Virus record (IMG/VR): IMGVR_UViG_3300020735_001087
Coordinates: 1 to 33,162 of that record
Length of the DNA stretch: 33,162 nucleotides
Direction: 5' to 3' (one strand)
From: a virus
The translations under genes were made by a program, and so were the position numbers. Of the stretch, positions 1 through 33,162 are shown one piece after another; position 1 is the first letter of the stretch, and the number at the start of each line of letters is the position of its first letter. A model generated the notes under the pieces. That model ran no database searches, had not been told where the DNA came from, and was given only the letters and a program-made list of their open reading frames with translations.

Positions 1-255
1 ATGATATTATTATTTGTTAACTCTGTATATGCAGACTCAATGGCAGAACTTGAAATTAGATCAATTTATAGAACTAATGACCAATTTGAATATGATATAG
101 AAACTAAAAATTATCAAAATGCTTGTTTCCATTCTAAACAATTAGAACTAAGTTTATCTAACTTGGGTTCATTATCAACAGGCGAGTTTAGAGAAGAAAT
201 TAAAGAGCAAGGAAGAAAACAACACACAATAACTGAATACGTTTGTAATTTATAA
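1..255 (+). CDS. Small exported protein, probably 5'-truncated by the window edge
   Basis: The reading frame is open from base 1. The first residues form a short hydrophobic run ending VYADS, which looks like the last part of a signal peptide with cleavage after VYA. The hydrophobic core is too short to be complete, so the true start probably lies upstream of the window. The mature part of about 70 residues is charged and holds two cysteines (CFHSK and the C-terminal CNL). I do not recognise a family. It ends 12 bases before the next gene, which has the ribosome site AAGGAAA, so the two are probably cotranscribed. Confidence 0.6.
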   Translation: MILLFVNSVYADSMAELEIRSIYRTNDQFEYDIETKNYQNACFHSKQLELSLSNLGSLSTGEFREEIKEQGRKQHTITEYVCNL

Positions 256-267
256 AAAGGAAATATA

Positions 268-720
268 ATGAGAAACGAAATACCTAATATGTTACATGAT
301 ATTGTTTCAAGTATGATTAAACTTAATATACTAACCCAAGAACGAATGGTTTCTGCTAAAAGTTACTTATCAGAAATACACTTTTCGTGTGAGTATCAAA
401 CTGTAGAATATAATCCAGGAAGACAGTGTGGTAAAACAATGTTGATTGCTAGAAATGCTGGTAAGAATGATATTGTAATATCAACTAAGTCAAATCTGGC
501 TAGAGATTTACAATCAAAATTAAATTTTTTTAATCCTTCCTATAGAACACCAACAGCTTTTAGTATTGGAGATATACGTCCTGATGATCTTAAACTTAGA
601 GGAAGATCAGATTTTGATATTATATGGGTAGATAATGCATCTTATATTACAGATAATGACAAATATAAACTTTATCAAATTTTTGCTGGAAGATGTAATC
701 ATTTTGTTTTTTTAGGATAG
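268..720 (+). CDS. Truncated P-loop ATPase-like protein
   Basis: The 150-residue product has a Walker A motif GRQCGKT (residues 51-57), of the type seen in phage terminase and helicase ATPases, and a plausible Walker B, FDIIWVD, ending at Asp122. The C-terminus HFVFLG resembles the strand that ends a first RecA-like domain. No second domain follows, so this is a single ATPase core of about 100 residues after a helical N-terminus. It is far shorter than terminase or superfamily 2 helicases. It may act as a stand-alone nucleotide-binding protein or be a remnant. The role is unknown. The motifs are seen directly; the family link is inferred. Confidence 0.65.
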   Translation: MRNEIPNMLHDIVSSMIKLNILTQERMVSAKSYLSEIHFSCEYQTVEYNPGRQCGKTMLIARNAGKNDIVISTKSNLARDLQSKLNFFNPSYRTPTAFSIGDIRPDDLKLRGRSDFDIIWVDNASYITDNDKYKLYQIFAGRCNHFVFLG

Positions 721-737
721 ATTATGGGAGGTGTGTG

Positions 738-1196
738 ATGGGTTTAGATTCATATTTACATGCGAAACGATATGTTTCGGAATATAGTGAAGATACAAAA
801 GAAGTAAGTAAACAACTTCAAGAAATAACAAAAGATATTCGGGATGGGATGGGGAATCTTCAATATATAGTTACTGAGGCAATGTATTGGAGAAAGGCGA
901 ACGCGATACATAATTGGTTTGTGAAAAATGTTCAATACGGTATAGATGATTGTAGAGAATACGATGTTCCTATAGAAAAGTTACAGGAACTTTTAAAGGT
1001 TATAAAAACATGTATTAAGAAACCAAAAAAAATTCCTGAATTATTACCCCCAACTAGTGGATTCTTTTTTGGTTCTACAGAAATTGATGACTATTTTATC
1101 GACTCATTAAAAAGAACCAGAGATAGATTAATGTATTTAATAAATCAATCAGGTGAAGGTTATATATGGGAATTTAGTTATAGAAGTTCATGGTAA
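738..1196 (+). CDS. Phage protein of the MGLDxYL family, function unknown
   Basis: The protein starts MGLDSYLHAKRY, the signature opening of a family common in phages and their hosts that has no known activity. It ends with the equally typical aromatic stretch WEFSYRSSW. The middle is helical and rich in Glu and Lys, and SGFFFGS at about residue 110 is the other conserved patch. I chose the ATG at 738 because GGGAGGTG at 726-733 gives ideal spacing; a GTG at 735 is also possible but would sit too close. The next gene follows 12 bases downstream. Confidence 0.75.
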   Translation: MGLDSYLHAKRYVSEYSEDTKEVSKQLQEITKDIRDGMGNLQYIVTEAMYWRKANAIHNWFVKNVQYGIDDCREYDVPIEKLQELLKVIKTCIKKPKKIPELLPPTSGFFFGSTEIDDYFIDSLKRTRDRLMYLINQSGEGYIWEFSYRSSW

Positions 1197-1208
1197 TAGG
1201 AAATAACA

Positions 1209-1439
1209 ATGATATTAGAAATCAGTAAACATATTATTTTAGATGAATCAGCACCACAATTACCTAGCTGGGTTTTTCATCGAGATAATGTTATATTAGC
1301 ACAACAAGTGAAATTAGACGAAGCTCATATGCGCGAGTTCCTCCTATTTCTAGAATATTATTCCAAAGAAGAATTTACTTGCAAAAAATTAAAAATTTCT
1401 TCTGCAGATTTTTTTGAAGATATTACATTAAGGTATTAA
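1209..1439 (+). CDS. Small protein of unknown function
   Basis: This 76-residue acidic soluble protein has no membrane segment and no motif I recognise. It has a ribosome site (AGGAAAT at about 1198) and sits 12 bases after its neighbour and 2 bases before the next gene, so it is part of the same transcript. Composition and codon use match the flanking phage genes, which supports it being real. Confidence 0.6.
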   Translation: MILEISKHIILDESAPQLPSWVFHRDNVILAQQVKLDEAHMREFLLFLEYYSKEEFTCKKLKISSADFFEDITLRY

Positions 1440-1441
1440 AG

Positions 1442-1708
1442 ATGAAAATACAACGGTGGAATGGTAAAAATGGTATTCCAGAAATGGAATTAAACGAATT
1501 TGGGCATTGGGTTACGTTTGAGTCCTATTCTCTGGCTTTACTGGATGCTAATAAATCAGCAGAGCGTAAATGGGAATCATCGTGTTGTAGCGATGATAAA
1601 ATCAGAGCAGAATACGAAGATCAGCTATCTAAGCAACAAAATATTATTGCTGGATTATCAGCAGTTTTATTTTTGATTGTTGGAATTTTAATTTTAAATT
1701 GGATTTAA
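1442..1708 (+). CDS. Tail-anchored small membrane protein
   Basis: This 88-residue protein has an N-terminal soluble part with NEFGHWVTFE (about residues 18-27), then a charged helical linker, then one C-terminal membrane segment (about residues 69-87) rich in Leu, Ile and Val. The same architecture, with an SNDGKWVKCE motif in the same place, occurs in the gene at 3408-3677, so the two look like diverged paralogues. Such GxWVxxE proteins with a C-terminal anchor are seen in many phages without an assigned role. The topology suggests a cytoplasmic domain held at the inner membrane. Confidence 0.65.
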   Translation: MKIQRWNGKNGIPEMELNEFGHWVTFESYSLALLDANKSAERKWESSCCSDDKIRAEYEDQLSKQQNIIAGLSAVLFLIVGILILNWI

Positions 1709-1710
1709 AT

Positions 1711-1866
1711 ATGAATTTTCTAGATAAAGATCGTTTTATTATTGCTCTACAGAATGACATAAACGAATTAAAAGTAAGATTAGAAAAGATCCAATATATA
1801 TCCGCAACTATAATTTTTGCTTTGTTATTAATTGTAGCAGATTTATTTTTTGGAGCAAAATTTTGA
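1711..1866 (+). CDS. 51-residue membrane microprotein
   Basis: The start ATG lies two bases after the previous stop. The product begins with an amphipathic charged stretch (MNFLDKDRF, then NDINELKVRLEK) and ends in one hydrophobic segment of about 20 residues (ISATIIFALLLIVADLFF). The layout repeats the helix-plus-tail-anchor plan of its neighbour. Its stop codon overlaps the TTG start of the next gene (TTGA), which supports translation of both. Function unknown. Confidence 0.55.
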   Translation: MNFLDKDRFIIALQNDINELKVRLEKIQYISATIIFALLLIVADLFFGAKF

Positions 1867-2186
1867 AATTTGATACATTTAAAGATCTTTTTTCAACTCT
1901 ATTGCGAGAAAAAGAAAATAGAGATACCTTTATTAAATCTGTTCCTAGTTCTATTCGAGATGCATTTTTTGATAACGAATATATTGAATCGTATTATGTT
2001 GAAGTTAATGCTTTGATGTCAGCATTATTTACAGACAAAATTTTGCTTGATGATATTGATTATTTTCTCTATGAAGATATGACTCCTTTTGTTATTGTAC
2101 GAGGAGTAGATGCAGAAAGAAACTACGAAATATACACGGAAGAAGAAATGTTTTCCTATTTTGAAAAAGAATATAATTGGGATTAA
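1863..2186 (+). CDS. Acidic small protein of unknown function
   Basis: This 107-residue, strongly acidic soluble protein opens MKFDTFKDLF and carries many Asp, Glu and aromatic residues. The start is a TTG whose last bases overlap the upstream stop (TTGA), a coupling pattern used repeatedly in this genome. No ATG lies near the frame start. No known family is recognised. Acidic small proteins of this kind are often host-takeover factors in phages, but nothing here proves that. Confidence 0.55.
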   Translation: MKFDTFKDLFSTLLREKENRDTFIKSVPSSIRDAFFDNEYIESYYVEVNALMSALFTDKILLDDIDYFLYEDMTPFVIVRGVDAERNYEIYTEEEMFSYFEKEYNWD

Positions 2187-2213
2187 TATATACTCCTTTA
2201 ACTAGGAGACATT

Positions 2214-2408
2214 ATGCAAAAAAATTATTTCATTCGCGGAAAAGCTTGCGAGGATTATTGTGCGAAAATAGATTATCTTCGCAAGAATCCAATAACACCT
2301 TTAAATTTACATGATGATGCATTTTCTAACTGGAAAATTGCAAAACATCCAGAACCAGAAACTAAAAAAAATTATAACGATGGGGTTTTAGAATATGAAT
2401 GTTCATGA
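2214..2408 (+). CDS. Small protein of unknown function
   Basis: A 64-residue soluble protein with a clear ribosome site, TAGGAGA at about 2203-2209. It has three cysteines (CEDYC and the C-terminal ECS) but no metal-binding pattern I can name. Its end overlaps the ATG of the next frame at 2395. Confidence 0.6.
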   Translation: MQKNYFIRGKACEDYCAKIDYLRKNPITPLNLHDDAFSNWKIAKHPEPETKKNYNDGVLEYECS

Positions 2409-2571
2409 TGTTTTAATTAAACGGTATCACGAATTGTATACAATTCAAAAAGTAACTTTGTTATCAGAAACAGAGATGGAAGAATTTATAGAAATTTCAA
2501 CAAAAATACTTTACTCTCTTCTAGAAGAAGAAGACAATAAAGCAATGTTAAATAGATTAAGAAATAGATAA
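2395..2571 (+). CDS. 58-residue helical protein, unknown
   Basis: The frame opens MNVHDVLIKRYHEL and is all-helical and charged (EEFIEISTKILYSLLEEED). It overlaps the end of the previous gene by 14 bases. The TAA stop runs directly into the AAAAGTGCTTG block of the following promoter, so this gene closes the first operon. No family recognised. Confidence 0.55.
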   Translation: MNVHDVLIKRYHELYTIQKVTLLSETEMEEFIEISTKILYSLLEEEDNKAMLNRLRNR

Positions 2572-2578
2572 AAAGTGC

Positions 2579-2607
2579 TTGTTATTTTAATATGATTAAG
2601 GTATAAT
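2579..2607 (+). promoter_or_regulatory. Promoter of the AAAGTGCTTG family (P1)
   Basis: The -35 is TTGTTA (2579-2584), preceded by AAAAAGTGC. A 17-nt spacer leads to TATAAT (2602-2607). The start region reads TTATATTTTAAATTT, close to that of the sister promoters, and TATAA/TTATA forms a small dyad. It drives the operon starting at 2638. Confidence 0.8.
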
Positions 2608-2637
2608 AATTTATATTTTAAATTTTTGGAGAAAATT

Positions 2638-2805
2638 GTGAAAAAGTTTTTTGTTGGTATTCTTGATGTTGTGTTATTTATATTAGTAGTTTCTATGTTT
2701 TGTTTCGTTAACCAATGGTTGATTTTATTTGTAATGGCAGGTATAATCGTTCTTGTTGTTGAACATTATTATATAATGCGCAAATGCTATTTGGAGGAAA
2801 AATAA
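2638..2805 (+). CDS. 55-residue membrane microprotein
   Basis: It starts with GTG after TTGGAGAAAA. Two adjacent hydrophobic stretches (about residues 4-23 and 26-45) separated by NQW suggest a two-pass hairpin, followed by a short charged tail, MRKCYLEEK. It is the first gene after a strong promoter. Its stop overlaps the next start (TAATG). Function unknown. Confidence 0.6.
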   Translation: MKKFFVGILDVVLFILVVSMFCFVNQWLILFVMAGIIVLVVEHYYIMRKCYLEEK

Positions 2806-3095
2806 TGTCTGGCGGGCAATTTGATTATGACCAATATAAAATTGGTCAAATAGCAGATTCAATTGAAGATTTTATTTACCACAATAAATCAGAAGAAATT
2901 GATGAGTATGGCGATAAACGAGGCAGAGATTATTCTGATGAAACTATATATCAATTCAAAATGGCAGTTGATATTTTAAGATTGGCAGAAGTATATGCAC
3001 AAAGAATTGATTGGTTATTATCTGGAGACGATGGCGAAGAATCTTTCCATGATCGATTGGAAAATGAATTAAAACAATTTAATGTGGTTGTATGA
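2805..3095 (+). CDS. Phage protein of the MSGGxFDY family, function unknown
   Basis: I place the start at the ATG at 2805, giving MSGGQFDYDQYKIGQIADSIE, because GGAGG at 2792-2796 is well placed for it and because this opening is the conserved signature of a family of roughly 100 residues found in many phages and bacteria. An upstream in-frame ATG at 2784 would add residues the family lacks. The rest is helical and acidic. It overlaps both neighbours (TAATG upstream, ATGA downstream), so the three genes are translationally coupled. Confidence 0.8.
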   Translation: MSGGQFDYDQYKIGQIADSIEDFIYHNKSEEIDEYGDKRGRDYSDETIYQFKMAVDILRLAEVYAQRIDWLLSGDDGEESFHDRLENELKQFNVVV

Positions 3096-3415
3096 AAAAA
3101 TCAGAAATAAATGAAAATCTTTTAGATATGGCATTGTGGCATGGCGTTCTTGAAGAATTTGATTCTGTAGTACAAACATTATATGTTCCATGTCCAAGAG
3201 CAGAAAAAATTAAAGAATATTCTGATGATATTATTTCCAAATGTCTAGAGTTAATAGAAACCGAATATAACATTGCAAAAAAACCTGTTCATGAATCAGA
3301 TTTTGTTTTAGATCCTATGTATTCTAAGGCAGAGCATTATAGAGTTGGTAGACAACATGGCATAGATATTTGTAGAAAAATAATTACAGAATATTTTGGA
3401 GATAAAAATGATTAA
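3092..3415 (+). CDS. Small protein of unknown function
   Basis: A 107-residue soluble protein with mixed helix and YxxxRxHG features (HYRVGRQHGIDICRK near the C-terminus). The ATG overlaps the previous stop (ATGA), and the C-terminal codons overlap the next start by eight bases. No family recognised. Confidence 0.6.
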   Translation: MKKSEINENLLDMALWHGVLEEFDSVVQTLYVPCPRAEKIKEYSDDIISKCLELIETEYNIAKKPVHESDFVLDPMYSKAEHYRVGRQHGIDICRKIITEYFGDKND

Positions 3416-3677
3416 ACGGTATACACAAGGTTTTGGATATTTTGGTCCAATGGAACAATCTAACGATGGAAAGTGGGTTAAATGTGAAGATCATGAAAAT
3501 AGAGTAGATTCTCTAAAACAGCAATATAGGGAATTGCATACAGTTTATACAAATACAAAAGAAGAATTATTTGACACAATTAGACAATTAGCTGACAGAA
3601 TTATAGCTTGGCAAGTATTTTCATTTCTTGAAGCTATTATAATTGTTATATTAAGTATTCTTTATTTTGTAAAATGA
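3408..3677 (+). CDS. Tail-anchored membrane protein, paralogue of the 1442 gene
   Basis: I chose the ATG at 3408, preceded by TTGGAG at 3396-3401, over an upstream TTG. The 89-residue product starts MIKRYTQGFGYFG, then has SNDGKWVKCEDHENRV, a long helical linker of coiled-coil type, and a C-terminal hydrophobic segment (AIIIVILSILYF). Order and spacing match the gene at 1442-1708. The membrane-facing, cytoplasmic-domain arrangement is inferred. The role is unknown. Confidence 0.65.
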   Translation: MIKRYTQGFGYFGPMEQSNDGKWVKCEDHENRVDSLKQQYRELHTVYTNTKEELFDTIRQLADRIIAWQVFSFLEAIIIVILSILYFVK

Positions 3678-3934
3678 AAATTGAAACAAGCCATTCAATA
3701 ACGAATGACATTGATACAATAAATAAGATAGAAACAATTATCATCACAAGATATTTTGGTTTAGAATTAACAAAAGAAGTTCTTCAACAATTATATGATG
3801 ATGTCATATTAATTCTTGATCCAAAAATTTATTCAGAATTAGAAGTTGGATTTTGTATGTCAAGAAAATCTCTTTGGGTTGATTTTAATAGCAATAGTTC
3901 TGGTGAAACGCATCCAATATATTTGGAGTTTTAA
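3674..3934 (+). CDS. Small protein of unknown function
   Basis: An 86-residue soluble protein whose ATG overlaps the previous stop by four bases (ATGA) and whose stop overlaps the next start (TAATG). It is mixed alpha/beta with no recognisable motif. Coupling to both neighbours is the main support for it. Confidence 0.6.
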   Translation: MKIETSHSITNDIDTINKIETIIITRYFGLELTKEVLQQLYDDVILILDPKIYSELEVGFCMSRKSLWVDFNSNSSGETHPIYLEF

Positions 3935-4350
3935 TGGAAAAATTTGAAGAATTAAATAAAAAGATACAAGAAACACAAGAACTTATTAAAGAAAAAACAA
4001 CTCTTTTATCTTCTTTAAAAGAAGAATTGGTAGAGTTAGAAAAGAAATCTTGGAGTCCTCCTAATGGCGATTATGTTGTTGATTCTACTGGAAATATCCT
4101 TGATTTATCAAATGATCCAAATAAACTAACATGGGTTAATCCGGAATTCGGAAATGTTAGATCTTCTAAAAAGAAAGCTGAAAAATTAACTAAAAATCAA
4201 AAGAACTTCAACAGAATTTCTGCATATTTTGATGATGTTGCTCCAGTTATCGAAGTTAAAATTAATGAAGGGTATTCTACAATTTCGCTAAATTTTTATG
4301 ATTATTCTAATAGCGATTTATCAACATTTAAGAGAGAAGTAATTTGTTAA
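3934..4350 (+). CDS. Coiled-coil protein, unknown
   Basis: The first about 40 residues are heptad-like (repeated EEL, KIQETQEL and LKEEL units) and likely form a coiled coil. They are followed by a less ordered middle with KKKAEKLTKNQKNF and a C-terminal beta-rich part. At 138 residues it is longer than most neighbours. No catalytic motif is visible. A structural or scaffolding role is possible but unproven. Confidence 0.6.
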   Translation: MEKFEELNKKIQETQELIKEKTTLLSSLKEELVELEKKSWSPPNGDYVVDSTGNILDLSNDPNKLTWVNPEFGNVRSSKKKAEKLTKNQKNFNRISAYFDDVAPVIEVKINEGYSTISLNFYDYSNSDLSTFKREVIC

Positions 4351-4538
4351 AATCTATTTCATTGGTTTGTTTATTTGTTATGGTTGTATTAATTGGTAGT
4401 GTGTTTTATACCTATGCTGTAGTAATTGCAAATTCAATTCCAAAAAACCAACCAGAAGTTTTTGTCACTAAAGATGGTTGTATTACAACAAAAACATATT
4501 ATATGGGCGAACGTATTTACGATAAAAAATGCGCATAA
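4344..4538 (+). CDS. Signal-anchored small protein
   Basis: It starts with TTG at 4344, overlapping the upstream gene. Residues 5-29 form one long hydrophobic segment ending AVVIANS, either an uncleaved anchor or a signal peptide. The about 35-residue exposed part carries two cysteines (DGCITTKT and the terminal KKCA) that could pair in the periplasm. It resembles small envelope proteins of phages. A lysis or exclusion role cannot be assigned. Confidence 0.5.
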   Translation: MLKSISLVCLFVMVVLIGSVFYTYAVVIANSIPKNQPEVFVTKDGCITTKTYYMGERIYDKKCA

Positions 4539-4696
4539 TGAATCAAGATGAAGAAACATTTGTACTATTTGTTATAGTAATGTTATTATTAAAAATGATG
4601 TTTTGTAGAATTTTTAGCGCAATTTTAGATTGGTATAATAATTTATTCGTTCAATATAACGCATTGATTACATATATTATTGAGATATTTTCGTGA
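4538..4696 (+). CDS. 52-residue membrane microprotein
   Basis: Short N-terminus with acidic residues (MNQDEETF), then a hydrophobic segment (VLFVIVMLLLKMMF), then an amphipathic aromatic tail. The start overlaps the previous stop (TAATG) and the stop overlaps the next GTG start (GTGA). The overlaps on both sides support translation. Function unknown. Confidence 0.5.
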   Translation: MNQDEETFVLFVIVMLLLKMMFCRIFSAILDWYNNLFVQYNALITYIIEIFS

Positions 4697-5073
4697 AAGT
4701 ACAAGAAGCTTTAGAAATAATTGATTATAGGATTTCTAGTGGTGCAAAATTTTGCTGGAGTTGTTTTGGTAAAAATTGTTATATTTTAGATTTTCAAGAT
4801 TATTCGGAATTTGATGTCCAAATATATTTTGATACCGATTCTAGAGAAGTTTACCTTATAGAATTATTTGATCATACCACCGAACATTATAATTTCTGGT
4901 TAAATCCAAAATTTGCAAATTCCTACGAACAAGAATGCATTAGAAGAAATGTTGAAAGATGTCCTGATAATTATCAACAAATTCCTTTCATTTACTCTAA
5001 CGATGTTTTAAACCAACTACGACACCAAATGATTAATATAATGCTTGACGAAATAGTTGAAGATATAGTATAA
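4693..5073 (+). CDS. Protein of unknown function
   Basis: A 126-residue acidic soluble protein starting with GTG in a GTGA overlap. It is rich in aromatic residues and cysteines (FCWSCFGKNC near residue 20). The spacing CxxC-x4-C hints at metal binding, but no ligand set is complete. The last codons contain the -35 box of the following promoter, so the gene end and the promoter share sequence. Confidence 0.6.
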   Translation: MKVQEALEIIDYRISSGAKFCWSCFGKNCYILDFQDYSEFDVQIYFDTDSREVYLIELFDHTTEHYNFWLNPKFANSYEQECIRRNVERCPDNYQQIPFIYSNDVLNQLRHQMINIMLDEIVEDIV

Positions 5074-5074
5074 T
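5045..5074 (+). promoter_or_regulatory. Promoter of the AAAGTGCTTG family (P2)
   Basis: TTGACG (5045-5050), preceded by ATGC, lies inside the end of the upstream gene. An 18-nt spacer leads to TATAAT (5069-5074). The start region (TTTGAGTTTAAATTTAATGG) resembles its sisters. It drives the gene at 5107. Confidence 0.75.
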
Positions 5075-5106
5075 ATATTTGAGTTTAAATTTAATGGAGA
5101 ATGATT

Positions 5107-5376
5107 GTGTCATATTCGCGCTGGAGTAATAGTAATTGGTACACGTTTTGGAATTCAAATTCTGGAGAAACTAAAGAAAATCAAATATTATCACTATGGC
5201 ATGTTAGTGATGATTGTTCAGATTTTACATTTGACCAATTAGAACAATTTAATCTTTCCGTAATGAAAACAATTTTTCCTAAAATTTCTGAAGAAGATTT
5301 GTTAGAAGGATTAGAATACATCGACCAATTTTTAGGTGATGTTAATGACGATTTTTTAGGGGATGATCTAAAATAA
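5107..5376 (+). CDS. Phage protein of the MSYSRWSxSxWYTFW family, unknown
   Basis: The GTG at 5107 gives MSYSRWSNSNWYTFWNS, the conserved opening of a small family found in phages and prokaryotes. The ribosome site TGGAGA ends at 5100, correctly spaced for 5107 but touching the ATG at 5101, so 5107 is preferred. The remainder is acidic and helical (SEEDLLEGLEYIDQFL). No activity is known for the family. Confidence 0.75.
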   Translation: MSYSRWSNSNWYTFWNSNSGETKENQILSLWHVSDDCSDFTFDQLEQFNLSVMKTIFPKISEEDLLEGLEYIDQFLGDVNDDFLGDDLK

Positions 5377-5387
5377 ACTTAGCTTTA

Positions 5388-5507
5388 TTGATTTATGCAA
5401 TTACTGTTTTCTCTAATATTAATTGAATAGCTCATGCTTTTGAAATTATAAGTATATGTTGTTTAGTTATTTTAGGTTTTTTTGATAAACTATTAAAAAA
5501 ATTCTAA
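5388..5507 (+). pseudogene. Broken membrane protein with an internal TGA
   Basis: The frame starting at TTG 5388 reads about 12 hydrophobic residues, meets TGA at 5424-5426, and then continues open for 26 more residues with a second hydrophobic segment (EIISICCLVILGFF) and a basic end, DKLLKKF. One base change, for example TGG to TGA, would explain it. It lies between a family gene and another membrane gene. It may be a decayed microprotein, or chance. No good ribosome site is seen. Confidence 0.3.
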
Positions 5508-5515
5508 AGATTGAT

Positions 5516-5746
5516 GTGATTATATTTGTTATATCTATCGGTATTTCTACTATTATACCTACAGAAAAAACTTCATATTTAATGGTTGGCGGTTATCTTG
5601 CAGAAAATGTAGTAAAAAGTGAACAATTTAATAATACCATATCAAAATCTGGTGAAATTGTTAACAAGTTAACAAAAATTGTTAATAATAAACTTGATCA
5701 ATATGTAGAAGAAACTAACAAAAACTTAATCGAGGAAAAAAAATAA
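5516..5746 (+). CDS. Small membrane protein with IIPTEKTSYLM motif
   Basis: It starts with GTG. A short hydrophobic N-terminus (about residues 2-14) is followed by PTEKTSYLMVGGYLAENVV and a long charged helix. Small phage proteins with a P(S/T)xxTxYxM step directly after a membrane segment, then a helical tail, are common in T4-like and T7-like phages and have no proven role. The stop overlaps the next start (TAATG), coupling it to the kinase gene. Confidence 0.55.
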   Translation: MIIFVISIGISTIIPTEKTSYLMVGGYLAENVVKSEQFNNTISKSGEIVNKLTKIVNNKLDQYVEETNKNLIEEKK

Positions 5747-6213
5747 TGCCCAAATTATACATGCTGGTCGGATTGCCTGCTTCTGGCAAATCTACTTGGG
5801 TGGAAAAGCAAAAATTTGATTCTACAGTAGCTATTGTATCAACAGATAAACATATCGATAACTATGCTAAAAATTTGAACAAAACATATAATGAGGTTTT
5901 TGCAGAATATTATAACATTGCTAAAAATCTAATGGATGCAGAAATAGCATCAGCAGTAAATGATCAAAAGCATATCGTTTGGGATCAAACAAATATTAAT
6001 AAAGCTTCTCGTGCTTTAAAGTTAAAACAAATCCCTGACAATTATTTAAAGATAGCTATTGTGTTTGATTTACCACAAGAAAAAGAACATAATCGAAGAT
6101 TGAAAAGTCGAAAAGGTAAAATTATATCTCAACGTGTTATATCACAAATGAAAGATGGTTATGAAAAACCTGAACTTCTAGAAGGTTTTGATTCAATTAG
6201 GTTTGAAAAATGA
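5746..6213 (+). CDS. P-loop kinase, polynucleotide-kinase-like domain
   Basis: The 155-residue product has Walker A GLPASGKST (residues 9-17), then STDKHID at about residues 32-38, where the kinase family has its conserved acidic position, a WDQTN segment at about residue 84, and basic lid residues (NRRLKSRKGK at about residue 120). This fits the AAA_33/predicted-kinase group that includes the kinase half of T4 Pnk. No phosphatase half is present, unlike T4 Pnk (301 residues). It probably phosphorylates nucleic acid 5' ends or a small molecule. The substrate is inferred only. The next kinase gene overlaps it by four bases. Confidence 0.75.
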   Translation: MPKLYMLVGLPASGKSTWVEKQKFDSTVAIVSTDKHIDNYAKNLNKTYNEVFAEYYNIAKNLMDAEIASAVNDQKHIVWDQTNINKASRALKLKQIPDNYLKIAIVFDLPQEKEHNRRLKSRKGKIISQRVISQMKDGYEKPELLEGFDSIRFEK

Positions 6214-6635
6214 AAATATTAATAATGGGGTTGCCTGGATCTGGTAAAACCGCATTAGCAAAAGCATTACAGAAAAAATTAAAATGTCTTTGGTTTAATG
6301 CAGATACAGTAAGAGAACAATTTAATGATTGGGATTTTAGTCATAATGGACGAATTCGTCAAAGCGAACGAATGCGCGATTTAGCAAACAGTTCCTCGAA
6401 TGAATCAAAATATGTGATTGTTGATTTTATTGCACCTTTTCAAGAAACACGTGATATATTTGATGCTGACTTTACAGTATGGGTTAATAGAATAGAAACT
6501 TCTATATATCAAAATACTAATAATTTATTTGAAAAGCCAATTAAATGCGATGTGGAAATACTTCCAGGATTTACAGTCAAAGAAGAAGTTGCATTAGTTT
6601 GTCAAAAATTAAATGATACATTTAAAGATTTATAA
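6210..6635 (+). CDS. Adenylylsulfate-kinase-like P-loop kinase
   Basis: Walker A GLPGSGKT (residues 7-14) is followed by NADTVREQFNDWDFS and GRIRQSERMRDLA. This pattern marks phage proteins related to APS kinase (CysC), where the NADxVR and DFS segments line the substrate pocket. At 141 residues it is shorter than CysC (about 200), and the second half is divergent. It follows another P-loop kinase with an ATGA overlap, so the pair is coexpressed. Real substrate unknown; sulfate activation should not be assumed. Confidence 0.75.
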   Translation: MKILIMGLPGSGKTALAKALQKKLKCLWFNADTVREQFNDWDFSHNGRIRQSERMRDLANSSSNESKYVIVDFIAPFQETRDIFDADFTVWVNRIETSIYQNTNNLFEKPIKCDVEILPGFTVKEEVALVCQKLNDTFKDL

Positions 6636-6673
6636 TTGACAACATTAATTTTAATCTACAACTTAAAATCATT

Positions 6674-6781
6674 ATGCAGATAATAAGTAATACCAGAAAA
6701 ATAATTATAGAATTATTATATATTGTAAATTCGTTAATAATTACATTTATGTTTGGATATTTTCTATCAAAAATGGTATAA
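6674..6781 (+). CDS. 35-residue membrane microprotein
   Basis: A short basic N-terminus (NTRKIIIE) is followed by one membrane segment (IVNSLIITFMFGYFL). The stop codon overlaps the first TATAAATA box of the late promoter. There is no strong ribosome site, so this is a tentative call. Confidence 0.35.
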   Translation: MQIISNTRKIIIELLYIVNSLIITFMFGYFLSKMV

Positions 6782-6793
6782 ATAGTATAAATA
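6777..6793 (+). promoter_or_regulatory. Doubled T4-like late promoter
   Basis: TATAAATA occurs at 6777-6784 and again at 6786-6793, one base apart, 36 bases before the structural gene at 6829. TATAAATA is the T4 late -10 consensus, recognised by gp55-type sigma with no -35. The same 17-base doubled box occurs at 31397-31413. Confidence 0.7.
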
Positions 6794-6828
6794 CTATAAC
6801 TTAAATAATTTAATATTGGAATATATAT

Positions 6829-7506
6829 ATGACTTTACAATCATCAGGAGCAATTGCATTTTCTAGTATAAATACAGAATTACATATAACTGCTACAACT
6901 CCTGGAACATTAAACGATTATGATGTACGAACGCTTGCAGGGTTATCTTCTGGATCCATATCATTTGCAAATTTTTTTGGTAAAACTGCAACTACACAGG
7001 CAAATTATTTGTCTCCTGGAAATTTTACATTTTATGTTCCTAGGGGTGTTGGATATATTGTTGCATCAATTTTTGGCGCTGGTGGTGGTGGTGGTGCTTT
7101 ATGTTTTTGTGGTGATGGTTACCAAGGGTCTGGGGGCGGATCTGGTGGAAAATACCAAAATATTGGAATAGGAGTTGCTCCATACTCAGCCATAGCTGTT
7201 TCTGTTGGGGCAGGCGGTGGTGGTGGTCCATATTATGGAACTTGTACTGGCGGATATTCCGGTGGCGCTGGTGGTAACTCTTCTTTTGCTGGATACACAG
7301 CAACTGGTGGTGGTGGAGGTCCAGGTGGGTGTGGCAATAAAGGTGGTGGAGCAGGTGGGTCTCCGTCTGGCGGTGGAGGCGGTGGTGGAGGTAATTGGTA
7401 TGGTGGAGCAGGTGGGTCTAATGGCACAGGATATGGTGTTGGTGGAGCTGGTGGAGCTGGTGCAGGCGCAGGCGCAGGTGGTGGAGCAGTTTTAATAGCA
7501 TGGTAA
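6829..7506 (+). CDS. Glycine-rich tail adhesin or fibre-tip protein
   Basis: Residues 1-55 (SSGAIAFSSINTEL, LNDYDVRTLAG and SISFANFFGK) match a module common at the N-terminus of phage tail proteins. Residues about 60-82 form a beta stretch, and from about residue 83 to the end the protein is dominated by glycine runs (GAGGGGG repeats, GGAGG), with tyrosine, proline and a few cysteines between. Polyglycine sandwiches of this type form the receptor-binding tips of some T4-like phages (gp38 type). It is in a late block with a tail assembly chaperone. Host-receptor binding is inferred. Confidence 0.7.
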   Translation: MTLQSSGAIAFSSINTELHITATTPGTLNDYDVRTLAGLSSGSISFANFFGKTATTQANYLSPGNFTFYVPRGVGYIVASIFGAGGGGGALCFCGDGYQGSGGGSGGKYQNIGIGVAPYSAIAVSVGAGGGGGPYYGTCTGGYSGGAGGNSSFAGYTATGGGGGPGGCGNKGGGAGGSPSGGGGGGGGNWYGGAGGSNGTGYGVGGAGGAGAGAGAGGGAVLIAW

Positions 7507-7510
7507 AAAT

Positions 7511-8233
7511 ATGAAAAAAGTTATGATTGGTACACCAGTTTATGGTGGAATGTGTAATATAAATTATTCTAATTCGTTAATGCAAGTTCCTGGAATATTT
7601 CATACAAATGGGCTAGAGTTGATGTATCATTATGTCACAAATGATGCTTTAATAACAAGAGCAAGGAATCAAATAGTAAAAGCATTTTTAGATTCTGATG
7701 CAACCCACTTAATGTTTATTGATTCGGATATCGGGTTTGATCCTAAAGATATCGTTACGATGATGACAATAGATAAAGACATTATGTGTGGGATTTATCC
7801 AAAAAAAGGTATAAATTGGACAAAGGTTTCAGAAGCTGTAAAACAAAATGTAGAATCTTACTATCTGAAAAATTTTACAGGGGATTTTGTATGCGGTGTA
7901 AATAATATGGATTTAGATGAAAATTCATTATTAAATATTGAGCACGGAGGAACTGGATTTATGTTAATTAAAAAAGAAGTATTTCTTAATTTGATGGATA
8001 AGGTTGATACATATTTTTTTGATGGACTAACTCCAGATCAATTGGCGATTAATGCGCCAACATTTTTATTATATCAATATTTTAATACTTGTATTTGCGA
8101 AAAAACAAAAACTCTATTATCAGAAGATTATTATTTTTGTAAATTAGCAAAAGAAAATGGTTATACAATATATGGAGCACCATGGGTTAATTTGTCCCAT
8201 ACAGGTCCTTATACATTTACAGGAATGATTTAA
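7511..8233 (+). CDS. GT-A-type glycosyltransferase
   Basis: Residues 44-60 (NDALITRARNQIVKAFL) and 66-80 (HLMFIDSDIGFDPKD) are the hallmark of a phage glycosyltransferase group. Asp71-Ser-Asp73 is the metal- and sugar-nucleotide-binding DxD, followed by MCGIYPKKGINW. A HGGTGFMLIKK stretch and a C-terminal SEDYYFC...GAPWVNLSHTG complete the fold pattern, with a probable catalytic-side His near residue 230. Length of 240 residues fits. It could modify DNA bases, the phage particle or host polysaccharide. The position beside tail genes favours a virion or surface target, but this is not shown. Confidence 0.75.
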   Translation: MKKVMIGTPVYGGMCNINYSNSLMQVPGIFHTNGLELMYHYVTNDALITRARNQIVKAFLDSDATHLMFIDSDIGFDPKDIVTMMTIDKDIMCGIYPKKGINWTKVSEAVKQNVESYYLKNFTGDFVCGVNNMDLDENSLLNIEHGGTGFMLIKKEVFLNLMDKVDTYFFDGLTPDQLAINAPTFLLYQYFNTCICEKTKTLLSEDYYFCKLAKENGYTIYGAPWVNLSHTGPYTFTGMI

Positions 8234-8236
8234 ACA

Positions 8237-8440
8237 ATGTTATTCGCAAGCTCAGAAGATGCAAAAGAAAGAAAAGTAATATGCGATAATTGTCAAAGTA
8301 AAAAAATGTTAATGTGTTCAGAATGTGGGTGTATTATTGAGGCTAAAATTAGATGGAGCTATTCATATTGCCCAATAGGAAAATGGGGAAGAGTTGAGGC
8401 AAAATCAGATGAAGCTTGGGATTTTAAAGAAAATAATTAA
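8237..8440 (+). CDS. Small zinc-binding phage protein
   Basis: The 67-residue product has CDNC at about residue 17, CSECGC at about residue 29 and a final CPIGKW. Together these form a Cys-rich pattern typical of a small phage family that ends CPxGKW. The order of cysteines implies one or two zinc sites. No enzymatic motif is present. It lies between the glycosyltransferase and the tail chaperone genes with only 3 and 8 bases between, so it belongs to the late operon. Function unknown. Confidence 0.65.
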   Translation: MLFASSEDAKERKVICDNCQSKKMLMCSECGCIIEAKIRWSYSYCPIGKWGRVEAKSDEAWDFKENN

Positions 8441-8448
8441 GGAAAAAT

Positions 8449-8874
8449 ATGTCATATAAAATAATAAATTATTATCCAGAATATGGGGAATTGGAAATTA
8501 TATTTGAGGAAACTAATAACACATTTAAAGTAATATTGCCGATAGAAAATGAAAATTTTGTTACTGGAGATAGATTAAATCAAGTATTAGAATCATTTCA
8601 AAATTGTTCAAAAGTTGATGAAAGAAAAAATAATGTTCTTGGTGTGAAAAATGTTGAAGAAATAAAATCTTTAATATCAACAGACAACTGTAAACTTTCA
8701 ATATACAATCAAAGACAGATATTATTATCTAATTCTGATTGGACACAGGGCTTAGATTCTCCATTATCAGAAGAAAAGAAAGATGAATGGAAAGTTTATA
8801 GACAACAATTGAGGGACATTACTCTCCAATCAGGATTTCCACTCGAAACAGTTTGGCCAAATCAACCGATTTAA
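8449..8874 (+). CDS. Tail fibre assembly chaperone
   Basis: The C-terminal third, from NQRQILLSNSDWTQGLDSPL through WKVYRQQLRDIT to GFPLETVWPNQP, is the signature of the phage tail assembly chaperone family (Phage_tail_APC, Pfam PF16778). The first about 80 residues are beta-rich and specific to this phage. Members usually sit just after a tail fibre gene and help fold it; here the glycine-rich adhesin is three genes upstream. A clear ribosome site (AAGGAAAA) precedes the start. The stop overlaps a remnant on the other strand. Confidence 0.85.
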   Translation: MSYKIINYYPEYGELEIIFEETNNTFKVILPIENENFVTGDRLNQVLESFQNCSKVDERKNNVLGVKNVEEIKSLISTDNCKLSIYNQRQILLSNSDWTQGLDSPLSEEKKDEWKVYRQQLRDITLQSGFPLETVWPNQPI

Positions 8875-8990
8875 GAATAATATAACCCCAATTTCTTTAA
8901 TTCTTCTTCAGTTAAATTATTTTTTGCTCGATTTGCTTTACAGAATTGTAAAGCAAATCAGATGATCTATTAAATGCAATAAGCCAAACA
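8871..8990 (-). pseudogene. Frameshifted C-terminal remnant of a phage gene
   Basis: On the minus strand one frame reads VLLIVWLIAFNRSSD, and a second frame, offset by one near 8950, reads ALQFCKANRAKNNLTEEELKK and then LGLYYS before a stop. Joined, they look like one phage protein tail; endings of the LTEEELKKLG type are common. No start codon is in place, and the remnant lies directly behind the stop of the repeat-containing endonuclease-like gene. It is probably what remains of the gene that element invaded. Confidence 0.35.
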
Positions 8991-8991
8991 A

Positions 8992-10077
8992 TTAATAATA
9001 CTGTTTAAATTCTTTAAAATCTCTAGAAATAATACATTTAGGATACGTTCTCTTAGTTTCAACAATAGAAAGAAACGGTCTTTTTGATGGATTATCATAA
9101 CCAATTCTTTTTAAATGTGTATGTTTCCGCCTTTCTATCTCCTCATCACTAACATATTTTCCACCATTTTTTTCATATCGGGTTTGTTTAATCTTTTCCA
9201 AAGATACATCACTAACATATTTTCCACCATTTTTTTCATATCGGGTTTGTCTTGCCTTTTCTTTATATTCAGGAACTTGTCCTGAATATTCGTAACCAGT
9301 TTTTTCTATATTAGTTTGTTTCTGTTTCTTTTTTAATTCTGGGACTTGTGATATATACTCATAACCATATTTTTCTTGTACAGTTTGTTTAGTTTTTTCC
9401 AAAGAATCATCGCTTCTAAATTTTCCATTATGTTTTGTAAGTTTAGTTTGCCTACCTTTTGCTATTGCTTCTAGGATTTGTGTTGAATATTCAACACCAT
9501 ATCTTTTTTGTGTGGTTTGTTTCTTTTTTTCTTGTATTATTAGAGATTGTGATACATTATCCACACCATATCTTTCTTGTACAGTTTGTTTTTGTTTTTT
9601 TAATGATTCATCACCCCAAAAATTCCCACCATGTTTTTCATATCGGGTTTGTTTTTGTTGTTCTTTTATTTCAGAAACTTGTGTAATAAAATCGTAACCA
9701 TATTTTTCTTGTACGGTTTGTTTAGATTTTTTATAAAATTCCGGTAAACCAAATGCCATACCAGAATTATTGTGTCCATTATACCATTCATCAGATCTAG
9801 CACAATTCAGTGTTTGTAAGAACAATGATTCATATTCGTAAGCTGATAAATTATCAAGATTAATATCAATCCTTAAAATTACAAAAGAATCTAATCCTTC
9901 TTGTTCTATTATAGTTTTTATTGCGTTAGATGATGTTTGATATCCATTAGGTTGCATAAATTCATCAGGATGACAACCAACAGCCCATTTAGAGCCAGCA
10001 TACATCTTTTTAGAAGTTTTATGTTGTATTATGTAAAAGTATGGAATTGTGGTGATATAAGTATTTGTGCTGGTCAT
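8992..10077 (-). CDS. GIY-YIG-like protein with ten DNA-binding-type repeats
   Basis: The N-terminus (residues 10-33, PYFYIIQHKTSKKMYAGSKW) resembles a GIY-YIG nuclease core: two short strands (YFYII, MYAGS) around a loop. The usual catalytic Arg and Glu are not clear; Glu83 near YEYESLFLQ is a candidate. Residues 117-337 are ten tandem units of 21-23 residues with consensus KQTxxEKYGxxxxSQxPExKEK, interleaved with a second kind, KQTRYEKNGGKYVSDxSLEK. Such units are common in phage homing-type endonucleases and are thought to grip DNA. The ribosome site AAGGAAAC precedes the start. Homing endonuclease is the best guess; activity is uncertain. Confidence 0.65.
   Translation of the reverse strand: MTSTNTYITTIPYFYIIQHKTSKKMYAGSKWAVGCHPDEFMQPNGYQTSSNAIKTIIEQEGLDSFVILRIDINLDNLSAYEYESLFLQTLNCARSDEWYNGHNNSGMAFGLPEFYKKSKQTVQEKYGYDFITQVSEIKEQQKQTRYEKHGGNFWGDESLKKQKQTVQERYGVDNVSQSLIIQEKKKQTTQKRYGVEYSTQILEAIAKGRQTKLTKHNGKFRSDDSLEKTKQTVQEKYGYEYISQVPELKKKQKQTNIEKTGYEYSGQVPEYKEKARQTRYEKNGGKYVSDVSLEKIKQTRYEKNGGKYVSDEEIERRKHTHLKRIGYDNPSKRPFLSIVETKRTYPKCIISRDFKEFKQYY
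9067..9729 (-). repeat. Ten in-frame protein repeats of 21-23 codons
   Basis: Each unit opens with (K/R)QT and has K(Y/H/N)G seven or so residues later. Two subtypes alternate: SQxPE units of 23 residues and SD-SLEK units of 21. The pattern suggests expansion by unequal recombination. Confidence 0.8.
9144..9250. repeat. 44-bp exact direct repeat, period 63 bp
   Basis: Bases 9144-9187 and 9207-9250 are identical. The 63-bp period equals one 21-codon repeat unit, so this pair is the most recent duplication within the repeat array. Confidence 0.9.
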
Positions 10078-10172
10078 GTTTGTTTCCTTAAATAAATGTT
10101 AGAATGATTAGAGCTTGTGGATACTTGCAATATCGCGACAAGCCACCAATTAAAAATCTTTAATTGATCTAC

Positions 10173-10180
10173 TATTTATA
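10173..10180 (-). promoter_or_regulatory. Possible late promoter box
   Basis: TATAAATA on the minus strand, about 95 bases before the start at 10077. The distance is longer than for the other late boxes here, and the region is AT-rich, so this may be chance. Confidence 0.3.
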
Positions 10181-10313
10181 TAAAGAAAAATCTTGACCAA
10201 TTAAAATAAAAATCATAAATTGTCACATCAAAAGGAATTCCTCTTTTCTTTGCCGATCGTTTAATTCTGTTATATAATTCTTTTGGTTCTGGCGGAAGTA
10301 TTCTTTCTTGCAT
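10176..10313 (-). pseudogene. Truncated protein with KRSAKKRGIPFD motif
   Basis: This 45-residue minus-strand frame reads MQERILPPEPKELYNRIKRS, then AKKRGIPFDVTIYDF, and stops soon after. The RIKxSAKKRGIxFDLT opening is typical of longer phage proteins often tied to HNH or homing endonucleases, where a zinc or HNH part follows. That part is missing, so this looks like the surviving N-terminal piece. It lies between two mobile endonuclease genes, which fits repeated invasion at this spot. Confidence 0.4.
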
Positions 10314-10320
10314 AAAGTGC

Positions 10321-10349
10321 TTGTCTTTTTATTTTGATTAAAGTATAAT
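10321..10349 (+). promoter_or_regulatory. Promoter of the AAAGTGCTTG family (P3)
   Basis: TTGTCT (10321-10326), preceded by ATAAAGTGC, with a 17-nt spacer and TATAAT (10344-10349). AAAGTATA and TATACTTT form an 8-bp-arm dyad across the -10 and the expected start. It now drives the 5' fragment and the inserted endonuclease. Confidence 0.85.
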
Positions 10350-10379
10350 ATATCTATACTTTTAAATTTAGGAACTAAT

Positions 10380-10481
10380 ATGAATATCTTTTATACAAAC
10401 AACAATCCAGAAATTTGTGCTCAAGAACATTGTGATAAACATTGTATTAAAATGATTCTAGAAAGTTCATTTTATAAATAA
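10380..10481 (+). pseudogene. Duplicated 5' fragment of the DKHV-family gene
   Basis: The 33-residue frame MNIFYTNNNPEICAQEHCDK followed by HCIKMILES matches the first 29 codons of the gene at 11400 (about 68 of 87 bases by eye), then diverges to SFYK and stops. It keeps the original promoter, ribosome site (TTTAGGA) and ATG. The break comes right after the LES codons, where the endonuclease insertion begins. It is a leftover from the insertion or from co-conversion and probably encodes no functional protein. Confidence 0.75.
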
Positions 10482-10513
10482 TATATAATCATTTAAATTA
10501 GGAATATTTACTG

Positions 10514-11419
10514 ATGTATATTTGTCCAATTTGCAAGAAAGAACATGATACTTTACGAAAGATTTCAAAACATCTACAAGCTAAACATAATTTAATACCC
10601 AAAGATGTTTTATTTGAATTATATCCCGATCTATTCAGAAATTGTGGGTGTTGTGGAATAAAAATAAAACAGACGTTGTCTGATAAGCAAAGTAGGAAAT
10701 TTTGTGGTTCTGTGTGTGAAATTGAGTGGAGAAAAATGAGGATTCAATCTCCCGAAACTATTGCAAAACGTATACAAAATACTAATCAAAAAAAGAAAGA
10801 AGAAAATAGACAAACTACTATGATAGGAAAGTATTCAACTTTATCTTACTTCCCTGAACCTGAAAATAGAAATAAAAAAATATCAGAAGCATTAAGTGGG
10901 ATTCCACATTCTAAAGAACATCATAAAAAAGTAATTAATACTAAACGAATAAATGGTACATTAAATCATAAACAAGAAACGAAAGATTTAATAAGCTCAA
11001 AAATAACTTTAAATTATCAAAGCGATAATCCACCAAACACAATACCTAAAAATGGAAAAGGCGGGAGAGGATATAAATCAGGTTATCTTAATGGTCATTA
11101 TTTTAGATCATCGTATGAAAAACAATTTATAAAAACCTGTTTAGAATATAATATAAAAATTGAATCGGCAGAAACAAAAGAATTTAGAGTATTATATGAA
11201 TTTAACGGAAAGAAAAAATTTTATTATCCAGACTTTTATTTACCGGATTATAATGTTATAATTGAAATAAAACCTACCACGCTTCTTGACAATAAAATAA
11301 ATTCATTAAAATTTGATGCTGCGTTAAAACAACATGAAAATTTTACAATTTTAACTGAAGAAGATATATTTGACACTAATTTAAAATGGGTACACGATCT
11401 TGAATATTTTTTATACTAA
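10514..11419 (+). CDS. VSR-like homing endonuclease with zinc fingers
   Basis: Residues 4-25 form a C2H2 finger (Cys4, Cys7, His20, His25). A second cysteine cluster follows (Cys44, Cys46/47, Cys64, Cys68). Residues 123-145 (ISEALSGIPHSKEHHKK) are a NUMOD3-type DNA-binding helix. The C-terminal domain has FRSSYEKQF (Glu202) and YYPDFYLPDYNVIIEIKP with Asp240, Glu251 and Lys253, the PD-(D/E)xK-like core of VSR-type homing endonucleases. The start is preceded by a weak TTAGGA. The gene splits a duplicated fragment from its parent gene and its end overlaps that parent's TTG start by 20 bases. Homing activity is inferred from domains and context. Confidence 0.85.
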   Translation: MYICPICKKEHDTLRKISKHLQAKHNLIPKDVLFELYPDLFRNCGCCGIKIKQTLSDKQSRKFCGSVCEIEWRKMRIQSPETIAKRIQNTNQKKKEENRQTTMIGKYSTLSYFPEPENRNKKISEALSGIPHSKEHHKKVINTKRINGTLNHKQETKDLISSKITLNYQSDNPPNTIPKNGKGGRGYKSGYLNGHYFRSSYEKQFIKTCLEYNIKIESAETKEFRVLYEFNGKKKFYYPDFYLPDYNVIIEIKPTTLLDNKINSLKFDAALKQHENFTILTEEDIFDTNLKWVHDLEYFLY

Positions 11420-11939
11420 TCTTAATCCAAAACTTTGTGCTAAAGAACATTGTGATAAACATGTTATTAAACAACTATTAGAAAGCGTACAATTACTATC
11501 TATAGCTCATCGAGCATTAGATGGTGTAGAATATATCGATTCTTCTTCTGGTCGTAGAATCAAACGCTGGAAACTTGATGATCCAAAATTGGATAGTTTA
11601 CTTTACAAAGCAACTCACATAAACCATCCCAGTGCTATTTGGGCTAGAGAATCAGCATCTAATTATATGTGGTTAGTTGAATTATTATCTGAATTATGTA
11701 AAGAATATACTTACAGATATGGTAAGGTTCATAAATGTGAACAGATTGGTCTTGTTGATATGTTGTATACCAATGTTCCTAAAAATATTAAACAAAAAGA
11801 ATTTACAGAACCAACTCCTGCAATGCCTCCACAATATATCATTAAAAATAATTCAATAGCAAGTTATCAAAAATATGTTCGCGAGGGAAAAATTCATTTA
11901 CATAAATGGAAAAATAGAGAAACGCCAGCATTTATATAA
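11400..11939 (+). CDS. Phage DKHVxK-family protein, function unknown
   Basis: The 179-residue product shows the family signature: MNIFYTNLNP, CDKHVIKQLLESVQLL, YKATHINHPSAIWARES, NYMWL and EYTYRYGKVHK. This family is widespread in tailed phages and has no established function; the conserved His, Asp and Lys residues suggest an enzyme. The start here is TTG, inside the last codons of the endonuclease gene and without a good ribosome site, whereas the orphan fragment at 10380 keeps an ATG and promoter. Expression of the intact gene probably depends on read-through and coupling to the endonuclease. Confidence 0.75.
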   Translation: MNIFYTNLNPKLCAKEHCDKHVIKQLLESVQLLSIAHRALDGVEYIDSSSGRRIKRWKLDDPKLDSLLYKATHINHPSAIWARESASNYMWLVELLSELCKEYTYRYGKVHKCEQIGLVDMLYTNVPKNIKQKEFTEPTPAMPPQYIIKNNSIASYQKYVREGKIHLHKWKNRETPAFI

Positions 11940-11942
11940 ATA
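11935..11942 (+). promoter_or_regulatory. Possible late box at the gene end
   Basis: TATAAATA spans the stop codon of the preceding gene, 21 bases before the ATG at 11964. The following genes are not structural, so this may be coincidental. Confidence 0.3.
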
Positions 11943-11963
11943 GTTTCGTTTAGGGGTCATATT

Positions 11964-12086
11964 ATGATAGATTGGATTGTTACAAAAGCTCTACAACTTT
12001 GTATTTTAACAGTAGCATTTTTATTATCACCCCTAATTGTATATGCGATTTTAGAATCTGAATATAAATTTAGGAAAGGAAGATGA
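11964..12086 (+). CDS. 40-residue membrane microprotein
   Basis: MIDWIVTKALQLCILTVAFL and the following SPLIVYAILES form one long hydrophobic segment with a basic end, FRKGR, giving an N-out or N-in single-pass protein. TAGGGG lies upstream at a workable distance. The stop overlaps the next ATG (ATGA). Function unknown. Confidence 0.5.
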   Translation: MIDWIVTKALQLCILTVAFLLSPLIVYAILESEYKFRKGR

Positions 12087-12244
12087 CGGAACGCAAATTA
12101 TTGGTTGAAAAGTTCAAACTCGAAGCATTGATGACGGAACTTGATATTGAAATGTTATATATCAAAGAAGAAAAGTATAACATACAAAAAGAGATCGATG
12201 CAATCGATAGAGAATTATCAGATTTAATAACACCAATTTTATAA
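12083..12244 (+). CDS. 53-residue coiled-coil protein
   Basis: It starts in an ATGA overlap. The sequence is almost entirely helical and charged (KLLVEKFKLEALMTELDIEM, then EIDAIDRELSDL), consistent with a short coiled coil. The upstream membrane protein and this one are coupled and may act together. No family recognised. Confidence 0.5.
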   Translation: MTERKLLVEKFKLEALMTELDIEMLYIKEEKYNIQKEIDAIDRELSDLITPIL

Positions 12245-12275
12245 TACTACCAGATAGTAAATTGACGAGGGTCGG

Positions 12276-12533
12276 ATGAAAGGGTATCAAATTCAAATCA
12301 TTAAAGCAAAACTTCCAACATATTGGTATGCAAATCACATTGATGAAATATATTGGGCTTCTGTAGATTTTAGAATAACTGAAGATTCTGGATATCAAAT
12401 TATCCATGAAGGAGTTTATAATGTAAAATGTGATGGAATCCGATGGGTCAATAAAGAAGATTGTGTTGTGTTAAAAGAATCAGAAATTACAGTAAAAGAA
12501 ATATCTACAATTGAAATAATTGAACATGTTTAA
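12276..12533 (+). CDS. Small beta-rich phage protein
   Basis: This 85-residue protein has KLPTYWYANHIDEIYWASVD near the N-terminus. Small phage proteins with a YWY...IG-type opening and a C-terminal Asp-containing strand share this outline and are predicted beta barrels of unknown role. The ribosome site GAGGG at 12267-12271 is five bases from the ATG. The last codons overlap the next gene by eight bases. Confidence 0.6.
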   Translation: MKGYQIQIIKAKLPTYWYANHIDEIYWASVDFRITEDSGYQIIHEGVYNVKCDGIRWVNKEDCVVLKESEITVKEISTIEIIEHV

Positions 12534-12765
12534 TAGTCGATGGAAACTAAATTTAATACAATTTGATGATACAACAGTTGAATATAATACAGAATTATCA
12601 TACAAATTTTCTCATATGAAAAAGAATATAGAATTGGATTTTACAAAAGACCAATTATTAAAAATGGTTAAAGATGATGAATTTTTTAGTACAGTATACG
12701 GAAATATTTTATCCGATAGGGATATAATAATAGGAAAAAATTTAATTAATAGGAATTTTGGATGA
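12526..12765 (+). CDS. Small protein of unknown function
   Basis: I chose the ATG at 12526 over a TTG two codons upstream. The 79-residue protein is mixed and charged (MFNSRWKLNLIQFDDTTVEY), with no motif I know. It overlaps the phosphoesterase start by four bases (ATGA), so it is cotranscribed with it. Confidence 0.55.
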   Translation: MFNSRWKLNLIQFDDTTVEYNTELSYKFSHMKKNIELDFTKDQLLKMVKDDEFFSTVYGNILSDRDIIIGKNLINRNFG

Positions 12766-13571
12766 AAATTGCGTATATGTCCGACCTCCATTTGGAGTCG
12801 AGTGGCATAGAAATAAACAATACAAATGGGGCAGACATTTTAGTTCTTGCTGGAGATATCTTTGTAGCAAATGATCTTAAAGATCAGAATATAGATTATT
12901 CTGATGATTTTGAATTGATTAATAATATTCGCTCATTTAGAATCCACAATTTTTTCTCACAATGTTCAAAATTATTCAAACATGTCATTTTTGTAGCCGG
13001 AAATCATGAATCATATCATTCTGATTTTGATAAAACAATTCCAAATATTAAAAACAAATTAAAGTATATTAAAAACCTTCATATATTAGAAAAAGAAAGT
13101 ATTATTATTGATGGTGTTAAATTTGTTGGTGCTACTTTGTGGACAGATATGAATGATAATTGTGAATCGTCAAAAGAAATTATAAAACGATATATGGGAG
13201 ATTTTAGACTTATCCAAAAAAACGGCAGAAAATTTACCCCAAATCATGCTATTGAAGAACATAACAATACTTTATGGTTTCTTAATGATGCAACAAAACC
13301 AGATAATAAAATAGTTGTTGTTACTCACCACCAACCAAGTCCATTAAGTATCGCAGATGAATTTAAAGATGACGAATTAATGAATGGTGGATATTGTTCA
13401 GATTTAACTGAATTTATAGAAAATAGACCACAAATAAAATTGTGGATAGCAGGACACACTCACAACAATTGGGATTATATGGTTGGCGATACAAGAATTT
13501 TGTGTAACCCAAGAGGATATAGACACGAGCAATCATTCATTAATTTTAAATTGTATTATGTAGAACTTTAA
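12762..13571 (+). CDS. Calcineurin-like metallophosphoesterase
   Basis: All motifs of the two-metal phosphoesterase fold are present in order: SDLHLE (Asp8, His10), AGDIF (Asp32), AGNHE (Asn81, His82), VVTHHQP (His189/190) and AGHTHNN (His232, His234). The 269-residue length is typical. No signal peptide is seen, so it acts in the cytoplasm. Substrates in this family range from nucleic acids and cyclic nucleotides to proteins. In a phage it could trim DNA or RNA ends or remove a host signalling nucleotide; nothing here decides. Its start overlaps the preceding small gene. Confidence 0.9.
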   Translation: MKIAYMSDLHLESSGIEINNTNGADILVLAGDIFVANDLKDQNIDYSDDFELINNIRSFRIHNFFSQCSKLFKHVIFVAGNHESYHSDFDKTIPNIKNKLKYIKNLHILEKESIIIDGVKFVGATLWTDMNDNCESSKEIIKRYMGDFRLIQKNGRKFTPNHAIEEHNNTLWFLNDATKPDNKIVVVTHHQPSPLSIADEFKDDELMNGGYCSDLTEFIENRPQIKLWIAGHTHNNWDYMVGDTRILCNPRGYRHEQSFINFKLYYVEL

Positions 13572-13592
13572 TTTTTTAACAGAGGTGGTATT

Positions 13593-13727
13593 ATGAGAAC
13601 ATTGGCAATTATAATTCTTGGAATTTTAATTTTTGTTTACATACAAATAGAAGTGGCTTCAGAAAATCCATGTTCTTCATTTTCAAAAAACCCATCAATG
13701 TGCAATTCTGATAATTTTCCTGAATAA
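13593..13727 (+). CDS. 44-residue exported or anchored microprotein
   Basis: A hydrophobic N-terminus (RTLAIIILGILIFVYIQI) is followed by a 26-residue polar part with two cysteines (NPCSSF, SMCNSD) that could form a disulfide in the periplasm. A strong ribosome site (AGAGGTGG) precedes it. The stop codon overlaps the AAAGTGC block of the next promoter. Function unknown. Confidence 0.55.
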   Translation: MRTLAIIILGILIFVYIQIEVASENPCSSFSKNPSMCNSDNFPE

Positions 13728-13732
13728 AGTGC

Positions 13733-13761
13733 TTGATATTTTGATACGAATATAGTATAAT
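13733..13761 (+). promoter_or_regulatory. Promoter of the AAAGTGCTTG family (P4)
   Basis: TTGATA (13733-13738), preceded by ATAAAGTGC, with a 17-nt spacer and TATAAT (13756-13761). TATAGT/ACTATA form a dyad around the -10. It drives the genes from 13791. Confidence 0.85.
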
Positions 13762-13790
13762 AAACTATATTTTTAATTATAGGATGAAAA

Positions 13791-13946
13791 ATGAAATGTA
13801 TAATATTTTGTATAAGTTGGATTGGTGTATTTGTAATTATGGATAACCATTTTCATATCGAAAACAATGTAGTTTATGCAGTAGTCGGTTACTCATTTCA
13901 TATATTCCAAGAGATTTTAGACCTTATATTTGACAAACCACATTAG
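13791..13946 (+). CDS. 51-residue hydrophobic microprotein
   Basis: MKCIIFCISWIGVFVIMDNH gives one membrane segment, followed by a His-containing amphipathic C-terminal part. It is the first gene after a strong promoter. AGGATGAAAA precedes the chosen ATG; a nearby ATG in another frame gives only a 20-codon frame. Function unknown. Confidence 0.5.
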   Translation: MKCIIFCISWIGVFVIMDNHFHIENNVVYAVVGYSFHIFQEILDLIFDKPH

Positions 13947-13955
13947 GATTTGATT

Positions 13956-14198
13956 ATGAAATTGATATTAACACGAGAAGATGTACAATGTGCAATAAGA
14001 AATTATGTTAAGGAGAAAGTAATTCTTCCTGATAATGCTGAAATAACTGTTACTAAAGATAATGCTGTTGTAGAATGGACATATGAAGTTTCGTCTAATA
14101 ACTCACCACCTCAATTTACTCCTAGAGAATCATCTTATAGTGGTGGATCTATTCAAACTGGCGGTAGAAAAACTGATATACATGGAAATACATTATGA
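13956..14198 (+). CDS. Small protein of unknown function
   Basis: The ATG at 13956 is preferred over a TTG at 13950 because TAGGA ends at 13948. The 80-residue product has a folded-looking first half (MKLILTREDVQCAIRNYVKE) and a low-complexity Ser/Gly/Pro-rich second half. It overlaps the next start (ATGA). Confidence 0.6.
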   Translation: MKLILTREDVQCAIRNYVKEKVILPDNAEITVTKDNAVVEWTYEVSSNNSPPQFTPRESSYSGGSIQTGGRKTDIHGNTL

Positions 14199-14635
14199 CA
14201 ATTACAACAATTAAAGAAGATATAAACGGTGATTTATATATCGATTTACCAGAAGATATTTTAATTAAAGCTGAATTATCAGAAAATAATATTGTAGAGT
14301 TTATCGATAATAGTGATGGAAGTTTTACATTGAAAAGAGTTGAAAAAGAAGAAACTGAATTCGTATTAGTAGAATGTATACAACAATATAGAATGAGATA
14401 TATGGTAGAAGTTCCTAAAGGTAAATCTGAATTGGCATTAGATACTGTAGTTATGGAAGAAGCTTCAGAGTTTTCTCAAAAAGATTTAGGTGAAACTATT
14501 GTATCGCATAGAGTAGTATCAAAAGAAGAATTATTAAATATTTGTGATAAAGATAATAATTATTGTAAAAATTGGTCTGATGATAAAAAACTTGATATTT
14601 TTGTAACAAAGGTGAATAGTGATGGCACAGCATAG
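14195..14635 (+). CDS. AbrB-like domain fused to a phage RYxVEVP domain
   Basis: Residues 13-50 (DLYIDLPEDILIKAELSENN and the following strand ending FTLKRVE) have the swapped-hairpin pattern of SpoVT/AbrB or MazE-type antitoxin domains. Residues about 55-140 contain RMRYMVEVPKGKSELALDTV, EFSQKDLGETIVSHRVV and CDKDNNYCKNW, a family seen alone in T4-like phages. The fusion could tie a DNA-binding or antitoxin-type module to a phage regulatory protein. No toxin gene is adjacent, so a toxin-antitoxin role is not supported. It overlaps the next gene by 14 bases. Confidence 0.65.
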   Translation: MTITTIKEDINGDLYIDLPEDILIKAELSENNIVEFIDNSDGSFTLKRVEKEETEFVLVECIQQYRMRYMVEVPKGKSELALDTVVMEEASEFSQKDLGETIVSHRVVSKEELLNICDKDNNYCKNWSDDKKLDIFVTKVNSDGTA

Positions 14636-15500
14636 AATAATTTCAAAAATGGATGAAAATGGGATAATTTGGTATTATCCTCAAACAAAATCATGGGGGA
14701 TTTGGTGGTATTATCACGAATCAAATTATCACCAAAACCACGTTTCATTTCTTGATATAGAAGATGCTTATTCATCACTTGATAAGTTAAACAAATCGAC
14801 CGCATACCATACAAAATTCCCAGAGTTTCTTAAAGAGTTATATAATATTCCAGAATCAATTACATATTCATATGTTAGGTGGTTCCATAAACATTCCGGA
14901 AAGGTTCTTACAACCACACAAACAATGGTTGATGATCTAAAATCGCACGGTTTTGATGGTGATATAATCCCATGGACACGAGGGGTTGATAGAACTATTT
15001 TTAAAAGAACTGATAGAACATTTAGAAAACCAATCACACTATTAAGCGTTGGTAGAGTAAGTAAAGAAAAAGGGCTTGACGATTTTTGCGAACTACAGTT
15101 AAACGATTATCGTGTTGATAAGATAATTGTAGGTGATGGTCCTTATCTTAATGAATTGAAAAAGAAATATCCAGATATTACATTTGTCGGAAAGAAAACT
15201 GGATCAGAATTAGCATCATATTTTAACGAAGCTGATGTTTTTGTATTTACGAGCAAGACTGATACATTTGGTATCGTTATCATCGAAAGTCTAAGTGTAG
15301 GAACACCCGTTGCTGCTTATCCTGTTCCAGGACCGATTGATATTTTAGAACAAGGTGTTACAGGTTTTATGAATGAAAATCTTGAAGATGCTGTACAAGC
15401 TTGTTTATATTTAGATAGAAATAAAGTTTACGAAAATAGCAGTAGATGGACATGGGAAAATTGTTGGAAAATCTTTAAAGAGAACTTAATTAAAAAATGA
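14622..15500 (+). CDS. GT4 glycosyltransferase with replaced N-terminus
   Basis: Residues about 58-292 are a GT-B glycosyltransferase of family 4: TAYHTKFPEFL, RWFHKHSGKVL, PWTRGVD (118-123), VGRVSKEKG (143-151), IIVGDGP (168-174) and the donor-site SKTDTFGIVIIESL (211-224). Relatives have about 90-100 more residues at the N-terminus, forming the first half of the acceptor domain. Here they are absent and a 56-residue piece stands instead (IIWYYPQTKSWGIWWYYHES, then FLDIEDAYSSLDKL), resembling small stand-alone phage proteins. The start ATG follows AAAGGTG. The junction is about 14785-14795. It may be an in-frame deletion fusion with lost or changed activity. Confidence 0.8.
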   Translation: MAQHRIISKMDENGIIWYYPQTKSWGIWWYYHESNYHQNHVSFLDIEDAYSSLDKLNKSTAYHTKFPEFLKELYNIPESITYSYVRWFHKHSGKVLTTTQTMVDDLKSHGFDGDIIPWTRGVDRTIFKRTDRTFRKPITLLSVGRVSKEKGLDDFCELQLNDYRVDKIIVGDGPYLNELKKKYPDITFVGKKTGSELASYFNEADVFVFTSKTDTFGIVIIESLSVGTPVAAYPVPGPIDILEQGVTGFMNENLEDAVQACLYLDRNKVYENSSRWTWENCWKIFKENLIKK

Positions 15501-16117
15501 AAATATATACTTCAAATTTTAGAAATCATTGGCTGTCGCCCTATGTTATTTTAGAGAAGTTTTTCTTCTGGAGAAAGGGTTATGATATATACGACAAAGA
15601 TCCACCAAAATGGTTACAAACTATTTGTGAATGGAATCAGAATTTTCTAGATTTTATTCACCCAAGAATTAATTATATAAAAATTGATCCTTGGGATGTT
15701 TGGTCTATGGACACGACGTTAGCTCCTATTATCCTACCGATGTTAAAACAATTGAAAGAGGGTAAACAAGGATCCCCTTTTGTTGATGATGAAGATGTTC
15801 CTTACCATTTAAAATCAATGAACGCTCCAAGAGTCGAATGTGAATGGGATACTGACGAAAATTTCCATAAACGATGGGAATGGGTTCTTGATGAAGAAAT
15901 ATTTGCTTTTCAATCTTTAATTACTGATTGGGAAGACCAGTTTAGAACTGGTGAACATGACTTAGATATAATAAAAGGTGAAAATGGTTTAAGTCAAATT
16001 ATACGAGGTCCAAAAGATACATATAAATGCGATTATGATGGTATGAAAGAATATCAAAAACGTATTGATAATGGGTTTAGACTTTTTGGAAAATATTTTC
16101 AGCACCATTGGGATTGA
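15497..16117 (+). CDS. T4-like phage protein with DxWSMDxTLAxIILPML motif
   Basis: The 206-residue product carries DPWDVWSMDTTLAPIILPML followed by KQLKEGKQGSPFVDDEDVP, then WEWVLDEEIFAFQSL, and ends GFRLFGKYFQHHWD. These are the conserved parts of a family common in T4-like phages, including cyanophages, with no established function. The aromatic and acidic conservation suggests an enzyme or structural cofactor. It overlaps the glycosyltransferase stop by four bases and so is translated with it. Confidence 0.75.
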   Translation: MKIYTSNFRNHWLSPYVILEKFFFWRKGYDIYDKDPPKWLQTICEWNQNFLDFIHPRINYIKIDPWDVWSMDTTLAPIILPMLKQLKEGKQGSPFVDDEDVPYHLKSMNAPRVECEWDTDENFHKRWEWVLDEEIFAFQSLITDWEDQFRTGEHDLDIIKGENGLSQIIRGPKDTYKCDYDGMKEYQKRIDNGFRLFGKYFQHHWD

Positions 16118-16120
16118 TAA

Positions 16121-16252
16121 ATGAAACTTAAAAAAATTATTAAAAATATGTACAAAGCGTGTATAGAACACGATACAGTGAAAGAGAAAAAACTTTGGTT
16201 TAAAACTTTAAGAAAATCTCTTAAAGGGAAAGATACTCATGGTATTAAATGA
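16121..16252 (+). CDS. 43-residue basic protein, unknown
   Basis: MKLKKIIKNMYKACIEHDTV followed by a Lys-rich stretch gives a strongly basic helical peptide. It starts three bases after the previous stop and overlaps the lipase start (ATGATG). The basic charge suggests nucleic acid or membrane binding. No family recognised. Confidence 0.5.
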   Translation: MKLKKIIKNMYKACIEHDTVKEKKLWFKTLRKSLKGKDTHGIK

Positions 16253-16989
16253 TGTTAGAACATAAATCGACTGCATCAATATCATTATTATTTGCTAAAC
16301 TTTCAAATCTTGCATATAATGACAATCAATCTTTTGAAAAATTTGGCTATAAAAGTATTTGCATAAACAAAAATAACAGTCAAGCATATTTTTTGTATAA
16401 TGATACTGATGTAATTGTCGTTTGTAGAGGAACTAGACCAACAAAACTTGCAGATATAATTTCTGATATTAAATTTGCATTGGTACCAAGTAATTATGGT
16501 ATTGGACACGTTCATGCTGGATTTAAAGAAAAGGTAAACAATATCTGGGGAGATCTTGGAGATTTATTTTTAAAATATGCGCCTAGTAGACGTGTTTGGT
16601 TAACTGGTCACAGTTTAGGTGCTGCTATGGCAACAATCATAGCAATTCGATGTCACAGATTTAAAGAATTACCAAAACCTTTATTGTACACATTCGGCAG
16701 TCCGAAAGTTGGAGACAAAGAATATGTTCAATCATTAAATTCTTTAAACATTTTACATGTAAGATGGGTTAATAATGCTGATATTATAACAAGGAATCCA
16801 GTATACCCATATTGGCATCATGGAATTTTAATGTATTTTGATCATGATGGAAATATTGCAAATATGACAGCTCTACAAATAGCCAAAGACAGAATTAAAG
16901 GGTTTTTTGTTGGATTGTCTAAAGGGGAAGTAAATTTTTTTGTTAATCATGACATGACAAGATATATAAGAAATTTAGAAAAATTATGA
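16249..16989 (+). CDS. Class 3 lipase-like alpha/beta hydrolase
   Basis: The 246-residue product shows the class 3 lipase order: VVCRGTRP (58-64, oxyanion strand), HVHAGF (87-92), the nucleophile elbow TGHSLGAA with Ser122, FGSPKVGD (149-156), WVNNADIITRNP with Asp178, and YWHHG with His190/191 as the third triad member. There is no signal peptide and no membrane segment, so it would act in the cytoplasm or be released at lysis. The next gene, overlapping by four bases, encodes an exported, probably outer-membrane protein. A role in membrane attack, lysis or lipid remodelling is inferred. Confidence 0.85.
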   Translation: MMLEHKSTASISLLFAKLSNLAYNDNQSFEKFGYKSICINKNNSQAYFLYNDTDVIVVCRGTRPTKLADIISDIKFALVPSNYGIGHVHAGFKEKVNNIWGDLGDLFLKYAPSRRVWLTGHSLGAAMATIIAIRCHRFKELPKPLLYTFGSPKVGDKEYVQSLNSLNILHVRWVNNADIITRNPVYPYWHHGILMYFDHDGNIANMTALQIAKDRIKGFFVGLSKGEVNFFVNHDMTRYIRNLEKL

Positions 16990-17795
16990 AATATCTAATT
17001 TTAATATTATTATTGTTATCAAATACAGTTTTTGCTGAAGGCGGACATAAAATATCTAGACCTGTTACAAATACTTTATCTATTGAAGACAATGACGAAG
17101 ATAAAAATAGATTAGTCATAAATTATGAACAAGATTCTTATCAATATAACCAAACTCAATATGGCAACCCATCTATAAACTATTCAACACATGGATGGGA
17201 TTTTGGAATAATTTCTCAGAATATAAATGAATATTCAGGAAACCTCCAACAAGCTCAAAATTTTGAAAATGATACTTATATAAACATCAATAAAACTTTT
17301 AAACATAATTATGTTTTTGATAATTTAGATTGCGGTTCTGCTTGTAATTATTTTTCTGAAGTTCTTAATAATTCTTCCACAACATTTGGAACCCAAACTG
17401 GATTAGTTTTTCCAATGTCAAAAAGTTTGGATCCAAATAAAATTAATGCCTCTACATTACACGAATTTTATTTTATTGATAATGATTATGAATTTATTAA
17501 AGATAGATTAGCATATCATATGGGAACATATTATGCCAATCAAGCATTGACAACAACGACTTCATATTGGGGTATGATGTATGGTATGGAAGCAATCCTT
17601 TGGCCGAAACGATTAAAATTGAATTTAGATTTCTATGATGGAAGATCTAATGTTTCTGGAACGGTCATACAAGGAACAGTTATGTTTAATAGACATTTAG
17701 AATTGTTTGCTGGTGTGGGTCTTGCAACACAAGGTTCTGGCAATTATGATTATGTCATTTCAGGAATAAATTTAATTCAAATATTTAATAAGTAA
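16986..17795 (+). CDS. Exported, probably outer-membrane beta-barrel protein
   Basis: A clean signal peptide (residues 1-18, KYLILILLLLSNTVFA with cleavage before EGG) precedes 250 residues with alternating polar and hydrophobic strands and many Tyr, Asn and Trp. The C-terminus (RHLELFAGVGLATQGSGNY to INLIQIFNK) looks like the last strands of a small barrel; the terminal residue is not the usual Phe. A cysteine pair, DCGSAC, sits at about residue 120. It is coupled to the lipase by ATGA. It may remodel the host surface or block other phages; function unproven. Confidence 0.6.
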   Translation: MKYLILILLLLSNTVFAEGGHKISRPVTNTLSIEDNDEDKNRLVINYEQDSYQYNQTQYGNPSINYSTHGWDFGIISQNINEYSGNLQQAQNFENDTYININKTFKHNYVFDNLDCGSACNYFSEVLNNSSTTFGTQTGLVFPMSKSLDPNKINASTLHEFYFIDNDYEFIKDRLAYHMGTYYANQALTTTTSYWGMMYGMEAILWPKRLKLNLDFYDGRSNVSGTVIQGTVMFNRHLELFAGVGLATQGSGNYDYVISGINLIQIFNK

Positions 17796-17800
17796 AGTGC

Positions 17801-17829
17801 TTGACACTTTCCATCAGATTTAGTATAAT
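17801..17829 (+). promoter_or_regulatory. Strongest promoter of the AAAGTGCTTG family (P5)
   Basis: A perfect TTGACA (17801-17806), 17-nt spacer and TATAAT (17824-17829), preceded by GTAAAGTGC. AGTAT/ATACT flank the start. With AAGGAGAA ahead of the ATG at 17877, the DUF932 gene should be among the most expressed. Confidence 0.9.
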
Positions 17830-17876
17830 AAGTCATACTTTGAAATTAATTTAAAACCTCTTAAGGAGAATATATT

Positions 17877-18845
17877 ATGGCTGCAAATCTTGACTACTCT
17901 AACGACCGTGTGAATTATGCTTATGTTGCTGAACATGGAAGTGTTTGGCATGGAGAAGGTAATGTCCTTCCTTTACATGCACCCCTAACTGAATGGAAAC
18001 GCGAAGCAGGTTTAGAATGGGAAGCTGTATCTAGTCCTATTTTATTCAACAACCGCGATGATATTCCAACAGTCTTTCCTGATAAAATGGCACTGTTTCG
18101 CAGCGATAATAACGCACCTTTATCAGTAGTGAGCGATTCTTATAAAATCGTTCAACCAAGCGAAGTTGTGGACTTTTTTGCTGATCTTTTAGATAAAAAT
18201 GGTATGGAGATGTCATCATGTGGTTCTTTATTTGGCGGTAAACGATTCTTCGCTACAGCCAAACTAAACGATATTGAAATAATTAAAGGAGATAAAATCA
18301 CTGGATATCTTTTATTGGCAACTTCATTAGATGGTTCGATGGCTACAACTGCTAAAACAACTTCTGTTAGAACAGTTTGTTCAAATACCTTAACTATGGC
18401 TATTGACGAGAAATCAGCTAATATGGTCAAGGTTCCACATTCTACTGAATTTAATGTAAATCGTGCAAAATTAAATTTGGGTTTAATTGAAGAATCTCAA
18501 GAAAAATTTATGGAGAATATGCGTAAATTGGCTTCAGTAACTGTTTCCGATTCTGATGTTCGTAAGATTTATAATGAAATATTTTACAACAAAGATGTTT
18601 CTGCAGAAGATCAACATGGAACTACAGTTAAAAAAGTTAATGATATTATGCAACTTTACAAATATGGTAATGGTTCAAATTTCGGTCAAGGAACTCTATA
18701 CAACACTCTTCAAGGTGTGACAGATTATTTTAGTAATAATATAAAATCGAAAACTGAAAGTGCAAAATTTTGGCATTCTTTCTACGGTACTGCTGAGAAA
18801 ATTAAATTACAAACTCAGAAAACATTACTTGATATGGCTGCATAA
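17877..18845 (+). CDS. DUF932 phage/plasmid-like protein
   Basis: The 322-residue sequence has the features of DUF932 (TIGR03299): HGEG near the start, DSYKIVQPSEVVDFF, a Gly-rich GSLFGGKRFFATAKL, GYLLLATSLDGSMAT, the TTSVRTVCSNTLTMA core and a helical C-terminus with NTLQGVTDYFSNN. The family is frequent on phages and plasmids, often in early or takeover regions. Its biochemical role is not settled. A consensus promoter and an AAGGAGAA ribosome site suggest very high early expression here. A further promoter follows directly. Confidence 0.9.
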   Translation: MAANLDYSNDRVNYAYVAEHGSVWHGEGNVLPLHAPLTEWKREAGLEWEAVSSPILFNNRDDIPTVFPDKMALFRSDNNAPLSVVSDSYKIVQPSEVVDFFADLLDKNGMEMSSCGSLFGGKRFFATAKLNDIEIIKGDKITGYLLLATSLDGSMATTAKTTSVRTVCSNTLTMAIDEKSANMVKVPHSTEFNVNRAKLNLGLIEESQEKFMENMRKLASVTVSDSDVRKIYNEIFYNKDVSAEDQHGTTVKKVNDIMQLYKYGNGSNFGQGTLYNTLQGVTDYFSNNIKSKTESAKFWHSFYGTAEKIKLQTQKTLLDMAA

Positions 18846-18857
18846 GCTTATCAGTGC

Positions 18858-18886
18858 TTGATTTTTAATTTAAACAAGAGTATAAT
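18858..18886 (+). promoter_or_regulatory. Promoter of the AAAGTGCTTG family (P6), with palindrome
   Basis: TTGATT (18858-18863), preceded by TCAGTGC, with a 17-nt spacer and TATAAT (18881-18886). The -10 is inside a perfect dyad at 18878-18898: arms GAGTATAAT and ATTATACTC with CAT between. It drives the gene at 18924. Confidence 0.8.
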
Positions 18887-18923
18887 CATATTATACTCTT
18901 TAACTATATAATATGGAATTATC

Positions 18924-19241
18924 ATGAAAACAAAATCAATTCAAGAAGGCATGGAAGCAGCATTTAAAATTCTTGCTATAGCTTCTCTTACAAACCAAAA
19001 GAAAGAAAGAAATACAGATTCTATAGAAACGGAATCAGCAAGAATAGAACGGTGTGTTGAATACTATTATAAAACAGACAAATCTGTTCTGCTTGATTAT
19101 CCAGGATTTGTAAGTAAATTTCTTCAGGATAATTACAAAGAAATAACGTCAGGAAATAAATTTTCCAGCCTTTACCTTGATGATCTTCCAGAAGGGAAAG
19201 AAAGAGAATACTACATGGAAGATGCATCTATCTTAATTTAA
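18924..19241 (+). CDS. Small acidic protein, unknown
   Basis: A 105-residue helical protein (IQEGMEAAFKILAIASLTNQ near the start, then YPGFVSKFLQDNYKEI). It is the first gene behind a palindromic promoter. AATTATC just before the ATG is a poor ribosome site; TGGAA is four bases further up. No family recognised. Confidence 0.6.
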   Translation: MKTKSIQEGMEAAFKILAIASLTNQKKERNTDSIETESARIERCVEYYYKTDKSVLLDYPGFVSKFLQDNYKEITSGNKFSSLYLDDLPEGKEREYYMEDASILI

Positions 19242-19247
19242 GGATTA

Positions 19248-19457
19248 ATGCCTATGACAACAGAAGAAAACTTTAGAAAAGATTTCAGTAATTTATTAAA
19301 AAAATATAATGCAGAATTTGATGTAAATGTTGAGTTATTAGAATTTGGTCCTGATATTGTTGGCATTTCAGTTTATATTCCAGAAATGATTACAGAAGAT
19401 GGACATCAAGAAGAAACTACAATCCAATTTACAAAATGGTTTGACCAAGATTTATAG
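19248..19457 (+). CDS. Small protein of unknown function
   Basis: The 69-residue frame begins MPMTTEENF. AAGGA at 19240-19244 would serve either the first ATG (19248) or, with better spacing, the second at 19254. The product is acidic with a beta-rich middle. No motif is recognised. Confidence 0.6.
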   Translation: MPMTTEENFRKDFSNLLKKYNAEFDVNVELLEFGPDIVGISVYIPEMITEDGHQEETTIQFTKWFDQDL

Positions 19458-19466
19458 GAGAATAAT

Positions 19467-19658
19467 ATGTTTGTTTCTGAAAAATATAATACATGGGATT
19501 TATACGAAGAACTAACTGCATTAAATTGGAAAGGAAAACATTTTTCTATTAATGATGTCACAACATATTTATCTGAAGATAATAAAACAATAGCAGTTGT
19601 TCAATATGATAATAAAAAATCTTTAATTGTTTCTGTTGATTGGAAAAAAAGTGCTTGA
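19467..19658 (+). CDS. Small protein of unknown function
   Basis: A 63-residue acidic protein with a good ribosome site (TAGGAGAA). Its TGA stop is part of the next promoter: the sequence AGTGCTTGA contains both the last codons and the -35 start. No known family. Confidence 0.65.
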   Translation: MFVSEKYNTWDLYEELTALNWKGKHFSINDVTTYLSEDNKTIAVVQYDNKKSLIVSVDWKKSA

Positions 19659-19683
19659 TATATTTCGTCTAATTTAGTACAAT
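19655..19683 (+). promoter_or_regulatory. Promoter of the AAAGTGCTTG family (P7)
   Basis: TTGATA (19655-19660), preceded by AAAAAGTGC, with a 17-nt spacer and TACAAT (19678-19683). The start region TATACTTTGAATTTGGG closely matches P3 and P5. It drives the small genes, ligase and exonuclease from 19712. Confidence 0.85.
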
Positions 19684-19711
19684 ATATTATACTTTGAATT
19701 TGGGATATATT

Positions 19712-19888
19712 ATGTTAAAAATGCAAGAAACTACAAAATCGTTTTCTTCTGGAATATTACACACATACTTATTGTCAGATGACAAATATAAATGTTTTGG
19801 TTATATTAAAAATGGCGAAACTGAAGAGATTATATTTAAAAAACCTATGAATTTTTCAACACGTGGAAGAACATTTAAAAAATTATGA
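19712..19888 (+). CDS. Small protein of unknown function
   Basis: I chose the ATG at 19712 over a TTG at 19694 because the latter lies in the promoter start region. The 58-residue protein is basic at its C-terminus (STRGRTFKKL). It overlaps the next gene by four bases (ATGA). No family recognised. Confidence 0.55.
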   Translation: MLKMQETTKSFSSGILHTYLLSDDKYKCFGYIKNGETEEIIFKKPMNFSTRGRTFKKL

Positions 19889-20076
19889 CATCACCAACTC
19901 TCAAACAATTGATCAAGGAATTACCTTCGTCAATGAACAAACCAATTTATATTCAATGTGGATTTAATCGTTTTGAAATTGTCACTCTTATAGAAGAAGA
20001 AGATTATATTCTTTTTCTTGCCGATGAAGATGCAAACAATCCAGTTGGATATCCACCTGATAAGGGTGTAGCATGA
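19885..20076 (+). CDS. Small protein of unknown function
   Basis: A 63-residue protein (MTSPTLKQLIKELPSSMNKP, then GFNRFEIVTLIEEEDYILFL) with ATGA overlaps at both ends. It is coupled to the DNA ligase gene. It is probably a small beta-rich fold; no function is recognised. Confidence 0.6.
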   Translation: MTSPTLKQLIKELPSSMNKPIYIQCGFNRFEIVTLIEEEDYILFLADEDANNPVGYPPDKGVA

Positions 20077-21377
20077 GTATATTGCAAAAATTAGACCGTT
20101 TGGCAACAACTGGTTCTACAAATCAAAAACTTGAATTCCTCAAACTGAATTTTGATAATGAAACCCTAAAAGATGTATTTCGTTTAGCGTATTCGACTCA
20201 GATTCGATTCTGGATTAAAAAACGTCCAACTTTGACGTTTGAAACTGGAAAAAGAATTGAGTTATCGTTAGCTTTAGATTTGTTAGTAACTAATATAGCA
20301 TCTAGAAAATTTACTGGCAATAAAGCTATAGAATATATTGGCGGATTATTGACATTACTTGAGACAGATGATAGAGAAGTTTTATATAGAGTTCTTGAAC
20401 GCGATTTAAAATGTGGTACAGGAGCATCTTTAGCCAATAAAGTTTGGCCAAAACTTATCCCAGACTATCCTGTTCTTCTTTGTAATAAATTTAATGAGAA
20501 AACTGAAAAGAAAGTTGTTTGGTCTATTGGTCAAATAATTCAAACTAAACAGGATTCAAGTCGAATCAATTTTGAATTCGATCAAGGTAACGTAATTTCT
20601 GTTACAACTAGAAATGGTTCAACTATTGATATTACACCATTTGAAGATATTACAGTAGATAATCAAGAACATTTCATTCTTGATGGTGAATTAATGTGTT
20701 CAAAAGATGGAAAAGATCTTGATAGAAAAACATCTTCTGGTATAATTAATAAAGCTATTAAAGGAACAATTTCTAAAGAAGAGTCAGAATTATTGAATTT
20801 AGTTGCTTGGGATATTATTCCTTATGAGGACTTTCTTAAAGGAGAATGTCCAATTAAATATTCTGATAGATTTTTTCAATTACAACAGGTTGTTGGAGAA
20901 AATACTAATAGAATTAAAATCGTTGAGTCAAAAATTGTTTATTCGAAAGATAAAGCATTTGAACAATATAATGAAAATCTTGCTAAAGGTCTAGAAGGAT
21001 GTATTCTTAAAAACCCTAATGCAACTTGGTCTTCTAAACGCAGCAACGATTATTTAAAATTAAAAAATGAATCAACTGCTGATTTAAGAGTAATTGGTTA
21101 TGATATGGGAACAGTTGGTTCTCAATTTGAAAGTATGTTAGGTTGTCTAATTTGTGAAACTTCTGATGGTTTACTACAAGTAAAAGTTGGTTCTGGATTT
21201 AAACACTTAAATGGTGAAAGAGATGATCCAGAATCTTATGTTGGTAAAATTATTGAGGTGAAATATAACGAAATTATCGGAAATAAAAATTCTGACAAAA
21301 AATCTTTATTTTTGCCAATTTTTTCTTGTGTCAGATTTGATAAAGATATTGCAAACACATTAGAGGAATTATTGTGA
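20073..21377 (+). CDS. ATP-dependent DNA ligase, T4 gp30-like
   Basis: The 434-residue enzyme shows the ligase core after an about 150-residue alpha-helical DNA-binding domain (CGTGASLANKVWPKLIP at about residues 114-130 is typical of T4-like ligases). Motif I is TKQDSSR with the adenylated Lys159 and Arg164, but the usual Gly of KxDG is Ser162. Motif III FILDGELM has Glu206, motif IV is EGCILK (308-313) and motif V is LKLK (328-331). An OB domain follows (SGFKHLNGERDDPESYVGK). It seals nicks in phage DNA replication and repair. It sits with a DexA-like exonuclease in one transcription unit. Confidence 0.92.
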   Translation: MSILQKLDRLATTGSTNQKLEFLKLNFDNETLKDVFRLAYSTQIRFWIKKRPTLTFETGKRIELSLALDLLVTNIASRKFTGNKAIEYIGGLLTLLETDDREVLYRVLERDLKCGTGASLANKVWPKLIPDYPVLLCNKFNEKTEKKVVWSIGQIIQTKQDSSRINFEFDQGNVISVTTRNGSTIDITPFEDITVDNQEHFILDGELMCSKDGKDLDRKTSSGIINKAIKGTISKEESELLNLVAWDIIPYEDFLKGECPIKYSDRFFQLQQVVGENTNRIKIVESKIVYSKDKAFEQYNENLAKGLEGCILKNPNATWSSKRSNDYLKLKNESTADLRVIGYDMGTVGSQFESMLGCLICETSDGLLQVKVGSGFKHLNGERDDPESYVGKIIEVKYNEIIGNKNSDKKSLFLPIFSCVRFDKDIANTLEELL

Positions 21378-21577
21378 AAAAAAATTATCTTAATAGAAAT
21401 GTAAAATCATTATATTTAAAATATCTTCAATTAAAAACTAAGAAGAATCAGACAGAATTAGATAAAGATGATTTATTGAAAGTGTCTGATACATTAATAA
21501 TGTTATTAATTGAAGAAAGCGAAAAGAATTTTAAATCAAATTTAGTGCTTCAACACCAAATAGCAACAAGGAATTAA
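21374..21577 (+). CDS. Small helical protein, unknown
   Basis: A 67-residue, Lys- and Leu-rich helical protein that starts with GTG in a GTGA overlap with the ligase stop. It ends two bases before the exonuclease gene. Its location between two DNA enzymes suggests a replication accessory, but no family is recognised. Confidence 0.6.
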   Translation: MKKNYLNRNVKSLYLKYLQLKTKKNQTELDKDDLLKVSDTLIMLLIEESEKNFKSNLVLQHQIATRN

Positions 21578-21579
21578 TT

Positions 21580-22167
21580 ATGTTCTGTCTGGATATTGAA
21601 AGTTTATCGGTTGAAAGTACAACTGTCATTCTTTCTGTTGCTCTTGTGTATTTTGACGAAACTCGAGACGATCACACATGGGAATCTTTATATAGAGATT
21701 CAATATTTGTAAAATTATCTGCTAAAGATCAGATTGATAATTACAAAAGAACTTTAAATAAAGATACATTAGAGTGGTGGAAAATACAATCTGATATTGC
21801 AAGAGACGCTTCTTTTACTCCAAAAAAATCTGATCTAACTGCTCTTGAAGCTGCAATTATTCTTAAGAAATATAAAACAGAGCAATCAAAAAAACCTGAC
21901 AAAGATATTGTATGGGTTCGAGGTTCAATTGATCAAGTAGCAATAGATTCTTTATTTAATGCTATGAGAATTGAAAGATTATTTCCATTTTGGAATTATA
22001 GAGATGTTAGAACATTTGTTGATTTTAACACAGAAACTGGGGCTAGAGGTTATGCTGAAATTGATCCAGAAAAATACCCTGGAATATGGGATAAAAATGT
22101 AGTTGTCAAACATCATCCAGTCGATGATATTTGTTTTGATGTTCTACAAATTTTATATGGAAAATAA
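21580..22167 (+). CDS. dexA: DexA-like 3'-5' exonuclease (DEDD family)
   Basis: The 195-residue protein has the DEDDh motifs: LDIES (Asp5, Glu7), RGSIDQVAIDSLF (Asp118) and HHPVDDICFD (His178, Asp183). LNKDTLEWWK and FPFWNYRDVRT match the equivalent STxEWWK and FWNxRDxRT segments of T4 DexA (227 residues) as I remember them. It degrades single-stranded DNA from the 3' end. It follows the ligase and a small gene in the same unit. A related RNase of the same fold is the main alternative. Confidence 0.85.
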   Translation: MFCLDIESLSVESTTVILSVALVYFDETRDDHTWESLYRDSIFVKLSAKDQIDNYKRTLNKDTLEWWKIQSDIARDASFTPKKSDLTALEAAIILKKYKTEQSKKPDKDIVWVRGSIDQVAIDSLFNAMRIERLFPFWNYRDVRTFVDFNTETGARGYAEIDPEKYPGIWDKNVVVKHHPVDDICFDVLQILYGK

Positions 22168-22251
22168 CACTAAATAGTTACAGGCTTGTTGCCTAAAGGG
22201 TTTTATTGTCTATAAAGAGATAAAGTTTTTCAATTAAAGAAAGGAAATAAA
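22168..22251 (+). promoter_or_regulatory. Leader before groES, promoter uncertain
   Basis: TTGTTG (22186-22191) and TATAAA (22211-22216) are 19 nt apart, a weak sigma70-type pair. A small AGGC/GCCT hairpin (22182-22194) overlaps the -35. Neither the AAAGTGCTTG promoter nor a TATAAATA box is present, so the chaperonin genes may have a distinct, middle-type control or depend on read-through. AAGGAAA serves the groES start. Confidence 0.35.
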
Positions 22252-22506
22252 ATGATAGTTTTAAATAAAAATGTTTTGATTTTAAAACAAAAACAAGAAT
22301 ATTCTGGATTGATTCAGGGTGTTGATACTGAAGAAAGTACCTATGCAAAAGTTATGGGACTTGGAAAACAAGTTGAAGAAGTTAAACTTGGTCAAACAGT
22401 AATTCTTGATTGGTCTAAAGCAAAAAAAGTAAAAAATGAACTTTTTATTGTTTTAGAAGAAGATATTGTAGCAATTCTAGAAGCTGAAGAATTGGAAGTA
22501 ATTTAA
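22252..22506 (+). CDS. groES: GroES-like co-chaperonin, short form
   Basis: The 84-residue product follows the GroES fold: NVLILKQKQ, a short SGLIQG where the mobile loop has its hydrophobic tripeptide, YAKVMGLGKQ, VKLGQTVILDW and a C-terminal FIVLEEDIVAILE. E. coli GroES has 97 residues and T4 gp31 111, so the mobile loop and roof region are trimmed here. The adjacent phage groEL shows that the phage brings its own full chaperonin rather than only a replacement lid. It probably caps that GroEL during capsid protein folding. Confidence 0.88.
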   Translation: MIVLNKNVLILKQKQEYSGLIQGVDTEESTYAKVMGLGKQVEEVKLGQTVILDWSKAKKVKNELFIVLEEDIVAILEAEELEVI

Positions 22507-22508
22507 TC

Positions 22509-22533
22509 TCCAAATTGTCAAAAGAGATTTGGA
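22509..22533 (+). other. Hairpin between groES and groEL
   Basis: TCCAAAT (22509-22515) and ATTTGGA (22527-22533) pair with an 11-base loop. No T-run follows, so it is not a terminator. It may protect or separate the two messages, or be chance. Confidence 0.35.
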
Positions 22534-22562
22534 AGTAAGTTGTAACATTAGTTAAACTTTAA

Positions 22563-24185
<1,623 letters not shown>

Positions 24186-24197
24186 ATCCATCCTTGG

Positions 24198-24223
24198 AGC
24201 GAGGGTTTTTAATCCTCGCTTTT
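24198..24223 (+). terminator. Rho-independent terminator after groEL
   Basis: AGCGAGG (24198-24204) pairs with CCTCGCT (24214-24220) across a nine-base loop, followed by TTT. It ends the chaperonin unit and separates it from the convergent endonuclease gene. Confidence 0.85.
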
Positions 24224-24243
24224 ATATCCGTCCCTGATATATT

Positions 24244-24969
24244 TTAATTTTCCAAATCGACAAGATTTTTTGGTATCAAAGGCGAAATATTCAATCCAGT
24301 TGTTTTTTCTATAGATTTAACACTAACCAAATATTTTCTAAAATCTTTAAGATTAATACCTGTATTTGGAAATTTATAGACTACGATTTTATTTATACTT
24401 GGCTGGATAACGACTTTATAAATGCTATCTGGAATTCCAACACCTTCCCCAATAGTTTTATATCCTTTATTATAGATAGTTCCTGTTATTACATAAACAT
24501 CATCTAAATGAGCTAAATCTCTAACATAACTTTCAAGATATGCCCATGTTCCACGATTTAGTGTTTTATTTTGTGGCATCATATTTGTCATTAAAAATGA
24601 TTCATCCATAGCATCTTTGGAATATTCAAAATCTGCTGCTGGGGCAAGGTGACCTCTATCATAAACTGTTCCAGAATAATCTGATAATTTTGATCTATAA
24701 TTATAAGGAATTTCTATATCTTCATGAAAATTATTTTGCCGTTTTATTGTCCCAATTAAATTAGTTTTTGTTATATGTTCTACAACATAAATTGGTGTTT
24801 TTGTTTTATATGAATAATTTACAGCATATCCATTTCTACACAGATATTGATTATCTCCATCTTTTATAATAGGGGCTCCCCATATTACCTTTTCTGGACA
24901 TTTGTCATCGATAGGATTTCCTAAAGCCAATACAGGTAATAACAGGAATAATGTTAATAGTTTTTTCAT
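24244..24969 (-). CDS. Exported DNA/RNA non-specific endonuclease
   Basis: A signal peptide (KKLLTLFLLLPVLALG, cleavage near residue 17) precedes a beta-beta-alpha-metal nuclease of the Serratia NUC family. YDRGHLAPAADF has the catalytic His107. TNMMPQNKTLNRGTWAYLE supplies the metal-binding Asn138 and Glu146, eight residues apart as in Serratia nuclease. One disulfide may join Cys24 and Cys44. At 241 residues it is near full length. It overlaps the endolysin gene stop by four bases and so is made at the same late time, which suggests that it degrades DNA outside the cytoplasm or at lysis. Confidence 0.9.
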   Translation of the reverse strand: MKKLLTLFLLLPVLALGNPIDDKCPEKVIWGAPIIKDGDNQYLCRNGYAVNYSYKTKTPIYVVEHITKTNLIGTIKRQNNFHEDIEIPYNYRSKLSDYSGTVYDRGHLAPAADFEYSKDAMDESFLMTNMMPQNKTLNRGTWAYLESYVRDLAHLDDVYVITGTIYNKGYKTIGEGVGIPDSIYKVVIQPSINKIVVYKFPNTGINLKDFRKYLVSVKSIEKTTGLNISPLIPKNLVDLEN

Positions 24970-25565
24970 AATAATCCTAAAGATAAATCTCGTAGTTGTT
25001 TTCGTTCGGTGTAGCCAAGAAGCGCACCATTAATTGCAATTGTTAGTCCTTCAAAGTCGTTAGAATCAACAAATCGATTTAGATTGTTTTGTTTCCAGAA
25101 GACACAAGAACTTTCAACTGCTCCTTCCAGAGTTGCACAGTACTCCACACACTCTGATAATTCTTTACCAATAGCTTTGCTTAGTTTTTCGTAATTGGCC
25201 TTTCCAGTAGTTTGTATGCAACCCCTGCCACGATATAACCACCCATCACCAGAAGCTTCATTACCATTTCCCAATCTATTTGAATAAACTTTATTTGCAA
25301 TCTTTTCAGGATTTCTATTATAAGGTTCTGCAGATGCTTTAGTTGGAAATCTTTTTTTCCAAACCACACACAACCTTTCTGATGAATAATTAAGATTTTC
25401 TGTAAATTTTGTAAATCCTCCAGACTCATGTGCAGTTTGACCAAGAAAACAAGCAATCCTTTCTTTTGTATCTATACCATATTTTGGTAACATAATATTT
25501 AAAATATCAACTATATTTTCTGGAGCATTTGGTGCTATTTTTTGTATTAATTCTTTTGTTACCAT
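24966..25565 (-). CDS. GH19 endolysin (chitinase-like muramidase)
   Basis: The 199-residue enzyme has the phage GH19 signature: GQTAHESGGF with the catalytic Glu47, TENLNYSSERL with Glu56, and YRGRGCIQTTGKANY (residues 111-125). It cleaves the peptidoglycan of Gram-negative hosts at the end of infection. No signal peptide is seen, so release would need a holin; none of the nearby membrane proteins can be named as one. A TATAAATA box lies 22 bases upstream, matching late expression, and the nuclease gene follows with an overlap. Confidence 0.9.
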   Translation of the reverse strand: MVTKELIQKIAPNAPENIVDILNIMLPKYGIDTKERIACFLGQTAHESGGFTKFTENLNYSSERLCVVWKKRFPTKASAEPYNRNPEKIANKVYSNRLGNGNEASGDGWLYRGRGCIQTTGKANYEKLSKAIGKELSECVEYCATLEGAVESSCVFWKQNNLNRFVDSNDFEGLTIAINGALLGYTERKQLRDLSLGLL

Positions 25566-25586
25566 ACAAATTCCTATGTTTTTTAG

Positions 25587-25594
25587 TATTTATA
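25587..25594 (-). promoter_or_regulatory. Late promoter for the lysis genes
   Basis: TATAAATA on the minus strand ends 22 bases before the endolysin ATG. It faces away from the early promoter at 25603-25631, so the two programmes diverge from one short region. Confidence 0.65.
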
Positions 25595-25602
25595 AAAAGT
25601 GC

Positions 25603-25631
25603 TTGTATTTAATTTTCAAATCAGTTATACT
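25603..25631 (+). promoter_or_regulatory. Promoter of the AAAGTGCTTG family (P8)
   Basis: TTGTAT (25603-25608), preceded by AAAAAGTGC, a 17-nt spacer and TATACT (25626-25631). The downstream dyad is poorly kept. It drives the gene split by the insertion sequence. Confidence 0.75.
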
Positions 25632-25661
25632 ATATTTAATTTCAATAATGAGGAATAAATT

Positions 25662-25812
25662 ATGTTTGGACAGATTAAAAATTTGATACAAAAAAATAGA
25701 AACAACAAACGGTTTTTTGAGGCGAATGATTATGTAACAGTTGTTCCATTTCTATTTGGAGCGCAATTAGAAAATCGTAGGTTAGGTCGATACATTTTTA
25801 TATCTTTTCGGC
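25662..25812 (+). pseudogene. 5' half of a gene split by IS605-family element
   Basis: The frame opens MFGQIKNLIQKNRNNKRFFE, continues NDYVTVVPFLFGAQLENRRL and GRYIFISF, then enters the insertion sequence, where it reads on only to 25898. It has its own promoter and a GAGGAA ribosome site. The other half resumes at 27497. I do not recognise the intact product, which would be about 150 residues and acidic at its C-terminus. Confidence 0.8.
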
Positions 25813-25819
25813 AAGAAAA

Positions 25820-25841
25820 CCCTATACCTTTAGGTTTAGGG
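25820..25841. other. Left-end hairpin of the IS605 element
   Basis: CCCTA pairs with TAGGG and ACC with GGT, with one T-T mismatch and a four-base tip. Such imperfect hairpins near the end are the TnpA recognition sites. Confidence 0.7.
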
Positions 25842-25853
25842 ATGAATTGCCGT

Positions 25854-26240
25854 TCAATTTCCTTGGTTTTCAATATAATTTTTGATTGTTTCTTCTGACG
25901 CATTTCCAATACTACAACAAAAATATCCTGATGACCATAAAATATTATTATACCAATAATCTCGTCTTAAGTCAACCCCAAATTTTTGCCAAACATGATA
26001 TGTTGAATATTGTTTAATAATTTTTACAATCAACGATATTGATTGCATAGGTTTGATCTTGAGTAATATATGTATATGGTTTTTTTCATCGCCATTGATT
26101 GCTATTATTTCACAATGAATTTTCTTCAATTCTTGTTCTATTATTGAAATTGTATATTCCATTATATCAGGTCTAAGAATTGGTTTTCTATATTTTGTTA
26201 CTATTATCAAATGATAATTTAAATCTGTTTTGTTTGTCAT
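25854..26240 (-). CDS. tnpA: TnpA, IS200/IS605 Y1 (HUH) transposase
   Basis: The 128-residue protein has the family opening YHLIIVTKYRKPIL, the HUH-type metal motif NHIHILL (His-x-His) and the nucleophile tyrosine in EETIKNYIENQ near the C-terminus. Length and motif order are those of the IS200-like transposases. It cuts and joins single-stranded DNA at the element's ends, guided by the end hairpins. It is transcribed away from tnpB. No ribosome site is seen before the ATG, which is usual for tightly limited transposases. Confidence 0.93.
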   Translation of the reverse strand: MTNKTDLNYHLIIVTKYRKPILRPDIMEYTISIIEQELKKIHCEIIAINGDEKNHIHILLKIKPMQSISLIVKIIKQYSTYHVWQKFGVDLRRDYWYNNILWSSGYFCCSIGNASEETIKNYIENQGN

Positions 26241-26253
26241 AGCGAAAATTTGA

Positions 26254-26293
26254 TTTTACTAAATAATAGTATATATAATAACTTTTAGTAAAA
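26254..26293. promoter_or_regulatory. Inverted repeat between tnpA and tnpB
   Basis: TTTTACTAAA (26254-26263) and TTTAGTAAAA (26284-26293) are perfect arms around TATATATAATA, which contains a rightward TATAAT (26274-26279). The right arm ends two bases before the tnpB ATG. It is probably a divergent promoter with an operator; it could also fold as RNA and mask the tnpB start. Confidence 0.55.
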
Positions 26294-26295
26294 CA

Positions 26296-27480
26296 ATGTT
26301 TATTAGACAAAATTACAGAATTTATCCAAATAAAGAGCAATCAGCTACACTTAACCAATGGTTAGGTCAAGCCAGATTTATCTGGAATTACATGTTGTCT
26401 AAAAATATTGAATCGTATAATGATACAAAAAATTTCATATTTAAATATAATATGAATAATATGTTACCAGAACTAAAAGATTCTGTTGATTATAATTGGT
26501 TAAAAGAAATTCCTTCGCAATGTTTACAACAAAAATGTCAAGATTTAGATACAGCTTTAAAATCATCATTTAAAAGTAAAACAAATAGAAAAGGTTTTCC
26601 GAAATTTAAATCAAAAAAGATTGATGAATCGGGTATAAGATTCCCTTCATTTAAATTTGAAGGTAATCGTATAGTTTTACCTAAAATGAAATCTGGTATA
26701 AAAATCAAACTCCATAGAGAATTATTAGGCAAAAAAGGTTCTTTAACATTATCTAAAGATAAAATTGGTAATTATTTCGTTTCAATTTTGGTAGAAATTT
26801 CTGATGATTATTTTTCAAAACCTATAACAGAAATAAAATCTGTTATTGGTATAGATGTTGGTTTAAAAGAATTTGCAATAACATCTGATGCAGAAATAAT
26901 CAATAACCCAAAATTTTACCGTAAAGCTGAAAAGAAAATAAAAAAATCTCAAAAATCATTATCAAGAAAAAATAAAGGATCTTCTAATAGAGAAAAATCC
27001 AGAAAAAAATTAGCAAAAATACATTTAAAAGTAAAAAACCAAAGAAAAGATTTTAGCAAACAAAACGCATATTCGATAGTCAAGAATAACGATTTGATTG
27101 CTGTTGAAACATTAAATATCCAAGGAATGATTAAAAATCATAAACTTGCTAAATCCATTGCTGATGTGAGTTGGTATCAATTTCATCAAGATTTACAATG
27201 GCAGTGTAAAAAGCAAGGTAAAGAATTTGTAAAAATCAATCAATGGATACCTTCAAGTAAAAAATGTTCTTGTTGTGGTAACATAAAATCAGACTTAACA
27301 TTATCCGATAGAATATATGAATGTTCTTGTGGATTAAAATTAGATCGAGATTTAAATGCTTCAATTAACATTTTAAATGAAGGGTTAAAATTTTACAATA
27401 CCGTAGGAACTACGGAAATTAACGCTTGTGGAAATATGATTCAAGGTATTGAATCAGCCCAAGAAGCCATAATCCTTTAG
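26296..27480 (+). CDS. tnpB: TnpB, RNA-guided nuclease of the IS605 element
   Basis: The 394-residue protein has the full TnpB plan: N-terminal YRIYPNKEQ and WNYMLS, the RuvC motif IGIDVGLKEFA with its Asp, DLIAVETLNIQGM with its Glu, the zinc ribbon CSCCG...CSCG and LDRDLNASINI with the last Asp. No truncation or frameshift is seen. TnpB uses an RNA made from the element's right end to cut DNA that matches the flanking guide and so favours keeping the element in place. No ribosome site precedes the start. Confidence 0.93.
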   Translation: MFIRQNYRIYPNKEQSATLNQWLGQARFIWNYMLSKNIESYNDTKNFIFKYNMNNMLPELKDSVDYNWLKEIPSQCLQQKCQDLDTALKSSFKSKTNRKGFPKFKSKKIDESGIRFPSFKFEGNRIVLPKMKSGIKIKLHRELLGKKGSLTLSKDKIGNYFVSILVEISDDYFSKPITEIKSVIGIDVGLKEFAITSDAEIINNPKFYRKAEKKIKKSQKSLSRKNKGSSNREKSRKKLAKIHLKVKNQRKDFSKQNAYSIVKNNDLIAVETLNIQGMIKNHKLAKSIADVSWYQFHQDLQWQCKKQGKEFVKINQWIPSSKKCSCCGNIKSDLTLSDRIYECSCGLKLDRDLNASINILNEGLKFYNTVGTTEINACGNMIQGIESAQEAIIL

Positions 27481-27516
27481 GGTTATGGTAGTTCACAAAA
27501 GATACCGATTATTCAG
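27300..27516 (+). ncRNA. Predicted omega/reRNA scaffold and guide at the right end
   Basis: In this family the guide RNA covers the 3' end of tnpB, the right-end hairpin and the first about 16-20 bases beyond the element. Here the guide would be the bases just after 27496, starting AAAAGATACCGATTATTCAG. The left boundary is not visible. This is inferred from the family, not from a seen promoter. Confidence 0.45.
27468..27487 (+). other. Right-end hairpin of the IS605 element
   Basis: CATAATCC pairs with GGGTTATG (one T-G pair) around TTTA. It overlaps the tnpB stop and lies nine bases inside the presumed end. It serves TnpA binding and is part of the guide RNA. Confidence 0.75.
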
Positions 27517-27803
27517 GACAGATTCTTTTAGATAGAGAATTTGTAGACATTTCAACTGATGATACAGATTTTAAATCAAGTATTTTAGAAACCGATGCAT
27601 TATTAAGTATTGTTGCAGAATCAGCAATGTATAATAGAGAATTTAACATTATGTTATCAATGATACATATTGACAATTGGGATACACTAAATACTTGCAT
27701 TAATATAGCAGAGTCAACTTCTGATGATTTTGATACAAAAGTCAAAATTACCATTAATTCTTTGTGTGAACTTCTTGACACAGAATCAGAGGATTCAGAA
27801 TGA
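27497..27803 (+). pseudogene. 3' half of the gene split by the IS element
   Basis: The frame resumes KDTDYSGQILLDREFVDIST, runs through acidic helical sequence (DALLSIVAESAMYNREFNIM) and ends TESEDSE with a TGA overlapping the next ATG. Joining 25810 to 27497 keeps the frame and gives FISFRKDTDYSGQ, but the exact joint is uncertain by a few bases. Confidence 0.8.
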
Positions 27804-27997
27804 AAATAATTAATCTATTCGTTGTTTTATTTCTTACAGGTTGTACTGCATATGTTCCAGCAAATTATTCTGTAGGCTATCAATATCCTGTATATTCGTA
27901 TCCAAGATATACTTATCCAAATTATAATTATGGAATTTATAGTTATCCATCATATCCGATGTATGGATATGGGCACGGACATCATTGGCACCATTAA
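27800..27997 (+). CDS. Tyr/Pro-rich lipoprotein with His-rich end
   Basis: A lipoprotein signal (MKIINLFVVLFLTGC, lipobox LTGC with Cys15) precedes an about 50-residue mature part made of YPxY-type units (YPVYSYPRYTYPNYNYG, YSYPSYPMYGYG) ending GHGHHWHH. The lipid anchor would place it in the outer or inner membrane facing the periplasm. The His-rich tail could bind metal. Phage lipoproteins of this size sometimes block superinfection by masking receptors, which is a guess here. Its start overlaps the stop of the IS-split gene, so its expression may be affected by the insertion. Confidence 0.7.
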   Translation: MKIINLFVVLFLTGCTAYVPANYSVGYQYPVYSYPRYTYPNYNYGIYSYPSYPMYGYGHGHHWHH

Positions 27998-28044
27998 TTG
28001 TGTTTTACTTAGTTTCAAAAACTTCCAATCTGGCTGTGAGTGAT

Positions 28045-28320
28045 TTAATTAACAGGAGTTGGTACAATAACTGAGTTTGCATTTCTCTGCTCTACAGTTT
28101 GAACCCAATTATTTGTAAATGCCGCTACAACAATTTCTTCTTTACTGCTAGGAATTGTAGAGCCTTGTTCAAGAAACTTCTCTACAGCAATTTTAACTAT
28201 CTCATCAATAGCAATTCTTGCTCTTTCATGCGCGGCATTTTGTATCCATTCATCAACTGAGGCTGTAACATAACCCATTGCTATATTTTCTGCTTCTGTG
28301 TACTCTATTGTGTATATCAT
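28045..28320 (-). CDS. Small phage protein of the WIQNAxHERxRIAxDEI family
   Basis: The 91-residue product contains YTEAENIAMGYVTASVDEWI, HERARIAIDEIVKIAVEKFL and IPSSKEEIVVAAF. This family is common directly after tail fibre genes in phages of many hosts and has no assigned function. Here, too, it follows the fibre gene on the same strand, four bases after its stop, and is probably transcribed with it. Confidence 0.75.
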   Translation of the reverse strand: MIYTIEYTEAENIAMGYVTASVDEWIQNAAHERARIAIDEIVKIAVEKFLEQGSTIPSSKEEIVVAAFTNNWVQTVEQRNANSVIVPTPVN

Positions 28321-28324
28321 ATTA

Positions 28325-30781
28325 TTATCCTATTAAGTGACCAGTAAAACTGGCAAAACGATCATCAGTGTACATAGCACCTGGACCTGATTCAAATCTT
28401 ATTGTAACGTAGTCATTTACGGCTAATTTTACATGACCTTCAGCAATTAAAGTCCACCAAACATTCGCAGCCTTTTGTGTGATAAATCGTAATCCACCAT
28501 ATCCTGCTCCATTTACATATATAGCAGTTCTGTATTCGCCAGCAGCTGCATAATTGGCCAACTGATGATATCTAAAGAAATATGTACCCGCCACAGGTGC
28601 GGTAAATCTCCCTGTACCTAAATTTAAATTACTACCAATATCAAACACTGCCGAAGTATAAGTAATGTCTGTTCCTGAGGCATTTGAGGTGGTAGTGGTG
28701 GCATTAAAAGCAGGTTGATAAGGCATAGTAACCCTACCAGTATTATCTACTCTAAGTCTTTCGCCAAAATCAGCAGAAATACTACCCGCTATACCAGCAT
28801 TAGTTCCAGTATATAAAGTAAATACCCCACTAGTGTTTCTTATTGCCCAACCGCCTTGAGATGCTACTGTATTTTTCCATCCAGAATCCCAATAAACACC
28901 ACCACCAAGAAAAGAACCATCTGATCCCATTACTGGATACGTATTTCCAGATAAAGTAAGAGAGTTTGGATAAGGACTACTCGTACCAATCCCCACGTTG
29001 CCTGAAGCATCTTTATAAACCTGACCTGAACCTATGTTCAGTATGCCTGTACCGCCTGTAAGCGTACCTGTGTAAGATGTGTTGTTGGCAGTAACTGTAC
29101 CAGTAAAAGATGGATCTGCTATTGTAGCTTTTCTTATTTCTAAATCTTGAATTGCAAGCTGTACAGTATTTTGTCCAGAAGAAATTCCAGAAAAAGGCGC
29201 AGCAAAAGAAACCGTACTAGATGTATATGGGTTATTAATATATCCATCAACTTGTAAGAATACTTTAGCACCAGCAACACAACCATTATTTAATGTAACA
29301 GTAGTGCTATTTGTTTCAACATATTCTGTTGGAAACTGCCTAACACCATTTATATAAACACGCAATTGATTTGCTCCAGGAACATATGTAGGAGTTGTAA
29401 ATGCTACTTGGTTTGCTGTTGCTGCGGTGACAGATGAAGTCGAGTTTATTGTTGTTCCAGGAGTTGATCCACCTCCTGTTTGTGCTGCCCAATAAAAAAA
29501 CCCTGCTCCGCCTGTTGTTAATACATAACCAGGAGTTGGTGATCCTGGATATATTTCAGTTCTAAGATCAGGAAGATTTGTTACACCTGTACCACCAGAA
29601 GATAGTCCAAGAGGAGTCCCTAATGTTAATGATGCTGAGGTCAATGCTCCAGAAAAGTATCCGGAACCATTTACAGCTAAAGTTCCATATGCGCTTGGAT
29701 TAGAGTATCCAATACCAACGTTGCCGGCAATAATAGCTCCGTTGGCAGGAATACTGTACATATTTACGGCGGAGTATCCAATGTTTATCCCACCATTAGG
29801 TCCTAATTGCGCAAATCCTGTTGGTGATGTCAAGCTTCCTGTGTTAAAGGTCACCTCTCTTGAGGAATTAACAGTTAATCCGGGAGCACCTGGGACGCCA
29901 CTTAAAATCTTACATAAAGCGGTGCCTCCATTTGAAAGAGTAATTGTCGGGTAATAAGCATCTACTGTTAATCCTCCACCTGAACCTGCAGAAATTGTAA
30001 GTTTGTCAGCTGTGGTTGTACTCGTCCCAATCCCAACGTTGCCGCTGGAGTCGATGCGCATAACCTCAGAAGCATTTATCATTACCTGTATTGGCAATGC
30101 TGTTTGAGTGCCTATTTGTGTAGACCCTGTAGTTGACTGTATCCTAAACGTTTCTGTAGTATTATTTGCTCTAAAACTTAATATCCCTCCAGTGGTGCCA
30201 TTAAGAGTTAAATTTCCATACCCACCAGCACTATATGGGTTGCTAGTCCCAATCCCCACGTTGCCGCTGGAGTCGATGCGCATGCGTTCTGCGCCTCCAG
30301 TTTCCAATACAGTTACACTTCCACCTATATTTAATTGAGCGTAAGTGTTTAAAGCTCCATTCATTGCTGATATTTGTGAAAACCCAACTGACGGAATATA
30401 AGGTCTAAATCTAATTGCTGCAGTTGCATTTCTTAAATAAACAGCGGTATCGTCTGCACCAAGAACATCAAATTTACCTTGAGGACTACTCGTCCCAATC
30501 CCCAAGTTAGTCAAACCAACAAGACTTGGAATTGTACTTCCTAATACAAGAGAAGAAGTTCCTAATATAATCGAATTATTAGCTAATGTACTGCTGGACA
30601 TTGACATCCATGTTGGAGCAACATTCGCTCCCATAGATACCAATATATGACCATATGATCCAGGATTACCATCAAGATTAAAAGTTCCATCTAAATTAAA
30701 TGAGACATTACTTCCAAGTTGTAAATTGGAATTTATTGTTATTCCAGGAGTATAATCTATTTCATAATAACCTGTTGTCAT
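28325..30781 (-). CDS. Long tail fibre with C-terminal C1q-like head
   Basis: This 818-residue, Gly/Ser/Thr-rich protein has at least four copies of a (S/A)GNVGIG(T/Y)S type motif, the repeat found in phage fibre shafts, and a middle PTYVPGANQLRVYINGVRQF segment typical of fibre proteins. The last about 130 residues (GSNLNLGTGRFTAPVAGTYF to DDRFASFTGHLIG) resemble a C1q/TNF-like jelly-roll, a trimeric binding head. No intramolecular chaperone domain follows. A TAATAAATA box and AGAGG precede the start. It probably binds the host surface. Parts have higher GC than the surroundings, suggesting exchange. Confidence 0.85.
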   Translation of the reverse strand: MTTGYYEIDYTPGITINSNLQLGSNVSFNLDGTFNLDGNPGSYGHILVSMGANVAPTWMSMSSSTLANNSIILGTSSLVLGSTIPSLVGLTNLGIGTSSPQGKFDVLGADDTAVYLRNATAAIRFRPYIPSVGFSQISAMNGALNTYAQLNIGGSVTVLETGGAERMRIDSSGNVGIGTSNPYSAGGYGNLTLNGTTGGILSFRANNTTETFRIQSTTGSTQIGTQTALPIQVMINASEVMRIDSSGNVGIGTSTTTADKLTISAGSGGGLTVDAYYPTITLSNGGTALCKILSGVPGAPGLTVNSSREVTFNTGSLTSPTGFAQLGPNGGINIGYSAVNMYSIPANGAIIAGNVGIGYSNPSAYGTLAVNGSGYFSGALTSASLTLGTPLGLSSGGTGVTNLPDLRTEIYPGSPTPGYVLTTGGAGFFYWAAQTGGGSTPGTTINSTSSVTAATANQVAFTTPTYVPGANQLRVYINGVRQFPTEYVETNSTTVTLNNGCVAGAKVFLQVDGYINNPYTSSTVSFAAPFSGISSGQNTVQLAIQDLEIRKATIADPSFTGTVTANNTSYTGTLTGGTGILNIGSGQVYKDASGNVGIGTSSPYPNSLTLSGNTYPVMGSDGSFLGGGVYWDSGWKNTVASQGGWAIRNTSGVFTLYTGTNAGIAGSISADFGERLRVDNTGRVTMPYQPAFNATTTTSNASGTDITYTSAVFDIGSNLNLGTGRFTAPVAGTYFFRYHQLANYAAAGEYRTAIYVNGAGYGGLRFITQKAANVWWTLIAEGHVKLAVNDYVTIRFESGPGAMYTDDRFASFTGHLIG
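30036..30283. repeat. 26-bp GC-rich repeat in the fibre gene
   Basis: Bases 30036-30061 and 30258-30283 are identical and encode the RIDSSGNVG repeat. The high GC content and exact identity stand out in this AT-rich genome and suggest recent recombination. A partial copy lies near 28986-29004. Confidence 0.8.
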
Positions 30782-30805
30782 TAAATCGCCTCTTTAAAAT
30801 TATTG

Positions 30806-30813
30806 TATTTATT
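30806..30813 (-). promoter_or_regulatory. Near-consensus late box for the tail fibre gene
   Basis: AATAAATA on the minus strand, one base off TATAAATA, 24 bases before the ATG at 30781. Confidence 0.45.
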
Positions 30814-30836
30814 AACATTTTAGACTATTTAGTTAT

Positions 30837-30844
30837 TATAAATA
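30837..30844 (+). promoter_or_regulatory. Late promoter box
   Basis: TATAAATA, 39 bases before the structural gene at 30884. With the minus-strand box at 30806-30813 it gives a divergent late pair. Confidence 0.6.
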
Positions 30845-30883
30845 AGTATTAAATACATAACATTTTTACTAAGGATCAACATA

Positions 30884-31393
30884 ATGATTACTGAGATTTC
30901 TAGAAACATAAGTGGCACATATTATGCTGCTAATACTACGATAGTATTCGACACAAATCCATATCTTTTAGCGAATAATACATTAACATTATATTTCATA
31001 AATAATGATTCTAGATATGCTGATACAGTCGCATCAGTATCTGGAAATAATGCAGTAATTGCGTTTTCTAACCAACAATATGATGGTACTAGAGTTGTTG
31101 CTATTACACCGAATTTTGGTTCTGGATTAACTGGACCACAACAACCGTTTACATTTAAAACAACAAATCCACCTAGTGTTATATTGCAAGCATTTTCTAC
31201 TGGTGGAACTGCGAATGTTAAAATCCAAGCGTCTACAGATCAAGCACATTGGGTGGATTTAGCAACTCTTCCACTTACTACTGCGAATTCAAATACTGCT
31301 TTTACTACTGTAACATCTCCATGGCCATACGGTAGATTAAATATTGTAGATATAGCATCAGGAAACTCAATAGCAGTTAATAAAGCAATATAA
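30884..31393 (+). CDS. Probable virion structural protein
   Basis: The 169-residue, Ser/Thr/Asn-rich, beta-type protein has segments TTIVFDTNPYLLANNTLTLY and GQxPFTFKT-like GPQQPFTFKTTNPPSV. Its composition is that of fibre or tail proteins. A late promoter and AAGGATC ribosome site precede it. I do not recognise a specific family. It is followed by another structural gene with its own late box. Confidence 0.6.
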   Translation: MITEISRNISGTYYAANTTIVFDTNPYLLANNTLTLYFINNDSRYADTVASVSGNNAVIAFSNQQYDGTRVVAITPNFGSGLTGPQQPFTFKTTNPPSVILQAFSTGGTANVKIQASTDQAHWVDLATLPLTTANSNTAFTTVTSPWPYGRLNIVDIASGNSIAVNKAI

Positions 31394-31396
31394 TAT

Positions 31397-31413
31397 TATA
31401 AATAGTATAAATA
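31397..31413 (+). promoter_or_regulatory. Doubled T4-like late promoter
   Basis: TATAAATA at 31397-31404 and 31406-31413, one base apart: the same 17 bases as at 6777-6793. It lies 34 bases before the ATG at 31448. Confidence 0.7.
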
Positions 31414-31447
31414 CATATAAAATCAATTTTAATTTAGGAGTTACAAA

Positions 31448-31903
31448 ATGGCTGCAATGTCGGATTATTTAGAAAACAAAGTAGTGGACGCAATTTTTAG
31501 AGGACAACCGCTACCAACAATAAGCAACATTTGGGTTGCATTAACAACAACACCTGTGACAGATTCTAACACAGGCGCGAATATTACTGAATTTGCAGCG
31601 ACAGGCAGTTATGCAAGAGTACAATTAACATCAAATTTAAATAGTTGGATGGGAACAAATTATGCTCAAGGTGTTGCTTCTGTGGGTTCAAATGGTACTG
31701 TTTCAAATAATGTTGCAATAACATTTCCTGCGCCTACAGGAAACTGGGGAATTGCTAATTCTTTCGTACTTCTTGATACTGCAACTGTAGGAACAGGAAA
31801 TACATTATTTTATGGACAGCTAACACAAGCAAAAACTATAAACTCTGGTGATGCTGCTCCAACTTTCTCAGCTAACACTCTACAAATCCAAATCGACAAC
31901 TAA
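31448..31903 (+). CDS. Phage tail or fibre structural protein
   Basis: The 151-residue product matches a family of phage structural proteins by its order: MSDYLENKVVDAIFRGQPLP, WVALTTTPVTDSNTG, EFAATGSYARVQL, VAITFPAPTGNWG, FVLLDTATVGTGN and LFYGQLTQAKTINSGD. Members are found among tail fibre or baseplate genes. A strong ribosome site (TAGGAG) and a doubled late box suggest abundant late production. A terminator follows. Confidence 0.75.
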   Translation: MAAMSDYLENKVVDAIFRGQPLPTISNIWVALTTTPVTDSNTGANITEFAATGSYARVQLTSNLNSWMGTNYAQGVASVGSNGTVSNNVAITFPAPTGNWGIANSFVLLDTATVGTGNTLFYGQLTQAKTINSGDAAPTFSANTLQIQIDN

Positions 31904-31918
31904 AATTTGATTTAATAC

Positions 31919-31948
31919 GATGGGTAAATTAATTTGCCCATCTTTTTT
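31919..31948 (+). terminator. Rho-independent terminator
   Basis: GATGGGTAAATT (31919-31930) pairs with AATTTGCCCATC (31931-31942) with one T-G pair, and six T follow. The innermost pairs would open to form the loop. It ends the late unit before convergent genes. Confidence 0.85.
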
Positions 31949-32036
31949 GTAATCAACTTTTAAGTTCTTATAACGGCTCTTTCCAACTTCTTTGATTTTG
32001 TTGATATGAATGCCTGTGTACTAACTATAATGCTAA

Positions 32037-32350
32037 TTACATTCCATATATACAGTGTGCTAATACCGTTTCAACAGTTGTTATGACCAATACATCAGAA
32101 GTTGCACCTAAGAAAGCAAACTGTGAAACATTAGTATCGGTTAGTATTTGGGGCTCTATAGCACTTACTATGTATTGGAACCCGCCAACTTCAGTGTCTG
32201 TTAAAGTTTGAGTTTCGTTTTGTGCGATATAACTGCCGCGAGTACAGATTGGGCATTTGTTAAAGTTTGAGTTTCGTTTACAATAATATCATAAAACCCA
32301 CCACCTAAAGAGGCATAAGGTGACTGAGCGAAAGCAGATATACCATACAT
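32037..32350 (-). pseudogene. Frameshifted tail structural gene
   Basis: The minus strand opens MYGISAFAQSPYASLGGGFY and continues VNETQTLTNAQSVLAAVI, then hits a stop in that frame. A second frame continues AQNETQTLTDTEVGGFQYIV and NVSQFAFLGATSDVL to a stop at 32037. The NETQTLT repeat pair is separated by 59 bases instead of 60, placing a one-base loss between them. The intact form would be about 105 residues with a beta-type repeat, like virion proteins nearby. The bases between 31949 and 32036 hold no other gene. Confidence 0.65.
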
Positions 32351-32390
32351 CAGCCTAGCAACTGCTCATCAGTGGGTTTAAAGAGGGTGT

Positions 32391-32546
32391 TCATTCTGGA
32401 GTTTCTTCTTTTGGCAAAGCCTCAACTTGAGGCACAGCTTGTGCTTTTATTTTTTCTACAAGTTCAGCTACCTGAATATAAGGTGCTTGACCTAATGCTT
32501 GTAGGATTAAGTTTATTTCTTGTACTGTTAAGTTTAAATCAATCAT
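32391..32546 (-). CDS. Small phage protein of the LTVQEINLILQALGQAPYIQV family
   Basis: The 51-residue product reads MIDLNLTVQEINLILQALGQ followed by APYIQVAELVEKIKAQAVPQ. This short helical protein is found in many T4-like and T7-like phages among tail genes and has no known function. It sits two bases after the next gene upstream on the same strand, within the late minus-strand operon. Confidence 0.7.
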   Translation of the reverse strand: MIDLNLTVQEINLILQALGQAPYIQVAELVEKIKAQAVPQVEALPKEETPE

Positions 32547-32548
32547 TT

Positions 32549-32878
32549 TTATACAATCCAAGGTAGAGGTGGTGTTACGATTGTTGGATTTATTTGAGCT
32601 TCAATTTGACTTGCTACGTTTGCTTCATAAGCTGCTACTTGTTCTTCACCCAATGATGCTTTGGTCCAAGCAATTACTTCATCTAAAGTTAAGTCAGCAA
32701 ATGGTGTGTAGTTTGGTTTAGTTTCATCAACCTCAAAAGATGCTGTGCCGTAGACTGAACCTGTGTAAGTACCGTCTGTAGCTGCTAGTGTCCAATGCGC
32801 TGTTACAACGTAATCAAGCATACCATTTACATCAGGGTTGCAATTTAGTGCTGTGATGTTCCAAGTGTTTGTAATCAT
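32549..32878 (-). CDS. Phage structural-region protein, beta-rich
   Basis: The 109-residue protein has TWNITALNCNPDVNGMLDYV, VTAHWTLAATDGTYTGSVYG and LTLDEVIAWTKASLGEEQVA. The pattern of a strand-rich front half and a helix near WTKxSLG is shared by a family found next to phage tail fibres; I recall it as unnamed. It overlaps the upstream gene by four bases. Confidence 0.7.
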   Translation of the reverse strand: MITNTWNITALNCNPDVNGMLDYVVTAHWTLAATDGTYTGSVYGTASFEVDETKPNYTPFADLTLDEVIAWTKASLGEEQVAAYEANVASQIEAQINPTIVTPPLPWIV

Positions 32879-33075
32879 TTTACAGCTTCCTTAAAAGGTG
32901 TTAAATCTTCAGTTGTCCAGAAATCTTTAGCCAACATAATTTCAATGTGTTCTTTGTTTCTTTTGATACAATCTGCCCATTCCACATCAGTCATCATCGC
33001 AGGCTTAACACCATTAATTAGGTTTACTGAGTCCATAGTTGATGTATATCGTTGTGCTGGTGTGATTTCATTCAT
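32875..33075 (-). CDS. Small protein in the tail fibre operon
   Basis: I chose the ATG at 33075 because GGAAGGAAAA lies just ahead of it and the longer upstream frame overlaps the end of the fibre gene. The 66-residue product (MNEITPAQRYTSTMDSVNLI, then MTDVEWADCIKRNKEHIEIM) is helical. Similar short proteins follow tail fibres in other phages. Its role is unknown. Confidence 0.65.
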   Translation of the reverse strand: MNEITPAQRYTSTMDSVNLINGVKPAMMTDVEWADCIKRNKEHIEIMLAKDFWTTEDLTPFKEAVK

Positions 33076-33076
33076 T

Positions 33077-33162
33077 TTATTTTCCTTCCAAAAGCTCAAG
33101 ACGAGCAGTGAGTTCTTTGATTGCATTGACCAATACAGGGATAAGACTATCAGAGTTGAATC
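33077..33162 (-). CDS. C-terminus of a tail fibre with S74-type chaperone end, partial
   Basis: The last 27 residues, FNSDSLIPVLVNAIKELTAR followed by LELLEGK, form the helical end typical of the Peptidase_S74 intramolecular chaperone of phage fibres (LIPVLVxAIxEL). The rest lies beyond the window edge. The stop is two bases before the next ATG. Confidence 0.7.
   Translation of the reverse strand, partial: FNSDSLIPVLVNAIKELTARLELLEGK

Follow-up and report, generated by a model that had tools for sequence, protein, structure and literature searches.

The window, the whole stretch of DNA that we analysed, comprises positions 1 to 33,162 of IMG/VR record IMGVR_UViG_3300020735_001087 and comes from a large freshwater virus that infects bacteria. 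One of its minus-strand ORFs encodes a 361-aa protein, is preceded 12 nt upstream by the Shine-Dalgarno sequence AAGGAA, and lies with its leader between two remnants of another gene (Table 1). The protein matches the PHROG 'homing endonuclease' (8e-15) and is encoded with 100% identity in three other contigs. A search for relatives in genome contigs found none, and PDB sequence searches with the protein or its domain profile gave no credible match. The same phage carries GroES-like and GroEL genes (22252-24185, plus strand; GroEL recognised by Pfam, GroES by eye), as well as an IS200/IS605-type element with a Y1 transposase (25854-26240, minus strand; 2e-31) and a TnpB-like protein with a Cas12f-like domain (26296-27480, plus strand).

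Table 1. Features at and around the 361-aa ORF, in window coordinates.
Feature	Position	Strand	Basis or remark
Probable free-standing GIY-YIG homing endonuclease ORF, 361 aa	8992..10077	-	HMM, repeat, residue and fold evidence
GIY-YIG-type nuclease domain, aa 1-112	9742..10077	-	residues, fold, profile comparison; below Pfam cut-off
Array of ten DUF7487-type units, 23/21 aa, one helix each	9058..9723	-	HMM, unit analysis, AlphaFold
Units 8 and 9 with 44-bp exact repeat	9127..9252	-	sequence comparison
Whole leader	10078..10203	-	5' arm predicted to pair with Shine-Dalgarno in read-through RNA
TATAAATA, T4-type late promoter-like	10173..10180	-	position and enrichment
Hairpin P1, UCGCGA/UCCA core	10113..10143	-	covariation; model match E 2e-10
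Conserved CUAA linker	10108..10111	-	leader alignment
P2, UCAU (10107-10104) with AUGA (10077-10074)	10074..10107	-	covariation
Shine-Dalgarno in P2 loop	10089-10084	-	
Conserved YCAGC, here inside coding start ATGACCAGC	10069..10073	-	leader alignment
5' remnant of small HNH-type endonuclease gene, first 37 codons	10203..10313	-	comparison with empty allele
3' remnant of HNH gene, last 22 codons and stop	8871..8946	-	comparison with empty allele
Perfect 13-bp inverted repeat at insert's 3' junction	8930..8959	-	absent from empty allele
Second mobile nuclease	10514-11419	+	Zn-finger-like start, DUF7487-like middle, TnsA/PD-(D/E)XK-like end
5' remnant of gene at 11400	10380-10466	+	upstream of second nuclease
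TATAAATA sites before gene starts	6777-6793, 10473, 25587-25594, 30837, 31397-31413		29-52 nt before gene starts

The N-terminal domain contains, in order, the GIY...YIG elements, the catalytic glutamate and the C-terminal asparagine. Across 23 aligned relatives, residues Y15, Y26 and G28 (as Y26-x-G28), E83 and N100 are invariant, and they parallel Y6, Y17, G19, E75 and N90 of I-TevI in order and approximate spacing. I-TevI R27 has no clear counterpart; a K/R occurs at alignment position 30, with spacing unlike that of I-TevI. AlphaFold predicts the domain as beta-beta-alpha-beta-alpha with pLDDT mostly above 90. The top PDB match of the full model is 1mk0, the I-TevI catalytic domain, at a weak score (E 0.75, TM 0.50), and viral matches include GIY-YIG, Seg and NUMOD3 proteins. 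Foldseek with a model of the domain alone returned ribosomal-protein noise and nothing useful. When the N-domain profile was aligned to bona fide GIY-YIG proteins with hhalign, we obtained E 6e-5 and a probability of 64%. The window protein scores below the Pfam cut-offs (PF01541, 14.8 bits against 22.6; SegE, 16.5 against 25), and one family member, L155, exceeds that of SegE_GIY-YIG (35.1 against 25). As the Pfam cut-off is not reached, the GIY-YIG assignment relies on residues, fold, viral matches and hhalign combined. A sequence-only reading of this DNA had guessed at a GIY-YIG-like protein, and the ordered catalytic residues, the fold order, the weak I-TevI match and the hhalign result all support that guess.

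The absence of an evident key arginine and the Pfam score below cut-off could also point to a degraded or inactive nuclease with another role, such as repression of its own promoter; I-TevI, a homing endonuclease that is also autorepressing, provides a precedent (PMC2988022). However, the ORF is intact and identical in four contigs, and both E83 and N100 have been kept in every aligned relative, and we regard an inactive protein as improbable.

Behind the nuclease-like domain, the sequence-only reading had described ten repeats of two subtypes, 23 and 21 residues long, and had proposed a profile search with them. This search identified a catalogued family, DUF7487 (PF24308; 92.4 bits against a cut-off of 27, E 5e-26). 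The ten units and two subtypes were confirmed, with starts at residues 119, 142, 163, 186, 209, 230, 253, 276, 297 and 318, but the subtypes do not alternate as had been claimed: the lengths run 23, 21, 23, 23, 21, 23, 23, 21, 21 and 23, the 21-residue subtype being units 2, 5, 8 and 9. A run of 44 identical bases within a 63-bp unit is real and lies between units 8 and 9, where it forms the longest exact repeat (9250-9207 and 9187-9144, spacing 63 bp). The description of this unit as freshly duplicated suits most of its length but not its last ~17 bp, where the differences between the two copies fall (identity 51/63, compared with 43-80% for other equal-length unit pairs). The array went unreported by TRF owing to the divergence of its copies, and no copy-number variation was seen among the three other contigs, whose proteins are identical. 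We also considered a three-unit super-repeat (LSL x3), which fits the unit order once one duplicate is subtracted, yet the unit identities disagree with it (high for 1-6 and 3-6, low for 1-4 and 4-7), and it was rejected.

Sixty distinct 23-residue units give the consensus K-x-T-x-x-x-K-Y-G-V-E-N-x-x-Q-S-x-E-I-K-x-K-x. In the AlphaFold model each unit is one 15-residue helix followed by a turn, with pLDDT mostly 80-90 in units 1-8; confidence drops around residues 209-221 and around 324-353, and the chain as a whole takes no fixed arrangement (pTM 0.37). Predicted disorder of the repeats would have spoken against the modular DNA-binding array that the sequence-only reading envisaged; the units are instead predicted as ordered helices. 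The repeat region is basic, with 49 K/R and 33 D/E. We found no paper on DUF7487 in the literature searched.

About 60 distinct proteins have the N-domain in common. Among these relatives, about 2 to 10 DUF7487 units, of 19-, 21- and 23-residue kinds, can follow the domain, and the alternative parts found in this place are C2H2-like arrays (L103-L106), NUMOD3-like stretches (L034, L154, L163) and an HNH/AP2-like part (L121), where the names Zn-finger, NUMOD3-like and AP2-like were assigned by eye from the sequences. The long C2H2-like zinc finger arrays of L103, L104, L105 and L106 occur in phage proteins of 344-670 aa; a strict pattern counts about 4-8 fingers in them, and inspection by eye more. 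Bead swapping behind a single nuclease domain has been described for the T5orf172 HEGs (PMC10448857). As the relatives show the same swapping, and as zinc fingers or NUMOD3 replace the array in some of them, it is a reasonable inference from these sequences that the DUF7487 beads bind DNA.

In a stronger version of this proposal, the ten units would form a TALE-like array whose unit number and type determine how long the DNA target is and which sequence it has. This would fit the ordered helices, the range of unit numbers and kinds among relatives, the replacement of units by other DNA-binding beads, and the variation of unit positions 2, 4-7, 12-14, 16-18, 21 and 23 around a fixed K.T....YG. 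However, no one-repeat-per-base code was found, the relative orientation of the units is not predicted at the pTM of the model, and the variable positions may just as well be surface residues of no special role, and we consider such an array unlikely. Our preferred reading of the protein is a GIY-YIG homing endonuclease that is free-standing and carries an array of DUF7487 repeats.

With I-TevI and the Seg proteins of T4 it shares a small N-terminal GIY-YIG domain followed by C-terminal beads (PMC2988022), which in its case probably bind DNA, whereas its beads are a DUF7487 array in place of their Zn finger, NUMOD or HTH, and its GIY-YIG domain is divergent enough to fall short of the Pfam cut-off. 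The T5orf172 HEGs resemble it in their repeated DNA-binding modules, internal-repeat recombination and domain swapping, and differ in nuclease subfamily and in the bead, theirs being repeated Zn fingers described as 'beads on a string' (PMC10448857). DUF7487 phage nucleases, such as the 'homing endonuclease' of Klebsiella RaK2/K64-1 and Campylobacter CP21 phages, clearly match in their repeats; these matches cover the repeats only and leave the window's nuclease domain uncovered.

The near-identical phage sequences L016, L017 and L018 contain neither this ORF nor the second nuclease gene next to it, and thereby provide an empty allele at the site that is occupied in the window and in L002-L004. 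The two alleles are 99.8% identical over 4.7 kb on the left and about 98% identical on the right, and diverge mainly in ~15 bp on the left and the first ~500 bp on the right. At the insert position the empty allele has an intact 106-aa HNH-type gene (PHROG endonuclease, 1e-28), which in the window is split by a 1.26-kb block made up of the leader and the ORF. As HNH remnants flank the block, one mobile nuclease gene has displaced another nuclease gene; replacement of HEGs by HEGs is known from SegH and Hef, which replace mobC and mobE (PMC2988022). The insertion is not clean: the split gene misses about 45 codons, which makes a past replacement event as likely as simple homing. The inverted repeat at the 3' junction was rejected as an intrinsic terminator, there being no T run on the coding strand.

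The diverged right flank fits a conversion tract, as expected of homing co-conversion, and free-standing insertion with co-conversion-like flanks is also a feature of Seg (PMC2988022). Since this tract is common to the neighbouring nuclease, it cannot be credited to the 361-aa ORF alone; judged from the allele sequences, both nucleases lie within one exchanged block, and either could have driven the exchange. The second nuclease gene is inserted at the 5' end of the gene at 11400, whose reconstituted version begins with a TTG inside the second nuclease's 3' end, and it has no RNA leader.

An ORF that lies on the same strand as the HNH gene and inside it could belong to a group I intron, where GIY-YIG ORFs are common. 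This is extremely unlikely: no Rfam intron match appeared even at E 5, and exon sequence has been lost at the junction. On the same two grounds we ruled out a group I/II intron.

Aligning the leaders of the relatives first revealed a covarying element. It usually lies right behind a T4-type late promoter and consists, in order, of the hairpin P1 with a UCRCGR/YCYA core, CUAA, the stem P2 enclosing the Shine-Dalgarno sequence, and YCAGC. The distance from promoter to P1 is 30 nt in the window and about 3-5 nt in most relatives. In 27 leaders, 98.0% of the cells of the 11-pair P1 structure are paired, and 92 cells show double changes, compared with 26 after shuffling and at most 13 with slid partners. 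An independent set of 65 further sequences, taken from the viral-contig pattern matches listed and with outer stem and loop stem lying outside the search pattern, gave 95.8% pairing and 207 double changes (57 shuffled, at most 25 slid). The element is present in at least 151 distinct leaders. P2 forms with 4 bp or more in 80 of the 98 distinct arm combinations, compared with 29.6 on average and never more than 42 in 1000 shuffles, and YCAGY stands behind it in 147/151 leaders, where 8% would be expected. The AUG falls within the 3' arm of P2 in the window's subfamily but behind YCAGC in most others, so that the element stays conserved even though its register relative to the reading frame changes.

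The leader forms the 5' margin of the inserted block and lies next to a promoter, which raises the question of whether it acts as DNA, either as an operator or cruciform or as a recombination site, and HEG operators at late promoters are known (PMC2988022). We consider this quite improbable, given that the letters of the stems vary freely with pairing kept, that the asymmetric UCRCGR/YCYA core is fixed, and that the proteins associated with it have unrelated DNA-binding parts; kept pairing together with an asymmetric core is unlike a double-stranded operator. Treating the leader as RNA, we found no related match in Rfam 15 for the window or for eight leaders, none among cultured phages by blastn with one leader, and nothing convincing in T4 or Aeh1 with the leader model (best E 0.2 and 1), such that the conserved P1-CUAA-P2-YCAGC arrangement is unmatched in those phages. 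The shared motif was also absent from the literature searched, which mostly excluded subscription journals, and the element is apparently undescribed so far. Overall, the locus very probably holds a free-standing homing endonuclease gene of a large phage, inserted as a block in an HNH gene and equipped with a conserved structured leader.

To identify what the leader precedes, we scanned the window and 80 other loci (634 kb), the latter mostly fetched through another gene, and obtained eight matches with E<1, seven of them with E<1e-6. Behind four of these seven (window, L034, L038 and L041), a GIY-YIG-type ORF starts within 13-25 nt. Behind the L040 match stands an ATG with first codons typical of the family, but no ORF of at least 60 aa, and behind the match in L082/L084, which have one sequence, a start of the same M-x-I-Y type but no clear nuclease ORF; these copies may be truncated or decayed. 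Fifteen phage contigs contain 0-6 leader copies each. All 20 copies that we inspected, most of them secondary copies unused in fetching the contigs, have within 3-24 nt an ORF that reads from its sequence as GIY-YIG- or HNH-like, one of these being short (53 aa). Among 75 proteins behind the listed pattern matches, 42 match PHROG 314 and 27 PHROG 655 (homing endonucleases) and 12 an HNH PHROG; by Pfam, NUMOD3 is found in 26, HNH-type domains in 6-8 per model and GIY-YIG in 7. Two of the inspected copies come from cultured phages, and the leader is present in Variovorax V45v66 (at 86003-86047) and Pseudoalteromonas vB_Psh_XG4. It looks like a shared expression cassette of phage mobile nucleases, and we think it fairly likely that the late promoter-P1-CUAA-P2-YCAGC arrangement is an undescribed cis-acting RNA that serves as a common 5' cassette of mobile nuclease genes in large phages.

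In the window phage, five genes have TATAAATA 29-52 nt ahead of them, and it ranks first among 56 8-mers of the same composition; this enrichment makes T4-type late promoters likely in this phage. The same sequence lies at -71 to -91 in 16 of 56 family leaders. Predicted unpaired probability of the window's Shine-Dalgarno sequence is 0.01 in read-through RNA and about 0.6 in late RNA, and only 3 of 500 shuffles bury it as deeply. We propose that the leader would make expression of the endonuclease late: the T4-type late promoter would yield a translatable transcript that starts near P1, while read-through transcripts, as modelled for the window copy, would bury the Shine-Dalgarno sequence in a long stem with the promoter in its 5' arm. 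Burial by this arm is clear only in the window's leader and weak or absent in other members, which indicates that the P1/P2 element probably has another role as well; it may, for instance, stabilise the late mRNA, adjust ribosome access or bind a factor. Once made, the protein would hold a long DNA target through its beads, its nuclease domain would cut alleles without the gene, and repair from the occupied copy would convert them.

A late promoter combined with RNA structure over the Shine-Dalgarno sequence is also found in I-TevI and Seg (PMC2988022), and in MobE, SegB and I-TevI the late promoter lies before or inside an RNA structure that controls translation (PMC2988022, PMC3014915). Those hairpins have been described gene by gene (PMC2988022, PMC3014915), whereas the leader of the window type is one conserved two-stem motif across GIY-YIG and HNH genes. 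As endonucleases of these two unrelated origins use it, the leader may tag selfish genes as one class and set their timing, and it may be bound by a common factor.

The relatives of the window protein carry about 2-10 helical beads behind a shared nuclease domain, a natural series that would allow measurement of how bead number relates to the DNA target. Phage genomes are shaped by homing endonucleases, which cut rivals, and a few T4-like examples are known in which expression of these enzymes is kept in check. If our reading of the leader is true, unrelated nuclease classes use one common, transferable control switch, and the leader would serve as a sequence tag with which selfish nucleases can be found regardless of family, unannotated ones included.
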